Assembly (NCBI RefSeq): GCF_900142875.1 | Contig: NZ_FRCK01000002.1 | Coordinates: 248,001-312,000 of the forward strand | Source: Paracoccus solventivorans | GTDB taxonomy: Bacteria > Pseudomonadota > Alphaproteobacteria > Rhodobacterales > Rhodobacteraceae | Direction: 5' to 3' | DNA length: 64,000 nucleotides | Part shown: positions 1 to 64,000 of the stretch, piece by piece | Layout of the letters: each line of letters starts with the position of its first letter | Position numbering within the stretch: position 1 is the first letter of the stretch | The notes under the pieces: model-generated | Databases searched by the model: none | Told to the model about the DNA's origin: nothing | The model's input: only the letters and a program-made list of their open reading frames with translations | Made by a program: the position numbers and the translations under genes

Positions 1-239
1 ACCGCGCGTTCGGTCAGCCGCCGCATCCTTCCTTGCAGGCTGTCGTCCTCGACCATTTCCAGCCCGGCGCTGTCGATCACGACAAAGCGCAGATCGCCCA
101 GCCGTGCGTCGCCTTCGCGCAGGTCGCGGGTGACGCCGGGCTGGTCATCGACCAGCGCCAGCCGCTTGCCGACCAGGCGGTTGAACAGGGTGGACTTGCC
201 GACATTCGGGCGCCCGACGATGGCGAGGGTAAAGCTCAT
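1..239 (-). CDS. der: GTPase Der (EngA), N-terminal part
   Basis: N-terminal piece of the double-GTPase ribosome assembly factor Der; the rest lies beyond the left window edge. The protein starts [17 protein letters not shown], with the P-loop GRPNVGKS at residues 9–16, then switch I (PGVTRD) and a DSAG-type G3 motif. The ATG at 239–237 overlaps the stop of the upstream lipoprotein gene (TGATG), so the two are translationally linked. A der/bamB/TPR order is common in proteobacteria. The family acts in 50S subunit maturation. Only about 79 residues are visible. Confidence 0.93.
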
Positions 240-1573
240 CAGCGATAGGCGTGCAGATGGCCGTCCTGGCCGGTGACGTAAAGCGTGCCGCCCGACACGA
301 CCGGCGCGGTCGCCGCACCGCCGGGGATCGCCGCCTGCCCGACCAGCCCGCCCGAGCGCGGGTCGAAGGCGCGCAGATAGCCGTCGGACGAGGCGACGAA
401 CAGCCGCCCCCCTGCCAGCACCGGCCCGTAATGCGCATGGATCGCGGCCTGTTTCCTGGTCTTCTGCTCGACGAACAGCGGCAGGGGCGTGGCAAAGATG
501 CGCCCGCCGGTCTGCGCGTCCAGCCGCACCAGCTCGGCCTGGTCGTTCACCGCAAAGACCGAGCCGCCGGCCAGCACCACCGGGCTGTTGGCGCCGTCGC
601 GGCCCGACCACAGCACCGCGCCGCTGTCGCGGTCAAAGGCGTTGATCCGCCCCGAGGACGAGCCCGCCAGCACCACGTTCCCCGCAATCACCGGGTCGCC
701 GGTCAGGTCGCGGATAAAGGCGATGGCCCGGCCCAGCCGCGAGCCGGCGACCTGCGCGCTCCACCGTTCGGCGCCGGTGGCGGTGTCCACGGCCAGCAGC
801 TGCCCCGAGGCGAAGGGGAAGATCACCTGCCCACCTGCCACCGCCGGGGCCGAGACCCCGGTCACGCCCGAGGGCGCCGAGATGCCGGAAACCGTCCACA
901 GAACCTTGCCGTCCTCGGCCCGCACCGCCCAGCCGGTGGCGTTGCGCGCCGCGACATAGACCACCCCGCCCGCGGCCGTGGGGGCGCCGCCGATCGGCGC
1001 CTGCACGCGCTGGCGCCACAGCACCCGGCCGCTGGCCGCGTCCAGCGCCACCAGCTCGCCATAGCCGGTGGTCACGAAGACCCGGCCGGCTTCATAGGAA
1101 ATGCCGCCGCCCGACACCCCGTCGCCGCTTTCGGCCGCGGGGCGCAGATCGGCGATCCACGCGGTGCCGCCCGACAGCGCGGTGGCCACCACCTGCGCGC
1201 GGCTGTCCAGCGTGAAGACGCGCCCCCCCGCCACCACCGGGTCGGCGGTGATACGGTGGCGCTTGCCCGAGGGCTGGCCGATCGGCGCCGACCAGATCCG
1301 CTGCAGCCCGCCGCCCGCCAGCGCCGCGTGCGGCATCAGATGCGCCGCATTCGCCGCCCGCGTGGTCCATTCGGTCGAGACCGGCGCCGCTAGGTTCAGC
1401 GCGGTCGAGGTCACGCCCGGCTCGCCCAGCACCGCCGGGCCTTCGGCCGAGGCGATGTCGCGGGGGTCGAGCCGCTCGCCGGTCAGGATCACTTCGCGCG
1501 GGGCACAGGCCGACAGCGCGGCGACGGCGACCATGGGGGCGATCAGGGGCAGCAGCGCGTTCAGTCTGGACAT
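239..1573 (-). CDS. bamB: PQQ-repeat outer-membrane lipoprotein, BamB-like
   Basis: A 444-residue protein with a lipoprotein signal peptide: hydrophobic stretch at residues 7–20, lipobox LSAC, acylated Cys23. The rest is a repeated PQQ-type beta-propeller pattern (units such as [29 protein letters not shown]). BamB is the beta-propeller subunit of the BAM complex that inserts outer-membrane proteins. The position between der and a YfgM-like TPR gene is the usual place for bamB and supports the name. A different PQQ-repeat lipoprotein cannot be excluded. Its stop overlaps the der start. Confidence 0.82.
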
Positions 1574-1628
1574 CTGTGGCTCCGGTGCGGTGCAGGCGGT
1601 GGGTCGGCGGTCAGGGGTCGGCAGAGGC

Positions 1629-2357
1629 TCAGTCCTCGTCGGCGGGCTGGACCACCTCGGGGGCGAGCGTGGGGTCGGGGGCGGTCTGGCTGGCGGCCTC
1701 GGGGTCGGGGTCGGCGCCCAGCGTCACCAGATGGTCGGCCAGGCGCTGGCGCATCTGCGGGCTCAGCCCGTTCATCTTCTGGATCTGGCGGATCAGGGTG
1801 ACGGCATCCTGGCTGCGCCCGGCCCCCGACAGCGCCACGGCCTTGAGCTCGAGCGCGATCATCTCGAACGGGGCGCCGGGGGCCGACAGCCGCGACAGCG
1901 CCGCGTCGCGGGCGGCGGGGTCCATGTCGGGGCCCTGCGCGATCACCGATTTCAGCGCCGCGAGGTCGCGAATCACCACGTCGCCGCCGGCGGCGGTGGC
2001 GGCGGTGTCATAGCGCTGCGCGGCAGCGGCGATGTCGCCGGCCTCGACCAGCGCATTCCCGGCCAGGATGTCGCGCAGCACCGCCTGGCGCGGGTTGTCC
2101 GCCGCTACCGCGGCGATGGCGGCGGCGCGGGCGGCGGCATCCTCGCCCGCCGATTGCGCGGCCAGGATCGCATCGCCGAACGCCTGCGCCGAGGCGGTGT
2201 CGCGGGCGCGGTCGTATTCGCGCCACGCCGCGCCCCCCACCAGCGCCACCACCAGCAGCCCCGCGACCCAGCCATAGCGGCGCATCATCTGGAACAGCCG
2301 GTCCCGGCGCAGATCCTCGGTCACCTCGTCGATGAAATGGTCGTTCTGGTTCGCCAT
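1629..2357 (-). CDS. YfgM-like single-pass TPR protein
   Basis: Predicted 242-residue inner-membrane protein starting MANQNDHFIDEV. One membrane helix lies at about residues 28–44, with a basic flank (RRDRLFQMMRR) on the cytoplasmic side, followed by helical TPR-like repeats rich in Ala and an acidic Pro-rich tail. It matches the YfgM/TPR_21 architecture of periplasmic chaperone-type helpers encoded next to BamB. An open frame continues upstream, but the conserved start is the ATG at 2357. It is divergent from sodB and probably heads the cluster with bamB and der. Confidence 0.75.
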   Translation of the reverse strand: MANQNDHFIDEVTEDLRRDRLFQMMRRYGWVAGLLVVALVGGAAWREYDRARDTASAQAFGDAILAAQSAGEDAAARAAAIAAVAADNPRQAVLRDILAGNALVEAGDIAAAAQRYDTAATAAGGDVVIRDLAALKSVIAQGPDMDPAARDAALSRLSAPGAPFEMIALELKAVALSGAGRSQDAVTLIRQIQKMNGLSPQMRQRLADHLVTLGADPDPEAASQTAPDPTLAPEVVQPADED

Positions 2358-2600
2358 GAAGGGTCCGCGCCTGCCTTGATCCGGTTTTTGCCCTTCTACA
2401 CATGCGGCCGGGGGTTTGCCAACGCCCGCGCGGCAGTACCGGCAGCAGCACCGGCACCGGCAGGGCGGCGCGCGGGGCAGCAGGCAGGCCGGTGGAACCC
2501 TATCCGCTTGACCCGCGTTCGGCCGGCAGCGAGACTGCCCGCCGGCTGGACGAGCCACGCTCTAGGCTCTGCCCGAAACCCATTGAAAGGATTGAGACCC

Positions 2601-3200
2601 ATGGCTTTCACTTTGCCCGATCTGCCCTATGCCCACGACGCTCTGGCCGGCGGCGGCATGTCGCGGGAAACCCTGGAATACCACCATGACAAGCACCACA
2701 AGGCCTATGTCGACAAGCTCAACGAGCTGATCGCCGGGACCGAGTGGGAAAACGCCTCGCTCGAAGACATCGTGCGCGGCAACTACAAGGACGGCGCGGT
2801 CGCCCAGAACGGCATCTTCAACAACGCCAGCCAGCACTGGAACCACGCGCAGTTCTGGGAAATGATGACCCCCACCCCCGGCGCCATCCCCGGAGAGCTG
2901 GAAAAGGCACTGACCGAAAGCTTTGGCTCGGTCGACGACTTCAAGAAGAAATTCGCCGAGGCCGGCGCCGGCCAGTTCGGCTCGGGCTGGGCCTGGCTGG
3001 TCAAGGACCAGGACGGCAGCCTGAAGGTCACCAAGACCGAGAACGGTGTGAACCCGCTGTGCTTCGGCCAGACCGCGCTGCTGGGCTGCGACGTGTGGGA
3101 GCACAGCTACTACATCGACTTCCGCAACGCCCGCCCGAAATACCTGGAGAACTTTCTGGGCAAGCTGGTGAACTGGGAAAACGTCGCCGCGCGGATGTGA
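2601..3200 (+). CDS. sodB: Superoxide dismutase, iron type
   Basis: Cytosolic enzyme converting superoxide to O2 and H2O2. At 199 residues it has the usual family length. Metal ligands are His28, His82 (in QHWNH), Asp164 and His168 (DVWEH). Gln78 sits at the place of the E. coli FeSOD active-site Gln69, favouring the Fe type, although FGSGWAWL also resembles MnSOD, so a cambialistic enzyme is possible. The start ATG at 2601 follows an AAAGGA Shine-Dalgarno. A much longer in-frame reading upstream is only high-GC read-through. A strong hairpin terminator follows. Confidence 0.97.
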   Translation: MAFTLPDLPYAHDALAGGGMSRETLEYHHDKHHKAYVDKLNELIAGTEWENASLEDIVRGNYKDGAVAQNGIFNNASQHWNHAQFWEMMTPTPGAIPGELEKALTESFGSVDDFKKKFAEAGAGQFGSGWAWLVKDQDGSLKVTKTENGVNPLCFGQTALLGCDVWEHSYYIDFRNARPKYLENFLGKLVNWENVAARM

Positions 3201-3228
3201 TCGCGCGGGATTGAAGACGTGATTGCGA

Positions 3229-3260
3229 GGGCCCGCCGCGACCGGCGGGCCCTTTGCTTT
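3229..3260 (+). terminator. Rho-independent terminator of sodB
   Basis: A perfect 9-bp stem GGGCCCGCC (3229–3237) pairs with GGCGGGCCC (3244–3252) across the loop GCGACC, followed by TTTGCTTT. It lies 29 bases after the sodB stop. Confidence 0.9.
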
Positions 3261-3290
3261 CGGCGCCGCCGGAGCGGGGGTTTCCACCCC

Positions 3291-3308
3291 ATCGTCGTAT
3301 ACGACGAT
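3291..3308. other. 18-bp perfect palindrome
   Basis: ATCGTCGTATACGACGAT is its own reverse complement without a spacer. It sits between the convergent sodB and 3420 genes, directly before a divergent copy of the GGATAT intergenic repeat (3309–3340, ending in caccaaagacga). A regulator site at a convergent gap would be unusual; it may be part of the repeat element or a cruciform/terminator arm. Confidence 0.6.
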
Positions 3309-3419
3309 CCCCGGAGGATATCTTGGCACCAAAGACGATCGGGAGGGGCGCCGGATCCGCACTGGCCCCGCCAGCGGCGGTGCGGGGCCAGGAGGCTGCG
3401 GCAGCGCCCCGACCCGGGA

Positions 3420-3692
3420 TCACTCCGCCGGAGCAGGGGCGGCAGGGGCGGGCTCGACCGGCACGACGGCGGGGGGCACCTCGGTGCCTTCCGGGGCGCC
3501 GGGGCGCAGCCCGTCGCCGGTGACGCCGGCCGGGGCGCCCTCGATGCCCAGCGCGGCCGGGCTGTCGGGGGTCGGCACCGGCCTCTGGATCGGGACGAGC
3601 ATGAAGAACAGCACCGCGGCCAGGATGACGGCGGCAACGCCGAGAATGAGGGGCCAGATGCCGATGCCGGAAGTTTCGCGGGGTAAAGCCAT
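3420..3692 (-). CDS. Small single-pass membrane protein, Pro/Ala-rich tail
   Basis: 90 residues from the ATG at 3692, which is preceded by an AAAGG Shine-Dalgarno. A single transmembrane helix spans about residues 12–33 (WPLILGVAAVILAAVLFFML), followed by a Pro/Ala/Glu-rich extracytoplasmic or cytoplasmic tail of about 55 residues. No catalytic motif is visible and I do not recognise the family. The neighbouring gene at 3829 has the same plan (short head, one helix, low-complexity tail), suggesting a related pair. Confidence 0.7.
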   Translation of the reverse strand: MALPRETSGIGIWPLILGVAAVILAAVLFFMLVPIQRPVPTPDSPAALGIEGAPAGVTGDGLRPGAPEGTEVPPAVVPVEPAPAAPAPAE

Positions 3693-3828
3693 TGGAAGCA
3701 CCTTTGGAACAGATCCGTGCCCGCGCCGGATCGTCCGGTGCGGGCCACCGTGGGACTGTCCCAACGCCGCGACCCGCGCCGCGGTTTCGGCTCGCATCGC
3801 GGGGGCGTTGCCGCCCCCGCGCCGGGAA

Positions 3829-4170
3829 TCAGTTGCCGGTGGTCTCGGCGTCGGCTGCCGGCTCGACCTCGACCGCCGGGGTCTCTGCCTCGGCGGCATC
3901 GTCGGCCGCGTCGTCGGCAACGTCGGCAGCGTCGTCAGCGTCATCGGCCGCGTCGTCCGTCACAGGCTCGACGGTGACGGGCGCGGCGGCCGGGGCGTCG
4001 GCGGCAGGCGCCTCTACGGCAGGGGCTTCCACGACCGGGGCGGTCTCGACCGAGACATCGCCCGCCGGGGTCGGTGCATCCGAACCGAAATACCAGAAGG
4101 CCGCCGCCGCCGCGACGACCACCGCGCCGACGATGTACCACAGGTTCTTGCTTTCGTTGGTCGAGGCCAT
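3829..4170 (-). CDS. Small single-pass membrane protein, acidic low-complexity tail
   Basis: 113 residues: a polar head (MASTNESKN), one membrane helix at about residues 10–28, then a long tail built from Ala, Asp, Glu, Pro and Val with repeated DDAAD units. It is strongly acidic. No domain is recognised. It is transcribed in the same direction as the 3420 gene, 136 bases upstream of it. Codon use follows the surrounding GC-rich pattern, and the membrane helix argues for a real protein rather than a compositional shadow. Confidence 0.68.
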   Translation of the reverse strand: MASTNESKNLWYIVGAVVVAAAAAFWYFGSDAPTPAGDVSVETAPVVEAPAVEAPAADAPAAAPVTVEPVTDDAADDADDAADVADDAADDAAEAETPAVEVEPAADAETTGN

Positions 4171-4383
4171 TTCAATTACTCCGTTGATATGGCCCGACTC
4201 ATACGCTGCGGCGCAGCAATATCAAGCGCCATCAGCGCGATAGTCGCCGCGCTGCGGTTTTTCACCGCGGAAACCGCCCGCACCCGGCCCGGCCCCACGC
4301 GCGCGTGAACTGCCTGCGGCCTCGCGGCGCTTTCGCCCGGCGGCGAAACTGCCTATCACCCCGGGGACACAAGCGAGGCGGCG

Positions 4384-5688
4384 ATGTTCTGGATCATTTC
4401 GGCGGCAATGACCTTGGTGGTGGCGGGGGCGATCCTGCGGCCGTTCCTGCGTGGCGGACAGGCCCGGGCCATTCCCGCCGCCGCCTATGACCTGGGGGTC
4501 TATCGCGATCAGCTGCGCGAGGTCGACCGCGACGTGAAGCGCGGCGTGCTGACCGAGGCCGAGGCCGGGCGGCTGCGCACCGAGATCGGGCGCAAGATCC
4601 TCGACGCCGACCGGGCGCTGAGCCGCCATGCGGCGGGCGACGGCCCGGCGGCGCGGCCGTGGCTGGCGGTGGCGCTGCTGGTGCTGGCGGTGGCCGCCAG
4701 CGCCGCGGTCTACTGGCGCGAGGGCAGCCCGCGGATGCCGGACGTGCCGTTGAAGGGCCGCATCGCCGCCGCCGACGCAAGGCTTGCCGCCCTGCCCGCG
4801 CAGGCCGAGCTGGAAGCGCGGGCCCCCGTGCGCGAGCCGCCGGTCGCCGACCCCGAATATGCGCAGCTGATCGAGAAGCTGCGCGAGGCCGTGGCGCGCA
4901 ACCCCGACGACCAGCAGGGGCTGGAGCTGCTGGCCGAGCACGAGGCGCGGCTGGGCAACATCGCCGCCGCGACCGAGGCGCAGACCCGGCTGATCGCCCT
5001 GCGCGGCGACGCGGCCGAGCCCTTCGACCACGCACGGCTGGCGCTGCTGCGGGTCGAGGCGGCGGGGGGCGTGGTCTCGGCCGAGGCCGCCGCCGAGGTG
5101 GCGACCGCGCTGCGCCTGGACCCGCGGCTGCCGCAGGCCCGCTATCTGCAGGGGCTGGCCTATGCGCAGAACGACCGGCCTGACCTGGCCTTCGAGCTGT
5201 GGCGCGACCTGCTGGAAACCTCGCCCCCCGGCGCGCCCTGGAGCCTGACCATCCGCCAGCTGATCCCCGAGCTGGCCTGGTTCGCCGGCCATCCCGAATA
5301 CCGCCCGCCGGAAGCGGCCGCGCCGGGGATGCCCGCCCTGCCCGGCCCCGATGCCGACGCCATGGCCGCCGCCGGCGAGATGAGCGCCGAGGAACGCGAG
5401 CAGATGGTCCGCGGCATGGTCGCCAACCTGGAAACCCGGCTGGCGACCGAGGGCGGCACCCCCGAGGAATGGGCGCGGCTGATCACCTCGCTGGTGCGGA
5501 TCGGCGACGTTTCCCATGCGCAGGAGATCCTGGCCGAGGCACGGGCGCGCTTCGGCGCCACCCCGGAAGCCGCCGCGGTGATCGAGGCCGCCGCGGCCGA
5601 GGTCGGGCTGGACGGCAACGCCGAGGCGGGCGCAGACGCCGGACCAGCGGCCGCACCCACCCCCGCCGCCGCGGCGGCAGCCGAATGA
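4384..5688 (+). CDS. ccmI: c-type cytochrome biogenesis protein CcmI (CycH)
   Basis: 434 residues. The N-terminus [18 protein letters not shown] is the first membrane helix, followed by the typical CcmI segment [22 protein letters not shown], a second helix at about residues 94–113, and a periplasmic TPR region with [16 protein letters not shown]. CcmI presents apocytochrome c to the CcmFH haem lyase. The Ala/Pro-rich C-terminus ends in a stop that overlaps the ruvX start (AATGA). It stands apart from other ccm genes here, next to ruvX. Confidence 0.93.
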
Positions 5689-6152
5689 TCTGCGAGCGGA
5701 TCGAGGATTTCGCCGCCGCCCTGCCCCGCACCGGCGCCATCGCCGGGCTGGACCTGGGGACCAAGACCATCGGCGTGGCGGTCAGCGACGGGCTGCGCAG
5801 CGTCGCCTCGCCGCTGACGGTGATCCGGCGGCAGAAATTCACCCTGGACGCCGCCGAGCTGCTGCGCATCGCCGCCGAGCGCGGGCTGGCCGGGCTGGTG
5901 CTGGGCCTGCCGCGCAACATGGACGGCACCGAAGGTGCGCGCGCGCAATCCACCCGCGCCTTTGCCCGCAACCTGGAACGGCTGACCCCCCTGCCGCTGG
6001 CGTTCTGGGACGAGCGCCTGTCCACCGTCGCCGCCGAACGCGCCCTGCTCGAGGCCGACGCCTCGCGCCGCAAGCGCGCCGAGGTGATCGATCAGGTGGC
6101 CGCCGCCTATATCCTGCAAGGCGCGCTGGACCGGCTGGGCTATCTGGAATGA
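5685..6152 (+). CDS. ruvX: Putative pre-16S rRNA nuclease / Holliday-junction resolvase RuvX (YqgF)
   Basis: 155 residues with the RNase H fold signature [13 protein letters not shown] (acidic Asp23), [11 protein letters not shown], the WDERLST motif and the terminal acidic [12 protein letters not shown] helix. The family processes the 5' end of 16S rRNA and was also proposed as a resolvase. The start ATG at 5685 overlaps the ccmI stop by 4 bases, and its own stop overlaps the following DUF1289 gene, so the three form one operon. Confidence 0.95.
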
Positions 6153-6310
6153 GCGTCGAAAGCCCCTGCCTCAACATCTGCACGCTCGACCGCGACACGA
6201 GGATCTGCACCGCCTGCCTGCGCACGCTGGAGGAAATCGGCGGCTGGAGCCGGATGAGCGACGCCGAAAAACGCCGCGTGCTGGACCGCATCGCTGCGGA
6301 AGCTCGCTGA
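6149..6310 (+). CDS. DUF1289 small cysteine protein
   Basis: A 53-residue gene starting in the ruvX stop (GAATGAG). The sequence [16 protein letters not shown] contains a Cys-x3-Cys pair, followed by ICTACLRT (Cys-x2-Cys) and the conserved [12 protein letters not shown] segment of DUF1289. The four cysteines suggest a metal or Fe–S site; the function is unknown. A hairpin repeat begins about 20 bases after the stop. Confidence 0.9.
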
Positions 6311-6758
6311 GCCCGCACGCGCTGCCGCAAGCGGGGGCCAGCCCCCGCACCCCCGGGATATTTCAGAACCGCCCGAAGATCAGGCGACGCGCTGCTGCGT
6401 TCCTCGCTGAAAGCACTCCTCGGGCTGTTTTCCAGCCGTGCCCCAGCCGGGATATTCCAGAAGATGAATTGGTTGGGACGCGGCGCGGCGCTCTCTCCTT
6501 CGGACGGTTCTTGAATATCCCGGGCTTCCGAGCCCGGAAAATGGTCCGGTGGATAATTTTCAGCGAGGAAGGCCGCGGCCCGGGGCAGAGCCCGGTCCGA
6601 GCGCCCGGAACAGCAAGCGGATCAGGACGCGGCCCCCGAGCCTGTCTCCCGGATGGTCCGGCTGACCGTTCAGCGAACGATGCCGCCGCAGCGCCCCGCG
6701 CGGTGCACGCGGGCCACTGCGGCTTGCAGGCAAGGCGAAACTCTGGCACGGCCGGGGC
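6311..6758. repeat. Intergenic repeat cluster between DUF1289 gene and zapE
   Basis: No gene is seen here. Right after the upstream gene is a GCGGGGGC/GCCCCCGC hairpin (6331–6348) leading into CCCGGGATATTT (6352–6363). A second reverse-oriented core is at 6448–6456 and a forward one (GAATATCCCGGGCTTCCGAG) at 6513–6532. Then comes a block with GGTCCGGTGG and TTTTCAGCGAGGAAG that also occurs near 44.6 and 49.5–49.9 kb. Confidence 0.8.
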
Positions 6759-7901
6759 ATGGCCGATCCCGTCTCGCACCCCGTCACCGCGGCTTATGAC
6801 CGCATCGTCGCCGAAGGGCGGATCAAGGACGACGCTGCCCAGCGCGCGGTGCTGCCGGCGCTCGACCGGCTGGTCGCGGCAGTGGCGCGCGCGCCGGCGG
6901 CCAGCAAGCCCGGGGGACTTCTGGGCCGCATCTTCGGCGCGGCGGCCAAGCCTCCGCCCGGGCCGGTGGCGCGCGGGGTTTATCTCTGGGGGGGCGTCGG
7001 GCGCGGCAAGTCGATGCTGATGGACCTGGTGGTCGGCGCCGCCCCCATAGCGGAAAAGCGCCGGGTGCATTTCCACGAGTTCATGCAAGAGGTCCAGGCC
7101 GGGCTCAACGACGCCCGCCTGCGCGGCGACGCCGATGCGGTGCGGCCGGTGGCCGAGTCCATCGCCGCCTCGACCCGGCTTTTGTGCTTCGACGAGATGC
7201 AGATCACCGACATCGCCGATGCGATGATCGTCGGGCGGCTGTTCCAGCTGCTGTTCGAGAAAGGGGTGACGGTGGTCACCACCTCGAACCGGGTGCCCGA
7301 GGACCTGTACAAGAACGGCCTCAACCGCCAGCTTTTCCTGCCCTTCATCGCGCTGATCCGGGAACGGATGCAGGTGATCCGGCTCGATTCCGACCGCGAC
7401 CACCGGCAGGGCCGGGCCGCAGGCGGGCAGGTCTGGTTCACGCCCGAGGACGGCAACCGCCGCGCCACGCTGGACGAGATCTGGGACGAGCTGACCGGCG
7501 CCGCCCCTGCCTGCCCGCGCGCGCTGGAGCTCAAGGGCCGCAGCGTCACCATTCCGGCCGCGCATGAACGGGTGGCGCGGGCGGATTTCTATGACCTCTG
7601 CGGGCGGCCGCTGGGACCGGCGGATTACCTGGCCATCGCCGAGGCGTTCGATGCGCTGATCATCGACGACATTCCCTGGCTTGGCCCGGGGAACTACGAC
7701 ATGGCGAAACGTTTCGTCACCCTGATCGACGCGCTGTATGAGGCCAAGGTCAAGCTTTTCGCCTCGGCCGCCGCCGAGCCCGAGCGGCTCTACCCCGAGG
7801 GCCGCGGCGCCTTCGAGTTCGAGCGCACCGCCAGCCGCCTGAACGAGATGCAGGCCGCCGACTGGGCCTCGGATCGCGCTACTGGCGAAACCGCGCCCTA
7901 A
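6759..7901 (+). CDS. zapE: Cell division protein ZapE / AFG1-like ATPase
   Basis: 380 residues. Walker A GGVGRGKS is at residues 78–85, Walker B LLCFDEMQI follows near residue 148, and the arginine-finger region is TTSNRVPEDLYKNGLNR. The family ATPase interacts with FtsZ and is induced by low oxygen or stress in E. coli; alphaproteobacterial and mitochondrial AFG1 also take part in protein quality control. Translation starts at ATG 6759. The C-terminal codons (GETAP, stop) lie within the tandemly duplicated segment that also carries a folC relic. Confidence 0.92.
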   Translation: MADPVSHPVTAAYDRIVAEGRIKDDAAQRAVLPALDRLVAAVARAPAASKPGGLLGRIFGAAAKPPPGPVARGVYLWGGVGRGKSMLMDLVVGAAPIAEKRRVHFHEFMQEVQAGLNDARLRGDADAVRPVAESIAASTRLLCFDEMQITDIADAMIVGRLFQLLFEKGVTVVTTSNRVPEDLYKNGLNRQLFLPFIALIRERMQVIRLDSDRDHRQGRAAGGQVWFTPEDGNRRATLDEIWDELTGAAPACPRALELKGRSVTIPAAHERVARADFYDLCGRPLGPADYLAIAEAFDALIIDDIPWLGPGNYDMAKRFVTLIDALYEAKVKLFASAAAEPERLYPEGRGAFEFERTASRLNEMQAADWASDRATGETAP

Positions 7902-8014
7902 CCGTTCTCACGCAGCCGCCCCGCCGGATGGGCCGCGGCCAGCGCCGCGACCGCCTGCGCCAGATCTGGCGCGGTGCTGGCGGGAATGCCGGCCTTGCGG
8001 GCAAAACCGGCCAT
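7886..8014 (-). pseudogene. Duplicated 3'-terminal relic of folC
   Basis: Read on the minus strand this encodes FARKAGIPASTAPDLAQAV, then AALAAAHPAGRLRENG and a stop. The genuine folC end reads FARDAGIPASTAPDVAQAV, AALAAAHPGARL, then a 13-residue stretch missing here, then LRENG. Both copies carry the same flank, CGAAACCGCGCCCTA, at 7886–7900 and 8034–8048 (offset 148). The relic lacks 39 bp relative to folC. It is a tandem duplication of the folC 3' end joined to the zapE 3' end, followed by deletion and drift. No start or catalytic part is present. Confidence 0.88.
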
Positions 8015-8045
8015 GTCCCTGGATCGTTACAGACGAAACCGCGCC

Positions 8046-9311
8046 CTAGCCGTTTTCGCGCAGCACACGCCCGGCCAGATACAGCGAGCCGCAGATCAGC
8101 AGCCGCGCCCCCGGATGGGCCGCGGCCAGCGCCGCAACCGCCTGCGCCACATCGGGCGCGGTGCTGGCGGGGATGCCGGCATCGCGGGCAAAAGCGGCGG
8201 TGTCGTCGGCCGAGAGCGTCGCGGCCTCGCCCGCGATGCTGACCGCGGTCAGGGTTTCCACCTGCGGCGCCAGCGCGCGCAGATAGCCGCCGACGTCCTT
8301 GGTGTTCAGCATCCCGCAGATCAGATGCGTGGGCCGCGGCGGCAGTTCGGCCAGCGTCGAGGCGACCGCCTGCCCTCCGGCCGGGTTGTGGCCGCCGTCG
8401 AGCCACAGCTCGCAGCCCGCCGCCACCAGCGGCCCTTGGCGCAGCCGCTGCATCCGCGCGGGCCATTCGACCCCGGTCATCGCCGCTGCGGCCTCGGCCT
8501 GGCCGAAGCCCAGCTCGCGCAGCGCCGCCACCGCGGTGCCGGCGTTGCCGGTCTGGAACGGCCCCGGCAACGCCGGCAGCGGCAGGTCCAGCAGCCCGCG
8601 CTCGTCCTGGAACACCAGCGCCTGACCCTCGCGCGCGATGGTCCAGTGCTGGCCGGCAACCGACAGCGGGCAGCCCAGCCGGGCGGCGCGCGCCTCGATC
8701 ACCTCCAGCGCCGCATCCTCTTGCCGGGCCACCACGCAGGGCACCCCGCGCTTGAGGATACCGGCTTTCTCGCCGGCGATCTCGGGCAGGGTCTCGCCCA
8801 GATATTGCGTGTGGTCGATGCTGATCGGGGTGAGAACCGTCAGCCGCGGCCGCGCCACCACATTGGTCGCATCCAGCCGCCCGCCAAGCCCGACCTCGAG
8901 CAGGGTGAAATCCGCAGGCACCCGCGAGAACGCCAGGAATGCGGCGGCGGTGGTCACCTCGAAAAACGTGATCGGACGGCCGGCGTTGACCGATTCGACC
9001 TCGGCCAGCGTCGCGGCCAGCATGTCGTCGGGGATCAGTGCGCCTGCCAGGCGGATGCGTTCATTGAACCAGGCCAGATGTGGCGAGGTATAGGCGTGGA
9101 CCCGCAGCCCCGCCGCTTCCAGCCCCGCCCGGATGAAGGCCTGGGTCGAGCCCTTGCCGTTCGTCCCCGCCACATGGATCACCGACGGCAGTCGGTCCTG
9201 CGGGTCGCCCAGATCGGACAGCAGCCGCTGCACCCGGTCCAGCGACAGGTCGATCACCTTGGGATGCAGCGCGGTCAGGCGCTGCAGGATCGCATCGACG
9301 GCGGCGGTCAA
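8046..9311 (-). CDS. folC: Bifunctional folylpolyglutamate / dihydrofolate synthase
   Basis: 421 residues. It adds glutamate to dihydropteroate and to folates with ATP. The P-loop HVAGTNGKGST is at residues 47–57, followed by TSPHLAWFNERIR, the DATN motif (GGRLDATNVV) and WLDGGHNPAG. The start is TTG at 9311, one base after the accD stop (TGAGTTG), indicating translational coupling. The accD–folC order is common in proteobacteria. The 3' end is duplicated downstream. Confidence 0.95.
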   Translation of the reverse strand: MTAAVDAILQRLTALHPKVIDLSLDRVQRLLSDLGDPQDRLPSVIHVAGTNGKGSTQAFIRAGLEAAGLRVHAYTSPHLAWFNERIRLAGALIPDDMLAATLAEVESVNAGRPITFFEVTTAAAFLAFSRVPADFTLLEVGLGGRLDATNVVARPRLTVLTPISIDHTQYLGETLPEIAGEKAGILKRGVPCVVARQEDAALEVIEARAARLGCPLSVAGQHWTIAREGQALVFQDERGLLDLPLPALPGPFQTGNAGTAVAALRELGFGQAEAAAAMTGVEWPARMQRLRQGPLVAAGCELWLDGGHNPAGGQAVASTLAELPPRPTHLICGMLNTKDVGGYLRALAPQVETLTAVSIAGEAATLSADDTAAFARDAGIPASTAPDVAQAVAALAAAHPGARLLICGSLYLAGRVLRENG

Positions 9312-9312
9312 C

Positions 9313-10302
9313 TCAGTCGCGCCCGGTGGCAGCGGGCGCGGGCTCGGCGCCGTTTTCGGCGGTTTCCGGTGCGGCGGGCGGGGTCGAGGTCGGCGCGGCC
9401 GGCAGGGCCGAGGGCAGCACCCCGGGCGCCGGCAGGTCGGCCACCACCGGCGCCGACAGCCCGCCCAGCATCCTCAGGATCGAGATCAGCTCCTCGCGCA
9501 GCTTCTTGCGATGGGTCACCCGGTCCAGCATCCCGTGTTCCAGCAGGTATTCGGCGCGCTGGAACCCCTCGGGCAGCTTCTCGCGGATGGTCTGCTCGAT
9601 CACCCGGGGGCCGGCGAAGCAGATCAGCGCATTGGGCTCGGCGATCTGGATGTCGCCCAGCATGGCGTAGCTGGCGGTGACGCCGCCGGTGGTCGGATGG
9701 GTCAGCACCACGATATAGGGCAGCCCGGCCTCTTTCAGCATCTGCACCGCGACGGTGGACCGCGGCATCTGCATCAGCGACAGGATGCCTTCCTGCATCC
9801 GGGCGCCGCCGGCGGCGGAAAACAGCACCAGCGGGCGCTTGAGCTTCACCGCGCGTTCGGCGGCGGCGACGATGGCGTTGCCGACATACATCCCCATCGA
9901 GCCGCCCATGAAGTTGAAATCCTGCGCGGCGGCGACGATCGGGGTGCGCCCCATCTCGCCCTCGGCGACCAGCATCGCCTCTTTCTCGCCGGTGGATTTC
10001 TGCGCGGCCTTCATCCGCTCGGGGTATTTCTTCTGGTCGCGGAACCCCAGCGGGTCGGCCAGCGGCTCGGGCACCTTGACCTCGACGAAGACCCCGCCGT
10101 CGAACAGCGCGGTGAACCGCGCGCGCGGCGAGATCGCCAGATGGTGATCGCAGTTCGAGCAGACGTTGAGGTTGTCGGCCAGTTCCCGGTGAAACAGCAT
10201 CGTCCCGCATTCGGGGCATTTGGTCCACAGGTTCTCGGGCACTTCGCGCCGCGAAAACAGCGAGTTGATGCGCGGCCGGACGTAGTTGGTGATCCAGTTC
10301 AT
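9313..10302 (-). CDS. accD: Acetyl-CoA carboxylase carboxyltransferase subunit beta
   Basis: 329 residues from the ATG at 10302 (MNWITNYVRP). The N-terminal zinc ribbon uses Cys29, Cys32, Cys48 and Cys51; then the crotonase-fold carboxyltransferase domain with GARMQEG and TTGGVTASYA oxyanion glycines. It transfers the carboxyl group from biotin to acetyl-CoA together with AccA. The last roughly 40 residues form a Pro/Ala-rich extension (PTSTPPAAPETAENG) not needed by the fold. An open frame continues upstream of the start without homology. Confidence 0.96.
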   Translation of the reverse strand: MNWITNYVRPRINSLFSRREVPENLWTKCPECGTMLFHRELADNLNVCSNCDHHLAISPRARFTALFDGGVFVEVKVPEPLADPLGFRDQKKYPERMKAAQKSTGEKEAMLVAEGEMGRTPIVAAAQDFNFMGGSMGMYVGNAIVAAAERAVKLKRPLVLFSAAGGARMQEGILSLMQMPRSTVAVQMLKEAGLPYIVVLTHPTTGGVTASYAMLGDIQIAEPNALICFAGPRVIEQTIREKLPEGFQRAEYLLEHGMLDRVTHRKKLREELISILRMLGGLSAPVVADLPAPGVLPSALPAAPTSTPPAAPETAENGAEPAPAATGRD

Positions 10303-10404
10303 CCTGTTGCCCCTGCCTGACGGTTCGGGCGTGAAATAGGCCGCCGGGACGGATGATGCAACGCAAAGCCGGAATCCGGGCCGAGACGACGGGCAAGTGC
10401 CGGA

Positions 10405-10515
10405 CCGGGGCTCTGCCCCGGACCCCGGGATATTTAAGAACCGCCCGAAAGAGCAGACAGCGCAATACGCCACCTTCTTTCATCTTGCCGGAAATATCCT
10501 CGGGGTCCGGGGCAG
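10405..10515. repeat. Inverted pair of GGGATATTT repeats between accD and azlC
   Basis: A CCGGGGC/GCCCCGG hairpin (10405–10421) overlaps GGACCCCGGGATATTT (10420–10435). About 55 bases later comes the near-inverted arm GGAAATATCCTCGGGGTCC (10490–10508), preceded by CTTCTTTCATCTTGCC. The two arms form a long imperfect inverted repeat. The gap is divergent, so no coding 3' end is adjacent, unlike most copies. Confidence 0.8.
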
Positions 10516-10576
10516 ACAGCCCGCACCACCGTCGGCCCGCTTGCCATCCCGCCCGCCGCGCGGCAATCACCGCGGC

Positions 10577-11266
10577 ATGGATGGGACGGACAGGGACAGG
10601 ATCGCCGCGGGGATGCGGGCCGGGTTGCCGGTGGCGCTGGGGTATCTGCCGGCGGCCTTCGCCTTTGGCGCCGCGGCCAGTGCCATCGGGCTGAGCGCGC
10701 CCGAGGTCGGCGCCATGTCGGCCATCGTGTTTTCCGGCGCCAACCAGGCGTTCCTGCTGGCCGCGATCCCGGCGGGGATGCCGGTCGTGCTGATGGTGGC
10801 GCTGACCGCCGCGGCCAGCCTGCGGCACCTGCTTTACGGGCTGGTGCTGCGCGACCGCATCGGCGGCAGCCGTCCCCAGCGCGCCGCATTCGCCTATGGG
10901 CTGACGGATGAGGTGTTCGCCACCGCCCTTGCCGCCAGCACCGGCGATCATGGAAAGGCTCGCCCCGGCGGCCGCTGGCTGATCGGCCTGGCCCTGACCG
11001 CCTGGGCGGCGTGGAGCCTGGGCAGCGTCGCCGGCGCCGCCGCGGGCGACGCGCTGCGGCGCTTAAGCGAATCGGCCGCCGCCGCCATGGGCTTTGCCCT
11101 GCCCGCGCTGTTCATCGGGCTGATGCTGGGCGCCCTGCGGCGCGAGGTCGCGGTGCCGGTGGCGCTTGCCGCCGCCATCGCCGCGCTGGCCGTGCTGTCG
11201 GGCCATGCGCAGCTGGCCATCCCCGGCGGCGCGCTGGCGTGCCTGAGCGCAAGGTGGTTCCGTTGA
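10577..11266 (+). CDS. azlC: AzlC family branched-chain amino acid exporter, large subunit
   Basis: 229-residue membrane protein with about seven hydrophobic helices. The conserved AzlC features are GLPVALGYLPAAFAFG, FSGANQAFLLA and LRHLLYGLVLRDR (the LR-HxLY motif). AzlC with AzlD exports branched-chain amino acids or their analogues. The start is ATG 10577. The stop overlaps the azlD start (TTGA), the normal tight pairing. Confidence 0.93.
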   Translation: MDGTDRDRIAAGMRAGLPVALGYLPAAFAFGAAASAIGLSAPEVGAMSAIVFSGANQAFLLAAIPAGMPVVLMVALTAAASLRHLLYGLVLRDRIGGSRPQRAAFAYGLTDEVFATALAASTGDHGKARPGGRWLIGLALTAWAAWSLGSVAGAAAGDALRRLSESAAAAMGFALPALFIGLMLGALRREVAVPVALAAAIAALAVLSGHAQLAIPGGALACLSARWFR

Positions 11267-11574
11267 GCGCGGCGCTGTGGCTCGCCTTTGCCCTCATCGG
11301 GGCGCTGACCTATCTGACCCGCGTCCTGCCGCTGCTGTCGCGCCGCCGCGGCAGCGGGGCGCCGCCGCCTGCGTGGCTGGACGCGCTCGGCCCCTGCATC
11401 CTCGCCGCCATCGCCGTCGCCGTGCTGCTGCCCGAGGCCCGCGCCGCGCTGGCCGCGGACAGCTGGCGCCCCTTTGCGCTGGGATCGGCCGCCGCCGCCG
11501 CGGTCATGCTGTGGCGCCGCGATGCCGGGCTGGCGACGCTGGCCGGGGTTGCGGCCTATTGGCTGGCGATCTGA
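11263..11574 (+). CDS. azlD: AzlD family branched-chain amino acid exporter, small subunit
   Basis: 103 residues, four predicted helices, with the signature LTYLTRVLPLL near the N-terminus. The likely start is TTG 11263, overlapping the azlC stop and preceded by AAGG at 11251–11254; an in-frame GTG at 11254 is possible but overlaps that ribosome site. Partner of AzlC. A 76-base gap separates it from ilvD, a branched-chain biosynthesis gene, so the three may be functionally linked. Confidence 0.9.
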   Translation: MSAALWLAFALIGALTYLTRVLPLLSRRRGSGAPPPAWLDALGPCILAAIAVAVLLPEARAALAADSWRPFALGSAAAAAVMLWRRDAGLATLAGVAAYWLAI

Positions 11575-11650
11575 GACAACGCCCCCTCCCCAGCACCCTT
11601 GCCCGCCGGGCCGCGCGGGACTATTCCACCTTCAGCCAGAGGGGATTGCC

Positions 11651-13384
11651 ATGAAGAACACGCGCTTCGACAAGTCGAAACTGCCCAGCCGTCACGTCAC
11701 CGAGGGGCCGTCGCGTGCCGCGCATCGCAGCTATCTTTACGCGATGGGCATCACCGAAGAGGAAATTCACCAGCCCTTCGTCGGCGTCGCCACCTGCTGG
11801 AACGAAGCCGCGCCCTGCAACATCGCCCTGAACCGGCAGGCGCAGTCGGTGAAGATGGGCGTCAAGAAGGGCGGCGGCACCCCGCGCGAATTCACCACCA
11901 TCACCGTGACCGACGGCATCGCCATGGGGCATGAGGGGATGCGCTCGTCGCTGGCCTCGCGCGATGCCATTGCCGACACGGTGGAACTGACCATGCGCGG
12001 CCATTGCTACGACGCGCTGGTCGGGCTGGCGGGCTGCGACAAGTCGCTGCCGGGGATGATGATGGCGATGGTGCGGCTGAACGTGCCCTCGGTCTTCATC
12101 TACGGCGGCTCGATCTTGCCGGGCAAGTACAAGGGCCGCGACATCGTGGTCCAGGACATGTTCGAGGCCGCCGGCCAGCACGCCGCCGGGCTGCTGTCGG
12201 ATGCGGAACTGGCGATCATGGAAAAACTGGCCTGCCCCTCGGCCGGGGCCTGCGGCGGCCAGTATACCGCCAACACCATGGCCTGCGTGTCCGAGGCGAT
12301 CGGGCTGGCGCTGATGAACTCGTCGGGGGCGCCGGCGCCCTATGAATCGCGCGACGCGTTCGGGGATGCCTCGGGCGTGGCGGTGATGAACCTGCTGGAA
12401 AAGAACATCCGCCCCCGCGACATCGTGACCCGCAAGTCGCTGGAAAACGCCGCCCGCGTGGTCGCCTGCACCGGCGGCTCGACCAATGGCGGGCTGCACC
12501 TGCCGGCCATCGCGCATGAGGCGGGGATCGACTTCGACCTGTTCGACGTCTGCGACATCTTCCACGACACCCCCTATTTCGTGAACCTGCGCCCGGGCGG
12601 CGAATATGTCGCCAAGGACCTCTATGAGGCCGGCGGCATCCCGGTCGTGATGAAGGAACTGGCCCGCGAAGGCCTGCTGCATCTGGACTGCATCACCGCA
12701 TCCGGCCGCACCCTGGGCGAAGAGCTGGACGACATCCGGGGCGAGCCCGACGGCCGCGTGATCCACCCCGTCGCCACCCCGCTCAGCAAGACCGGCGGCG
12801 TGGTCGGGCTGCGCGGCAACCTTGCCCCCGACGGGGCCATCGTCAAGGTCGCCGGCATGGCCGAGGAAGACCAGATCTTCACCGGCCCGGCGCTGGTCTT
12901 CGAATGCGAGGAAGACGCGTTCGAGGCGGTGCAGAACCGCACCTACCAGGAAGGCTGCGTCTTCGTCATCCGCAACGAGGGCCCCGCCGGCGGTCCGGGG
13001 ATGCGCGAGATGCTGGCCACCACCGCCGCGCTGTCCGGCCAGGGCATGGGCAAAAAGGTCGCGCTGATCACCGACGGCCGGTTTTCCGGCGCCACCCGCG
13101 GCTTCTGCGTGGGCCACGTCGGCCCCGAGGCCGCGCATGGCGGCCCGATCGCGCTGATCCGGAACGGCGACATGATCACCATCGACGCAATCAAGGGTGA
13201 AATCTCGGTCGATCTGTCCGACGAGGAGCTCGCCCGCCGCAAGCAGGACTGGGCCGGCCCGCGCAAGACCGACTATGCCTCGGGGGCGCTGTGGAAATAC
13301 GCGCAGCTGGTCGGCTCGGCCCGCTACGGCGCCGTCACCCACCCCGGCGCCAAGGAGGAAACCCACGTCTACATGGACCAGTGA
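11651..13384 (+). CDS. ilvD: Dihydroxy-acid dehydratase
   Basis: 577 residues. It dehydrates 2,3-dihydroxy-isovalerate or -methylvalerate in valine/isoleucine synthesis with an Fe–S cluster. The cluster cysteines are in VATCWNEAAPCN, LAGCDKSLPG and SAGACGGQYTANTMA, and the C-terminal DGRFSGATRGFCVGHV motif is present. The start is MKNTRFDKSKLPS at ATG 11651, after the Shine-Dalgarno GAGGGG. The upstream open frame is not conserved. Confidence 0.97.
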   Translation: MKNTRFDKSKLPSRHVTEGPSRAAHRSYLYAMGITEEEIHQPFVGVATCWNEAAPCNIALNRQAQSVKMGVKKGGGTPREFTTITVTDGIAMGHEGMRSSLASRDAIADTVELTMRGHCYDALVGLAGCDKSLPGMMMAMVRLNVPSVFIYGGSILPGKYKGRDIVVQDMFEAAGQHAAGLLSDAELAIMEKLACPSAGACGGQYTANTMACVSEAIGLALMNSSGAPAPYESRDAFGDASGVAVMNLLEKNIRPRDIVTRKSLENAARVVACTGGSTNGGLHLPAIAHEAGIDFDLFDVCDIFHDTPYFVNLRPGGEYVAKDLYEAGGIPVVMKELAREGLLHLDCITASGRTLGEELDDIRGEPDGRVIHPVATPLSKTGGVVGLRGNLAPDGAIVKVAGMAEEDQIFTGPALVFECEEDAFEAVQNRTYQEGCVFVIRNEGPAGGPGMREMLATTAALSGQGMGKKVALITDGRFSGATRGFCVGHVGPEAAHGGPIALIRNGDMITIDAIKGEISVDLSDEELARRKQDWAGPRKTDYASGALWKYAQLVGSARYGAVTHPGAKEETHVYMDQ

Positions 13385-13415
13385 CGGGACGGGGACCGAT
13401 GACGGAGCGGCGGCG

Positions 13416-14201
13416 ATGAAGCTGCGCCCGCGGCGCTGGCTGGCCGACCGGCTGCGGCTGCACGGCTGCGGACAATGGGACGCCCTGGCCGAACGCGCCG
13501 GGGCGCTGCCGCCGGGGCGGCTGCGGCGGCTGCGCGACGAAGGCCGGGCGCTGCGCCGCGACCTCGACCGTTTCATCGCCCGCGCGCAGCTGCGGCTGGA
13601 CGGGACCGGGCGGGCGGCGGATGTGCCGCATCTGCCGCCGGGGACCGACTGGCGCTGGCGCCCGGGGGTGCTGCTGGCGCGGCTGGACCGCCCCGGCATC
13701 GCCGCCCCCGACAGCGGCACCCGGCTGGGCGAGGAAACCGGCCTCTGGCACGACTGCGTTTCGCGGGCGCTGGTGCTGCGGCAGCTGCCCAACCGCTCGG
13801 CCGCCGATCTTGCCCCCTATGGACTGCAGCTGGAAACCATGGGGTTCCGGGGCAGCTATCTGTCCATCGCCATCGACCTGCCGCCCGAAAGCCTGGCCGG
13901 GCTGACCCGCGGCCATATCCTGCGGCTGGACAGCGTGCTCAGCGTCGAACGCCCGCTCAGCATCTTTGCGCGGCTGAACATCGGCCACGGCCCGAACACC
14001 GACAGCGCCCTGCGCCACCTGGGCGATTTCCGCCCCGACGAGACCACGCCGAGGGTGGTCGAGTTCGACCTGCATTATCTCGACATCAACGAGCGGCGGC
14101 TGGAAAAGATGTGGCTCGACCTGATCTTCGAGGCGCCGCAGATGAACGCGGCCCGGATCCGCGACCTGTTCCTGTCGCGCCACCCCCGCGCCCAGGTCTG
14201 A
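13416..14201 (+). CDS. DUF6478-like conserved protein
   Basis: 261 residues with no signal peptide. A basic, Leu-rich N-terminal half is followed by a mixed alpha/beta core around RLGEETGLWHDCVSRALVLRQ, GLQLETMGFRGSYLSIAIDLP, LSIFARLNIGHGPNT and EFDLHYLDINERRLEKMWLDL. It resembles the Rhodobacterales-restricted DUF6478 family as I remember it. The function is unknown. It is followed 13 bases later by the 14215 gene, so the two probably form an operon behind ilvD. Confidence 0.7.
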   Translation: MKLRPRRWLADRLRLHGCGQWDALAERAGALPPGRLRRLRDEGRALRRDLDRFIARAQLRLDGTGRAADVPHLPPGTDWRWRPGVLLARLDRPGIAAPDSGTRLGEETGLWHDCVSRALVLRQLPNRSAADLAPYGLQLETMGFRGSYLSIAIDLPPESLAGLTRGHILRLDSVLSVERPLSIFARLNIGHGPNTDSALRHLGDFRPDETTPRVVEFDLHYLDINERRLEKMWLDLIFEAPQMNAARIRDLFLSRHPRAQV

Positions 14202-14214
14202 CAAAGGAAACGCC

Positions 14215-14613
14215 ATGCCCGGACGGATCACCGCCGCAGATGTCTCGTCGCTGGGGCTTCGCCGCGGGGTGTGGGAATGCACCTGGCGCAGCCCCGCCCC
14301 GCCGCCGCGCGTGGCGCTGACGCTCGAGGGGCGCACGGTGGCGCTGGCCCAGCTGACCCCCGAAGACGAAGGCAGCTGGCGCGCCAGCGCCCGGATCCCG
14401 CCCGAAACCCTGTCCGACGGCGCCCAGACCTATGTGCTGGTCGCCGACGACGGCGACGGCACCGAGGACCCCCGCCCCGGCGCCACCCGCCTGGCGCATC
14501 TGCCGCTGCTGGCCGGCGAGGCGCTGGCCGACGACCTGCGCGCCGAGATCGACCTGCTGCGGGCCGAGATGGACCTGCTCAAACGCGAACTCCGCCGCCT
14601 CGCCACCGGCTGA
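14215..14613 (+). CDS. Small protein with C-terminal coiled coil
   Basis: 132 residues, function not recognised. The N-terminal two thirds look beta-rich (GVWECTWRSP, RVALTLEGRTVALAQL, GAQTYVLVADDGDG). The C-terminal 30 residues form a clear heptad coiled coil (DDLRAEIDLLRAEMDLLKRE). It follows the DUF6478-like gene within 13 bases. The last 45 codons and the hairpin behind the stop are repeated 284 bp downstream. Confidence 0.75.
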   Translation: MPGRITAADVSSLGLRRGVWECTWRSPAPPPRVALTLEGRTVALAQLTPEDEGSWRASARIPPETLSDGAQTYVLVADDGDGTEDPRPGATRLAHLPLLAGEALADDLRAEIDLLRAEMDLLKRELRRLATG

Positions 14614-14618
14614 GCCGA

Positions 14619-14641
14619 GCTGCCGCGCGTCCCGCGGCAGC
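14619..14641 (+). terminator. Hairpin after the 14215 gene
   Basis: GCTGCCGCG (14619–14627) pairs with CGCGGCAGC (14633–14641) over a 5-base loop, 6 bases after the stop. There is no T tract, so termination is plausible but weak. The same hairpin recurs at 14903–14925 in the duplicated copy. Confidence 0.6.
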
Positions 14642-14762
14642 AGGACTGCGGCGGCCCGGCTGAAAGATGCCGCGGCTGGTGGGATACCGCAGCTGCTCGC
14701 AACTCCCCGGCGCCCGGCATGATGCCCGTTCAGGACGCCATGACTGCTGTCCGGCTGCCGCC

Positions 14763-14944
14763 GGTGCCACCCGCTTGGCGCATCTGCCGCTGCTGGCCGG
14801 CGAGGCGCTGGCCGACGACCTGCGCGCCGAGATCGACCTGCTGCGGGCCGAGATGGACCTGCTCAAACGCGAACTCCGCCGCCTCGCCACCGGCTGAGCC
14901 GCGCTGCCGCGCGTCCCGCGGCAGCAGGACTGCGGCCAGCCCGG
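14763..14944 (+). pseudogene. Tandem copy of the 3' end of the 14215 gene
   Basis: The segment 14479–14660 recurs at 14763–14944 (offset 284) almost base for base, encoding the same GATRLAHLPLLAGEAL, coiled-coil and RRLATG end plus stop and hairpin. The frame is open from ATG 14667 (76 residues), but the first 32 residues are unrelated and Cys/Arg-rich, so I regard it as a fossil. A second duplicated tract, GATGCCCG(T/C)TCAGGACGCC, at 14721–14739 and 14953–14971 shows that the unit was about 280 bp long with a later internal deletion. Confidence 0.85.
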
Positions 14945-15059
14945 CCCGGCAGGATGCCCGCTCAGGACGCCGTGGCTGCTGTCCGGCTGCCCGCGCCTGC
15001 CCGTTGTCCCTTGCTTTCGAACGCCCGGGAAACGACGCCGCACAGCCCGCAAGACCCCC

Positions 15060-15418
15060 GCCTGCCCTCTTTCATCTTGCCTCACATATCCCGGGGCTTC
15101 CGAGCGCCCGAAACAGGAGGCGGGCCAAAATACAGAAGGCCGTTACCCGCTTTCAGGCTTACTCTGTAAAAATATCCCGTTCTTTCTTGTAAGAACATTT
15201 TTGCCTCCCTGCACCCGGAACAGGGGGCGAGTTAGAAAACAGAAGCCCGTTTCCGGCTTTCCCGCCTTCGACTTTCTTGCAAAAGCATCCCGGTTTCCGG
15301 GCACCCACAACAGGGGGCGGCTCAGGCAACAGAACCCCGTTCACCCGCTCTCCCCAACTCCTTCTTCCTTGTAAAAATATCCCGGGGGTGCGGGGTGCCC
15401 CCCCCAGTGGTGCCGACA
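15060..15418. repeat. Degenerate tandem repeats of the AATATCCCGG element
   Basis: Four diverged units of about 90–110 bp in one orientation have cores near 15085 (CATATCCCGGGGCTTCCGAG), 15171 (AAATATCCCGTTC), 15281 (AAAAGCATCCCGGTTTCCGG) and 15378 (AAAATATCCCGGGGGTGCG). Each is followed by an (A)CCC(G/A)NAACAGG-type tract, a GGCGG(A/C)TCAG-like tract and AACAGAA. It fills the convergent gap up to the GNAT 3' end. No gene is seen from 14945 to 15418. Confidence 0.82.
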
Positions 15419-16153
15419 TCACCCCTGTCGCCAATAGGAATACCCGCCGATCTCGGAAAACCCCAGCCGCGCGTAGAATGCGCGCGCGACCGCGTTGTCC
15501 TCGGTCACCGACAGGCCCAGCTGCGCCGCGCCTTGCGCGCGGGCAAAGCGGGCGGCGCGGCGTACCATCCAGGCGCCCAGGCCGCGGCCGCGCCATTGCG
15601 GCAGCACCGCCAGCGCGTGCATCAGCGCGACCTCGCCCTGCACGGCGACGAAACAGGCCCCGGCGGCGCGATCCTCCATCCGGCCGATGATCGCGGCCTT
15701 GGGGGTCTGCACCCGCTCCATGATCGCCTGCCGCTCGGGACCGACGTCGCAGGCCAACCACAGCTCGCGCTGGATCGCCAGCGGCGGCCACAGTGCCATG
15801 GCAGTGACCGAGGGAATCTCGGGCTCGCACAGCGGCGCCACCGGGCTGGACAGGATCAGCGTCGGCTCGCTCTCGGCGTAGCCGCGCCGGCGCAGCGCGT
15901 GGGCCAGCGCCGCGTCCTCGCGCTCGACCGCGAACAGCGCCGGCTGGCCCCAGGCGCGGTGGCGGGCCTCGGCAGCCTCGACATCGGCGCCGATGCCGCC
16001 CTGGCCGGCCGGGGCCGCATCCTCGAGCCGGCGCGCGCAGCTGACGCGGCCGCCGCCGCCGGCGCCGCGCCCGACCACCAGCCCGCCGGCCAGCACATAT
16101 TCCGCCGCCGGCCAGGTCGCGGCCCAGGCCGCATCGAACGCCCCCGAGATCAT
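15419..16153 (-). CDS. GNAT family N-acetyltransferase
   Basis: 244 residues. The C-terminal GNAT fold carries the acetyl-CoA motif LPQWRGRGLGAWMVRRAARFA, then LSVTEDNAVARAFYARLGF. The N-terminal half is more divergent and may be a degenerate second GNAT domain. The substrate is unknown. Its ATG overlaps the stop of the upstream molybdopterin-binding-domain gene (ATGA), so the two are coupled. Confidence 0.85.
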   Translation of the reverse strand: MISGAFDAAWAATWPAAEYVLAGGLVVGRGAGGGGRVSCARRLEDAAPAGQGGIGADVEAAEARHRAWGQPALFAVEREDAALAHALRRRGYAESEPTLILSSPVAPLCEPEIPSVTAMALWPPLAIQRELWLACDVGPERQAIMERVQTPKAAIIGRMEDRAAGACFVAVQGEVALMHALAVLPQWRGRGLGAWMVRRAARFARAQGAAQLGLSVTEDNAVARAFYARLGFSEIGGYSYWRQG

Positions 16154-16890
16154 GCGCCGAATCTTTCGACCAGCGCGGCGCGAGCCCGCTCGACCTCGCC
16201 CGCGTCCAGACCGCGCACCACCACGTTGGTGCCGTAGCCGCGATCGTCGCGGAACGGGTAGCTGCCCAGCGACAGCGAAGGATGGGCGTCGGCGACGGCG
16301 CGCAGATCCTCGGCGACCTCGGATTCCGGGCGCAGCACCTCGATGGTGGCGGATTGCACCGGGCGGCCGGTGGCCAGCTGCGGCACGATCGCCTCGACCA
16401 TGCTGCGAAAGACCGAGGGCACCCCCGCCATCACATGCAACCCGCCGATGGAAAACCCCGGCGCCGCCGACACCGCATTCCGGATCAGCGTGGCGCCGCG
16501 GGGGATGCGGGCCATGCGCAGGCGGCTTTCGGTGATCTCGACCCCGCGCGCGCCCCAGTGCTCTTCCATCACGCGGCGGGCATCGGGGTTCAGCTCCAGC
16601 GCCGCGCCATAGGCCTCGGCCACGGCGTCGGCGGTGATGTCGTCATGGGTCGGCCCGATCCCGCCCGAGCTGAACACCATGTCCCAGGCGCCGCCCAGAT
16701 GCCGGTCCAGCGCCCGCAGCGCCGCCACGATGGCCGCGTGATCGTCGGCCACCACGCGGATTTCACGCAGGTCGATGCCGATCGCGTTCAGCACGTCGGC
16801 CAGGTGATGGGCATTCAGGTCGCGGGTGCGACCGGACAGGATTTCGTCGCCGATCAGCAGGATGGCGGCGGTCGGATTGTCGGACTGCAT
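16150..16890 (-). CDS. MoaB/CinA-N-like molybdopterin-binding domain protein
   Basis: 246 residues from ATG 16890, preceded by AAGGGAACCCC. The MoCF_biosynth domain shows AILLIGDEILSGRTRDLN, the VFSSGGIGPTHDDITADAVA signature and GVPSVFRSM. This is the CinA N-terminal type (competence/damage-inducible protein A) without the C-terminal deamidase domain. The family has ADP-ribose or NMN-related pyrophosphatase or molybdenum-cofactor roles; which applies here cannot be seen. It is divergent from map. Confidence 0.88.
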   Translation of the reverse strand: MQSDNPTAAILLIGDEILSGRTRDLNAHHLADVLNAIGIDLREIRVVADDHAAIVAALRALDRHLGGAWDMVFSSGGIGPTHDDITADAVAEAYGAALELNPDARRVMEEHWGARGVEITESRLRMARIPRGATLIRNAVSAAPGFSIGGLHVMAGVPSVFRSMVEAIVPQLATGRPVQSATIEVLRPESEVAEDLRAVADAHPSLSLGSYPFRDDRGYGTNVVVRGLDAGEVERARAALVERFGA

Positions 16891-17023
16891 CGGGGTTCCC
16901 TTCGCTTCGGGCGCCATAATGACAGGCTGCCGGGCCGGGACAAGGCCGTCCCGCAGGAAGCGGGGGGCTGGAACAACCGCGCTGCCGGGTCTATCTCGGA
17001 CGATAAAGCGAAAGGACCGTCCG

Positions 17024-17824
17024 ATGAACGAAGCCCGCGTCACCCGCGAGGGGATCCGTATCCATGCCGCCGAGGATTTCGCCGGGATGCACGCGGCCGG
17101 GCAGCTGACGGCGCGCATCCTCGACGAGGTGGGCAGCCGCGTCCAGCCCGGCGCCACCACCGCCGAGATCGACGATTTCATCCGCCTCCGGGTCGAGGAG
17201 CTGGGCGCGACCAGCGCCACCATCGGCTATCGCGGCTACCAGCACGCCAGCTGCATCAGCGTGAACCACGTGGTCTGCCACGGGATTCCGGGCGACAAGC
17301 GGCTGGCCGACGGCGACATCCTTAACATCGACGTGACGGTGATCCTGGACGGGTGGTTCGGGGATTCCAGCCGGATGTATGTGGCGGGCACGCCTTCGGT
17401 CAAGGCGCGGCGGCTGATGCAGGTCACCCATGACGCGCTGATGAAGGGGATCGAGGCGGTGCGACCCGGCAACAGCTTCGGCGACATCGGCCACGCCATC
17501 CAAGCCTATGCCGAGGGCCACCGCATGTCCGTGGTGCGCGATTTCTGCGGTCACGGCATCGGGCGGGTGTTCCACGCGCCGCCGAACGTGCTGCATTTCG
17601 GCCGTCCCGGCAAAGGCCCGCTGCTGGAGGAAGGGATGTTCTTCACCATCGAGCCGATGATCAACCTCGGCCGCCCGGAAACCAAAGTGCTGGCCGACGA
17701 CTGGACCGCCGTCACCCGCGACAAGTCGCTGTCGGCGCAGTTCGAACACGCAATCGGCGTCACCGCCGACGGCTGCGAGATCTTCACCCTCTCGCCCGCC
17801 GGCAAGTTCTTCCCCAGCTTCTGA
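17024..17824 (+). CDS. map: Methionine aminopeptidase type I
   Basis: 266 residues. It removes the N-terminal Met from new proteins. The five metal ligands lie in the motifs NIDVTVILDGWFGDSS (two Asp), CGHGIGRVFHAPPN (His), FTIEPMIN (Glu) and QFEHAIGVT (Glu). The start ATG 17024 follows AAAGGA at 17011–17016. The long upstream extension of the frame is non-homologous. Confidence 0.96.
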   Translation: MNEARVTREGIRIHAAEDFAGMHAAGQLTARILDEVGSRVQPGATTAEIDDFIRLRVEELGATSATIGYRGYQHASCISVNHVVCHGIPGDKRLADGDILNIDVTVILDGWFGDSSRMYVAGTPSVKARRLMQVTHDALMKGIEAVRPGNSFGDIGHAIQAYAEGHRMSVVRDFCGHGIGRVFHAPPNVLHFGRPGKGPLLEEGMFFTIEPMINLGRPETKVLADDWTAVTRDKSLSAQFEHAIGVTADGCEIFTLSPAGKFFPSF

Positions 17825-17889
17825 ACGACGCGCGGCGCCATCCCCAGAAAAGCAGCCGCTTCCCCTGCCCGGCCTCCAATGCTTCGGGC

Positions 17890-17950
17890 GGTCACAAATA
17901 TCCTCCGGGGGTGCGGGGGTGGAAAACCCCCGCTCCGGCCGCGCCACCTG
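17890..17950 (-). repeat. GGGATATTT-type hairpin repeat after the ABC exporter gene
   Basis: In the sense of the minus-strand ABC gene: stop, a GCGGGGGT/ACCCCCGC hairpin (17913–17933, 5-base loop), then CCCCGGAGGATATTTG. It also lies after map on the other strand. It probably acts as, or is linked to, a transcription terminator. Confidence 0.8.
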
Positions 17951-17981
17951 CACCAGCCGCGCCAACCCCGGCGCGACAGCC

Positions 17982-19805
17982 TCAGGCGTCGACCACCGCC
18001 ACCTCGGCCTCGGCGCCATCGGTGAACTGCAGCCGCGCCAGCCGCGCGTAAAGCCCGCCCTGCGCCACCAGCTCGTCATGGGTGCCCTGCTGCACGATGC
18101 GGCCCTCGTCCAGCACCACGATGCGGTCGGCCTTTTTCACCGTCGCCAGCCGGTGCGCCACGATGATGGTGGTGCGCCCCTCGGCCACCGCGTCGATGGC
18201 GTCCTGCACCAGCCGCTCGGACTGCGCGTCCAGCGCGCTGGTGGCCTCGTCCAGCAGCAGGATCGGGGCGTCGCGCAGGATGGCGCGGGCGATGGCGATG
18301 CGCTGTTTCTGGCCGCCCGACAGCATCACCCCGCGCTCGCCCACCTGGGAATCATAGCCCTGCGGCAGCGACATCAGGAACTCATGCGCATTGGCGGCGC
18401 GGGCGGCGGCCTCGATCTCGGCATCCGTCGCCTCGGGGCGGCCGAAGCGGATATTCTCGCGTGCGGTGGTGGCAAAGATCACCGGGTCCTGCGGCACCAG
18501 CGCGATGGCGCGGCGGAAATCGCTGCGGGCCATGGCGCGCAGGTCGATGCCGTCGATGGCGACATGCCCCTCGGCCGGGTCCCAGAAGCGCTGGATCAAC
18601 TGCACCACCGTGGTCTTGCCCGAGCCCGAGGGCCCGACCAGCGCCACGGTCTCGCCGGGGCGGATGGTCAGCGTCACGTCGCGCAGGGCGGACACGTCGG
18701 GCCGCGTCGGGTAATGGAAGCTGACGCCGGCGAACTCGATCCCGCCGCGAGCCGGGCGCGGCAGCGCCACCGGGTGGGCGGGGTCGCGCAGGGCATCCTC
18801 GGTCGCCAGCAGCTCGCCCAGACGCTCGGTGGCGCCGGCGGCGCGCTGCAGCTCACCCCAGATCTCGGACAGCGCCCCGGCAGAACCGGCCACCAGCACC
18901 GCGTAGATGACGAACTGCACCAGCTCGCCCACGCTCATCGCGCCGGCGCGCACGTCGCGGGCGCCAATCCACAGCACGCCGACGACCCCGGCAAAGATCA
19001 GAAAGATCACCGCCGCGGTCATCAGCGCCCGGATGCGGATGCGCCGCTCGGCCGAGGCATAGGCGGCCTCGGTCACCCGGGCGAAGCCCTGCCGCGCGGG
19101 CTCTTCGGCGGTAAAGGCCTGCACGGTCTGCGCGGCCAGCAGATGCTCGGACGCAGCACCCGAGGAATTGGCGATCCAGTCCTGGTTTTCGCGCGACAGC
19201 ACCCGCAGCCGCCGCCCCAGCACGATGATCGGCACCAGCACCAGCGGCACCAGCAGCAGCAAAAGCCCGGTCAGCTTCAGCGAGGTGAACAGCAGCATCA
19301 CCATGCCGCCGATCACCACCACGGTCTGGCGCAGCGCCAGCGACACCGAGCTGCCGATCACCGACAGGATCAGCGTGGTGTCGGTGGTGATGCGGCTGAT
19401 GATCTCTCCGGTCATCACCCGCTCGTAGAACGCGGGCGACAGGCCGATCACCCGGTCGAAGACCGCGCGGCGGATGTCGGCCACCACCCGTTCGCCCAGC
19501 AGGGTGACCAGCGCGTAGCGCAGCGCCGTGCCCACCGCCAGCAGCGCGGCGATCGCCAGCGCCGCCAGGAAATACTGGTCCAGCAGCCCCGCGCCCTGAT
19601 CGAAGCCGTCCACGATCCGGCGCACCGCGACCGGCAGCACCAGGCTGACCGCGGCGGTCAGCAGCAGCGCCGCCAGCGCCGCCAGCAGCCGCAGCCGATA
19701 GGGCCGCATGAAGGGCCACAGCGCCTTCAGCGCGCCGATGCGCCTGGTGGTCGGGCGATCGACAAGGGTCGAGGGTGAGCGGGCCAATTCTGCCTCCCGG
19801 TTCAT
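17982..19805 (-). CDS. ABC transporter, fused permease–ATPase (multidrug/lipid exporter type)
   Basis: 607 residues from ATG 19805. Six membrane helices are in residues about 35–320, including the ERVMTGEIISRITTDTT coupling region. The nucleotide-binding domain has Walker A GPSGSGKT, the ABC signature LSGGQKQR, Walker B ILLLDEATSALD and the H-loop AHRLAT. It resembles MsbA/BmrA-like half-transporters that work as homodimers. The substrate cannot be read from the sequence. It stands alone between repeat-rich gaps. Confidence 0.93.
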   Translation of the reverse strand: MNREAELARSPSTLVDRPTTRRIGALKALWPFMRPYRLRLLAALAALLLTAAVSLVLPVAVRRIVDGFDQGAGLLDQYFLAALAIAALLAVGTALRYALVTLLGERVVADIRRAVFDRVIGLSPAFYERVMTGEIISRITTDTTLILSVIGSSVSLALRQTVVVIGGMVMLLFTSLKLTGLLLLLVPLVLVPIIVLGRRLRVLSRENQDWIANSSGAASEHLLAAQTVQAFTAEEPARQGFARVTEAAYASAERRIRIRALMTAAVIFLIFAGVVGVLWIGARDVRAGAMSVGELVQFVIYAVLVAGSAGALSEIWGELQRAAGATERLGELLATEDALRDPAHPVALPRPARGGIEFAGVSFHYPTRPDVSALRDVTLTIRPGETVALVGPSGSGKTTVVQLIQRFWDPAEGHVAIDGIDLRAMARSDFRRAIALVPQDPVIFATTARENIRFGRPEATDAEIEAAARAANAHEFLMSLPQGYDSQVGERGVMLSGGQKQRIAIARAILRDAPILLLDEATSALDAQSERLVQDAIDAVAEGRTTIIVAHRLATVKKADRIVVLDEGRIVQQGTHDELVAQGGLYARLARLQFTDGAEAEVAVVDA

Positions 19806-20141
19806 GGGACTGGCCCCGTTTAGGCGCGGGGGGGCCGCAGGGCAACCCGTGCCCCCGCGGCCCACGCCCGCCACCAGCCGGCGCAGCGCCCACGCCCCCC
19901 GGACCGGCCCCCCGCCGCCCGCCCCATCGCGACCGCGCAAACCCTGCCGAAACCCCGAAGCTCACGCCTGCCCGGCTGCTTTCATCTTGCCGAAAATATC
20001 CCGGGGCTTCCGAGCGCCCGGAATAGACGGCGGATCAGAAAACAGCCCCCGAGGCGGAGGGGGCGGTGGTTCTTCATCATCCAAATATCCCGGGGGTGCG
20101 GGGGCTGGCCCCCGCTCCGGCGGCGACGCAAAGCCAGCGGC
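19806..20141. repeat. Intergenic gap with two forward repeat copies
   Basis: No gene is seen. The first copy, from TTTCATCTTGCCGAAAATAT at 19980, continues CCCGGGGCTTCCGAGCGCCC and then GGCGGATCAGAAAACAGCC. The second, near 20083, has AAATATCCCGGGGGTGCGGG with the perfect hairpin GCGGGGGC-TG-GCCCCCGC (20098–20115). Both lie downstream of the minus-strand DUF1761 gene. Confidence 0.8.
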
Positions 20142-20534
20142 TCAGACCGCCCCCATCACCGCGCCGATGGCGGCGCAGGCGGCGACCGCGAAACCGGCGT
20201 CGATCAGCGTGGTGAGCATGGGCCGCGAGGCGTGGGTGTTCTCGATCACCAGCCAGGGCGAGACCAGCGCCGCGCCGATCAGCGCCCCCCAGCCGGCGCC
20301 GGTCACCATCCCGTCGATGCCGGCGCGCAGGAACAGCACCCGGATCATCGCCGACACCGCGACCAGCCCGACCCCGGCCAGCAGATAGGGGGTGACCGGG
20401 CGGTCGCGCGGGTCGCCGATATTGCGCACCTGCAGGGCCGAGGCGCTGGCATAGACCCCATCCGCCAGCCGATAGATGATGGCGCCGATCACCCAGGCGA
20501 GGATCGCGGCGGCGATCACGATCATCAGCTCCAT
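20142..20534 (-). CDS. DUF1761 family membrane protein
   Basis: 130 residues, four predicted membrane helices (MELMIVIAAAILAWVIGAII; VTPYLLAGVGLVAVSAMIRV; GWGALIGAALVSPWLVI; TLIDAGFAVAACAAIGAVMG). The layout and the LIDAGF–GAVMG end fit DUF1761, of unknown function. It is the last gene of the tsaD–gpsA–yciI–EVE cluster, 3 bases after the EVE gene stop. Confidence 0.75.
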   Translation of the reverse strand: MELMIVIAAAILAWVIGAIIYRLADGVYASASALQVRNIGDPRDRPVTPYLLAGVGLVAVSAMIRVLFLRAGIDGMVTGAGWGALIGAALVSPWLVIENTHASRPMLTTLIDAGFAVAACAAIGAVMGAV

Positions 20535-20537
20535 CCG

Positions 20538-20966
20538 CTACTCCCCACCCTGCGCGTCGCGGGACAGGCGCAGCACCGCGTCCCATTCGTCCTGCGTGAC
20601 CGGCTGCACCGACAGCCGCGAATGCGTCACCAGCATCATGGCGGCGAATTGCGGGTCGGTCTTGATCGTGGCCAGCGGCACCGGCCGCGCCAGCTTTTCC
20701 ACCGCGCGCACGTCCACGCATTCCCATTTCGGGTCGTCGGCGGTCGAATCCGGGTGCGCCTCGGCGATCACCTCGACGATGCCGACGATCTCCTTGCCGA
20801 TGTTGGAGTGATAGAAGAACCCGCGGTCGCCCAGCCGCATCTCGCGCATGAAGTTGCGGGCCTGGTAGCTGCGCACCCCGTCCCATTCCTCGCCGGCGGC
20901 GCCTTTCGCGACCAGATGATCCCAGGAAAACACGTCCGGCTCGGACTTGAACAGCCAGAGCCTCAT
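20538..20966 (-). CDS. EVE domain protein (modified-nucleotide reader type)
   Basis: 142 residues beginning [18 protein letters not shown], the hallmark of the EVE/THYN1 family, with YQARNFMREM and FFYHSN. EVE domains relate to PUA/YTH folds and bind modified bases in nucleic acid. The start ATG 20966 overlaps the yciI stop (ATGA). The position behind tsaD and gpsA is frequent in alphaproteobacteria. The in vivo target is unknown. Confidence 0.92.
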   Translation of the reverse strand: MRLWLFKSEPDVFSWDHLVAKGAAGEEWDGVRSYQARNFMREMRLGDRGFFYHSNIGKEIVGIVEVIAEAHPDSTADDPKWECVDVRAVEKLARPVPLATIKTDPQFAAMMLVTHSRLSVQPVTQDEWDAVLRLSRDAQGGE

Positions 20967-21238
20967 CCGATCGCCTTCTTCCACTCGGTCACCTCGACCG
21001 CGGCGAATACATCCGCCGCCGCATAGGGGTCGGTCGCGACCCAGGCTTTCGCCGCCGCCAGATCCTCCGCCTCGATCACCACCAGCGAGCCGACGGGGGC
21101 GCCGTCCTCGATCAGCGGCCCGGCGAACTGCACGCCGCCATGGGCGGCCAGCCAGTCCAGATGCGCGGGGCGGGTGGCGGCGCGGGTCTCGACACGGCCG
21201 GGCTTGTCCCGGCAGATCACGGCATAAAGCGGCATCAT
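20963..21238 (-). CDS. YciI family protein
   Basis: 91 residues with the YciI-like dimeric ferredoxin fold: [23 protein letters not shown] with the conserved His, AGPLIEDG and the DPYAAADVF motif. The catalytic role of most YciI proteins is unknown. It overlaps gpsA upstream and the EVE gene downstream by ATGA junctions. The start may be ATG 21238 or the next codon, ATG 21235. Confidence 0.9.
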
Positions 21239-22173
21239 TCCTCCTTGAGCGGACGTGCGAGCAAAAGTCGCATTGCCTTTTTAACGTCAACCTGCCCAGC
21301 GGCAAGCCCGGCAATCAGGGTCGAGATCGGCATCTCGACCGATTCGGCGGCGGCGATGGCGGCGACGGCGCGGGCGGTGGCGGCGCCCTCGACCGTGATT
21401 GCGGGGTCGAAACCCTCGCCCCGCCCCAGCGCCAGCCCATAGCGGAAGTTGCGCGAGCCCTCGGATGTCGCGGTCAGCACCAGATCGCCCAGGCCCGAAA
21501 GCCCGGTCAGCGTGTCGGCCTCGGCCCCGCGATGGACGGCGAAGCGGGTCATTTCCGCAAATCCGCGGCTAATGATGGCGGCACGGGCGGAATCGCCCAG
21601 ACCCGCGCCGATGGCGACGCCCGCGGCGATGGCGATCACGTTCTTCAGCGCGCCGCCCAGTTCCGCCCCGGTCACGTCGGTGGTGCGGTAAAGCCGCAGC
21701 ACCGCGGTCGACAGCGCATGTTGCAGCCGGTGCCCTACCGCCGCGTCGGCGCAGGCCAGCGTCAGCGCCGTCGGCAGGCCGCGGGCGATATCGGCGGCAA
21801 AGCTGGGGCCGGTCAGCACCGCCACCACCGCCGCCGGGCAGGCCGAGCTCATCATCCGCGCTGGCGACTGCCCGCTGGCCAGGTCGATGCCCTTGGCGCA
21901 GCTGACCAGCGCGCGCCCGTCCAGATGCGCGGCATGTGCGGCCAGAAACCCCGACAGCGCCTGCGCCGGCACCGCCAGCAGCAGGATCTCGGCCGCGGGC
22001 AGCGTCTCGGTCACCGTCACCGCGTCCGGCAGCCTCACCCCGGGCAGAGCCGGGTTTTCGCCGCTCCAGCCGATGCGGCGACCCCAGAGCGTGACCGGCC
22101 CGTTCGCCGACAGCGCCACCGCCAGCGCAGTGCCGAATGCGCCCGCGCCCAGGATCGCGATGTTCCCGCTCAT
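21235..22173 (-). CDS. gpsA: Glycerol-3-phosphate dehydrogenase [NAD(P)+]
   Basis: 312 residues. It reduces dihydroxyacetone phosphate to sn-glycerol 3-phosphate for phospholipids. Rossmann motif [12 protein letters not shown] is at residues 6–17, then [23 protein letters not shown], the catalytic Lys in [15 protein letters not shown], and [14 protein letters not shown]. The start is ATG 22173 inside the tsaD stop (ATGA). A 920-codon open frame over this region is mere read-through. Confidence 0.96.
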
Positions 22174-23234
22174 GCCTTTGCCCCCCGCTTGCCGGCGCCC
22201 AGCATCGGGGCGGCGCGTTCGTCCAGCGGCCAGCGCGGCCGCGCGGCCAGATCCATGCCGTCGCGGTGGCCCAGGCGAAAGCGCTCGATCCCCGCCCAGG
22301 CGATCATCGCGGCGTTGTCGGTGCACAGCGCCAGCGGCGGCGCGACAAAGCGCACGCCCTCTGCCTCGGCCACCTGTTCCAGCGCCGCGCGGATGGCGCG
22401 ATTCGCGGCGACGCCGCCGGCGACGGCCAGCACCGGCACCGCGGCCAGCGCCAGCGCGCGGCGGGTCTTTTCGGCCAGCACCTCGGCCACCGCCTGCTGG
22501 AACCCGGCGCAGATATCGGCGCGCATGCCCTGGCGCAGCCCGCCGTCCGCCGCCACCGCCTGATCGCGCAGCCGCAGCACCGCGGTCTTCAGTCCCGAAA
22601 AGCTCAGGTCGCAGCCCGGGCGGTCCAGCAGCGGCCGGGGCAGCGCCACCGCGGCGGGATCGCCGCGCGCGGCCTCGGCTTCCACCGCCGGGCCGCCGGG
22701 CTGGGGCAGGCCCAAAAGCTTGGCCACCTTGTCGAAGGCTTCTCCGGGGGCGTCGTCGATGGTGCCGCCCAGCCGGGTGAAGTCCTCGGGCCCGCGGACC
22801 AGCAGGAACTGGCAATGCCCGCCCGAGACCAGCAGCATCAGATAGGGAAAGCCGATGCCGTCGGTCAGCCGCGGGGTCAGCGCATGCCCGGCCAGGTGGT
22901 TCACGCCGACCAGCGGCAGCCCGGTCCCGGCCGCCAGCCCCTTGGCCAGCATCACCCCGGCCATCACCCCGCCGATCAGCCCCGGCCCCGCCGTCACCGC
23001 AATCGCATCCAGGTCGCGCAGGGTGACGCCGGCCTGCGCCAGCGCGGCCTCGACACAGTGATCCAGCCGCTCGGCATGGGCGCGGGCGGCGATTTCCGGC
23101 ACCACGCCGCCGAAATCCGCGTGCAGCGCCGCCTGCCCCGCCACGACCGAGGACAGCACCCGCCGGTCCCCGGTCACGACAGCGGCGGCGGTGTCGTCGC
23201 AACTGCTCTCGATCCCAAGCACGGTCAGGGTCAT
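22170..23234 (-). CDS. tsaD: tRNA N6-threonylcarbamoyladenosine (t6A37) transferase subunit
   Basis: 354 residues. It transfers the threonylcarbamoyl group to A37 of ANN-decoding tRNAs together with TsaB/E. Seen: [14 protein letters not shown], the metal-binding [39 protein letters not shown] and [11 protein letters not shown], and [12 protein letters not shown] near the end. The start is ATG 23234. First gene of the overlapped cluster and divergent from hemD with a 61-base gap that must hold both promoters. Confidence 0.96.
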
Positions 23235-23295
23235 GGTTGTATTCACGGGTCTGCTGCGGCTTATCGGGGGGTAACACCGGTTGCGAGGAAACGCC

Positions 23296-24033
23296 ATGCA
23301 AGAGCCAGCGCCCGATTTTGCCCCCCCTGAATCTGTCCCCGTGGTGCTGCTGATCCGTCCGCAAGAGGCGGCCGAGCGCTTTGCCGCAAGGATCGCGCCC
23401 ATGGGGCTGCGCGCGCTGATCTCGCCGATGCTGCGGATCGTGCCGGTTCCCCATGACGCGGCGGCGTTGCAGGCGGCGCAGGGGCTGGTGTTCACCTCGG
23501 AAAACGGTGTGCGCTTTGCCGGGCCGGGGCGGGGGCGGCCGGCGTGGTGCGTGGGGCCGAGGACGGCCAAGGTCGCCGCCGCCGCAGGTTACGACGCCAT
23601 CACCGGCCCGGGGGATGCGGCGCGGCTGATCCCGCTGATTTCCGACCTCGGGCCCGGCTGGCTGCACGCGCATGGCACCCATCTGGCGGCAAGGCTGCCG
23701 GTGCCGGGGGTGGTGGTCTACGACCAGCAGGCGCTGCCGCTGTCGGCGCCGGCACAGGCGCTGCTGCGCGGGCGCGGGCCGGTGATCCTGCCGCTGTTTT
23801 CGCCCCGCTCGGCGCGGCTGGCGGCGCAGGCGCTGGCGCCGCTGGCCGCCGAGGGGCCGTTGGCGCCGCTGTGGCTGATCGCCATCAGCGAGGCCGCACG
23901 CAAGGCGTGGCAGTCGCACTGGCCCCACCCGCCGCTGCCCGCGGTGGTGACCGACACCCCCGACGCCGAAGGGGTGCTGCGCGCGCTTTCCCCGCAAGAG
24001 CGCGGGGAACGCAGCGACATCGCGGCGGGTTGA
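23296..24033 (+). CDS. hemD: Uroporphyrinogen-III synthase
   Basis: 245 residues, poorly conserved as usual for HemD, but with [43 protein letters not shown], and [14 protein letters not shown]. It closes hydroxymethylbilane to uroporphyrinogen III in haem and cobalamin synthesis. The start ATG 23296 follows GAGGAAA. The following mic60-like and hemY genes match the conserved alphaproteobacterial order; hemC is not in this window next to it. Confidence 0.85.
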
Positions 24034-24167
24034 GCAGTTCCCCCGGCCCGTCTAGGTTTGGCGCGATCGCGCCGCCTGCGGCGCCATCCAGACCAAGGTT
24101 TTCGACCGTTCCGCGGGCCGGCCCAGCCCCCGGATTGCGCCCCTCGACTGCAAGGACTCGCCGCGCC

Positions 24168-26120
24168 ATGACCAAACGCCCCGATGCCGCCCCGCCCAAG
24201 GGCTCCTCGAAAACCGCCCCGGAAACGCCTGCAAAGCCGGCGGCACAGGCGGCCGCGCCGGGCACGCTGGTCCCCTCGCACGGGATCGGGGACGGACGGG
24301 CGGGCGCCGCGCCCCCCCGCGATCCGGCCCCGGCAATCGAATCGACACTGGTCGGGACGGGCGGCAAATTGCCCCCGATGAGCCCGCGCCCCGCCGCATC
24401 CGGGGCCGAGAACCGGGGTGCGCCGCTGCGACTTGAAGCCGCGGCCGGCGGGGCGGGCGAAGCCGCTCACGGCGCGACCGAGGCCGGCAAGGACAAGCCC
24501 GGCGCGAAAGGGATCACCGAGGACGGGACGGCGGCCAAGGCGGGCAAGGCCGTGGCGGGCGCCGGACTGCCGCGCCCGGGCGCGCCCGCCGCAGGGGCCG
24601 CGGCCGAGACGCGGGCCGCGACCGCAACTGCTGCGCCGACTCAGGCAGCCGCATCCGTTGCGCCGCCCGCCTCCTCTTCGGCAGCCTCCACTGGCCGCAT
24701 TGCAGCCGCTGTGCCACCGGCCTCCTCTGAAGCCGCCACGGCCCGCGCCGCCTCCGCCCCCATCCCCGCCGCAGCACCCCCCGCCGCCCCGCCCCCGCGG
24801 CGCGGCGGATTTGCGCCGATGGTGCTCGGCGGCATCGTCGCCGCGGGACTGGGTGCCGGGGCAGCGTGGGTCGCCATCCCGCGCCTGCCCGCCGCCTGGC
24901 AGCCCGTGGCCAGCACCCCGGCGCCCGACCCCGCCGCCCTGGCCGACGCCGCCCGCGAGGCCGGGGCCGAGGCTGCGCGCACCGAACTGGCCCGCGCCGG
25001 CACCGAGATCGAATCGCGTGCCGTCGAGGCCGCGCGCGAGGCTGCTGCCGCAGCCGCCACCTCTGCCGCCGACGCCAGCCTCGCGCAGGGGCTGGCGCAG
25101 GGGGACGCGCTGCTGGAACAGGCGCGGCAGGCCGGGGCCGAGGCTGCCACCAAGCTGCTGGCCGAGGCGCCCGCGGGCGCCAACGGCGAGGCCGACCCTT
25201 CGGTGCAGGCCGCGCTGGCCGCGCAGGCGCAGCAGCTGGCCGCGCTGGACAAGGCGCTGAACGACGCGCTGGCGGAACTGCGTGCCGCACCCGCCACGGA
25301 TGCCGGGGCCGCGCCCGCGGCCGAACTCGCCCCCCGGATCGAGGCGCTGGAACGGCAGCTTGCCACGCTGGCCGAACGCCCCGCCGTCGACCCCGAGGCG
25401 CTGGCGCAGTTGCGCGCCGATGCCGAATCCGCCACCGCCCGCATCCTGGAAGCCGCCGAGCAGGCGCAGGCGCAGCTCGCACAGGCCGAATCGCGCGCAG
25501 GCGAGCTTGCCGCCGCCGCGGACGAGGCCGCCCGCCGCGCCCGCACCGCCAGCGCCGCCGTCGCCCTGTCCGAGGCGCTGCAGACCGGCGCCCCCCGCCA
25601 GCAGGCGCTGAGCGCGCTGGCCGAGGCCGGGGTCGAGCCCTCGCCCGCCCTGACCGGCGAGCTGCCGACGCTCGAGGCGCTGGCCGAAGGGTTCGCCCCC
25701 GCCGCCCGCGCCGCGCTGCGCGACGCCCGCGCGGCCGAGCCCGCGCAGGGCACCGGCAGCGTCATCGGCAATTTCCTGCGCGCCCAGACCGGCGCCCGCT
25801 CGGTCGCCCCGCGCGAGGGCGCGGACGCCGATGCGGTGCTGTCGCGCGCGGGCGATGCGGTGCAGCGCGGCGCCATCGCCGCGGCGCTGGACGAGCTTTC
25901 AGCCCTGCCCGAACCCGCCCGCCCGGCCATGGCCGACTGGACCGCGCAGGCGCAGGCCTATGTCGCCGCCCAGGCGGCGCTTGGCGCGCTGGTCGCGCCC
26001 GGCGAGGCCGCGCCACCGGCGGCCCCCGCCCCCGACGCATCCGCACCGGCGCCCGCCCCGGGCCAGTCGCCGCCCGCCGGAACCGCTGCCGCCCCCTCTG
26101 CTGCCGCCCCATCCAACTGA
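24168..26120 (+). CDS. Mitofilin/Mic60-like inner-membrane protein
   Basis: 650 residues. A long Ala/Pro-rich low-complexity cytoplasmic region (1–215) is followed by one membrane helix at about 217–240 (APMVLGGIVAAGLGAGAAWV), a long coiled coil (about 250–500) and a C-terminal mitofilin-like helical domain (AALDELSALPEPARPAMADW). The gene lies between hemD and hemY, the documented place of alphaproteobacterial Mic60, the ancestor of the mitochondrial cristae organiser. The likely role is shaping intracytoplasmic or inner membrane. The start is ATG 24168 with CAAGGAC upstream. Confidence 0.85.
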   Translation: MTKRPDAAPPKGSSKTAPETPAKPAAQAAAPGTLVPSHGIGDGRAGAAPPRDPAPAIESTLVGTGGKLPPMSPRPAASGAENRGAPLRLEAAAGGAGEAAHGATEAGKDKPGAKGITEDGTAAKAGKAVAGAGLPRPGAPAAGAAAETRAATATAAPTQAAASVAPPASSSAASTGRIAAAVPPASSEAATARAASAPIPAAAPPAAPPPRRGGFAPMVLGGIVAAGLGAGAAWVAIPRLPAAWQPVASTPAPDPAALADAAREAGAEAARTELARAGTEIESRAVEAAREAAAAAATSAADASLAQGLAQGDALLEQARQAGAEAATKLLAEAPAGANGEADPSVQAALAAQAQQLAALDKALNDALAELRAAPATDAGAAPAAELAPRIEALERQLATLAERPAVDPEALAQLRADAESATARILEAAEQAQAQLAQAESRAGELAAAADEAARRARTASAAVALSEALQTGAPRQQALSALAEAGVEPSPALTGELPTLEALAEGFAPAARAALRDARAAEPAQGTGSVIGNFLRAQTGARSVAPREGADADAVLSRAGDAVQRGAIAAALDELSALPEPARPAMADWTAQAQAYVAAQAALGALVAPGEAAPPAAPAPDASAPAPAPGQSPPAGTAAAPSAAAPSN

Positions 26121-26132
26121 GGTCCTCCGAAG

Positions 26133-27947
26133 ATGCTGCTCACGCTTCTCAAGGTCACGTTCTTCTTCGGCGTCGTTCTGGCGGCGGCACTGGGGGCGGT
26201 CTATCTGGCCGAACACGGCGCGCCGCTAATCATCCAGTTCAACGGGATGGAATACACGCTGGGCCCGATGCAGGCGGCGGTGGCGGCGATCCTGGCGCTG
26301 TTCCTGGCGTGGCTGGCGGTGCAGGCGCTGCGCATCCTCTGGGCCTTCCTGCGCTTCCTGGCCGGGGACCGCACCGCCATCGACCGCTATTTCGACCGCT
26401 CGCGCGAGCGCAAGGGCTACCGGGCGCTGGCCGAGGGGATGCTGGCCGTCGCCTCGGGCGAGGGGCGGGCGGCACAGGCCCATGCCCAGAAGGCCGCGAA
26501 ATACCTGGACCAGCCGCATCTGACCAACCTGCTGGCCGCGCAGGCGGCCGAGACCGCGGGCGACGCCAGACATGCCGAGCAGGTCTATCGCACCATGCTG
26601 ACCGACCAGCGCACCCGCTTCGTCGGCATCCGCGGGCTGATGCAGCAGCGGCTGGCGATGGGCGACACCGCCACCGCGCTGCGGCTGGCCGAAAAGGCTT
26701 ACGCGCTGAAGCCCGCCCATACCGGGATGCAGGACGCGCTGCTGGACCTGCAGACCCGCGCCCATGACTGGAAGGGCGCGCGCACCACGCTCAAGGACAA
26801 GCGCCGCCACGGGCTCTTGCCCAAGGACGTGGCGATCCGCCGCGACGCGGTGCTGGCGCTGCAAGAGGCGTCCGAGGTGCTGGCGCAGGGCAATTCGATC
26901 AGCGCGCGCGAGGCCGCGATCAGCGCCAACCGCGCCTCGCCCGACCTGGTGCCGGCCGCGGTGCTGGCCGCGCGCAGCTACCTGGCGCAGAAGGACCCGC
27001 GCAACGCCGCGCGGCTGCTGCAAAAGACCTGGGCGGTGCAGCCCCACCCCTCGCTCGCCGCCGCCTATGCCGAGATCGAGCCGGACGAGACCCCGGCCCA
27101 GCGGCTGCGCCGCTTCGGCGAGCTGATCCGCCAGAACCCCGACCACGAGGAATCGCGGCTGCTGCAGGCCGAGCTGGCGCTGGCGGCCGAGGATTTCCCC
27201 GCCGCCCGCCGCGCCCTTGGCGACCTGGCCGAGACGCACCCGACCGTGCGCTCGATCGCGATCATGGCGGCGGTGGAACGCGGCTCGGGCGCCGACGACA
27301 GCGTGGTGCGGGCGTGGCTGGCGCGCGCGATGAACGCCAGCCGCGGCCCGCAATGGGTCTGCGAGAACTGCCACAACATCATGTCGGAATGGTCGCCGGT
27401 CTGCGACAGCTGCCACGGCTTCGACACGCTGAGCTGGCGCGAGCCGCCGGTCGCCGGCCGTATGGCCACCGCCGGCAACGGCGTCGAGATGCTGCCGCTG
27501 ATCATCGGCCGCCCGGCCGAGGCGGGGGCGAGCGCGCCAGCCGCGGACACCGCCCGCCCGGAAACCCCGGCGCTGCGCCCCGTCCCCGCGACCGAGCCGC
27601 CCCCGCAGCCCCCGGCTCCCGAGAAGGTGGCGGCCGAGGTGCCGGTGGTCCGCCCCGGCTACATCCCGCGCGAATCGGACTATGCGCCCTCGGTCACGCT
27701 GACCCACCGCGAGGCGCCCGCCCCGGCCGCGCCGAAAGCGGCAGCCGCGATCACCCCGCCCGGCGACGGCATCGACGCGATTACTGGGGCCCGCCCAACG
27801 GTCAGCGGGACGGAGCCCCCCGCCCCGGCCGCCGCATCCTCCGCAGCCCCGGCCACAGCGCCCGCCCCCACGGCAGGCGACCCGCCGGTGCGCCCCGACG
27901 TGGAACCGCCCGAGCAGGCCGCCGCCGCAACCGCGGAATCGCGCTGA
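26133..27947 (+). CDS. hemY: HemY N-terminal domain TPR membrane protein
   Basis: 604 residues. Two N-terminal helices (about 2–25 and 46–67) flank the HemY_N segment with FLRFLAGDRTAIDRYFDRSRE, then TPR repeats to about residue 395. A zinc-ribbon-like pair CENCHNIMSEWSPVCDSCHG (Cys at about 409–429) is followed by a Pro/Ala-rich tail of about 150 residues. HemY of this type is a TPR protein linked to haem synthesis, not the protoporphyrinogen oxidase of the same name. It starts 12 bases after the Mic60-like gene. Confidence 0.9.
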   Translation: MLLTLLKVTFFFGVVLAAALGAVYLAEHGAPLIIQFNGMEYTLGPMQAAVAAILALFLAWLAVQALRILWAFLRFLAGDRTAIDRYFDRSRERKGYRALAEGMLAVASGEGRAAQAHAQKAAKYLDQPHLTNLLAAQAAETAGDARHAEQVYRTMLTDQRTRFVGIRGLMQQRLAMGDTATALRLAEKAYALKPAHTGMQDALLDLQTRAHDWKGARTTLKDKRRHGLLPKDVAIRRDAVLALQEASEVLAQGNSISAREAAISANRASPDLVPAAVLAARSYLAQKDPRNAARLLQKTWAVQPHPSLAAAYAEIEPDETPAQRLRRFGELIRQNPDHEESRLLQAELALAAEDFPAARRALGDLAETHPTVRSIAIMAAVERGSGADDSVVRAWLARAMNASRGPQWVCENCHNIMSEWSPVCDSCHGFDTLSWREPPVAGRMATAGNGVEMLPLIIGRPAEAGASAPAADTARPETPALRPVPATEPPPQPPAPEKVAAEVPVVRPGYIPRESDYAPSVTLTHREAPAPAAPKAAAAITPPGDGIDAITGARPTVSGTEPPAPAAASSAAPATAPAPTAGDPPVRPDVEPPEQAAAATAESR

Positions 27948-27992
27948 CCCCCTTTCCCTGCCCGCGCGAAGGTGCTAACTCGCGCGGGTCAG

Positions 27993-28068
27993 GCCGCAGT
28001 AGCTCAGCTGGTAGAGCACGTCATTCGTAATGATGGGGTCGGGGGTTCGAGTCCCTTCTGCGGCACCA
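27993..28068 (+). tRNA. tRNA-Thr (anticodon CGU)
   Basis: A 76-base cloverleaf: acceptor GCCGCAG/CTGCGGC, D stem GCTC/GAGC with AGCTGGTA, anticodon stem CGTCA/TGATG with loop TTCGTAA (anticodon CGT), T arm with loop TTCGAGT, and an encoded CCA end at 28066–28068. Two G·T pairs occur in the T stem. It borders the decayed CRISPR–Cas region. Confidence 0.97.
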
Positions 28069-28521
28069 TTTTCCCCGATATGGGGGTGAAAATATCCATG
28101 ACTATCCGATAGATAGACAGCAGCTCCCTTGGTGCACATTCAAGCATGCACGGGCATATATCGGAGCGAACCTTTCAGAGAGGGTATGAGAAAAACCGTG
28201 ACCCCCAGCGGTTTCGGCGGCCCCTTCCCTGTAGAATGAATACCGCGCAGAACCTACGAATATCATCGACCAGATGGCAGCTGTTCCGCTGGCCCATACC
28301 TGTTGCGTCGCACCAGCTTCCGGACGGAAAATTTTGCCCGCTGGTGTTCAGGTTCCGACCCAGCCGCGCCAATCCTGACAGCTAAGGCCGCCTCTTCCCG
28401 ACCCTGGCCGTCAGGATCACCACCACGCGGCAATGGCGGCGGCGGCGAGACGGCGGCAGTGTTGCCAGGTGGCGACGACGGTGGTGGTGCCGAGGACGCG
28501 CTCGGCCTCCGGCCACGGCGA
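28069..28521. other. Unassigned decayed stretch after tRNA-Thr
   Basis: Lower GC than the surroundings at first (28080–28260), no convincing reading frame on either strand, no direct repeat of the tRNA end and no regularly spaced repeats. 28386–28520 may be scrambled coding debris on the minus strand, but I cannot name it. Confidence 0.5.
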
Positions 28522-28690
28522 TCAGGCGCTGGCGCAGCTTTTCTCGCCCTCGCTATCCGCATCGGCGAAAGCGGCAAGGAACGCATCCTCGGCCACCGTC
28601 TCGTTGACCCAGAAGGCCAGCTTATCGTCCCCGATGCGCAGAGAGTTATCCGAGCCCTTGGCCAGCAACGCGTTCAAGGCCGGAACACAT
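28522..28690 (-). pseudogene. Probable cas8c (csd1) fragment fused to the cas3 relic
   Basis: The minus strand reads ALNALLAKGSDNSLRIGDDK, then LAFWVNETVAEDAFLAAFAD. This resembles the Cas8c/Csd1 segment in which a LNxLL…S tract is followed by IGDxxxxFWxE. It begins exactly where the cas3 frame ends (VFRP, stop), in another frame. In type I-C operons cas8c follows cas3 and cas5c, so a deletion taking the cas3 C-terminus, cas5c and the front of cas8c would give this junction. Only about 50 residues remain; identification rests on motif memory alone. Confidence 0.55.
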
Positions 28691-29507
28691 CGGCGGTCTG
28701 CTCGACGATCGAGGTATAGGGGATGACATGGATCAGCCGCCGCAGCCCGTGGCAAAGTGCATGATCGATGCCGAATCCGAGCGAAGTCAGCGTCTTGCCG
28801 CCGCCCGTGGGCACCGTCAGCATGAACAGCCCGGGCCGGTGGGCGGCCTGGGGGCGGGCATGTGCCAGCACGCGCCGGCGCAGCTCGTTTACCGGGCCGC
28901 TGCCGGCAAGCCGCCCCATATAGGCGTCGAATGCGGCCCGATGGGTGTCACCAGCACATGCGCCCGCGGATCGGCGGGCTTGTCTTCAGCCCGGTCGTAG
29001 AACCTTGCGGTTTCCCAATCATCGCATCGGTCAGGCAGCCGTAGAGCATGCGGATCAGGAATTGCAGTCGATAGGCGGACCGGGTCCCGATCCTGCAGAA
29101 CTCTGGCCAGTGGCTGCATCTCGGCCAGCGCTTGCGGGAAGGAACACCATTCCGGCAAGGTAACAGGTTCCGTGGCGGCAAGACGATTCTGCAACCGCTC
29201 GAGATTGGGCAGACGCCCGTGGTGCCCCGCAATCGCCCCCACCAGGCTGCGGGCAAAGCCCCGGCCCGGTGCAGGACCAGCGCGCCCTCGCCGGAATGCG
29301 GCACGTCATTCCGGGCACCGGTAAGCTTGGCCTGAAAGCCCGGCTTGACCTTGCCCAGATCGTGCAAAAGCCTCAGCACAGGCGCCGCGGCCCGCAACCG
29401 AAGGCTTCCGCCCGCGCTGCCGCGGCCCGGGCGACCTGTGTTGAATGCGTTTCCGGCGGTTCCCATTCACGGGGCGGGCGGTTGCTCAGGCTATGGGCAT
29501 AAACCAA
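28680..29507 (-). pseudogene. cas3: Type I-C cas3 relic, multiple frameshifts
   Basis: Pieces in all three minus frames reassemble a Cas3 N-terminus. From a TTG at 29507: VYAHSLSNRPPREWEPPETH; then LLHDLGKVKPGFQ (HD nuclease) with VPHSGEGALV; then GAIAGHHGRLP; then FLIRMLYGCLTDA; then RFYDRAEDKPADP; then GLFMLTVPTGGGKTLTSLGF (helicase Walker A) up to IHVIPYTSIVEQTADVFR. At least four frame changes occur, including a stop right before LLHDLGK. Helicase motifs II–VI are gone. The order and motifs fit the type I-C subtype. Clearly non-functional. Confidence 0.85.
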
Positions 29508-29720
29508 CTGAAATCATCCATGATCTGAAAAGCGCACGGGATATTTCAGCACGATATTACCATTCGGAAATCCAAGGCAAGCCCGCCGATCATCCCGCAG
29601 CCATCCCGCCCGGCTTTCGCGGAAGCCGAGGCGCAGCAGGCGGCATCTGCCGTCGCCCGCCCGCTCAACCATGCCAAGATTTCGGCACAGCAGCGACGAT
29701 CACTGCACCGCGGCGCCCCG
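29508..29720. other. Gap between cas3 relic and iclR
   Basis: No gene recognised. The plus strand can be read as an Ala-rich piece (AFAEAEAQQAASAVARPLN) without start or partner, possibly further debris of the lost locus. Confidence 0.4.
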
Positions 29721-30497
29721 CTAGCCGCACAGCCGATGCAGGTTCGGGACATGTTTGCGGAAATAATCCTCGCCGAGATGCCGCGCGACGGCGCGGTGGA
29801 TCTCGACCGCGGTTTCATCCATCAGGCTTTCGATGCGGAACAGCGGCCCGGCGACGGTTGCCGAAAAGATACGCCCGCCAAGCACCAGCGGCACCGAAAC
29901 CCCGCCCAGATCGCGGCTGAAAGCAGAGGCACTGCGGAAAGATCCGCGTTGCAGCGAATCGGCAATGCTTTTTTCGACCTCGGCCACGCTCAAGGGGCTT
30001 CCGGGGCCGAACTCCTCGAACACTGCCTTGCGCAGGATCGCGGCTTTCTGGGGTTCCGTCATCTGGCTCATGATCGCCTGGCCGGTCGCCGTGCCGTGGA
30101 TCGGCACGCGCTTGCCCGGCTCGGCGGTATAGCGCACGGCGTGGGCGGACTGAAACACCGCCAGCACAACGGCAGATTGTCCGCTGGCGGCCGAAATCCA
30201 GGTGGTTTCCCCCGAGCTGTCGGCAAGGTCGCGGATCAGCGCCAGCGCCGCCTGCGGCAGCGGTTCCGCGCTTGCCACGTCCTGCGCCAGCGCCAGCCAG
30301 CGCGCCGTGGGGTAAAACCCGCCCCGCGGTCGGGGTTCATACAGGAAACCCCGGTCCACCAGCGTCTGGATCAGGTTGAAGGTGCTGGATCTGGGCCAGC
30401 CGAAATGCGTGGAAAGCTCGGCGAGATTGGCCGATTTCTGTTCGCGCGCAAAATACTCAAGCAGATCAAGCACATTTGCAGCCTGTTTCACCAGCAT
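29721..30497 (-). CDS. IclR family transcriptional regulator
   Basis: 258 residues from ATG 30497 (MLVKQAANVLDLLEYF); upstream ATGs at 30539 and 30563 would add 14–22 residues, but the family usually starts just before the first helix. The N-terminal winged helix-turn-helix is NLAELSTHFGWPRSSTFNLI. The C-terminal effector domain includes RVPIHGTATGQAIMS and FSRDLGGVSVPLV. It is divergent from the catabolic operon and surrounded by GGACTT/GGTCCA inverted repeats, so it probably controls that operon and itself in response to the substrate or its CoA ester. Confidence 0.92.
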   Translation of the reverse strand: MLVKQAANVLDLLEYFAREQKSANLAELSTHFGWPRSSTFNLIQTLVDRGFLYEPRPRGGFYPTARWLALAQDVASAEPLPQAALALIRDLADSSGETTWISAASGQSAVVLAVFQSAHAVRYTAEPGKRVPIHGTATGQAIMSQMTEPQKAAILRKAVFEEFGPGSPLSVAEVEKSIADSLQRGSFRSASAFSRDLGGVSVPLVLGGRIFSATVAGPLFRIESLMDETAVEIHRAVARHLGEDYFRKHVPNLHRLCG

Positions 30498-30519
30498 GAT
30501 CGGCTCCGCCCCAACTTCA

Positions 30520-30537
30520 GGTCCATGTCCGTGGACC
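30520..30537. promoter_or_regulatory. Candidate IclR operator 1
   Basis: Inverted repeat GGTCCA–6 bases–TGGACC at 30520–30537, 23 bases upstream of the chosen iclR start, a suitable place for autorepression. The alternative longer start would put it inside the coding sequence. Confidence 0.5.
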
Positions 30538-30575
30538 ATAAATCCCGGATTTTTTGGTTTCAAGGCATTTTCGGG

Positions 30576-30606
30576 TTGACACCTCGTCCTGCCTTGCGGC
30601 TATCCT
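30576..30606 (+). promoter_or_regulatory. Sigma-70-type promoter of the catabolic operon
   Basis: A perfect −35 TTGACA (30576–30581) and a TATCCT −10 (30601–30606) with 19-bp spacing. The start point would fall near 30613, within the GGACTT operator. Confidence 0.6.
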
Positions 30607-30612
30607 GCGTTC

Positions 30613-30642
30613 ATGGACTTAAAGTCCCGATATATGGACTTA
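30613..30642. promoter_or_regulatory. Candidate IclR operator 2
   Basis: Perfect inverted repeat GGACTT-A-AAGTCC (30615–30627) plus a direct repeat ATGGACTTA at 30613–30621 and 30634–30642, 21 bp apart (two helical turns). Overlap with the predicted transcription start suggests repression without inducer. Confidence 0.6.
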
Positions 30643-30668
30643 ATTGGAAAAGTGCGGAGGAAATGGTC

Positions 30669-31886
30669 ATGGGTCCCCTGGCGGGTTTGCGCATCATCGA
30701 CATGTCGTCAGTGCTGATGGGGCCCTACTCCACGCAGTTGCTGGGTGATTTCGGCGCCGATGTGATCAAGGTCGAATCGCCGGACGGCGATCTGGTCCGT
30801 CAGATCGGACCGGCGCGCAATTCCGGCATGGGGCCGCTGTTTCTGAATGCCAACCGGTCCAAACGCTCGATCACCCTGAACCTGAAACGCCCCGAGTGTC
30901 GCGATGCGCTCTTGCGACTGTGCCGGGATGCGGATGTGCTGGTCTATAATGTCCGGCCCAAGGCCATGGCCCGGCTGGGGCTGTCCCACGAAGATGTCGC
31001 GGCGGTCAATCCGCGGATCATCTATGCGGGAATGTTCGGCTATTCGCAGGACGGTCCCTATGCCGACCGGCCGGCCTATGACGATCTGATCCAGGGTGCC
31101 TCGACACTGCCCTATCTGTTTTCGCGGGTGAACGAGGGGCAGCCGCGCTATGTGCCCTCGGCGGTGGCCGACCGCGTGGTGGGGCTGGTCGCAGCCAGCG
31201 CAATCCTCGCCTCGGTCGTCGAGCGCGACAAAAGCGGGTGCGGCCAGCGCGTGGACGTGCCGATGTTCGAAACCATGGTGTCCTTCGTGCTGGGCGACCA
31301 TCTGGGCGGGCTGACCTTTCAGCCGCCACTGGATAACGGCGGCTATGCGCGGCAACTGTCCGCGGACCGGCGCCCCTATCAGACGCTGGACGGGCATATC
31401 TGCGCGCTCATCTACAACGACGGACACTGGCAGCGCTTTTTCGCCGCGATCGGGCGGCCCGAAATGCCCCAGGCCGATCCGCGCTATCGCAGTTTCGTTT
31501 CCCGGATGGCCCATATCAACGAGGTCTATGGCGAGCTGGCCGAGATCTTCCTGACCCGCACCACCGCCGAATGGATGGACCTGCTGGAAAAGGCCGATGT
31601 GCCTGCGATGCCGATGTATGATTTCCAAGGTGTCCTGAACGATCCGCATCTGGTCGCGACCGGCTTTTTCCAGACCGTCGAACATCCCAGCGAAGGCAGC
31701 ATCCGCCAGATGGGCGTTCCGGCGCAGTGGTCGCGCACCCCTGCGGTTCCATCGCGGCTGGCGCCCCGTCAGGGGGAACAGGGCGCCGAGATTCTGCGCG
31801 AGGCCGGGTTCACGGAAGACGAGATCGCCGATCTGACCGCCACCGCACCCGCCGAACAGGCGCCGTCCACCGCCATTGAAATCTGA
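30669..31886 (+). CDS. CaiB/BaiF family CoA-transferase
   Basis: 405 residues, first gene of the island. Class III CoA-transferase fold: GLRIIDMSSVLMGPYSTQLLG, GADVIKVE, NANRSKRSITLNLK, and Asp168 in SAVADRVVG at the place of the catalytic Asp169 of formyl-CoA transferase. These enzymes move CoA between carboxylates, so it probably activates the imported acid. Start: GGAGG at 30656–30660 fits ATG 30669 better than the in-frame ATG 30663. Followed after 13 bases by the acyl-CoA dehydrogenase. Confidence 0.92.
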   Translation: MGPLAGLRIIDMSSVLMGPYSTQLLGDFGADVIKVESPDGDLVRQIGPARNSGMGPLFLNANRSKRSITLNLKRPECRDALLRLCRDADVLVYNVRPKAMARLGLSHEDVAAVNPRIIYAGMFGYSQDGPYADRPAYDDLIQGASTLPYLFSRVNEGQPRYVPSAVADRVVGLVAASAILASVVERDKSGCGQRVDVPMFETMVSFVLGDHLGGLTFQPPLDNGGYARQLSADRRPYQTLDGHICALIYNDGHWQRFFAAIGRPEMPQADPRYRSFVSRMAHINEVYGELAEIFLTRTTAEWMDLLEKADVPAMPMYDFQGVLNDPHLVATGFFQTVEHPSEGSIRQMGVPAQWSRTPAVPSRLAPRQGEQGAEILREAGFTEDEIADLTATAPAEQAPSTAIEI

Positions 31887-31899
31887 GGGGGAAACCGGA

Positions 31900-33066
31900 A
31901 TGAACTTTGAGCTGACCGAGGAACAGGAAGCCATCCGCGATGCCGTCGCGGCGATCTGCGCGCGTTTCGACGACGACTACTGGCTGGCGCGCGACCGCGA
32001 CGGCGAATTCCCCCATGATTTCTATGACGCGCTGGCGCGTGAAGGCTGGCTGGGCGTCTGCACCCCCGAGGCGCATGGCGGCGCCGGGCTGGGCATCACC
32101 GAGGCGGCGCTGGTCATGCGCACGATTTCGGAATCCGGGGCGGGGATGACGGGTGCGTCCTCGGTGCATATCAACATCTTCGGCCTGAACCCGGTGGCGG
32201 TTTTCGGCACCGAAGAGCAAAAGGCGCGGATGCTGCGGCCGATGGCCGAGGGCCGCGAAAAAGCCTGCTTTGCCGTGACCGAGCCCAACACTGGGCTGAA
32301 CACCACCCAGCTGAAGCTGCGCGCCATCCGCCAGGGCGACAAATATGTGGTCAACGGGCAGAAGGTGTGGATCTCGACCGCGCAAGAGGCCGACCGCATC
32401 CTGCTCTTGGCGCGCACCACCCCGCTGGAAGAGGTCGAAAAGCCGACGCGCGGGCTGAGCCTGTTTTATACCCGCTTTGACCGGGACCGGATCCGGGTGC
32501 GCGAAATCGAAAAGATGGGCCGCAAGGCCGTCGATTCCAACGAACTGTTCTTCGATGAATTTGAAATCCCCGCCGAGGATCTGATCGGCGAGGAGGGCCG
32601 CGGCTTCGAGTATATCCTGCACGGGATGAATCCCGAGCGCGTCCTGATCGCCGCCGAGGCCGTGGGGCTGGGGATGCTCGCCGTTTCGCGCGCGGCGAAA
32701 TACGCGAAAGAGCGCATCGTGTTCAACCGGCCCATCGGGCAGAACCAAGCCATCCAGCATCCGCTTGCCAAGTGCTGGGCCGAACTTGAGGCGGCGTGGA
32801 TGATGGTGCTGGCGGCGGCCTCGCAATACGACCGGGGCCTGCCCTGCGGCGCGGCGGCCAACGCGGCCAAGTATCTGGCGGGCGAGGCCGGGTTCAGCGC
32901 CTGCGAGACCGCGGTGATGGCCCACGGCGGCTTTGGCTATGCCAAGGAATATCACGTCGAGCGCTACCTGCGCGAGGTCTTCATCCCCCGCATTGCGCCG
33001 ATCAGCCCGCAGCTTTGCCTGTCCTATCTGGCCGAACGTGTCCTGGGGCTGCCCAAGTCCTACTGA
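31900..33066 (+). CDS. Acyl-CoA dehydrogenase
   Basis: 388-residue FAD flavoenzyme. The N-terminal helical domain is followed by the FAD-contact segment CFAVTEPNTGLNTTQLKL and KVWISTAQEAD, then FNRPIGQNQAIQHPLA and the C-terminal AHGGFGYAKEYHVERYLRE. The candidate catalytic base is the Glu in MNPERVLIA, the position used by isovaleryl-CoA type enzymes rather than the MCAD type. This fits a branched substrate. Electrons would go to ETF. The start is ATG 31900 with GAGGGGG upstream. Confidence 0.94.
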   Translation: MNFELTEEQEAIRDAVAAICARFDDDYWLARDRDGEFPHDFYDALAREGWLGVCTPEAHGGAGLGITEAALVMRTISESGAGMTGASSVHINIFGLNPVAVFGTEEQKARMLRPMAEGREKACFAVTEPNTGLNTTQLKLRAIRQGDKYVVNGQKVWISTAQEADRILLLARTTPLEEVEKPTRGLSLFYTRFDRDRIRVREIEKMGRKAVDSNELFFDEFEIPAEDLIGEEGRGFEYILHGMNPERVLIAAEAVGLGMLAVSRAAKYAKERIVFNRPIGQNQAIQHPLAKCWAELEAAWMMVLAAASQYDRGLPCGAAANAAKYLAGEAGFSACETAVMAHGGFGYAKEYHVERYLREVFIPRIAPISPQLCLSYLAERVLGLPKSY

Positions 33067-33098
33067 CACCGCCGCAGCGCCCTGGGGAGGGGGCCACA

Positions 33099-34397
33099 AT
33101 GCACCGACAACTGCCAGAGCCGATCACCACCGCGTCCGTTTCGCTGTCCCGCTGGCTGCGGGACGGGGACCGGATTCTGGTCGGGCAGGGCTCTGGCGAG
33201 CCGGGGGCGCTGATGCGCCTGCTGGGGCAGGCGGCGACCGAGCGTCGGGGGCTGACCGCCATCATCGGCACCACGCTGGGCGAACTGCCCCGGGCGGACG
33301 GCGCGGCCAGCGGCGGGGACGAGGGGCTGCGCTTTGAAAGCTACGGCGCGATGGGCACGGCGGCGCAACTGCCCGAAGCCGCGCTGACGGTGCTGCCGCT
33401 GCATTATTCGCAGTTCATCGCGCGGATCGCCGACGGGCGGCTGCCCTGCGACGTGGTGTTCGTCCAGCTTTCGCCGCCGGACGCGGACGGCCGGCACCAT
33501 ATCGGCATGGGCGATCTGCACATGATCGACGCCGCCCGCCGCGCCCGCGTGGTCATCGCCGAGATCAACCCGCAGACGCCGCATACGCCCGGCACGCGCT
33601 GGCCCGACGACCTGCCGGTGCATGTGGCGGTCGCGGCCGAGGGCGCACCCCTTGCGCCCCGCGCGGTCGAGGCGACCCCGGACGACCACAGGATTGCCGC
33701 CCATGTCGCCGGCATCGTGCCCGACCGCGCCGTCCTGCAACTGGGCATCGGCCGCCTGCCCGACCGCATTGCCGAGGCGCTGCGCCATCACCGCGACCTG
33801 GGGCTGCATTCCGGCGTGCTTGGCGACGGTGCGGGCGCGTTGATCCGGGCGGGCGCGCTGACCAATGCCGCCAAGGAAATCGACGCCGGCCGTTCCGTCG
33901 CGGGCGTGATCATCGGGGGGTCGGCGCTGCTGGACCATGTCCGGCAGGACCGCTCGGTCGAGATCCGGCCAACTGCCTATACCCATGCCACGGGCAATAT
34001 CGCCCGGCTGTCGCGGTTCACCGCGATCAACTCGGCGATCGAGGTCGACCTGACCGGCCAGATCAACGCCGAATTCGCCGGCCGCCGCCGCGTGGGCGGC
34101 ACCGGCGGGCAGGTGGATGTCACCCGCGGCGCGCAGGCGTCGGCCGGGGGGCGGGCCATCGTCGCGCTGCCATCGACGGCGAAGGGCGGCGCGGTCGGGC
34201 GCATCGTGCGGCAGGTTTCGTGCGTCACCGTTGCGCGGACCGACGCCGATACGGTGGTGACGGAATGGGGCGTGGCGGAGCTGGCGGGCCAGCCGCTGGA
34301 AGAACGCGCCCGCCGCATGATCGCGATTTCCGCGCCCGATTTCCGCGAGGAGCTGTCCCGCTGCTGGCACGATCAGGAAAGGCACCGCCATGTCTGA
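33099..34397 (+). CDS. Acetyl-CoA hydrolase/transferase family protein
   Basis: 432 residues, class I-like CoA-transferase fold as in 4-hydroxybutyrate CoA-transferase: LPLHYSQFIARI, CDVVFVQLSPPDADGRHHIG, LQLGIGRLPDRIAEAL, and the C-terminal VDVTRGAQASAGGRAIVALP and GGxxGR tracts. The segment LGLHSGVLGDG stands where characterised members have LGIHTEM with the catalytic glutamate; here that position is Gly. It may therefore differ in activity. It ends 8 bases inside the next gene. Confidence 0.85.
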   Translation: MHRQLPEPITTASVSLSRWLRDGDRILVGQGSGEPGALMRLLGQAATERRGLTAIIGTTLGELPRADGAASGGDEGLRFESYGAMGTAAQLPEAALTVLPLHYSQFIARIADGRLPCDVVFVQLSPPDADGRHHIGMGDLHMIDAARRARVVIAEINPQTPHTPGTRWPDDLPVHVAVAAEGAPLAPRAVEATPDDHRIAAHVAGIVPDRAVLQLGIGRLPDRIAEALRHHRDLGLHSGVLGDGAGALIRAGALTNAAKEIDAGRSVAGVIIGGSALLDHVRQDRSVEIRPTAYTHATGNIARLSRFTAINSAIEVDLTGQINAEFAGRRRVGGTGGQVDVTRGAQASAGGRAIVALPSTAKGGAVGRIVRQVSCVTVARTDADTVVTEWGVAELAGQPLEERARRMIAISAPDFREELSRCWHDQERHRHV

Positions 34398-35550
34398 AGG
34401 TCCGCTGCGCGGCATCCGCATCGTCGAGATGGTCGGCATCGGCCCGGCCCCCTTTGCCGCCATGATCCTTGCCGATATGGGGGCCGAGGTGATCCGCATC
34501 GACCGCCCGACCCCTTCGGGCAACGGCATCGCCCGGGCGCCGCGCTTCGATCTGGTGGCGCGGGGTCGGCGGACGGTGACGCTGGACCTCAAGCACCCCG
34601 AGGGGGTGGCCTGCGCGCTTGAGCTGATCGCGGCGGCCGACGGGCTGGTCGAGGGCTTTCGCCCCGGCGTGATGGAGCGGCTGGGGCTGGGCCCAGATGC
34701 CTGCCGGGCCCGGAACCCGCGGCTGGTCTATGGCCGGCTGACCGGCTGGGGGCAGGACGGGCTGCTGGCCCATGCGGCGGGGCATGATCTCAATTATCTG
34801 GCCCTGACCGGGGTGCTGGACATGATCGGCCGCGAAGGGCAACCGCCGGTGCCGCCGCTGAACCTTGTGGCCGATTACGCGGGCGGCAGCCTGATGCTGG
34901 TAGCGGGGCTGCTGGCCGCGCTGCTGGATGCGCAGCGCAGCGGGCAGGGGCAGGTGGTGGATGCGGCCATGGTGGACGGCGTGGCGCTGCTGGCGACCGC
35001 GATGACGGGGCTGCGCGCGGCCGGGCTGCATGACGGGCCGCGCGGCACCAACATCCTTGACGGGGGCGCGCCCTATTACGACGTCTATGCCTGCGCCGAT
35101 GGCAAGTTCCTGTCGGTGGCGCCGATCGAGCGCAAGTTCCGGGAAATCTTCCTGCGCGGGCTCGGCTTCGATCCGGCAGATTTCCCGGACATGGACGACA
35201 GGGCCATGTGGCCCGAGGCGCGGCGCCTGATCGCCGCCCGCCTGGCACAGCGCAGCCGTGACGAATGGTGCGCCGTGTTCGACAGGCAGGACGCCTGCGT
35301 CGCCCCCGTGCTGAGCCTGGCCGAGGCCCCGGACCACCCGCATAACGCGGCCCGCCGCACCCATGTCCGGATCGACGGCATCATGCAGCCCGCCCCCGCG
35401 CCCCGCTTCGGGCGGACGCAGGTGCCGCTGCCCGCCGCACCCGAAGACGATCCCGGCACGGATGGCGCCACGATCCTGCGGGATTGGGGCATCGACCCTG
35501 ACCGGATCGGAACATTGATCGAAAACGGCGCTCTCGGCGCGCGGCAGTAA
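34390..35550 (+). CDS. CaiB/BaiF enzyme, alpha-methylacyl-CoA racemase type
   Basis: 386 residues. The sequence carries the two acid/base residues of alpha-methylacyl-CoA racemase: His132 in AAGHDLNYLALTG and Asp162 in LNLVADYAGGSLML, matching His126/Asp156 of the mycobacterial enzyme. It also has MVGIGPAPFAAMILADMGAEV and GRRTVTLDLK. It probably epimerises a 2-methyl-branched acyl-CoA so that the stereospecific dehydrogenase can use both isomers. Overlaps the upstream gene by 8 bases. Confidence 0.9.
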   Translation: MSEGPLRGIRIVEMVGIGPAPFAAMILADMGAEVIRIDRPTPSGNGIARAPRFDLVARGRRTVTLDLKHPEGVACALELIAAADGLVEGFRPGVMERLGLGPDACRARNPRLVYGRLTGWGQDGLLAHAAGHDLNYLALTGVLDMIGREGQPPVPPLNLVADYAGGSLMLVAGLLAALLDAQRSGQGQVVDAAMVDGVALLATAMTGLRAAGLHDGPRGTNILDGGAPYYDVYACADGKFLSVAPIERKFREIFLRGLGFDPADFPDMDDRAMWPEARRLIAARLAQRSRDEWCAVFDRQDACVAPVLSLAEAPDHPHNAARRTHVRIDGIMQPAPAPRFGRTQVPLPAAPEDDPGTDGATILRDWGIDPDRIGTLIENGALGARQ

Positions 35551-35565
35551 AGACAGGAGAGGTTG

Positions 35566-36021
35566 ATGGCAGGTCTGTATTTCGAGGAATTCACCGTGGA
35601 TCGGCATTTCCGCCATCCGCTGACCCGCACCGTGAACGAGGCGGACAACACCATGTTCAGCCTCATGACGATGAACCCGCAGCCGCTGCATGTCGATGCG
35701 CATTTCGCGGCCGGCACCGAATGGGGGCAGCCGCTGTTCAACTCACTGATGACGCTGGCGATCATGATCGGCATGTCGGTGCAGGACACGACGCTGGGCA
35801 CCACTGTCGGCAATCTGGGGATGAGCGACGTGCGCTTTCCCAAGCCGGTGTTCCATGGCGACACGCTGCGTGCCGAAACCCGCGTGGTCTCGGTGCGTGA
35901 AAGCAAGTCCCGCCCGGATGTGGGCATCGTCGAGCTGGAGCACAGCTGCTTCAACCAGCGCGACGAGCTGGTGGCCGTCTGCCGCCGCGCCGCGATGATG
36001 CGCAAGCGGGGCGAGGGGTGA
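35566..36021 (+). CDS. MaoC family (hot-dog) acyl-CoA hydratase
   Basis: 151 residues. The hydratase motif is preserved as [13 protein letters not shown] with an upstream Asp (EADNTMF), followed by [12 protein letters not shown] and [11 protein letters not shown]. Related enzymes hydrate mesaconyl-CoA, itaconyl-CoA or enoyl-CoA. It stands directly before a CitE-type lyase, the usual pairing for making and cleaving a beta-hydroxyacyl-CoA. The start ATG 35566 follows AGGAGAGG. Its stop overlaps the next start (TGATG). Confidence 0.9.
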
Positions 36022-36899
36022 TGCGGTCCTTCCTGTTCGTTCCCGGTGACAGCGCGCGCAAGTTCCAGCGCGCCCGCGAGGGCGCGGCCGACGCGCTGAT
36101 CCTCGATCTGGAAGATTCCGTCGCCGCCGGCCAGAAGGACGCGGCCCGCGGGATCACGCGCGACATGCTTGGCGCCGATCGCAATACCCAGGCGCTGTTC
36201 GTGCGGGTCAACGCGCTGGACAGTGGGCGCACGCTGGGCGATCTGGCGGCGGTGATGCCGCTGCGCCCCGACGGCATCGTCCTGCCGAAATGCGCCGGCG
36301 CGGCCGATGTCGCGCAGCTTGCGAATTATCTGGACGCGTTCGAAGCCGCCACGGGCAGCGAGTCCGGGTCGACCCAGATCGTCGGGGTGGCCACGGAAAC
36401 CGCCGATGCGATCTTTGGCCTTGGGGGCTACAGGGGGGCCAGCCCGCGCCTGTGGGGCATCATGTGGGGGGGCGAGGATCTGGCGGCCTCGCTGGGTGCG
36501 ACGACGAACAGCATCGAGGGCGCCTTTACGGAACCGTTCCTGCTGGCGCGCAACCTGTGCCTGATGGGGGCCGCGGCGGCCGGAATTGTCGCCATCGACA
36601 CGGTGAGCACCCGCATCAAGGATCTGGATCACGTGGAGGCCGAGGCCCGCGCCGCGCGCCGCGACGGCTTTGGCGCCAAGGCCGTGATCCATCCCAGCCA
36701 TGTCGAGATCGTCAACCGCGCCTTCACCCCGACCGAGGCCGAAGCGGACTGGGCGCAGCGCGTGGTCGATGCGTTCCGCGACGATCCGCAGGCCGGCGTC
36801 GTGACCATCGACGGGCGGATGATCGACAAGCCGCATGAGCGGGCGGCGCGCAAGATCCTCGCGGCATCCGGCCGCCAGGGCCGGGGGTTGCCCCAGTGA
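36021..36899 (+). CDS. HpcH/HpaI aldolase–citrate lyase beta (CitE) family protein
   Basis: 292 residues, TIM barrel of the CitE/citramalyl-CoA lyase/malyl-CoA lyase group: SFLFVPGDSARKFQRA, ALILDLEDSVA, the Mg ligands in VATETADAIF (Glu) and WGGEDLAASLGA (Asp), and the terminal AVIHPSHVEIVNRAF motif. It should cleave a 3-hydroxyacyl-CoA to acetyl- or propionyl-CoA plus an oxo acid. Start ATG 36021 rather than the GTG just before it. It is coupled to the MaoC gene. Confidence 0.92.
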   Translation: MRSFLFVPGDSARKFQRAREGAADALILDLEDSVAAGQKDAARGITRDMLGADRNTQALFVRVNALDSGRTLGDLAAVMPLRPDGIVLPKCAGAADVAQLANYLDAFEAATGSESGSTQIVGVATETADAIFGLGGYRGASPRLWGIMWGGEDLAASLGATTNSIEGAFTEPFLLARNLCLMGAAAAGIVAIDTVSTRIKDLDHVEAEARAARRDGFGAKAVIHPSHVEIVNRAFTPTEAEADWAQRVVDAFRDDPQAGVVTIDGRMIDKPHERAARKILAASGRQGRGLPQ

Positions 36900-36926
36900 T
36901 GACAAAGGGACGGGAGGCCCTGGATC

Positions 36927-37511
36927 ATGTCAAGTTCCATGACAGCAAAGCACGAGACCGGGCTTTCGGCGGTCCTCGCCCGAGCTGAAACCGCGCTGGT
37001 GTTTCTTGCCGGGGTATCGCTGGCGATCATCATGGTCGTCGTCGTCCTGGACGTGACGATGCGATATGCGGTCAGCCGGCCGCTCGGCTGGAGCTACGAT
37101 CTTATCGGCAGCTATCTGATGGTCTGCGTGTTCTTCTTTGCGCTTTCGGACACGCTGCATCATCACGGCCATATCGCCATCGACATTTTCGCCAATGCGC
37201 TGCCGCGACGCTTTCTTCACGGCTCGCTGGCGGTCGGCTATGCGCTGGGGACGGCGCTTCTGGCAATGATCGCATGGCAGGCGTGGATCCGCACCACGGG
37301 CGCGTGGAACGCCAGCAACCTGATCAGCGCCACCGTGCCCTGGCCGACTTGGCCGTCCTATTTCATGGTCGTGATCGGCGCCGTGCTCGTCACGCTGCGC
37401 TGCGGGTTGCGCGCGCTGAGCCACGCCGCCTCGGCCGTCACCGGTCGCGAGCTGGCCGACATGCCGCCGCCGCCCCTCACCACCTCAAGCGAATCGGAGC
37501 ATGGCGTATGA
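36927..37511 (+). CDS. TRAP transporter small permease (DctQ type)
   Basis: 194 residues, four membrane helices: about 22–45, 60–80 (with DLIGSYLMVCVFFFALSD), 95–118 and 135–155. The conserved RPLGWSYDL and HHHGHIAID segments are typical. The start ATG 36927 follows GGGAGG. It overlaps dctM by ATGA. The transporter lies inside the CoA-ester catabolic operon, so it probably imports that pathway's carboxylate. Confidence 0.92.
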   Translation: MSSSMTAKHETGLSAVLARAETALVFLAGVSLAIIMVVVVLDVTMRYAVSRPLGWSYDLIGSYLMVCVFFFALSDTLHHHGHIAIDIFANALPRRFLHGSLAVGYALGTALLAMIAWQAWIRTTGAWNASNLISATVPWPTWPSYFMVVIGAVLVTLRCGLRALSHAASAVTGRELADMPPPPLTTSSESEHGV

Positions 37512-38791
37512 CCGTCGCGATCGTTCTTGCTGTTCTGGCCTTCTTTCTGATCGTGGGGCTGCCCGTCGCGCTGGCGATGGCGGTATCCGGGGCGACCGGC
37601 CTGTATATGCTGGGCGGGATGCAGTTCCTGACCGGGATCCTGCGCACCTCGCCGCTGTCCACCGCCAACAGCTATGAAATCATCACCATTCCGATGTTCA
37701 TCCTGATGGCCGAATTCGTCATCATCTCGGGCGTGGCGAACGATCTGTTCCGTTCGGCAAGCATCTGGGTCGGGCGGCTGCGCGGGGGGCTGGCAATGGC
37801 CACGGCGCTGGCCGGGGCCGGTTTCGGCGCGATCTCGGGGTCGTCGACGGCGGCGGCGGCGACGCTGGCCTCGACCTCGATGCCCGCCATGCTGCGCGAG
37901 GGCTACGACCCCAAGCTGGCCGGCGGGGTGGTCGCGATCTCGGGGACGCTGGCGATGCTGATTCCGCCCTCGATCGCACTGATCCTTTACGGGATCATCG
38001 CCGATGTCTCGATCGGCGACCTGCTGATCGGAGGGGTCATTCCCGGCATCATCGTCACCCTTGCGATCATCCTGACGGTCGCGCTGCTGGTGCGGATCGA
38101 GCCGGGATCGGCGCCGGCCGGCCGCGCCTATACGATGCGCGAAAAGATCGCCTCGCTGGCGCATGTCGGGCCGATGCTGATTCTGCTGATCGCGGTCAGC
38201 GGCTCGATCTATTCCGGCATGGCGACCCCGACCGAGGCCGCGGGCATGGGCGCCTTTGTCGCTATGGCGATCGCGATGTGGGAACGCAAGCTGACGCTGG
38301 CCGGGTTGTGGCACGCGCTGCGCTCGACCGCGCAGACCAGCTGCATGATCCTGTTCATCATCCTGGGCGCGCATGTCTTCGGCTATTTCCTGACCCTGTC
38401 GCGGGTGACCAACGACCTGAGCATGTGGGTCGGCGGGCTCGACATGTCGCCGACGATGATCATGATCATCATCCTGATCGGCTATATCATCCTCGGCTTC
38501 TTCATGGATCAGGTCGCAATCCTGATCCTGACCGTGCCGGTGATGCTGCCCATCGTCATCCAGCTTGGCTATGACCCGGTCTGGTTCGGCGTCATCGTCG
38601 TGGTGACGGCCGAGGTCGGGATGGTCACTCCACCCATGGGCATGAACGTCTTTGTCGTTGCCCGATACACAAGACGACCGCTGGGCGAACTGTTCCGCGG
38701 CGTCATGCCCCACGTCTGGGCGCATCTGATCGTCATCGGCCTGATGCTGGCATTCCCCGCGCTGATCCTATGGCTGCCCTCAACGATGTAA
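37508..38791 (+). CDS. TRAP transporter large permease (DctM type)
   Basis: 427 residues, about 12 hydrophobic segments with GAISGSSTAAAATLASTSMP, LIPPSIALILYGIIADVSIG, TPTEAAGMGAF and TPPMGMNVFVV, the standard DctM signatures. It carries the ion-coupled substrate translocation. Start at ATG 37508 inside the dctQ stop. The dctP gene follows after 35 bases. Confidence 0.95.
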   Translation: MTVAIVLAVLAFFLIVGLPVALAMAVSGATGLYMLGGMQFLTGILRTSPLSTANSYEIITIPMFILMAEFVIISGVANDLFRSASIWVGRLRGGLAMATALAGAGFGAISGSSTAAAATLASTSMPAMLREGYDPKLAGGVVAISGTLAMLIPPSIALILYGIIADVSIGDLLIGGVIPGIIVTLAIILTVALLVRIEPGSAPAGRAYTMREKIASLAHVGPMLILLIAVSGSIYSGMATPTEAAGMGAFVAMAIAMWERKLTLAGLWHALRSTAQTSCMILFIILGAHVFGYFLTLSRVTNDLSMWVGGLDMSPTMIMIIILIGYIILGFFMDQVAILILTVPVMLPIVIQLGYDPVWFGVIVVVTAEVGMVTPPMGMNVFVVARYTRRPLGELFRGVMPHVWAHLIVIGLMLAFPALILWLPSTM

Positions 38792-38826
38792 CGACCGTGA
38801 TCAAGACCAACATTGGGAGAAGAGAC

Positions 38827-39870
38827 ATGACATACCCCCTGAACACCCCGCTTGCTGCCGCAGCGCTATGCGCGCTCGCGGCACTGGGCAGCGGACCTGC
38901 CGCCGCCGAAACGCTGCGCGTCGCCGACAGTTTTCCCGTTGGTCATTACATCGCGGAAAACATGACCAAGGCCTGGATGGACAAGGTGACCGAACTGACG
39001 GACGGCGAGATCACCTTTGACTATTATCCCGCCGAACAGATGGGGAAATCCAAGGACCTGATGTCGCTTGCCCAGACCGGGGTGGTGGACATCGGCTATG
39101 CGGGTGTGTCCTATCTGGCCGACACGCTGCCGCTGTCGGCGGTGGGCGAACTGCCCGAGGCCTTCACCAAGTCCTGCGAAGGCACCAACGCATTCTGGAG
39201 CATCGCACATCCCGGCGGTGTGCTGGATCAGGCCGAACTGGCGCCGCAGGGCGTCCGGATGCTGCTGGTCATGGTGCTGCCGCCCTATCAGATCATGATG
39301 GCGCGCAAGGAAATCACCGGCGCGGACAGTTTCCGCGGCCGCAAGCTGCGCGCCACGGGCGGGACCAAGGAAATCGCCGTCGAGTTGCTGGGGGCGACCC
39401 CGGTGTCGATCCCCGCGCCCGAGACTCGCGACGCGCTGTCGCGCGGCACCATCGACGGCGTGCTCTTCCCCCATTCCAGCGCCCTGCCCTATGGGCTGGC
39501 GCCGGAGTTGCAGTGGGGAACGCAGGACATGAACTTCGGGTCCTTCGTGGCCAGCTATGTCATCAGCGAAAGCCGTTGGCAGCAGCTTTCGCCCAAGGCG
39601 CAGCAGGCGATGACGGACGCCGCAGAGGATATCATCCGCTCGGCCTGCGCCGTGGCCGAGGAACTCGACCTCAAGGACAAGCAGGAAATGGCCGATGCCG
39701 GCGTGACCTTTGTTTCGCTGCCCGACGCCGACAAGGAAAAGATCGAGGCCGATCTTGCCGGTATCGGCGAACGTTGGGCAGCGGATCTGGATGCGCGCGG
39801 GCTGGCCGGGACCGAAATCCTGACCGCCTTCCGCGAGGCGCTGGCCGGGCAGACCCCTGCCGCCGAATAA
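38827..39870 (+). CDS. TRAP transporter solute-binding protein (DctP type)
   Basis: 347 residues with a cleavable signal peptide (hydrophobic 9–21, cleavage after PAAA at 27). The mature part has LRVADSFPVGHYIAENMTKAW, the FRGRKLRATGGTKEI ligand-loop region with the carboxylate-binding Arg, and the GTIDGVLFPHS segment. It fits C4-dicarboxylate or other organic-acid binding proteins. The start ATG 38827 is preceded by GGGAGAAGAGAC. Encoded after its permease genes, in order Q–M–P. Confidence 0.93.
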   Translation: MTYPLNTPLAAAALCALAALGSGPAAAETLRVADSFPVGHYIAENMTKAWMDKVTELTDGEITFDYYPAEQMGKSKDLMSLAQTGVVDIGYAGVSYLADTLPLSAVGELPEAFTKSCEGTNAFWSIAHPGGVLDQAELAPQGVRMLLVMVLPPYQIMMARKEITGADSFRGRKLRATGGTKEIAVELLGATPVSIPAPETRDALSRGTIDGVLFPHSSALPYGLAPELQWGTQDMNFGSFVASYVISESRWQQLSPKAQQAMTDAAEDIIRSACAVAEELDLKDKQEMADAGVTFVSLPDADKEKIEADLAGIGERWAADLDARGLAGTEILTAFREALAGQTPAAE

Positions 39871-39918
39871 TGCGACCCGGCCTGTCCGGCATGGCGCCGG
39901 CTAGGCCTCGCCCCTGCG

Positions 39919-41280
39919 ATGGACAGAATCCCGTTGATGCAAGCCCCCCGCCAGGATGTCACCCCGACCGCCCCGGTCGCGATGATGGCGGGTATCGTCG
40001 TCGCCACCGGGTTCCTGTTCAATTTCGTCGTTCGGGGCGTGATCGACAGTTTCCTGGTGTTCATCCTGCCGCTTGAGGCGGAATTCGGCTGGAGCCGCTC
40101 GACCCTGACCGGGGTCTATTCGGCCTATCTGCTGGTCGCCGGCATCACCTCGCCGCTGGCGGGAATGCTGCTTGATCGCTGGGGACCGCGCTGGACCTAC
40201 GGGATCGGGCTGGTCGTTCTGGCCGGCGGCATGGGCGCGGCCTCGACCGCAGGCGCATTATGGCAGATCTATGTCTTTCACGGCATCTTCGGCGGGATTG
40301 CCGCGGCCTGCCTGGGCATCGTCCCCGCCGCGGCGCTGATCGGGCGCTGGTTCGACCGCAAGCTCAGCCTTGCCGTGGCCTTTGCCTATGCGGGGCTTGG
40401 CTCTGGCATCCTGGTCATCGTTCCGCTGACGCAGGGACTGATCGACGCTGGAGGCTGGCGTGGCGCCTATCGCACGCTGGCGGTGGCGCTGGTGGCATTG
40501 CTGCCGTTCCTCATGGCGCTGCCCTGGGGCCGGATCGCCCGGGGCCGGCCGGGGCTGGCGGCGACCCGGGGGCGACAGGCCCCCGGGCCCGACCCCGCCG
40601 CCGCCAGTGCCGTCCCCGGCGACGCCCCCGACATCACGGACATCACCGGCGAAACCGACCCGGGCTGGACCATCGGCCTGGCCATCCGCACGCGCGAATT
40701 CTGGCTGCTGGTCCAGTGCTTCTTCTTCACCGCCTGCTCGACCTACAGCGTCGTGGTGCAGACGGTCAGCTTTCTGGTCGATCAGGGCTATCCGCCGCTG
40801 GAGGCCGCCTTTGCCTTTGGCGCGTCGGGGATGCTGTCGGTCATCGGCGTGCTGGGGTCGGGCTGGCTTGCCGCGCAGCGCGGGTTCCGTTTCACGGTCA
40901 CGCTGTCCTTTGCCGCCACGCTGATCGGGATCATCGCGCTGCTGGGGTTTTCCTTTGTGCCGGCGCGGGTGCTGGTGCTGGTCTATGTCCTTGGCTTCGG
41001 GGTCAGCCAAGGGGCGCGAGGTCCGGTGGTTTCGACGCTCTCGACCCGCATCTTTGCCCGCGGACAGGTCGGGACAATCTTCGGGGCGATCTTCATGACC
41101 ATGTCGTTCGGCTCGGCGCTGGGGGCGTGGATCACCGGGTTCCTGCATGACCTGACCGGCGATTACCGCGCCGCATTCCTGTTCGCCGCCGCCAGCGTGA
41201 TCGGCGCGGTGTCGCCGTTCTGGTATTCGTCGCGCCTGCGCAATCCCGGACCGCTGCCCGCGCCGTCACACCCGTTATAA
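39919..41280 (+). CDS. MFS transporter
   Basis: 453 residues, 12 predicted helices with a central loop of about 45 residues (RQAPGPDPAAASAVPGD). Seen: GWSRSTLTGVYSAYLL, the MFS motif A analogue GMLLDRWGPRWTYGIGL, and GVSQGARGPVVSTLSTRIF in the second half. It resembles the monocarboxylate/oxalate-formate antiporter (OFA-like) branch. Placed between the TRAP genes and a MaoC gene, it may provide a second uptake or export route for an acid of the pathway. Confidence 0.85.
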   Translation: MDRIPLMQAPRQDVTPTAPVAMMAGIVVATGFLFNFVVRGVIDSFLVFILPLEAEFGWSRSTLTGVYSAYLLVAGITSPLAGMLLDRWGPRWTYGIGLVVLAGGMGAASTAGALWQIYVFHGIFGGIAAACLGIVPAAALIGRWFDRKLSLAVAFAYAGLGSGILVIVPLTQGLIDAGGWRGAYRTLAVALVALLPFLMALPWGRIARGRPGLAATRGRQAPGPDPAAASAVPGDAPDITDITGETDPGWTIGLAIRTREFWLLVQCFFFTACSTYSVVVQTVSFLVDQGYPPLEAAFAFGASGMLSVIGVLGSGWLAAQRGFRFTVTLSFAATLIGIIALLGFSFVPARVLVLVYVLGFGVSQGARGPVVSTLSTRIFARGQVGTIFGAIFMTMSFGSALGAWITGFLHDLTGDYRAAFLFAAASVIGAVSPFWYSSRLRNPGPLPAPSHPL

Positions 41281-41294
41281 AAGGAAACTGCCAC

Positions 41295-41750
41295 ATGAAA
41301 CTTCTCGGAGAAGGCTTCCACTGGGACGAGCTTGCCGTCGGCGACTGCTTCCGCACCTTTGGCCGCACGATCACCGAAACCGATATCGTGAATTTCGTGT
41401 CGTCGGCCGGAATGCTCGAATCTCTGTTTCTCGACGCGGAATACCGTGCCGCGCATGCCGCGATCGAGGGCCGCCCCGCCCCTGCCGCGCTGGTCCTCGC
41501 GCTGGCCGAGGGGCTAACGCTGAACGCCACCGCCCAGGGCACCGGGCTTGCGTTTCTGCACATGGAAATGAATGTCGAGCGGCCGGTCCTTCAGGGCGAC
41601 ACCATCCACGTCGAAATCGAGATCACCGAGATCCGCCCGGCCAGCAAGAACAACCGCGGACTGGTGCGCACCCGCAACCGGGTGATCAACCAAAGAGGCG
41701 AAGTCGCAATCACCTATACGCCGCTGCGGCTGATGGCCGGGCGCGCATAG
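41295..41750 (+). CDS. MaoC-fold protein, hydratase motif not preserved
   Basis: 151 residues of MaoC hot-dog type: DELAVGDCFRTFGRTITETD, FVSSAGMLESLFLDAEY, ERPVLQGDTIHVEIEI and RTRNRVINQRGE. The canonical NPxHxD hydratase motif is missing at SAGMLESLFLD, so hydration by the usual Asp/His pair is unlikely. It may be a thioesterase-like or partner subunit. It starts 14 bases after the MFS gene and appears to be the last gene of the island. Confidence 0.8.
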   Translation: MKLLGEGFHWDELAVGDCFRTFGRTITETDIVNFVSSAGMLESLFLDAEYRAAHAAIEGRPAPAALVLALAEGLTLNATAQGTGLAFLHMEMNVERPVLQGDTIHVEIEITEIRPASKNNRGLVRTRNRVINQRGEVAITYTPLRLMAGRA

Positions 41751-41840
41751 CCACGTCCGGGCACAGCGCATTTGCAGACTTCGCAAGGCTCACTTGCGGT
41801 GATGCGCATGGTGCCGGCTAGTCGAGGCCGGCGATGGCGG

Positions 41841-41873
41841 ATGATCGGCGGATGATCGGCGGATGATCGGCGG
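41841..41873. repeat. Three tandem copies of an 11-bp unit
   Basis: ATGATCGGCGG occurs three times head to tail at 41841, 41852 and 41863, between the MaoC gene and the pta gene. The gap of 248 bases otherwise shows no gene. It could be a regulator-binding array or a slippage tract. Confidence 0.85.
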
Positions 41874-41998
41874 AACGCTCTGACGGAACCGCCGCCTTGC
41901 CGCAACTCGCCCCTGCGGCGATCGGGCCGTGACGGAACCCTTGCCCCACGGCCGTCTGGCGGACCATAACCTTCCCCGACCATGCGACGGGAACCGAC

Positions 41999-43384
41999 AT
42001 GCATCTGACGAACCGCATCTTCGATGAGCTGCAGCCGGGGGAAACCGCCTGTCTGCGGCGGCTGATCACTGCCGACGACCTTTACGTGTTCGCGGCGGCC
42101 TCGGGGAACTACAACCCGATGCACCTGCCGGGCGAGGATGGCGACGGCGACGGGGTGCCGGACGGGCTGGCGCCGGCGATGTTCGTGGCCTCGCTGGTTT
42201 CGGCGGTGCTGGGCACGCTGCTGCCAGGGCCGGGGACGCTCTATCGCACGCAATCGCTGCAATTCCACCAACATGCCCGCGAAGGGGACGAGCTGGAAAG
42301 CCGCCTGACCGTGGCTGCGAAACACGACGACGGCAGCGTCACCATGGCGATCAGGGTAACGCGCCCGGCCGATGGCGCGCTGATCCTGTCGGGCGAGGCG
42401 CTGGTCAGCGCCCCCCGTGTGCGCTTTGCCCGCGACGACATCGAGATCCCCGGGCTGATCGTCCAGCGCCACCGCCATTTCGAGGCGCTGCTGGAGCGCG
42501 CGCGCCCGCTGCCGCCCATGCGCACCGCCGTGGTCGCGCCCGAGGACGACCGCTCGCTGTCGGGCGCGCTGCTGGCCTGGCGCGAGGGGCTGATCACCCC
42601 GATCCTGATCGGCGACAAGGCGCTGATCGCCGCGGCGGCGGGCGAGGGTTCGCTGGCGGGCATCGAGATCATCGACGAGCCCGACCACCTGAAAGCTGCC
42701 GCCCGCGCCTGCGCGCTGGTCCACGAGGGCCGCGCCGACGCGGTGATGAAGGGGCATCTGCACACCGACCAGCTGCTGCGCCCGATGGTGGACCGGCAGA
42801 CCGGGCTGCGGGTGGGCAACCGGCGGCTGACCCACGTGTTCGTGATGGACGTGCCGGGGATGGCGCATCCGATCATGGTCACCGACGCCGCGATCAACAT
42901 CGCCCCCGACCTGCGTACCAAGGTCGATATCGTGCAGAATGCCATCGACCTTGCGATCTCTCTGGGCTCGCAGCAGCCGCTGGTGGGGGTGCTGTCGGCA
43001 GTCGAGACGGTCAATCCCGACATCCAGTCCTCGGTCGATGCGGCGCTGCTGTCCAAGATGGCGGATCGCGGCCAGATCACCGGCGGGCTGGTCGAGGGGC
43101 CGCTGGCGATGGACAACGCCGTCGACCTGGCCGCGGCCCGCACCAAGGGGCTGCGCTGCGAGGTGGCGGGCCGCGCCAACATCCTGGTCGCGCCCGGGAT
43201 CGACGCGGGCAACATGCTGGCCAAGCAGCTGTCCTACATCAGCCACGCGGAAAGCGCCGGGCTGGTGCTGGGCGCGCGCGTGCCGGTGATCCTGAACTCG
43301 CGCTCGGACAGTGCCATGTCGCGGCTGGCCTCCTGCGCGGTGGCGGCGCTGCATCATGCGCGGCTGAGCGGGGCGAAACCATGA
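41999..43384 (+). CDS. MaoC domain–phosphate acetyltransferase fusion
   Basis: 461 residues. The N-terminal MaoC hydratase-like domain (about 10–140) keeps SGNYNPMHLP. The PTA_PTB domain (about 165–455) has VAPEDDRSLSGALLAW, AVMKGHLHTDQLLRP, VFVMDVPGMAHPIMVTD, EVAGRANILVAPGIDAGNML and SAMSRLASCAVAALHHA. It should convert acetyl-CoA (or another short acyl-CoA) and phosphate into the acyl phosphate. This fused form is known as bifunctional enoyl-CoA hydratase/phosphate acetyltransferase. It is coupled to ackA by an ATGA overlap. Confidence 0.93.
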   Translation: MHLTNRIFDELQPGETACLRRLITADDLYVFAAASGNYNPMHLPGEDGDGDGVPDGLAPAMFVASLVSAVLGTLLPGPGTLYRTQSLQFHQHAREGDELESRLTVAAKHDDGSVTMAIRVTRPADGALILSGEALVSAPRVRFARDDIEIPGLIVQRHRHFEALLERARPLPPMRTAVVAPEDDRSLSGALLAWREGLITPILIGDKALIAAAAGEGSLAGIEIIDEPDHLKAAARACALVHEGRADAVMKGHLHTDQLLRPMVDRQTGLRVGNRRLTHVFVMDVPGMAHPIMVTDAAINIAPDLRTKVDIVQNAIDLAISLGSQQPLVGVLSAVETVNPDIQSSVDAALLSKMADRGQITGGLVEGPLAMDNAVDLAAARTKGLRCEVAGRANILVAPGIDAGNMLAKQLSYISHAESAGLVLGARVPVILNSRSDSAMSRLASCAVAALHHARLSGAKP

Positions 43385-44550
43385 CCACCCCGGTGATCCT
43401 GACCCTGAACGCCGGGTCGTCCTCGCTGAAATTCGCCCTCTATGAGGCGCAGACCGATACGCTGCTGGCCCGCGGGCAGGTGGACCGGATCGGCCCCGCC
43501 GCGACGCTGACGATGAAGGACGCGGACGGGGCGGCGCTGCCGGTGGCGCCGGGGCCGCTTTGCGATCACGACGACGCGGTGGCGCGGGTGCTGGGCAGCC
43601 TGCGCGGCGCGTTCCCCGAGGCCCGCGCCATCGCCATCGGCCACCGGATCGTGCATGGCGGCATCTTCCACGACCGCCCCGTCATGCTGGACGCGGCGAT
43701 GCTGGAGGAGTTGCGCGCGCTGTCCCCCTTTGCGCCGCTGCACCAGCCCCACAATCTCGACGGGGTGCGCGCCGCGATGGAGGCTTATCCGGGCGTGCCG
43801 CAGATCGCCTGTTTCGACACCGCCTTCCACCGCAACCAGCCCTTCGTGAACGACACCTTCGCCCTGCCCCGGCGCTTCTACGACCGGGGCGTGCGGCGCT
43901 ACGGGTTCCACGGGCTCAGCTACGAATATGTGTCGGGAGAGCTCGCCCGCATTGCGCCGACGCTGGCGGCGGGGCGGGTGGTGATCGCGCATCTGGGCAA
44001 TGGCGCCTCGATGTGCGCGGTGCAGCACGGGCGCTCGGTCGCCTCGACCATGGGGTTTTCGGCGCTGGACGGGCTGCCGATGGGCACCCGCTGCGGGCAG
44101 CTGGACCCGGGCGCGGTGCTGTATCTGATGCAGCAGGAGGGCCTGTCGCCCGACGAGATCGCCGATCTGCTCTATACGCAATCGGGCATGCTGGGGCTGT
44201 CGGGGATTTCCAACGACATGCGCGAGCTGGAGGCCTCGGACCACCCCCACGCGCGCGAGGCCATCGACTACTACGTGTTCCGCCTGCAGCGCGAGCTGGG
44301 CGGGATGGCGGCCGCCATGGGCGGGGTCGATGCGCTGGTGTTCTGCGGCGGCATCGGGGAAAACTCCCGCCTGATCCGCGCCCGGGTCTGCGAGCGGACC
44401 GAGTGGATGGGGATCGAGCTCGACCACAGCCGCAACCAGGACAACGCCCCGGTGATCTCGACCGCCTTCTCGCGCACCACCATCATGGTGATCCCGACCG
44501 ATGAGGAACTGGTGATCGCCCGCGCGGCGCGGAAAATGATCGGCGCCTGA
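43381..44550 (+). CDS. ackA: Acetate kinase
   Basis: 389 residues of the ASKHA fold: LTLNAGSSSLKFALYE at residues 7–22, IGHRIVHGGIFH, ACFDTAFHRNQP, GFHGLSYEYVS, IAHLGNGASMCAV, and MGFSALDGLPMGTRCGQLDPG, FCGGIGENSRLIR. It makes ATP and acetate from acetyl phosphate. The start overlaps the pta stop. With the upstream fusion it forms an acetyl-CoA overflow/ATP module beside the catabolic island. A typical repeat copy follows the stop. Confidence 0.97.
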   Translation: MTTPVILTLNAGSSSLKFALYEAQTDTLLARGQVDRIGPAATLTMKDADGAALPVAPGPLCDHDDAVARVLGSLRGAFPEARAIAIGHRIVHGGIFHDRPVMLDAAMLEELRALSPFAPLHQPHNLDGVRAAMEAYPGVPQIACFDTAFHRNQPFVNDTFALPRRFYDRGVRRYGFHGLSYEYVSGELARIAPTLAAGRVVIAHLGNGASMCAVQHGRSVASTMGFSALDGLPMGTRCGQLDPGAVLYLMQQEGLSPDEIADLLYTQSGMLGLSGISNDMRELEASDHPHAREAIDYYVFRLQRELGGMAAAMGGVDALVFCGGIGENSRLIRARVCERTEWMGIELDHSRNQDNAPVISTAFSRTTIMVIPTDEELVIARAARKMIGA

Positions 44551-45145
44551 GAACGGCACTGCCGGAGCGGGGGCCGGCCCCCGGCCAGTACCGTGGCCTT
44601 CCTCGCTGAAAACAGTCCACCGGACTGTTTTCCGGGCGCTCGGAAGCCCGGGATATTTTCACACCAAAGAGAAGCCTGCGCGGCGGAAAACGGCCTCGGC
44701 GGTTGGTGTCTGGACCAGCCCCTGCGAAACGCTTCTGCGCGTTCCAGCGTTGGCACCAGCCCCGGCACTGCCGTGGCATCCCTCGCTGAAAACAGTTCAC
44801 TGACCATCCGGCGGGAAAAACCGCCTCAGGGGCTGTTTTCTGATCCGCCTTCTATTCCGGGCGCTCGGAAGCCCGGGATATTTCCGCACCAAAGACGAGC
44901 CTGCGCGGCGAAAATGGCACCGGCGGGTTGGTGTCCGGACCAGCCCCTGCCCACGCGAACGCCTCTCCACGTTCCAGCGCTGGCACCACCTCTCCCCTGG
45001 CGCAGGCCGACCACGCCGGATTTACCCGCTGCCAAGCCCCCGCAACCACACGCCCGGGCGGCGGGAAACCAGCGCACGCCGCTTCTTTCTGGCCCAAATA
45101 CCCATTGCGACGGCGCCGAAAACCCCGCGCCGCCTGCCGGGAACC
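44551..45145. repeat. Reverse-oriented intergenic repeats, duplicated with 180-bp offset
   Basis: No gene is seen. CCTCGCTGAAAACAGT occurs at 44601 and 44781. Each is followed by a GGGCGCTCGGAAGCCCGGGA-TATTT core (about 44636–44657 and 44859–44882), CACCAAAGA, GCCTGCGCGGCG, TTGGTGTC(T/C)GGACCAGCCC and CGTTCCAGCG(T/C)TGGCACCA. The second copy has an insertion with AGGGGCTGTTTTCTGATCCG. The order is the reverse complement of the 49.5–49.9 kb units and follows the ackA 3' end. Confidence 0.88.
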
Positions 45146-46291
45146 TCAGCCCTCTGCCACCGCGTCCAGCGCGCAGGTCAGCCGCGCCACCGTCCCGTCC
45201 ACGTCCTTGAGCTTGTCCAGCCCGAACAGCCCCAGCCGGAAGGTCGAGAAATCCTGCCCCTCGCCCACCTGCAGCGGCACACCGGCGGCGATCTGCACGC
45301 CCTGTTGCGCAAACTTGCGCCCCGAGCGGATGTCTGGGTCGTCGGTGTAGCTGACCACCACCCCCGGCGCCCCGAACCCCTCGGCAGCGACCGAGGCGAA
45401 GCCGCGTTCCGCCAGCACTGCCCGCACCTTGCGGCCCAGCTCCCACTGGGCTTCGCGGGCGGCCTCGAACCCCATCTCGCGGGTTTCCACCATCGCGTCG
45501 CGCAGGGTCAGCAGCGCGTCGGTCGGCATGGTGGCGTGATAGGCGTGGCCGCCGTCCTCATAGGCCTGCATGATCGCGCGCCATTTCTTCAGGTCCAGCG
45601 CGAAACTGTCCGAGGTGGTGGCGGCAAGCCGTTCCGCCCCGCGGGCCGAGAACATCACCATCCCGGCCGAGGGCGGCGCGCTCCACCCCTTCTGCGGGGC
45701 CGAGATCAGCACGTCGACCCCCAGCGCCTGCATGTCGACCCAGATCGTCCCCGAGGCGATGCAGTCCAGCACCATCAGCCCGTCGTGCTCATGCACCGCC
45801 GCCGCCAGCGCTGCGATATAGTCGTCGGGCAGGATCAGCCCGGCCGCGGTTTCCACATGCGGCGCGAACACCACCGAGGGGCGGCTGCTGCGGATCTCGG
45901 CCACCACATCCTCGATCGGCGGCGGCGCATAGGCGGGGCGGGGGGCGTTCCCTTCGGGCCGGGCCGGCTGCACGATGGCGGTGCCGTCAAAGCCCGCGGT
46001 CTCGATGATCTGGCTCCAGCGAAAGCTGAACAGGCCGTTGCGCACGATCAGCGCGTCCGATTCGCGGGCGAACTGCCGGGCGACCGCTTCCATCGCATAG
46101 GTGCCGCCGCCCGGGACCAGCGCCACCGCTTGCGCGTTATAGACCTCGCGCGCGATGGCAGAGATGTCGCGCATCACCTGCTGGAACTTCTGCGACATGT
46201 GGTTGAGGCTGCGGTCGGTGAACACCACCGAGAACTCCATCAGCCCCTCGGGGTCGACCTTGCTGTGACCATCCGCGCGCAATCCCGACAT
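45146..46291 (-). CDS. Class V aminotransferase
   Basis: 381 residues, PLP fold type I. Seen: VPGGGTYAMEAVARQFA, VVFAPHVETAAGLILPDDYI, LMVLDCIASGTIWVDMQALGVD (Asp contacting the PLP nitrogen), and the Schiff-base lysine in ISAPQKGWSAPPSAGMVMFS. It is similar to alanine–glyoxylate/serine–pyruvate aminotransferases; the actual amino donor is unclear. The start is ATG 46291 (MSGLRADGHSK). Divergent from the amidotransferase gene. Confidence 0.9.
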   Translation of the reverse strand: MSGLRADGHSKVDPEGLMEFSVVFTDRSLNHMSQKFQQVMRDISAIAREVYNAQAVALVPGGGTYAMEAVARQFARESDALIVRNGLFSFRWSQIIETAGFDGTAIVQPARPEGNAPRPAYAPPPIEDVVAEIRSSRPSVVFAPHVETAAGLILPDDYIAALAAAVHEHDGLMVLDCIASGTIWVDMQALGVDVLISAPQKGWSAPPSAGMVMFSARGAERLAATTSDSFALDLKKWRAIMQAYEDGGHAYHATMPTDALLTLRDAMVETREMGFEAAREAQWELGRKVRAVLAERGFASVAAEGFGAPGVVVSYTDDPDIRSGRKFAQQGVQIAAGVPLQVGEGQDFSTFRLGLFGLDKLKDVDGTVARLTCALDAVAEG

Positions 46292-46392
46292 CTGCGTTTC
46301 CCCTGCATGTGACCGCGCGATCCTAGCGGCGGATGCGCGGCTGTGCCAGCATCCGCACCGCCCCCTGCCACCTTGGGCGGCCCCCATGCGTG

Positions 46393-46404
46393 CCCCCCCC
46401 CCCC
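46393..46404. repeat. Run of 12 cytosines
   Basis: Homopolymer C12 in the divergent gap between the aminotransferase and the amidotransferase, 57 bases upstream of the latter's start. Slippage-prone; it could alter promoter spacing or be a sequencing-length artefact. Confidence 0.9.
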
Positions 46405-46461
46405 TTGCGAGCCCCCTGCCCCCGCGCCTAACTTGGGTGCAAAGCACCAGGAAAGACCGCG

Positions 46462-47142
46462 ATGCGCATCGGCATCCTCAAGACCGGGCAGCCGCCCGGC
46501 GAAATCCGCGCCGAACACGGCGACTACGACGACATGTTCGAACGGCTGCTGGCCGGGCGCGGCTTCGACTTCACCAGCTACCACGTCGAGGCGATGGAGT
46601 TTCCCGCCTCCGTCCACGACGCCGACGGCTGGCTCATCACCGGCTCTCGCCACGGCGTCTACGAGGATCACCCGTTCATCGCGCCGCTGGAGGATTTCAT
46701 CCGCCAGGCGGTGGCGGCGCGGGTGCCGCTGGTCGGCATCTGCTTCGGCCACCAGATCGTCGCGCAGGCGCTTGGCGGGCAGGTCGGCAAGCACCCGGCC
46801 GGCTGGGCGGTGGGGGCGCAGGACTATGATTTCGGCGGCGAGACCATTTCCCTGAACGCCTGGCATCAGGACCAGGTGGTGACCCCGCCCGAGGGGGCCG
46901 AGGTCGCGGCCCACAACGCCTTCTGCGCCAATGCCGCGCTGGTCTATGGGGACCGCGCCTTTACCGTGCAGGCCCACCCCGAGTTCCGAGACGAGTTCAT
47001 CGAGGGGCTGATGGCGCATCGCGGCGCCGCGATCCCGCCCGCGCTGCTGGATGCCGCCCGCGACCGGCAGGGCCGCGCCGACCCCTCGCCCATCACCGAC
47101 CGGATCGAGGCGTTCTTTCGCCAGAGCCGCCCGGCCCCGTGA
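46462..47142 (+). CDS. Type 1 glutamine amidotransferase
   Basis: 226 residues, class I GATase fold. The nucleophile elbow GICFGHQIVAQALGG holds the catalytic Cys, and QAHPEFRDEF holds the His–Glu pair. DGWLITGSRHGVYED matches the oxyanion strand. It probably hydrolyses glutamine or a gamma-glutamyl amide. The PuuA-like glutamine synthetase begins 58 bases downstream, suggesting gamma-glutamylated amine or polyamine metabolism. Confidence 0.9.
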   Translation: MRIGILKTGQPPGEIRAEHGDYDDMFERLLAGRGFDFTSYHVEAMEFPASVHDADGWLITGSRHGVYEDHPFIAPLEDFIRQAVAARVPLVGICFGHQIVAQALGGQVGKHPAGWAVGAQDYDFGGETISLNAWHQDQVVTPPEGAEVAAHNAFCANAALVYGDRAFTVQAHPEFRDEFIEGLMAHRGAAIPPALLDAARDRQGRADPSPITDRIEAFFRQSRPAP

Positions 47143-47200
47143 CCCTCGCGCCCCCCGGGCGCCCAACAGCGAAAGCCGGACAGCCCGGCGGAAAGTTCCC

Positions 47201-48553
47201 ATGTCAGACTGGCTGACGAAAATCCCCGAAGCGGCGCGCGAATACATCGCCGGCCGCAGGCTCGACGAGGTCGAGTGCATCGTCCCCGACATCGCCGGCG
47301 TCGCGCGCGGCAAGGCCATGCCCGCGTCGAAATTCGCCCGGCAGGAAAGCTTCTTCCTGCCCAACTCGATCTTCCTGCAGACCATCACCGGGGAATGGGC
47401 CGACAACCCCTCGGGGGCGTTCACCGAACCCGACATGGTGCTGGTGCCGGATCATGAAACCGTCTCGGCCGCGCCCTGGACGGCGGATGTGACACTGCAG
47501 GTCATCCACGACGTGCTGGACCAGCAGGGCAACCCGGTGCCAGTGGCGCCGCGCAACGTGCTGAAACGCATCGTCGCGCTGTATGCGGAACGCGGCTGGC
47601 GGCCGATCGTTGCACCGGAAATGGAGTTCTTCCTGGTCGCCCGCAACATCGACCCCAACCAGCCGATCCAGCCGCCGATGGGGCGATCCGGGCGGCGCGC
47701 GGCGGCGAAACAGGCCTATTCGCTGTCGGCGGTGGACGAATACGGCAAGGTGATCGACGACATCTATGATTTCGCCGAGGCGCAGGGGTTCGAGATCGAC
47801 GGCATCCTGCAAGAGGGCGGCGCCGGGCAGGTGGAAATCAACCTCGCGCACGGCGATCCGGTCGCGCTGGCCGACGAGATCTTCTATTTCAAGCGCCTGA
47901 TCCGCGAGGCCGCGCTGCGCCACGACTGTTTCGCCACCTTCATGGCCAAGCCGATCGAGGGCGAGCCGGGGTCGGCCATGCACATCCACCATTCGGTGGT
48001 GGACGCAGCGGGCCGCAACATCTTTTCCGACGAACAGGGGCGCGAGACCCCCGCCTTCATGCATTTCATCGCCGGGATGCAGGCGCATCTGCCCGCGGCC
48101 ATCGCGCTGCTGGCGCCTTATGTGAACAGCTATCGCCGCTATGTCCCGGACTTCGCGGCCCCGATCAACCTGGAATGGGGGCGCGACAACCGCACCACCG
48201 GGCTGCGGGTGCCGATTTCCGGGCCGGTGGCGCGGCGGGTGGAAAACCGGCTGGCAGGGATGGACTGCAACCCCTATCTCGGGCTCGCGGCCTCGCTGGC
48301 GACCGGCTATCTGGGGCTGACCCAGCAGGACAGCCCGCGCGCCGAATGCCTGGGCGACGCCTATATGTCCGAGGACGAGCTGCCCACCAATCTTGGCGAC
48401 GCGCTGGACCTGATGGTCGAATCCGACCCCATCCGCGAGGTGCTGGGGTCCGAGTTCGTCGATGTCTACGAATCGGTCAAGCGCAACGAATACAAAGAGT
48501 TCCTGCAGGTCATCTCGCCCTGGGAACGCGAACATCTGCTGCTGAACGTCTAG
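47201..48553 (+). CDS. Glutamine synthetase family protein, PuuA-like
   Basis: 450 residues. A GS beta-grasp N-terminus (VECIVPDIAGVARGKAMP) is followed by the catalytic barrel with PEMEFFLVA, GAGQVEINLAHGDP, GSAMHIHHSVVD, INLEWGRDNRTTGLRVP and RVENRLAGMDCNPYL. This variant resembles gamma-glutamylpolyamine synthetases more than GlnA: no adenylylation-site tail is obvious. It would ligate glutamate to an amine with ATP. Start ATG 47201. Likely co-transcribed with the amidotransferase. Confidence 0.92.
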   Translation: MSDWLTKIPEAAREYIAGRRLDEVECIVPDIAGVARGKAMPASKFARQESFFLPNSIFLQTITGEWADNPSGAFTEPDMVLVPDHETVSAAPWTADVTLQVIHDVLDQQGNPVPVAPRNVLKRIVALYAERGWRPIVAPEMEFFLVARNIDPNQPIQPPMGRSGRRAAAKQAYSLSAVDEYGKVIDDIYDFAEAQGFEIDGILQEGGAGQVEINLAHGDPVALADEIFYFKRLIREAALRHDCFATFMAKPIEGEPGSAMHIHHSVVDAAGRNIFSDEQGRETPAFMHFIAGMQAHLPAAIALLAPYVNSYRRYVPDFAAPINLEWGRDNRTTGLRVPISGPVARRVENRLAGMDCNPYLGLAASLATGYLGLTQQDSPRAECLGDAYMSEDELPTNLGDALDLMVESDPIREVLGSEFVDVYESVKRNEYKEFLQVISPWEREHLLLNV

Positions 48554-48637
48554 GCCGCCGCGCCGCCCCCGCGCCGCCCGCGCCCCTGCGTCCATTCACC
48601 GCTTGCGATAGGCGGCGCGGGGTGGCAAGGGGCGGGC

Positions 48638-49333
48638 ATGACCCAGACCGATCAAGATCCCGCCCTGCAATCCGCGACTGCCCAAGGCGGCAAGATCGCC
48701 ATCGTCACCGGCGCCTCGCGCGGCCTTGGCGCTTCCATGGCGCGGCTGCTGGCGGCGCGCGGCCATCACGTGGTGGCCGTGGCCCGCACGGTCGGTGCGC
48801 TCGAGGAACTCGACGACCGCATCCGCGCGGTCGGCGGCGCGGCGACGCTGGCGCCGATGGACATCACCCAGCCCGCGGCGATGATCCAGCTGGCCAAGGC
48901 GGTGCTGGAACGCTGGGGCGGCTGCGACCTGTGGGTCCATGCCGCGATCCACGCCGCACCGCTGTCGCCCGCCCCGCATGTCGATCCCAAGGACATGGAA
49001 CGCTCGGTCGCGGTCAACCTGCTGGCCAGCCACGGGCTGGCGGTGCTGTTCGAGCCGCTGCTGCGCGCGCGCGCGGGCACGGCGCTGTTCTTCGACGACC
49101 CCCGCGGCGGCCAGCCGTTCTTCGGCGCCTATGGCGCGACCAAGGCCGCGCAGATCGCCTTTGCCCGCAGCTGGCAAGAGGAAAACCGCAGGCTGGGCCC
49201 CAAGGTGGTGATCGCCGCCCCCCAGCCGATGCCGACCGCGCTACGCGCCCGCTTCTACCCCGGCGAGGACCGCGCCGCCCTCACCCCCTGCGTGGCCGAG
49301 GCGGAACGGATCCTGGCGGAACTCGCCGACTGA
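48638..49333 (+). CDS. Short-chain dehydrogenase/reductase family protein
   Basis: 231 residues, classical SDR: NAD(P) motif VTGASRGLGASMA at about residues 23–35, DITQPAAMI, and the GAYGATKAAQIAFA region with the Tyr-x3-Lys pair. The NNAG-like motif reads VHAAIHAAP and the usual catalytic Ser region is FFDDPRGGQPFF, so the active-site Ser is not evident. It may be an atypical oxidoreductase. The gene ends before the tandem-repeat gap. Confidence 0.85.
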   Translation: MTQTDQDPALQSATAQGGKIAIVTGASRGLGASMARLLAARGHHVVAVARTVGALEELDDRIRAVGGAATLAPMDITQPAAMIQLAKAVLERWGGCDLWVHAAIHAAPLSPAPHVDPKDMERSVAVNLLASHGLAVLFEPLLRARAGTALFFDDPRGGQPFFGAYGATKAAQIAFARSWQEENRRLGPKVVIAAPQPMPTALRARFYPGEDRAALTPCVAEAERILAELAD

Positions 49334-49474
49334 GCCGGATTTCGGCCCCAATCCGCAGGCAACGGCATCGTCAGCCGATGCCAGCCAGTGCGCGCCTCGG
49401 GGGCCTCTGCCGGGTCACCCACTGCATGACGGCGGTGATGCAGCCAGAAGCTCCGCCCCAAAGGTCGCGGCGTT

Positions 49475-49945
49475 CTTCTTCCTTGTAAAAATATCCCGGG
49501 GGCTTCCGAACGCCCGGAATAGAACGCGGATCAGAAAACAACCCCCGAGGCTGTTTTCCCGCCGGATGGTCCGGTGGACTGTTTTCAGCGGGGAAGACCG
49601 CGGCGTCCTTCTTCCTTGCGAAAATATCCCGGGGGCTTCCGAGCGCCCGGAATAGAACGCGGATCAGAAAACAACCCCCGAGACTGTTTTCCCGCCGGAT
49701 GGTCCAGTGGACCATTTTCAGCGAGGAAGACCACGGCGTCCTTCTTCCTTGCAGAAATATCCCGGAGGCTTCCGTGCGCCCGGAATGGAAGGCGGATCAG
49801 GCAGCCCACAAGGCCGTTTTTGCCGGATGGTCCAGTGGACCGCTTTCAGCGAAGAAGGCCGCGGCGTGGCCGAAGGCAGCGCCCCTGCCCTCCCCGCCCA
49901 CGGCCGCGGCGTGCTTCTTCATCACGAAAATATCCCGGGGGAGTC
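49475..49945. repeat. 133-bp tandem repeats of the intergenic element
   Basis: Units begin with CTTCTTCCTTG at 49475, 49608 and 49741 (exact period 133), and a partial fourth starts at 49914. Each unit runs: AAATATCCCGG, GCTTCCG(A/T)(A/G)CGCCCGGAAT, GGCGGATCAG-like, an AAAACA…TGTTTTC hairpin, GCCGGATGGTCC(A/G)GTGGAC, and TTTCAGCG(A/G)(G/A)GAAGACC. It occupies the convergent gap 49334–49989, which holds no gene. Confidence 0.93.
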
Positions 49946-49975
49946 GCCCGTCAGGGCGACGGGGGCAGCGCCCCC
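49943..49975 (-). terminator. Double hairpin after the carboxypeptidase gene
   Basis: GTCGCCC/GGGCGAC (49943–49960) and GGGGGC/GCCCCC (49961–49975) lie between the gene stop at 49990 and an AAATATCCCGGGG core. In gene sense the order is hairpins, then CCCCGGGATATTTTCG, as in other terminator-like copies. Confidence 0.7.
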
Positions 49976-49989
49976 ATCACCCGCGCCGA

Positions 49990-51486
49990 TCAAAGATCGT
50001 AGATCGCGCCGAACTTCTCTTCCAGATAGGCCAGCAGCGGCTCGGGGGTGACCGGGCCGCCGACGGCGCTTTCGATCAGCTCGCCCGGCTCGAACAGCGC
50101 GCCGTGGCGGTGGACGTTCTCGCGCAGCCACTCGGCCGCCGGGGTGGCGTCGCCGTCCTCGAGGCTGTCGTCGAGATCGGGGACCGCCGCCCGCAGCGCC
50201 CGGTGCAGGGCGCCGGCATAGACGTTGCCCAGCGCATAGGTGGGGAAATAGCCGAACAGCCCCACCGACCAGTGCACATCCTGCAACACCCCGTTCGAGG
50301 GTTTGTCGACCGCCACCCCGAAGTCGCGCAGGAAGCGGGCGTTCCACGCCTCTTCCAGGTCGTCGGTGGACAGGCGCCCGGCGATCAGCTCGCGTTCGAG
50401 GTCGAAGCGCATCAGGATATGCAGGTTGTATTGCACCTCGTCGGCCTCGGTGCGGATATAGCCGGGGGTGACGCGGTTCACGGTGCGGTAGAACTCGTCC
50501 GCATCGGCGATCGACAGCCCGCCCACCATGTCGCCCATGCGCGCGTGCAGCCAGCCGGTAAAGGCGCGGCTACGGCCCAGCTGGTTTTCGTAGATGCGGC
50601 TCTGGCTTTCGTGGACGCCCATCGAGACGCCGCGGCCCAGCGGGGTGAAGGCGTGGTCCTGGTCGATGCCCTGTTCGTAGCTGGAATGCCCGACCTCGTG
50701 GATGGTCGAGTAGATGCAGTTGAAGGGGTCGGCCTCGACGATGCGGGTGGTGATGCGGCTGTCCTGCCAGCGGCCGCTGGAAAACGGGTGCACGGCGATA
50801 TCCATCCGCCCGCGGGTCCAGTCGTAGCCGAAGCCGGTGGCGCAGGCCCGGGCCAGCCGCAGCTGCGCTTCCTGCGCGAAACGGCCGCGCAGCGGCTCGG
50901 GCTGGCCGTCGGCGTCCAGCACCGCCTCGCGCAGGGCGACCAGCCGTGGGCGCATGGTCTCGAACAGCCCGGCGATCTGGGACTGGGTGGCGCCGGGCTC
51001 GTAATCGTCCAGCAGCGCGTCATAGGGGTCGCCGTTGCCGAAGCCGGCGGCGACCAGCGCATGGGCCTCGTCCTGCTTGAGGCTGAGGATCTGGTCCAGC
51101 AGCGGCATGAAATCCTCGGGCGCCTCGTTGGCGCGCGCCGCCGCCCAGATCCCCTGCCCCAGGCTGGTCTGCCGGGCGATCTCGGTGGCCAGCTGCGCCG
51201 GCACCGCACCGGCGCGGGCATAGTCGCGGGCGATCAGCGCCAGGATGCGTTCCTCGGACGGCGACTGCGGCACCGCGATGTCCAGCCATTCGCCGATGCG
51301 CGGATCGGTGCGGCGCTCGTGCAGCATCGCCTCCATGGCGGCGGTTTCCTCGGCGCGCTGCTCGGTGGCGCCGCGGGGCATCACGGTTTCCTGGTCCCAG
51401 ACCAGCCGCTCGGCCACCGACGACAGCGCCTCGGTCTGGCGCTGGTATTCCAGCAGCTCGTTCATCGCGGCATTTGCGGAAATCAT
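49990..51486 (-). CDS. M32 family metallocarboxypeptidase
   Basis: 498 residues. The zinc motif HEVGH stands in IYSTIHEVGHSSYEQGID; the second ligand region is GVHESQSRIYEN; other M32 hallmarks are DWTRGRMDIAVHPFSSG, DEVQYNLHILMRFDLE and GYFPTYALGN. It removes C-terminal residues from peptides in the cytosol. The start ATG 51486 overlaps the ctaA stop (ATGA), an unusual pair that suggests co-transcription with haem A synthesis. Confidence 0.95.
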   Translation of the reverse strand: MISANAAMNELLEYQRQTEALSSVAERLVWDQETVMPRGATEQRAEETAAMEAMLHERRTDPRIGEWLDIAVPQSPSEERILALIARDYARAGAVPAQLATEIARQTSLGQGIWAAARANEAPEDFMPLLDQILSLKQDEAHALVAAGFGNGDPYDALLDDYEPGATQSQIAGLFETMRPRLVALREAVLDADGQPEPLRGRFAQEAQLRLARACATGFGYDWTRGRMDIAVHPFSSGRWQDSRITTRIVEADPFNCIYSTIHEVGHSSYEQGIDQDHAFTPLGRGVSMGVHESQSRIYENQLGRSRAFTGWLHARMGDMVGGLSIADADEFYRTVNRVTPGYIRTEADEVQYNLHILMRFDLERELIAGRLSTDDLEEAWNARFLRDFGVAVDKPSNGVLQDVHWSVGLFGYFPTYALGNVYAGALHRALRAAVPDLDDSLEDGDATPAAEWLRENVHRHGALFEPGELIESAVGGPVTPEPLLAYLEEKFGAIYDL

Positions 51487-52628
51487 CGGATCGTCCCCCG
51501 GACGCTGGTTTCAAAAGGATAGCGCGCGTGATGGCGGGCGCGGATGATCAGGACGAACAGCGCCACCGCGCCGAACTGGTGGGCCAGCGCCTCGCCCAGG
51601 GGCGCGCCATGGATCACGGTGACGATCCCCAGCGCGATCTGCAAGCCCACGGCGGCGATCATCGCGGTGAACGCGCCCCGCGTGACCGGATGGGGCGAGC
51701 GGCGGGCGCGCAGCCACACCACCACCGCGAACACCGCCAGCAGATAGCCGACCATGCGGTGGGTGAACTGCACGGTGGCGGCGTTTTCGAAGAAGTTGCG
51801 CCAGCCCAGCCCGGCGTCCCAGATCGCCGCCGGGATCCACTCGCCGCCCATTTTCGGCCAGCCGGTATACTGCCGCCCGGCGTCGATGCCGGCGACCAGC
51901 GCCCCCAGCAGGATCTGCACGAAGGCCAGATGCATCAGCCCGGTGGCCATGGAAAACAGCTTGGGCTCGCCTGCCCGGCGGGCGCGCAGCAGCTGCGATT
52001 CCGGGCGCGACAGCTGCAGCACCTGCCAGGCGATCAGCCCGAGGATGGCAAAGGCCAGCCCCAGATGCACCGCCAGCCGGTAAGAGGCGACCGCCGTCAT
52101 CCCCTCGACCAGCCCGGAACTGACCATCCACCAGCCGACCGCGCCCTGCAGCCCGCCGAGTGCCCCCAGCACCAGCAGCCGCGGCGCCCAGCCCGCGGGC
52201 ATCCGCCCCGAGGCCCAGAAGAACAGGAACCCCAGCGCCCAGACCATCCCGACCGCGCGGCCCAGCTGCCGATGCGCCCATTCCCACCAGTAGATGCGCT
52301 TGAACCCGGCCAGGTCCATGGTGGGGTTGTCCACCTGGAACTGCGGGATCGCCTGGTATTTGGCGAACTCGGCCTCCCACGCGGCCTGGCCGCTGGGGGG
52401 CAGCGCGCCGGTGACGGGCTTCCATTCCGTGATCGACAGCCCCGAGCCGGTCAGCCGGGTGGCGCCCCCCAGCGCGATCATCGCCGCGACCATCACGAAC
52501 AGCGCCACCAGCCAGATGCGGATCGCGCCGCGCGCGCCCTTGGGGCGGGCATCGATCATGCCGCCCGCGGGCGGTTGTGCCGGCGGGGTTTGGCTCGACA
52601 CCTCTTGAAAGATCGGGCGCTTGGCCAT
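51483..52628 (-). CDS. ctaA: Haem A synthase (COX15/CtaA type)
   Basis: 381 residues, eight membrane helices. It oxidises haem O to haem A for aa3-type oxidase. Conserved features: ALGGATRLTGSGLSITEWKP after the first helix, YWWEWAHRQLGRAVG with one haem His, ASYRLAVHLGLAF, and the C-terminal TVQFTHRMVGYL and HQFGAVALFVL His residues. Typical of the alphaproteobacterial/mitochondrial subtype, lacking the Cys pair of the Bacillus type. Start ATG 52628. Confidence 0.96.
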   Translation of the reverse strand: MAKRPIFQEVSSQTPPAQPPAGGMIDARPKGARGAIRIWLVALFVMVAAMIALGGATRLTGSGLSITEWKPVTGALPPSGQAAWEAEFAKYQAIPQFQVDNPTMDLAGFKRIYWWEWAHRQLGRAVGMVWALGFLFFWASGRMPAGWAPRLLVLGALGGLQGAVGWWMVSSGLVEGMTAVASYRLAVHLGLAFAILGLIAWQVLQLSRPESQLLRARRAGEPKLFSMATGLMHLAFVQILLGALVAGIDAGRQYTGWPKMGGEWIPAAIWDAGLGWRNFFENAATVQFTHRMVGYLLAVFAVVVWLRARRSPHPVTRGAFTAMIAAVGLQIALGIVTVIHGAPLGEALAHQFGAVALFVLIIRARHHARYPFETSVRGTIR

Positions 52629-52717
52629 GGCAGGGCCTTTCGGAGTTAGGGGCGCGAAAGCGCGGCTGCCACAGCTGCGCAACCGCGGCCGGACATTGGC
52701 GGCGACGGCGCCAAAGG

Positions 52718-53482
52718 TCAATCGTCGCGCGGCTTCCAGGTCAGCTGTCGCACCACCCCGTGCAGGATCTGCACATCCGCGCGCATCAGGGGCATCCGCG
52801 ACCACAGGTTGCGCAGCGCCAGCCGCATCGAGGCCCCCTTGTCGGGCGGGAAAAAGAACCGCGCCGCCTCCAGCCGCTCTTCCCAGTGGTCGGCCAGCCG
52901 CTCGATCTCCAGCCGCGTGGCGGGGGTTTCACCGGGCGGGCGCCGGCCGGGCGGGGCGGGCTGCGAGGGCAGCGCCTCGCGCGCCCATTCATAGCCCAGC
53001 AGCAGCACCGCCTGCGCGAGGTTGAGCGAGGGGAACTCCGGGTTCACCGGCACGGTCACCACCGCGCTGGCGCGCGCCACGTCGTCGTTTTCCAGCCCGG
53101 CGCGTTCGGGGCCAAAGATCAGCGCCACCCGGCGGCCCCCGGCGGCGATCTGTCGCGCCTCGGCCATAGCGCTGGCGGGGGTGTGGACGGTCTTGGTCAG
53201 CTCGCGCCCGCGGGCGGTGGTGGCATAGGCGTGGTGGATGCCCTCCATCGCCTCGGCCAGCGTCGGAAACACAAGCGCCCGGTCCAGCACCTGCCCCGCC
53301 GCGCCCGAGGCCATCGCCACCGCACGCGGGTTCGGCCAGCCGTCGCGCGGCGCCACCAGCCGCATCTCGGTCAGGCCAAAGTTCAGCATGGCGCGGGCGG
53401 CGGCGCCGATGTTTTCCCCCATCTGCGGCCGCACGAGGATCACGACCGGCTGCAAGGGGGCGAGTGAGGGGGTGTCCGACAT
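52718..53482 (-). CDS. trmJ: tRNA/rRNA methyltransferase of the SpoU class, TrmJ-like
   Basis: 254 residues. The SPOUT knot motifs are VRPQMGENIGAAARAMLNFG, ALIFGPERAGLENDDVA and VPVNPEFPSLNLAQAVLLLGYEW. A C-terminal helical extension follows. TrmJ makes 2'-O-methyl at position 32 of tRNA; the subtype is inferred from the overall layout. The start is ATG 53482. A frame extension upstream lacks homology. Confidence 0.9.
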   Translation of the reverse strand: MSDTPSLAPLQPVVILVRPQMGENIGAAARAMLNFGLTEMRLVAPRDGWPNPRAVAMASGAAGQVLDRALVFPTLAEAMEGIHHAYATTARGRELTKTVHTPASAMAEARQIAAGGRRVALIFGPERAGLENDDVARASAVVTVPVNPEFPSLNLAQAVLLLGYEWAREALPSQPAPPGRRPPGETPATRLEIERLADHWEERLEAARFFFPPDKGASMRLALRNLWSRMPLMRADVQILHGVVRQLTWKPRDD

Positions 53483-53585
53483 GGGCTGCGCCCTAGCGCG
53501 CGCCGGGGCGGCAGGCAAGCGGCGGAAACGCAAACCGGCCGCGCGGGGGGGCGCGGCCGGGCGTGACAGCACAAGCGGCGGCAAC

Positions 53586-54779
53586 TCAGGGCCTTGTCAG
53601 CCCCGCGACATTCGCCTCGGCCAGGTCGGCCAGCGAATCGTGCATCAGCTGGATGACATAGGGCGCGTTATGGGCATAGGCGCCGGGGTCCTTGGCCACG
53701 AACTGATAGTTGTAGGCCGCCTTGAGCAGCCGCGGCGTCCACGAGACGTATTTGTTCGTCCCCTGCGCCTCGGCCTCGCTGATCGCGCCGTCGCCGTCGC
53801 TGTCGTTGAAGAAATACGGATGCGCATGGCCGTCATAGCCGATCGGCGCCCCGGCGGTGTCGGCGGCATAGGCGCGGATCGCCACCAGCAGGCGCTCGTG
53901 CAGGGCGGCGATCTCGGCTGCGATCCCTTCGGTCACGTTGCCGTTGCCGTCGAAGTCGATCTTGCCCTTGCGGATCGAGGCCAGCGATTCGCGGTTGCTC
54001 ACCCCGTCGTGGCAGGCGGCGCAGGGTTCGGATTTCGGCGCCACCGTATGCAGCTCGTGGCAGGTGGTGCAGCTGTTGAACGGGCCGGGGTGGTTGCGCG
54101 CCGAGGCATAGGCGCGGCCCGGGTATTCATAACCGCCGCGGGCCAGCGTGCCCATCAGCGTGGCGCCCGCGGCGCGATAATGGACGTTGATGAACTCGAG
54201 CTCGGGAACCACCGTATCCTCGTCGCGGCCGGCGACGGCGGCGTCCACCGTGACGCCGGCGGTGCGGCCCTGATGGCAGGTCATGCAGCGCGCATCGGCG
54301 CCCAGGTTCTCCACCCGCAGGGTCGAGGGGAAGGTGACCGAGGTCATCATCCGCGTGGTCTCGTTGTGGCAGGCCGAGCAGCCGATCAGCGAGCCGGTCG
54401 GCGCCTTCTTGTCGACCACCCCCGGGGCGCTGCCGTCGGCGCCGATATAGTCGAGGAACCCGGGCGTCGAGTGGCAGCGCGCGCAGGCTTCCGGGATCTC
54501 GCCCTGCTCGTTCCAGTTGTTGAAGGCCTGCGCATCGGCCTTGGCGTGCGGCGATTGCGCCCAGTCGTGATAGAACGGCACCCGCTCGACCGGCATCATC
54601 TGCGGCGCGGCACCAGCTGCGGGGGCGGCGGGCTGCGCGGCCGCGGGCGGTTCTGGCTTGGCGGCGGGGGCCTGGGCGGCGGCGGGGCCGGCGGCGCCCC
54701 ACAGGATCAGCGCCAGCAACGGCAGCGAACGCAGGCGCGGAAGCACCCCCTGACGAGGCGCGGGATCTGGCTTGGTCAT
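53586..54779 (-). CDS. Secreted pentaheme c-type cytochrome with EF-hand loop
   Basis: 397 residues. A signal peptide (PLLALILWGAAGPAAAQA, cleavage near 36) and Pro/Ala linker are followed by five CxxCH haem sites at residues 99–103, 134–138, 165–169, 237–241 and 253–257. Two EF-hand-like loops follow: DFDGNGNVTE at 275–284 (last position not acidic) and a canonical DSDGDGAISEAE at 326–337. It probably carries electrons in the periplasm and binds calcium. I do not know a named enzyme with this layout. It stands next to small redox-type genes. Confidence 0.9.
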   Translation of the reverse strand: MTKPDPAPRQGVLPRLRSLPLLALILWGAAGPAAAQAPAAKPEPPAAAQPAAPAAGAAPQMMPVERVPFYHDWAQSPHAKADAQAFNNWNEQGEIPEACARCHSTPGFLDYIGADGSAPGVVDKKAPTGSLIGCSACHNETTRMMTSVTFPSTLRVENLGADARCMTCHQGRTAGVTVDAAVAGRDEDTVVPELEFINVHYRAAGATLMGTLARGGYEYPGRAYASARNHPGPFNSCTTCHELHTVAPKSEPCAACHDGVSNRESLASIRKGKIDFDGNGNVTEGIAAEIAALHERLLVAIRAYAADTAGAPIGYDGHAHPYFFNDSDGDGAISEAEAQGTNKYVSWTPRLLKAAYNYQFVAKDPGAYAHNAPYVIQLMHDSLADLAEANVAGLTRP

Positions 54780-54958
54780 CGGTCTTCCTTCTTGATCTGG
54801 CGGGTCCCGGGATGCGGCGACACTGGCTGGATGCGAACAGCAGACGTCCTTGACGTGGCTTTCCGCCTCTCAGCCTAAGGCCGCGGGGCCGCCCCTCGCA
54901 CGCCGGCAAGTTGCCGCAGGCCGCCCGCAAACCCCGGCAGCCGCGCCGGAAAACGCCG

Positions 54959-55321
54959 CTACAGCCGCCCGGCCAGATAGTCGCGCAGCACCACCGCCTG
55001 GTTGCGGTCGCGATCCTTCGCGCCAAAGATCAGCGTCACCGGCCCCCTGCGGCACCAGTCCAGCGCCTGCGCCACGGCGTCGGGATTCCGGTCCAGCTCG
55101 GCCCGGTAGCGGTCGCGGAACTCGTCCCAGCGGGCGGGGTCGTGGCCGAACCACTTGCGCAGCCCGCTGCTGGGCGCGATGTTGCGCAGCCAGGCATCCA
55201 GGCGCAAATCGTCCTTGGCGACCCCGCGCGGCCACACCCGGTCGACCAGCAGCCGCGCGCCCACCATCGCCCCGGGCCCGTCCCAGGCCCGCGCCAGATG
55301 GATGGCGGGGCGCGCGCTCAT
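54959..55321 (-). CDS. DUF488 (YeaO-like) protein
   Basis: 120 residues with the DUF488 hallmarks LLVDRVWPRGVAKDDL, WFGHDPARWDEFRDRY and VTLIFGAKDRDRNQAVVL. The function is unknown. Its start at 55321 overlaps the AhpD-like gene stop. A 179-base gap without visible gene separates it from the cytochrome gene. Confidence 0.92.
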   Translation of the reverse strand: MSARPAIHLARAWDGPGAMVGARLLVDRVWPRGVAKDDLRLDAWLRNIAPSSGLRKWFGHDPARWDEFRDRYRAELDRNPDAVAQALDWCRRGPVTLIFGAKDRDRNQAVVLRDYLAGRL

Positions 55322-55677
55322 CCGCCCTCCTGCCCCTGTCCCTGTCCCTGCGCGGGCCCCAGCAGGTCCAGCGACTTGATCGAATGGGCGAACGCCGCGC
55401 CTGCGCGCATCTCGGCCGCGACCCAGATCGCCTCCATGATCTGGGCGTCGCTGGCGCCCGCGTGGCGGGCGCCCTTGACGTGGCCCTCGATGCACCAAGG
55501 GCATTGGGTGACATGGGCGACCGCCACCGCGATCAGCTGCTTGGTGCGCTTATCGAGCGCGCCATCGGCAAACACCGCCTGCGAGAACGCCTTGAAGGCG
55601 TCGTCCATCGCCGGGGCCAGCTCGTGCCGGCGGCGGGCGATGTCAGGGGTGGATTTCGGGAAATGGATATCCGACAT
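55318..55677 (-). CDS. Carboxymuconolactone decarboxylase family (AhpD-like) protein
   Basis: 119 residues. The AhpD-type redox motif is CPWCIEGHVKGARHAG, with Cys59, Cys62 and His66. It probably acts as a peroxidase or disulfide-type reductant helper. The C-terminus ends in a repeated Gly-Gln tract (GQGQGQ) coded by a 6-bp repeat. It is translationally coupled with the DUF488 gene. Confidence 0.92.
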   Translation of the reverse strand: MSDIHFPKSTPDIARRRHELAPAMDDAFKAFSQAVFADGALDKRTKQLIAVAVAHVTQCPWCIEGHVKGARHAGASDAQIMEAIWVAAEMRAGAAFAHSIKSLDLLGPAQGQGQGQEGG

Positions 55678-55690
55678 GGCCGCGCCCCCC

Positions 55691-56041
55691 TTACTCGCGC
55701 CAGTAATCATTGGCGGCGGCGATGGTGGCGAACCAGGTCGCGGCCACCCCCGACACCCCGATCAGGCTTTGCGGGTCATGGGCGTAGTTCGGGCGCAGCT
55801 TGTGCAGCGTGTCCTTGTCGGTCTGGGTGGTGGTGACCGCCTTGCGCGCCATGGTGACCGCAAGGTCGAACCCCGCCTGCGGGGTCTCGGTGATCAGGCT
55901 GGTCAGCCAGGGCTCGGCCTGCGGCGCCATTCCGGCAGCGGCGCCGGGGGCGGCATCGGTCGCGGGCGGGGCAGCGTCCTGCGCCGCGACCGGCAGCGCA
56001 AAGGCCGAGGACACCGCAAGCATGGTCAGGAACTTGCGCAT
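55691..56041 (-). CDS. Small secreted protein
   Basis: 116 residues from ATG 56041, preceded by AAGGAG. A signal peptide (MRKFLTMLAVSSAFALPVAAQ) is followed by a Pro/Ala-rich segment and a short helical domain (WLTSLITETPQAGFDLAVTMA). No cysteine or known motif is visible. It is the first gene of the minus-strand run with the AhpD-like and DUF488 genes. Confidence 0.8.
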   Translation of the reverse strand: MRKFLTMLAVSSAFALPVAAQDAAPPATDAAPGAAAGMAPQAEPWLTSLITETPQAGFDLAVTMARKAVTTTQTDKDTLHKLRPNYAHDPQSLIGVSGVAATWFATIAAANDYWRE

Positions 56042-56154
56042 GAGTGGGCTCCTTTTTTTCCGGGAAAAACAGGGGTTCATCCCCCGTTCACGGAAACGTC
56101 AGAGCCGCGCTTTCGTTCCATCCCGCCAAACCAATCGCCTGCCGGGGACCGGCC

Positions 56155-56215
56155 TGCGCCATTCTTCCTTGTCCAAATATCCAGAGAACGCCCGGGCACC
56201 CGGAAATCCCGCTGC
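56155..56215 (-). repeat. Diverged copy of the intergenic repeat
   Basis: ATTCTTCCTTGTCCAAATAT at 56161, followed by CCAGAGAACGCCCGGGCACC. It lies 70 bases beyond the methyltransferase 3' end, in the same gene-relative orientation as other copies. Confidence 0.65.
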
Positions 56216-56286
56216 CGAGTGAAGCCATGGGATGCCTGCAGGGGCGCCCCCAAACAACAGGCGGTCAGCCGGAACGACCCGCGCTC

Positions 56287-57047
56287 TCACCCTGCCCCGC
56301 GCGTGGCCTCAAAGCTGATGATGGCATCGCCCTCCCGTGGCGCGCGGCCATGTTCGTAATTGCCCGAGACCTCCACCTCGGCACAACCCGCCGCCAGCAG
56401 CGCCATGGAAAACTCGTCGACACCCCACCAGCGCAGCTTGAACAGGTCGAGCTCGCTGCGGACCAGGCTGCCCTCGCGCCAATGCTCGTAACGCAGATGG
56501 GACAGCGTGGTCTGGGCGATGTAGCAGGTTTCGACATGCTGATCGTTCAGGGTCAGAAGATCGCCGTCCCCGGTCACCCAGCTGCGCACCGAGGTGCCGC
56601 CGGCAAGGAAACAGCCGATCGGGTCGAGATCGACAATCAGGCGGCCGCCGGGGGCAAGATGGTCGTGGAACCGCCGCAGCACCGCGGCGGCCGCAGCGCC
56701 ATCGGTGATCAGCTGGAAAGACCCTGCCGGCAGGATGATGGCAGAGAACCGCGTTTCATAGCTGAAATCCTCAAAGCTCTGCCGGCTCAGTCCCGCCCTC
56801 AACCCGCGCTGCCGGCACTCGGCTTCGCAATAGGCCAGCATCTCGTCCGAGCTGTCGAACCCCTCGATGCGCAGCCCCGATTCAAGCAGCGGAACCAGCA
56901 TCCGCCGTTGCCGACCGCCGGTTCCAGAATCGGGCCATCGCAGCGTTCCAGGCGGCGGCGATAGAACTCCACATCACCGAAAGAGCGGCCGACGGGCTTG
57001 TCCAGATTGTAGACCCAGGCGGCAAGTTTTCCGTAACGGTTGTGCAT
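56287..57047 (-). pseudogene. SAM-dependent methyltransferase, single-base frameshift
   Basis: The front part (from ATG 57047, MHNRYGKLAAWVYNLDKPVG) reads into motif I as ILEPAVGNGG and then goes wrong; the next frame continues exactly there with MLVPLLESGLRIEGFDSSDE, LSRQSFEDFSYETRFSAIIL and LAPGGRLIVDLDP. One missing base near 56902–56908 (in a GGCGG tract) explains it; with it restored the protein would be 253 residues. Either a recent pseudogene or an assembly error. The substrate is unknown. Confidence 0.88.
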
Positions 57048-57120
57048 GTGCTGCCCTTGAAAATCCGGGGCCCGGGGAAAAGCGTCCTCTGCCGCCTCGC
57101 AGCCCGGACATTTCACCGGA

Positions 57121-57145
57121 AACGAAAACCCCGGAAGCTCCGGGG
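57121..57145 (-). terminator. Rho-independent terminator of ychF
   Basis: On the minus strand, CCCCGGA–GCT–TCCGGGG (57145–57129) is followed by TTTTCGTT, 26 bases after the ychF stop. Confidence 0.88.
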
Positions 57146-57170
57146 CTCTCCTGAGGAATGGCTTTTCCGG

Positions 57171-58268
57171 TCAGGCGTTGAACAGGAAATGCAGCACGTC
57201 GCCGTCCTTGACCTCATAGGTCTTGCCCTCGACGCGGAACTTGCCGGCCTCGCGGGCGCCGGCCTCGCCCTTGCCGGCGATGTAATCGTCAAAGGCGATG
57301 GTTTCCGCGCGGATGAAGCCCTTTTCGAAATCGCCGTGGATCACCCCGGCCGCCTGCGGGGCCAGGGTGCCGCGGGTGATGGTCCAGGCGCGGGCCTCTT
57401 TCGGGCCGACGGTGAAATAGGTCTGCAGGCCCAGCAGCTCGTAGCCGGCGCGAATCAGCCGGTCGAGCCCGGCCTCCTCCAGCCCCATCTCCGACAAGAA
57501 CAGCTGCGCCTCGTCCTCGGGCAGCTGGCTGATCTCTTCCTCGATCCGGGCCGAGATCACCACATGCCCCGCCCCCTGCGCGCGCGCCATCTCGGCCACG
57601 GCACGGGTCTGGTCGTTGCCGGCGGCGGCATCCGCCTCGGCAACGTTGCAGACGTAAAGAACCGGCTTCGCCGTCAGCAGTTGCAGCATCCCCCAGGCGC
57701 GGCGGTCGTCCTCGGCCACCGCGACGCTGCGGGCCGGGCGCCCGGCCTCGAGCGCCTCTTGCGCCAGTTTCAGCAGCCGGTCCTGGTCCGCGGCCTCCTT
57801 GTCGCCGCCCTTGAGCTTGCGCGATAGGTTCGCCCGCCGCCGCTCGATCGATTCGAGATCGGCGATCATCAGCTCGGTCTCGATGGTCTCGGCATCCGCC
57901 ACCGGGTCCACGCGGCCCTCGACATGGGTGATGTCGCCGTCCTCGAAACAGCGCAGCACATGGGCGATGGCGTCGACCTCGCGGATATTGGCCAGGAACT
58001 GGTTGCCCAGCCCCTCGCCGCGGCTGGCGCCCTTCACCAGGCCTGCGATGTCGACAAAGGTGATCCGGGTCGGGATGATCTGCTTCGACCCGGCGATCTC
58101 GGCCAACTGGTCCAGCCGCGGGTCGGGGACCGCGACCTCGCCCACGTTGGGCTCGATCGTGCAGAAGGGGAAGTTCGCGGCCTGCGCGGCGGCGGTGCGC
58201 GTCAGCGCGTTGAACAGCGTGGACTTGCCGACATTCGGCAGCCCGACGATCCCCATGCGAAAGCCCAT
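57171..58268 (-). CDS. ychF: Redox-regulated ATPase YchF
   Basis: 365 residues, the usual length. Obg-related P-loop [14 protein letters not shown] at the N-terminus, [17 protein letters not shown] as G3, the NVAE segment instead of NKxD (ATP specificity), and a C-terminal TGS domain ([24 protein letters not shown]). It binds ribosomes and negatively affects the oxidative stress response. Start ATG 58268. It has its own terminator. Confidence 0.97.
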
Positions 58269-58404
58269 CTTGCATCCTTTCCCGGTTTCGCCGGGGTTCT
58301 AGGTCACGGGCGGGGGCGGGTAAAGCGGGAGCGGCGCCCCGCGCATCTTTCCCTTTCGCCGTGGCCCGGCTAAGGATTTCCCCATGCAGGAAAGGCCCCG
58401 CCCC

Positions 58405-59250
58405 ATGACCGACGCGACCGCGCGCACCATCACCCGCCCCACCACCCGCCCCAGCACCCGCATCGACCGGCTGTTCCAGCGGCTGGGCCGCGAAAACCGC
58501 AAGGCGTTCGCCACCTATACCATGGGCTACGATCCCGACCGGGACACCTCGATGCAGGTGCTGCGCGGACTGCCCGGCGCGGGGGTCGACATCATCGAGC
58601 TGGGGATGCCCTTCACCGACCCGATGGCCGACGGGCCGACGATCCAGGCGGCGGGGCAGCGGGCGCTGGCCGCGGGCGGGTCGGCCACCGGGGTGCTGGG
58701 GATGGTGCGCGAGTTCCGGCAGCACGACGACGACACCCCGATCGTGCTGATGGGCTATTACAACCCGATCTATGCGCGTGCGGGCGGGGTGGCGCAGTTT
58801 CTGGCGGATGCGGCCGCGGCCGGGGTGGACGGGCTGATCGTCGTCGACCTGCCCCCCGAGGAGGACGCCGAGCTCTGCATCCCCGCCGCAGAGGCCGGGA
58901 TCAGCTTCATCCGGCTGGCGACGCCCACCACCGACGACCGGCGCCTGCCGGCCGTGGTGCAGAACACCAGCGGGTTCGTCTATTACGTCAGCGTGACCGG
59001 GATCACCGGCGGCCCCGCCGCCAATGCTGCCGAGGTCGCCCCCGAGGTGGCGCGCATCCGCAGCGCCTCGGGCCTGCCGGTGGTGGTGGGCTTCGGCATC
59101 TCGACTCCCGAGGCCGCGCAGGCGGTGGCGGCGGTGGCGGATGGCTGCGTGGTGGGCTCTGCCATCGTGCGCCAGATCGGCGAGGGCAAGCCGGTAGATC
59201 AGGTGCTGGGCTTCGTGCGCAGCCTGGCCGAGGGCGTGCGCCGGGCCTGA
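58405..59250 (+). CDS. trpA: Tryptophan synthase alpha subunit
   Basis: 281 residues from ATG 58405, preceded by AGGAAAGG; the upstream ATG 58384 would overlap that site. The catalytic Glu65 is in [17 protein letters not shown] and Asp76 follows. Also seen: [22 protein letters not shown] and [13 protein letters not shown]. It splits indole-3-glycerol phosphate to indole. The first 20 residues are an unusual Thr/Arg/Pro extension ([15 protein letters not shown]). No trpB is next to it; a repeat copy follows. Confidence 0.95.
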
Positions 59251-59269
59251 CGCGCGATCCCGGCGGCGC

Positions 59270-59440
59270 GGCCGGACCGGGGCGCTGCCCCGGACCCCGG
59301 GATATTTGGGACCGCCCGAAGCCCGGCCGCAGCCAGCACTCGGCCAAATGCCCGTTGCGCCGGAGTTTCTTCCTTGCCCAACTATCCCGGGCGGGTCGCG
59401 CAAGGCGCGACGGGGGCAGCGCCCCCCTGCCCTGCGCCGC
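59270..59440. repeat. Inverted pair of intergenic repeats after trpA
   Basis: GGGGCGCTGCCCC hairpin and CCCCGGGATATTTG (59296–59309), then about 60 bases later TTTCTTCCTTGCCCAACTAT at 59366 with CCCGGGCGGG and a double hairpin: GTCGCGC/GCGCGAC (59395–59411) and GGGGGC/GCCCCC (59412–59426). The double hairpin matches that at 49943–49975. No gene is seen in 59251–59556. Confidence 0.8.
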
Positions 59441-59556
59441 TTCTACCGGCAGGCACGACAAGCTGTCCGTCTTGTGATCGCGAAGCGCGCGCTTCGCCCC
59501 GCCAAACCCGAGGGTTCTTCTTTCGCGCACCGCCCCGGTCGGATAGGTTGGCGCGC

Positions 59557-60279
59557 ATGGACGATCCGACCCACGCCCATATCGGCACCCCGGCGCCGCA
59601 GCTGCCCCCGCCCCGCGGGTTCTGGCAGCGAATCGGCGATCGCCTGGCGGCGCTGATCGGGGCGCGGCGGGCCGCCGTGCCGCCGGAACGCTCGGTCGCC
59701 TTCACCATCGGGGTGATCGCGCTGGGGGCCAAGATGGCCAAGGCCGACGGCCGCGTCACCCGCGACGAGGTCGCCGCCTTCCGCCGCATCTTCAAGATCC
59801 CGCGGTCCGAGGAACGCCACGCCGCGCGGGTCTTCGACCTTGCCCGCCAGGACGTGGCCGGGTTCGAGCTGTGGGCGGAACGGCTGGCGCGGCTGTTTCC
59901 CCCCGGCGACCCGGTGCTGGTCGACGTGCTGGACGGGCTTTACGTGATCGCCACCGCCGGCGAGCAGCCGCGGCTGCTGGAGGCCGAGCGGGTGTTCCTG
60001 GACGAGGTGGCGCGCATTTTCGGCATCGCCCCGCGCGATCATGCGGCGATCCGCGCCCGCCGCGCCCCCGACCACCGCTGCCTGCCCTGCGAGGTTCTGG
60101 GGCTGACCCCCGGCACGCCGCTGGAGATGGCCCGCGAACGCTATCGCCGGCTGATCTTCGAGAACCACCCCGACCGCGCGCAGGCCCACGGCCTGCCGCC
60201 CGAGGCGGTGCGGCTGGCGGAATCGCGCACCCGCGCGATCAACGCCGCCTGGGCCGCCTATCGCGCCGAGTTCGGCTGA
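59557..60279 (+). CDS. TerB–DnaJ domain protein, DjlA-like
   Basis: 240 residues. A TerB-like helical domain (about 49–158, IGVIALGAKMAKADGRVTRDE) is followed by a C-terminal J domain (CEVLGLTPGTPLEMARERYRR) with the HPD tripeptide at 204–206, so it should stimulate DnaK. E. coli DjlA has an N-terminal membrane anchor; none is seen here. Start ATG 59557. The frame runs open far upstream without homology. Confidence 0.92.
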   Translation: MDDPTHAHIGTPAPQLPPPRGFWQRIGDRLAALIGARRAAVPPERSVAFTIGVIALGAKMAKADGRVTRDEVAAFRRIFKIPRSEERHAARVFDLARQDVAGFELWAERLARLFPPGDPVLVDVLDGLYVIATAGEQPRLLEAERVFLDEVARIFGIAPRDHAAIRARRAPDHRCLPCEVLGLTPGTPLEMARERYRRLIFENHPDRAQAHGLPPEAVRLAESRTRAINAAWAAYRAEFG

Positions 60280-60386
60280 GGCCCCCACTCTGGTTGACCG
60301 CCCGGGGCGGAACTCCCATCTGCTCAGGGTGTTCCTTGGGAACCGGGCCCCGCGGCCCGTCCCGTTTTCCGGTTGCAGGAGTGCCG

Positions 60387-60872
60387 ATGTCCCGTTTCAC
60401 CCTGGCCACGGCCCTCGCACTGGCCCTCGCACTGGCGCTGTCCGCCCTACCCGCCGCCGCGCAGCAAGCCCCCGACACCCCCTTCCAGATGCCGCGCGCG
60501 GATGATCCCGCGCCCGGGGCGCCCTCCGACGACGCCCCCGCCGGAAGCGTGCTCGAGGGTTTCCTGATGGAGCTTTTCGACCGCGCCCAGCCGCATCTGG
60601 AGGGGCTGGCCGAGGACATGGGCGGGCTGATGGAGGAATACCGCCCCATGCTCGACGACCTCGGGCGGCTGATGGACGACATCGGCAATTACGAGCTGCC
60701 GCCCGAGCGGCTGGCGAACGGCGACATCCTGATCCGCCGCAAGCCGGGCGCACCGCCGCCGCCGCCGGTGGAAAACCTGATGCCGCGCAGCCCCGGCGCG
60801 CTGCCGCCCGGGCATCCGCCGCTGTCCGACCCGCCCAGCCCGCCGCCGCTGCTGCCGCAGATCGAGCTTTAA
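60387..60872 (+). CDS. Small secreted Pro-rich protein
   Basis: 161 residues. A signal peptide made of Leu-Ala repeats (MSRFTLATALALALALALS, cleavage after PAAA near 27) is followed by a helical acidic domain (FLMELFDRAQPHLEGLAEDM, PMLDDLGRLMDDIGNYE), the conserved-looking segment LANGDILIRRKPGAPPP, and a Pro-rich end. Similar Rhodobacterales proteins are sometimes annotated as ATPases, but no ATP motif is visible here. Unknown function. The stop overlaps the convergent kinase-exonuclease gene end by 4 bases. Confidence 0.78.
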   Translation: MSRFTLATALALALALALSALPAAAQQAPDTPFQMPRADDPAPGAPSDDAPAGSVLEGFLMELFDRAQPHLEGLAEDMGGLMEEYRPMLDDLGRLMDDIGNYELPPERLANGDILIRRKPGAPPPPPVENLMPRSPGALPPGHPPLSDPPSPPPLLPQIEL

Positions 60873-63088
60873 TAGCGCAGCCGCGCGAATTGCGAGCGGT
60901 CCGAGGCCGCCCGCGCCTGCCCCAGCGTCTCGATCCCCTGCCGGGCCAGCAGCGGGATCATGCGCACGAACACCTCGGCGGTGGCGATGGCGTCGCCCAG
61001 CGCGGTGTGGCGGGCGCCGATCTCCACCCCCAGCCGCGCGGCCACCGCCTCCAGCGAATGGCTGTCCTCGGCCGGGTGCAGCACGCTGGACAGCAGCAGC
61101 GTATCCAGCAGCGGATGGTCGAAGCGCAGCCCGGTCGCGGCTTCCTTGAGCTTCAGGAACCGCATGTCGAATGCGATGTTGTGGCCGACCAGCACGCTGT
61201 CGGCGGCAAAGCGGTGGAACACCGGCAGCACCTCGGCGATGGCGGGCTGGCCGCGGACCATCTGCGGGGTGATGTGGTGGATGGCGATGCCCGCCTCGGG
61301 GATCGAGCGCTGCGGGTCGACCAGCTGGTCGATGGTCTCGCCGCGCAGGATGCGGGTGTTGACGATGCGCAGCGCCCCGATCTGGATGATCTCGTCGCCG
61401 CCGGCGGGGTCGAGGCCGGTCATCTCGCAGTCGAAGACGGTGAAGGCCAGTTCCGACAGCTTGCGGTTGTCGTCGGCGCTGGCGTGGCCGGCGGCGAACA
61501 GGCCGAAGTCGTAGAACTCGGGGCGGCTGCCGATGGCGGATTCGGGGGGCGCGGTGTCGGCGGTGGCGCGGGGCAGCAGCAGCCGGAAGAACCGCCCGCC
61601 GCCACTGCCCCCGAAACTGTCGCGCTCGCGCTCCAGCCAGATCTCGCCGCCGTGGCGGTCCACCACCTCGCGCACGCTCAGCGCCCCGGCCACCGGCTGC
61701 GCCATCGGCTCGTCGGGCAGCGCCGAATAGTCGCGCGGGTCCAGCGCCGCGCCATCGGCCACCCAGCCCAGGTCCAGATGCGCCCGCGGCCCCGCCGGGG
61801 TCAGCCGCAGCCACAGCACCGGGTCGGGATGCAGCGCCAGGATGCGGCGCGCCAGATGGTCCAGCGCCCCGATCAGCCCGAAGCTGTCGATGAGCAGCCA
61901 CAGGTCCTGCGCCATCGGCTGGGTGGTGATCGGCGCGCCCGCGGTGGCGGCCAGCCGGCGCACCGCCGCCGCCAGCAGGTCGGTACCCAGCATGTCGTGC
62001 AGCGGCCAGCGCGAGCCGATATCCTGCGCCGCCGCCTCCTCGTCCGCCAGCAGCCGCCGGTGCATGGCCGCCACCTCGTCGCGGATCACCGACAGGAAGC
62101 GGTCGTGGTCGGCGGCGCCAAGGTCGGGGTATTCCAGCATGTCCAGCGCCGCCTGCATGTTGGCGACCGCGGCGCGGCTGCGTTCATACATGTCCTGCAG
62201 GGCGCGGTCGCGGCGGGTCTGGCGCTCGTGATCCTCGGTGATGTCGTCGAGCATCAGCAGAAACCCGGTCAGCGCCTCGGGGTCGCTGCCGTCGCTGTCG
62301 TCGGCCTCGCCCCCCATCTCGGCGAAATCGGTGCGCCGCACCGGCGCCACGCTGGCGCGCAGCAGATGCCCGGCGTCCGAGGCGGTGACGAATTGCGCGG
62401 CCGCCGCGCTGCCGTCGGCGCCGCGGGCGATGCGGGCCTCGACCCGGTCCAGCGCGTGGTCCAGCGCCGCCTTGTCGATCAGCGCGTGGATCGAGCGGCC
62501 CAGCCCGATCAGCTCTGCCCCCGCGCTGTCGCCGCCGCCGCGCCCCGAAATCCGCCGCGCCAGCGCCCGCATCCGGCCGTTGTAAAGCAGGATCCGCCCC
62601 TCGCGGTTGCAGACCACGACGGCGTGGTCGAGCTCGGTCATCAGCGCCGCCAGCTGGTCGCGCTGCTCGGCGACGCTGCGGCTGGCGTCGGCGACCAGCC
62701 GCGCCATGTAGGAGGCCAGCGCCCGACGCTGGCCCAGCAGCCGGTCGATTTCCTGCGCCAGCGCCTGGGTTTCGGGGGTGTGGGCGATGTCGGGGACGGA
62801 ATCCATCGTCTCGTCGGCGGCGGCGATGCGCATCGCGCCCAGCAGGCGCTGGGGGGCGACGATCAACCGGTGGCGGGCGCGCTGCGCCAGCCACCCCAGC
62901 AGCACCGCCGCCCCCAGCCACCACAGGAACATCACCATCCAGGTCGCTTCCAGCGCCTGGAACACCGCCTGCCGCAGCGCCGCGCCCCGCGGTCCCAGCA
63001 CCGACAGGAACACCACCGCGCCGCCCAGCGACCACAGCCCCAGCGCCACCCCCGGCGCGATCAGGGGTGCGAGCCGCCCGGGCTTCAT
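60869..63088 (-). CDS. Membrane PAS/degenerate histidine kinase fused to DEDDh exonuclease
   Basis: 739 residues. Two N-terminal membrane helices (about 8–32 and 47–68), a helical linker, a PAS-like domain (ELDHAVVVCNREGRILLYNG), then a HisKA-like helix pair with no phosphoacceptor His where expected (ERSRAAVANMQAALDMLEY), and an ATPase-like end (RHGGEIWLERE, GGGRFFRLLLP). The C-terminal DnaQ-type 3'-5' exonuclease (from about 546) has Asp553, Glu555 (VFDCEMTGLDP), Asp641 (GHNIAFDMRFL), His694 and Asp699 (RHTALGDAIATAE). It is translationally coupled to the response regulator. Confidence 0.92.
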   Translation of the reverse strand: MKPGRLAPLIAPGVALGLWSLGGAVVFLSVLGPRGAALRQAVFQALEATWMVMFLWWLGAAVLLGWLAQRARHRLIVAPQRLLGAMRIAAADETMDSVPDIAHTPETQALAQEIDRLLGQRRALASYMARLVADASRSVAEQRDQLAALMTELDHAVVVCNREGRILLYNGRMRALARRISGRGGGDSAGAELIGLGRSIHALIDKAALDHALDRVEARIARGADGSAAAAQFVTASDAGHLLRASVAPVRRTDFAEMGGEADDSDGSDPEALTGFLLMLDDITEDHERQTRRDRALQDMYERSRAAVANMQAALDMLEYPDLGAADHDRFLSVIRDEVAAMHRRLLADEEAAAQDIGSRWPLHDMLGTDLLAAAVRRLAATAGAPITTQPMAQDLWLLIDSFGLIGALDHLARRILALHPDPVLWLRLTPAGPRAHLDLGWVADGAALDPRDYSALPDEPMAQPVAGALSVREVVDRHGGEIWLERERDSFGGSGGGRFFRLLLPRATADTAPPESAIGSRPEFYDFGLFAAGHASADDNRKLSELAFTVFDCEMTGLDPAGGDEIIQIGALRIVNTRILRGETIDQLVDPQRSIPEAGIAIHHITPQMVRGQPAIAEVLPVFHRFAADSVLVGHNIAFDMRFLKLKEAATGLRFDHPLLDTLLLSSVLHPAEDSHSLEAVAARLGVEIGARHTALGDAIATAEVFVRMIPLLARQGIETLGQARAASDRSQFARLRY

Positions 63089-63450
63089 GCCAGCAGCCCC
63101 CGGATGCGGGCCGCGAGATCGCGGGTCGAAAACGGCTTGGCGACAAAGGCATCCGCCCCCGCCCCCATGGCGCGGGCCTGATCGGCCTCGCGCGAACGCG
63201 CGGTCAGCATGACGATGCGGGTGCCCGCCAGCGCGGGGTCGCTGCGCAGCGTCTCGCACAGGTCGAAGCCGGAGAGGCCCGGCATCATCGCGTCCAGCAG
63301 CACCAGCCGCGGACGCTCGGCGCGGATCATCGCCAGCGCCTCGGCGCCGTCGCGGGCGATCAGCACGCGGTGGCCCTCGCGTTTCAGCAGGAACTCCAGC
63401 GAGACGACGATGTTCGGCTCGTCGTCGGCGATCAGCACGGTGTGGGTCAT
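63085..63450 (-). CDS. Single-domain response regulator (CheY-like)
   Basis: 121 residues: VLIADDEPNIV with the acidic pair Asp9/Asp10, phosphoacceptor Asp53 (LVLLDAMMPG), MLTARS (Thr) and the Lys in FVAKPFS. There is no output domain. Its start overlaps the kinase stop and its stop overlaps the exonuclease fusion gene (both ATGA), so the three are made together; the fusion protein is the likely partner. Confidence 0.95.
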   Translation of the reverse strand: MTHTVLIADDEPNIVVSLEFLLKREGHRVLIARDGAEALAMIRAERPRLVLLDAMMPGLSGFDLCETLRSDPALAGTRIVMLTARSREADQARAMGAGADAFVAKPFSTRDLAARIRGLLA

Positions 63451-64000
63451 GGGGTCTCCTCCTTTCCGCCTGCCGCAGCGTCGCCTGCCGGGGCCGGGTC
63501 CAGCGGCAGGGTGACGACGAAGCGCGCGCCCCCGTCCGGCGCGGGCCCGGCGAGGATGCGGCCGCCGTGGCGGGCGACGATGCTGCGGGCCAGCGGCAGG
63601 CCCAGCCCGCTGCCCTTGGTGCGCGCGCCCGGGGCGCCGGACTGGTGCCAGGGGCGAAAGATCGCCTCGCGTTCCTCCTCGGGGATGCCAGGGCCGTTGT
63701 CGGTGACAGAAATCTCGATCCCCGCGGGCACGGGATGCAGCGCGGCGGTGATGCGGCCGCGGCCCTCGGGCGCGAACTTGGCGGCGTTCGACAGCAGGTT
63801 CAGCGCCACCTGCAACAGCCGGTCGCGGTCGCCGCGCATCACCGGCACCGGCGCAAGATCGAGTTCCAGCGCCACACCCCGCGCCGCCAGCAGCGGCCGC
63901 ACCACCGCCGCCGCGTCCCGCAGCAGCGCGGCCGGGTCCAGCGCCGCCATGTCCCATTCGGCAAACGCGGTGCCCAGCTTCGCGGCGTCGAGGATGCCGT
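63447..64000 (-). CDS. Sensor histidine kinase, C-terminal part
   Basis: C-terminal 184 codons; the start lies beyond the right window edge. The HATPase domain shows the N box NLLSNAAKFAPEG, G1 DNGPGIPEEE and G2 GSGLGLPLARSIVARHGG. The phosphoacceptor His region is outside the window. Kinases of this operon type in Rhodobacterales often carry a sodium/solute-symporter front, but this cannot be seen here. Confidence 0.92.
   Translation of the reverse strand, partial: GILDAAKLGTAFAEWDMAALDPAALLRDAAAVVRPLLAARGVALELDLAPVPVMRGDRDRLLQVALNLLSNAAKFAPEGRGRITAALHPVPAGIEISVTDNGPGIPEEEREAIFRPWHQSGAPGARTKGSGLGLPLARSIVARHGGRILAGPAPDGGARFVVTLPLDPAPAGDAAAGGKEETP

Follow-up and report, generated by a model that had tools for sequence, protein, structure and literature searches.

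Near the end of the window (the whole 64,000-nucleotide stretch of Paracoccus solventivorans DNA that was analysed) lies a minus-strand gene whose product joins a membrane-bound, kinase-like half to an exonuclease domain (Table 1). The original prediction had described this reading frame and its ATGA coupling to the genes of a regulator consisting of a receiver domain alone and of a histidine kinase (HK); all of these were read in the DNA as described. The HK gene runs past the window edge. The minus-strand operon in the genome has the order acs-DUF485-actP-DUF294-HK-RR-fusion (RR, response regulator), the first four genes lying outside the window. ActP scored 945.8 against the NCBIfam cut-off of 750 and the acetate-CoA ligase 1007 against 724.95, and DUF485, DUF294, DUF294_C and CBS in the operon proteins were all above their Pfam cut-offs. 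From these assignments we therefore recognised an acetate-uptake operon.

Table 1. Features of the fusion gene and its coupled partners, in positions of the window
Feature	Position	Strand	Details
Pseudokinase-exonuclease fusion gene	60869..63088	(-)	739 aa + stop, ATG start; ORF, Pfam, alignment
Two long helices, transmembrane (TM) hairpin + exit helix	62816..63070	(-)	residues 7-91; AlphaFold2, hydrophobicity by eye
PAS-like domain	62240..62632	(-)	residues 153-283; AlphaFold2, Foldseek to PAS-DHp-CA kinases
DHp-like helix pair	62012..62239	(-)	residues 284-359; Glu302 in place of acceptor His, Arg305 retained
CA-like domain without N-box Asn	61553..62011	(-)	residues 360-512
DEDDh (PolC/DnaQ-type) exonuclease domain	60872..61468	(-)	residues 541-739; D553, E555, D641, H694, D699
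Receiver-only response regulator	63085..63450	(-)	121 aa, Asp53
ATGA overlap, receiver stop / fusion start	63085..63088	(-)	read directly
ATGA overlap, HK stop / receiver start	63447..63450	(-)	read directly
Histidine kinase core, part inside window	63447..64000	(-)	255 aa; start beyond window, equivalent to 64214

On alignment, the partner regulators and kinases retain their catalytic residues: Asp53 and Lys105 were kept in 102/102 receivers, and the H, N, N, D, G, G and G positions in 44/44 HK cores. The window's own HK is a kinase core without a sensor domain, and the SLC5 symporter-like part is absent from it. In homologous loci, 43/48 HK frames were 840 aa or longer (best 80 of 507 confirmed candidates), and the N-termini of the six partner HKs inspected are membrane proteins. 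The HK N-termini of 37 homologues matched one symporter profile with an hhalign E of 1.5e-8 and the ActP profile with an E of 0.0059 (probability 6); Pfam SSF was not reported for the partner HK at E 0.01. The same genome encodes, at C10, a second, full-length HK of the same type with its own receiver-only gene. As the window HK is sensorless and a full-length one is found elsewhere, the identity of the true kinase is not certain.

Exonuclease and kinase-like halves of the fusion

Pfam placed RNase_T (PF00929) at residues 551-707 of the fusion, with an E of 1.9e-35. Conservation was assessed in an alignment of 83 sequences, comprising the best 80 of the 507 confirmed candidates, the window's protein and two same-genus relatives. 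Asp553 and Glu555 were conserved in 83/83 sequences, and Asp641, His694 and Asp699 in 82/83 each, the sole exception at each site being a gap. The Asp-Glu-Asp-Asp set with its His, characteristic of DEDDh 3'-5' exonucleases, thus sits in an RNase_T fold, and the C-terminal half of the fusion is a DEDDh exonuclease with predicted 3'-5' nuclease activity. The complete nuclease originally proposed is borne out at all five positions, and its residues, far from being lost in most homologues, were intact wherever the alignment had no gap. The domain was 40% identical to the PolC-type domain 2p1j (phmmer E 1e-29), and its catalytic residues and fold are like those of PolC-type/DnaQ DEDDh domains (2p1j, 1j53). 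Unlike PolC and DnaQ, the fusion has no polymerase partner domain and carries a membrane anchor and signalling domains instead. A second DnaQ-like exonuclease is encoded in the same genome, at C18.

For the remainder of the protein, Pfam reported PAS and HATPase_c below cut-off only, and HisKA had no Pfam match anywhere in the fusion. The full-length AlphaFold2 model, built on a 62-sequence alignment, had a mean pLDDT of 84.4 and a pTM of 0.48, a value that gives no domain arrangement; the exonuclease domain was well predicted. Long helices were modelled at residues 7-30 and 33-91, with a TM hairpin that is also present in relatives, followed by a PAS-like domain, two long DHp-like helices (284-318 and 325-359) and a CA-like domain. 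The model agrees in this respect with the membrane protein with PAS and HisKA/ATPase-like regions that had been anticipated. When the fusion was compared with the PDB using Foldseek, PAS-DHp-CA kinases came out on top (WalK model 9a5d, VicK 4i5s), and PolC/DnaQ exonucleases ranked slightly under them.

In a profile-profile comparison (hhalign), the fusion aligned with the partner HK cores over 220 columns with an E of 5.6e-19, which therefore points to an HK like its neighbour as the ancestor of the kinase half. The acceptor His of the partner cores fell opposite Glu302, in keeping with the earlier suspicion that a phosphoacceptor His is missing. Across the 83 sequences (best 80 of 507 plus three), the acceptor column held Glu in 60, Asp in 10 and His in 1, so that no conserved His emerged there, and Asn was found in 0/83 at both N-box positions. 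On these counts, we rejected the reading of the fusion as an active kinase. The kinase half is, by its residues and predicted fold, a pseudokinase that has retained the HK fold, and the relic is not expected to phosphorylate. The conserved His of same-genus clade-B relatives (RRHAATL) was also rejected as an acceptor; it lies five residues past the acceptor column.

Residues 270-512 were also modelled alone, with a pLDDT of 89.0. The CA part of this model matched PrrB (1ys3) with a Z of 15.0 and an rmsd of 2.6 over 133 residues, and residues 270-512 matched DivL (4q20) with a Z of 13.3 and an rmsd of 15.5 over 206 residues. Matches to whole HK cores had an rmsd of about 6 to 18; therefore, the domains resemble those of HKs and the domain arrangement does not.

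The residue three positions after the acceptor was Arg in 78/83 family sequences (best 80 of 507 plus three). Among the first 65 loci of the survey described below, Arg305 corresponded to Arg in 43/43 receiver-linked proteins and in 2/6 unlinked proteins having a residue there. Because Arg at acceptor+3 is also common among active kinases (the partner HKs inspected carry it in an HELRT motif), we take the conservation of Arg305 as retention and not as proof.

Joint presence of the receiver gene and the DHp helices

Sequence comparison places the fusion in an old family. The relatives, with best-segment identities of 33-52%, come from Beta-, Gamma- and Deltaproteobacteria according to the record titles; these figures refer to the best 80 of the 507 candidates, a sample that favours close relatives. 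In that sample, a receiver gene lay directly upstream of the fusion in 59/80 loci, and both HK and RR lay upstream in 48/80, bearing in mind that the contigs of some loci stop near the gene and a missing partner is not a proven loss. The distance from receiver to fusion was 60 bases or less in 57 of the 59 receiver-bearing loci. An overlap of -4 was found in 33/59, a count biased toward overlap by our choosing the start nearest the RR stop.

The exonuclease occurred as the full fusion and also in TM-PAS-exonuclease, TM-exonuclease, EamA transporter-exonuclease (Pfam), exonuclease-DUF294 and stand-alone forms. Throughout the 83 sequences, both halves form one protein. In the wider survey, forms without the kinase half also occur, and DHp was missing in 36/91 loci.

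That survey combined a phylum-drawn set (60 of 397 genomes with a close exonuclease) and a class-drawn set (34 of 387), and stretches of up to 20 kb around the matches were annotated with purpose-built HMMs. The 91 loci were the window's own, 12 hand-picked from 37 other genomes with matches, 60 from the phylum survey and 27 from the class survey, minus nine that were dropped (L172-L179 and L199). The exonuclease of the dropped loci was stand-alone or DUF294-fused, and all nine were without receiver and DHp; in all 91 retained loci, it has a membrane or sensor part. The 91 loci are a non-random sample, and the raw counts are of loci, not of events. For the first 65 loci, DHp was scored as present when the aligned length was at least 50, and for the 26 added when the HMM score exceeded 40 bits; the pseudokinase HMM barely detects diverged clade-B relics (scores 0-23). 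L201 passed, with 46 bits for the DHp HMM and 48 bits for the receiver (Pfam 2e-07).

An adjacent receiver and DHp were both present in 53 of the 91 loci and both absent in 36; DHp occurred alone in two (L121 and L186), the receiver alone in none. None of the kinase-less forms in the 36 loci had an adjacent receiver, and in L186 an HK and a receiver were found nearby on the other strand. On the exonuclease-domain tree, the minimum number of changes was 12 for the receiver and 11 for DHp. Eight independent pairs could be drawn on supported branches, of which a mean of 6.9 were concordant, 0 discordant and 1.1 without difference, giving a median p of 0.0156 (range 0.0156-0.0312). The first 65 loci had yielded five supported pairs and a p of 0.0625, and the sample was then enlarged once. 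We rejected a chance neighbourhood of the fusion operon, given the recurrence of the partners across many genera and the co-occurrence of receiver and DHp in the 91 loci.

Intermediate forms agree with this pattern. L130 had lost the helices, kept the CA-like part and had no receiver, and in L149, L155, L157, L160 and L161 the helices were down to 36-47 residues, again with no receiver. Receiver and DHp were both kept in 13 phylum-survey loci without any HK in the fetched 20 kb; therefore, the presence of DHp is tied more to the receiver than to the kinase. An HK without an adjacent receiver was found in L112, L184 and L186, and in L112 and L184 the cluster held an HK and a receiver together with an exonuclease without DHp.

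Proposed role of the fusion and alternative readings

In Caulobacter, the pseudokinase DivL reads the single-domain regulator DivK~P, and its Arg553 (Tyr550+3) is required for DivK~P binding (PMC4211667). DivL-like features were found in the fusion, namely the HK fold, the loss of the acceptor His and kinase residues, and Arg at acceptor+3; both proteins also have PAS ahead of the DHp-CA fold and a receiver-only partner. The two differ at the acceptor position, which is mostly Glu in the fusion family and Tyr in DivL. Moreover, DivL reportedly couples to another kinase pathway (CckA), whereas the fusion has an exonuclease on the same chain, and receiver binding was demonstrated for DivL where the fusion offers joint gene presence (PMC4211667). 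DivL was absent from the sequence-profile search results, and the link to it rests on fold and residue spacing.

The best-supported reading of these data, and in our judgement a probable one, is a signal-controlled nuclease with the receiver as its switch, acting through a DivL-like pseudokinase. With comparable confidence, we regard the fusion as the likely output protein of the two-component system in the acetate-uptake operon. Comparison over about a hundred gene neighbourhoods suggests the dead kinase as the docking site for the phosphorylated receiver. The active HK would phosphorylate the receiver-only regulator at Asp53, and the receiver would dock on the DHp-like helix pair. The fusion, its kinase residues lost, would sense the phosphorylation state of the receiver as DivL does for DivK~P. 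The resulting movement, together with membrane and PAS input, might then raise or lower the cytoplasmic DEDDh 3'-5' exonuclease activity, and monocarboxylate supply would thereby be coupled to the shortening of RNA, or of some other 3' end. Of the CheY-switched nuclease originally envisaged, the joining of the halves in 83 sequences and the tracking of DHp by the receiver over 91 loci stand as observations; from them we infer docking, its dependence on phosphorylation, an effect on the nuclease in one direction or the other, a substrate and a physiological aim.

A related setting has been reported in Pseudomonas putida, where PP_0353, a member of the RNase_T family, shares an operon with the CBS protein PP_0354 and belongs to the MxtR/ErdR (CrbS/R) regulon (PMC9927547). 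Growth on pyruvate depended on this stand-alone exonuclease in a way that growth on 20 mM acetate did not, and the authors left the presence of a nuclease in acetate/pyruvate regulons unexplained (PMC9927547). Together with PA3232-PA3235, the actP cluster in P. aeruginosa, it represents an acetate-regulated arrangement of an RNase_T gene beside a CBS gene and actP/yjcH (PMC9927547, PMC9765439). The genome of the window has the same kind of setting, an exonuclease gene near a CBS/nucleotidyltransferase gene and actP. For PP_0353, however, the authors matched RNase_T only, the accessible sections mention no kinase relic or coupled receiver, and the regulation is transcriptional; the two are likened here by description and not by sequence.

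The partner HKs may also be compared with CrbS/R and RpuS/R, the SLC5-STAC HK systems involved in using acetate and pyruvate (PMC5715377, PMC9100948), since they are likewise found in acetate-uptake clusters. In most homologous loci, the N-terminus of the partner HK may be related to SLC5 symporters. The partner HK examined (L053: HisKA and HATPase_c only) has no C-terminal receiver, unlike CrbS and RpuS, and the regulator beside the fusion is receiver-only and not of the LuxR type.

A stand-alone nuclease in acetate regulons (PMC9927547) and DivL-type receiver sensing (PMC4211667) are already published. Our searches of the open-licence literature turned up no description of a pseudokinase-nuclease fusion, nor of this kind of output for a receiver-only regulator.

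Receiver-only regulators are often without a known output, and this widespread family would offer one that can be assayed in vitro, a receiver gating an exonuclease through a kinase relic. If true, the DivL principle, a kinase turned receiver sensor, would gain an enzyme as its output. It would also bear on the reason for a nuclease in acetate/pyruvate regulons that the P. putida study left open (PMC9927547).

A less likely alternative, which concerns the substrate and is compatible with the receiver-switched nuclease, pairs a writer with an eraser: the DUF294 nucleotidyltransferase (GlnD/GlnE-related, with CBS) would attach nucleotides either to a protein or to the 3' end of an RNA, and their removal by the exonuclease would be timed by receiver input. 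DUF294 was present within the 20-kb locus in 56/61, 12/12 and 23/27 loci of the three sets, and it stays even where the receiver, HK and kinase half are missing. In five loci (L172 and L176-L179; by Pfam in L172, L176 and L177), exonuclease and DUF294 formed one chain. This most constant partner, sometimes on the same chain, suggests that nuclease and nucleotidyltransferase share one substrate. DUF294_C also shares a Pfam clan with the C-terminal domain of GlnD/GlnE (PMC3710099). Against such a cycle, DEDDh enzymes are known to act on nucleic acids. Moreover, published mutants on the DUF294 side, pflu5625 and pp_0354, grew without a visible phenotype in the conditions chosen (PMC5715377, PMC9927547). 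We find doubtful a more specific version, in which the receiver, via the DivL-like relic, would directly switch a membrane exonuclease that erases DUF294-installed nucleotides from an acetate-uptake target (transporter or RNA), the output of the two-component system being a reversible nucleotide mark in place of transcription.

It seems unlikely that the kinase relic is a scaffold, dimer-former or receiver sink that holds the receiver and HK at the membrane, with the nuclease constitutive or set solely by the PAS/membrane part. Several genera conserve TM-PAS-exonuclease forms that lack the kinase half, so the nuclease is usable without receiver input; nevertheless, a scaffold would leave unexplained why the relic is joined to the nuclease and why it erodes together with the receiver. 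Signal flow in the opposite direction, with the fusion altering its grip on the receiver according to substrate or to the state of its PAS domain and so tuning the HK-receiver pair toward another output, is very improbable. A receiver-only regulator could have further partners, and the fusion is bound to the membrane close to a transporter, but the catalytic residues of the nuclease would then not need to persist, yet they are kept in every aligned sequence. Least credible is a DnaQ-type exonuclease of ordinary housekeeping function, in repair or proofreading, placed here by accident, for which the likeness to 2p1j could be cited, against the conservation of the operon with the same partners across many genera, the fusion to a membrane protein and the other DnaQ-like exonuclease of the genome.

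Exonuclease partners at other loci

Among the stretches fetched around exonuclease matches, a full EamA-type transporter carried the exonuclease domain joined behind it at L200, L202, L203 and L207, an assignment made by Pfam for L200 and L207 only and by eye from the sequence for L202 and L203. All four fusions were adjoined by DUF294, the CBS-domain nucleotidyltransferase. At L172, L176, L177, L178 and L179 (Pfam was run for the first three), the exonuclease and DUF294/CBS nucleotidyltransferase formed one open frame.

Histidine kinase position and the second kinase

In a same-genus clade (L110, L111, L117, L118), a small membrane protein occupied the histidine kinase position between DUF294 and the receiver; the receiver-fusion coupling was nevertheless kept. 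Beside the second kinase and its receiver-only gene, in the window's own genome, lay a protein that Pfam assigned to ScfRs (3.3e-36), the short-chain fatty acyl-CoA regulator family.

Small convergent gene

A small gene, for which a Pfam search returned zero matches, was convergent with the fusion gene and reached its stop.

Coordinates of additional features
Feature	Location	Strand	Remarks
Small gene	window 60387-60872	+	signal-peptide-like start, proline-rich end
EamA-type transporter-exonuclease fusion	L200:9667-11184		Pfam
EamA-type transporter-exonuclease fusion	L207:9688-11277		Pfam
Second full-length membrane histidine kinase, same type, and receiver-only gene	L183:5811-10806		C10, window's own genome
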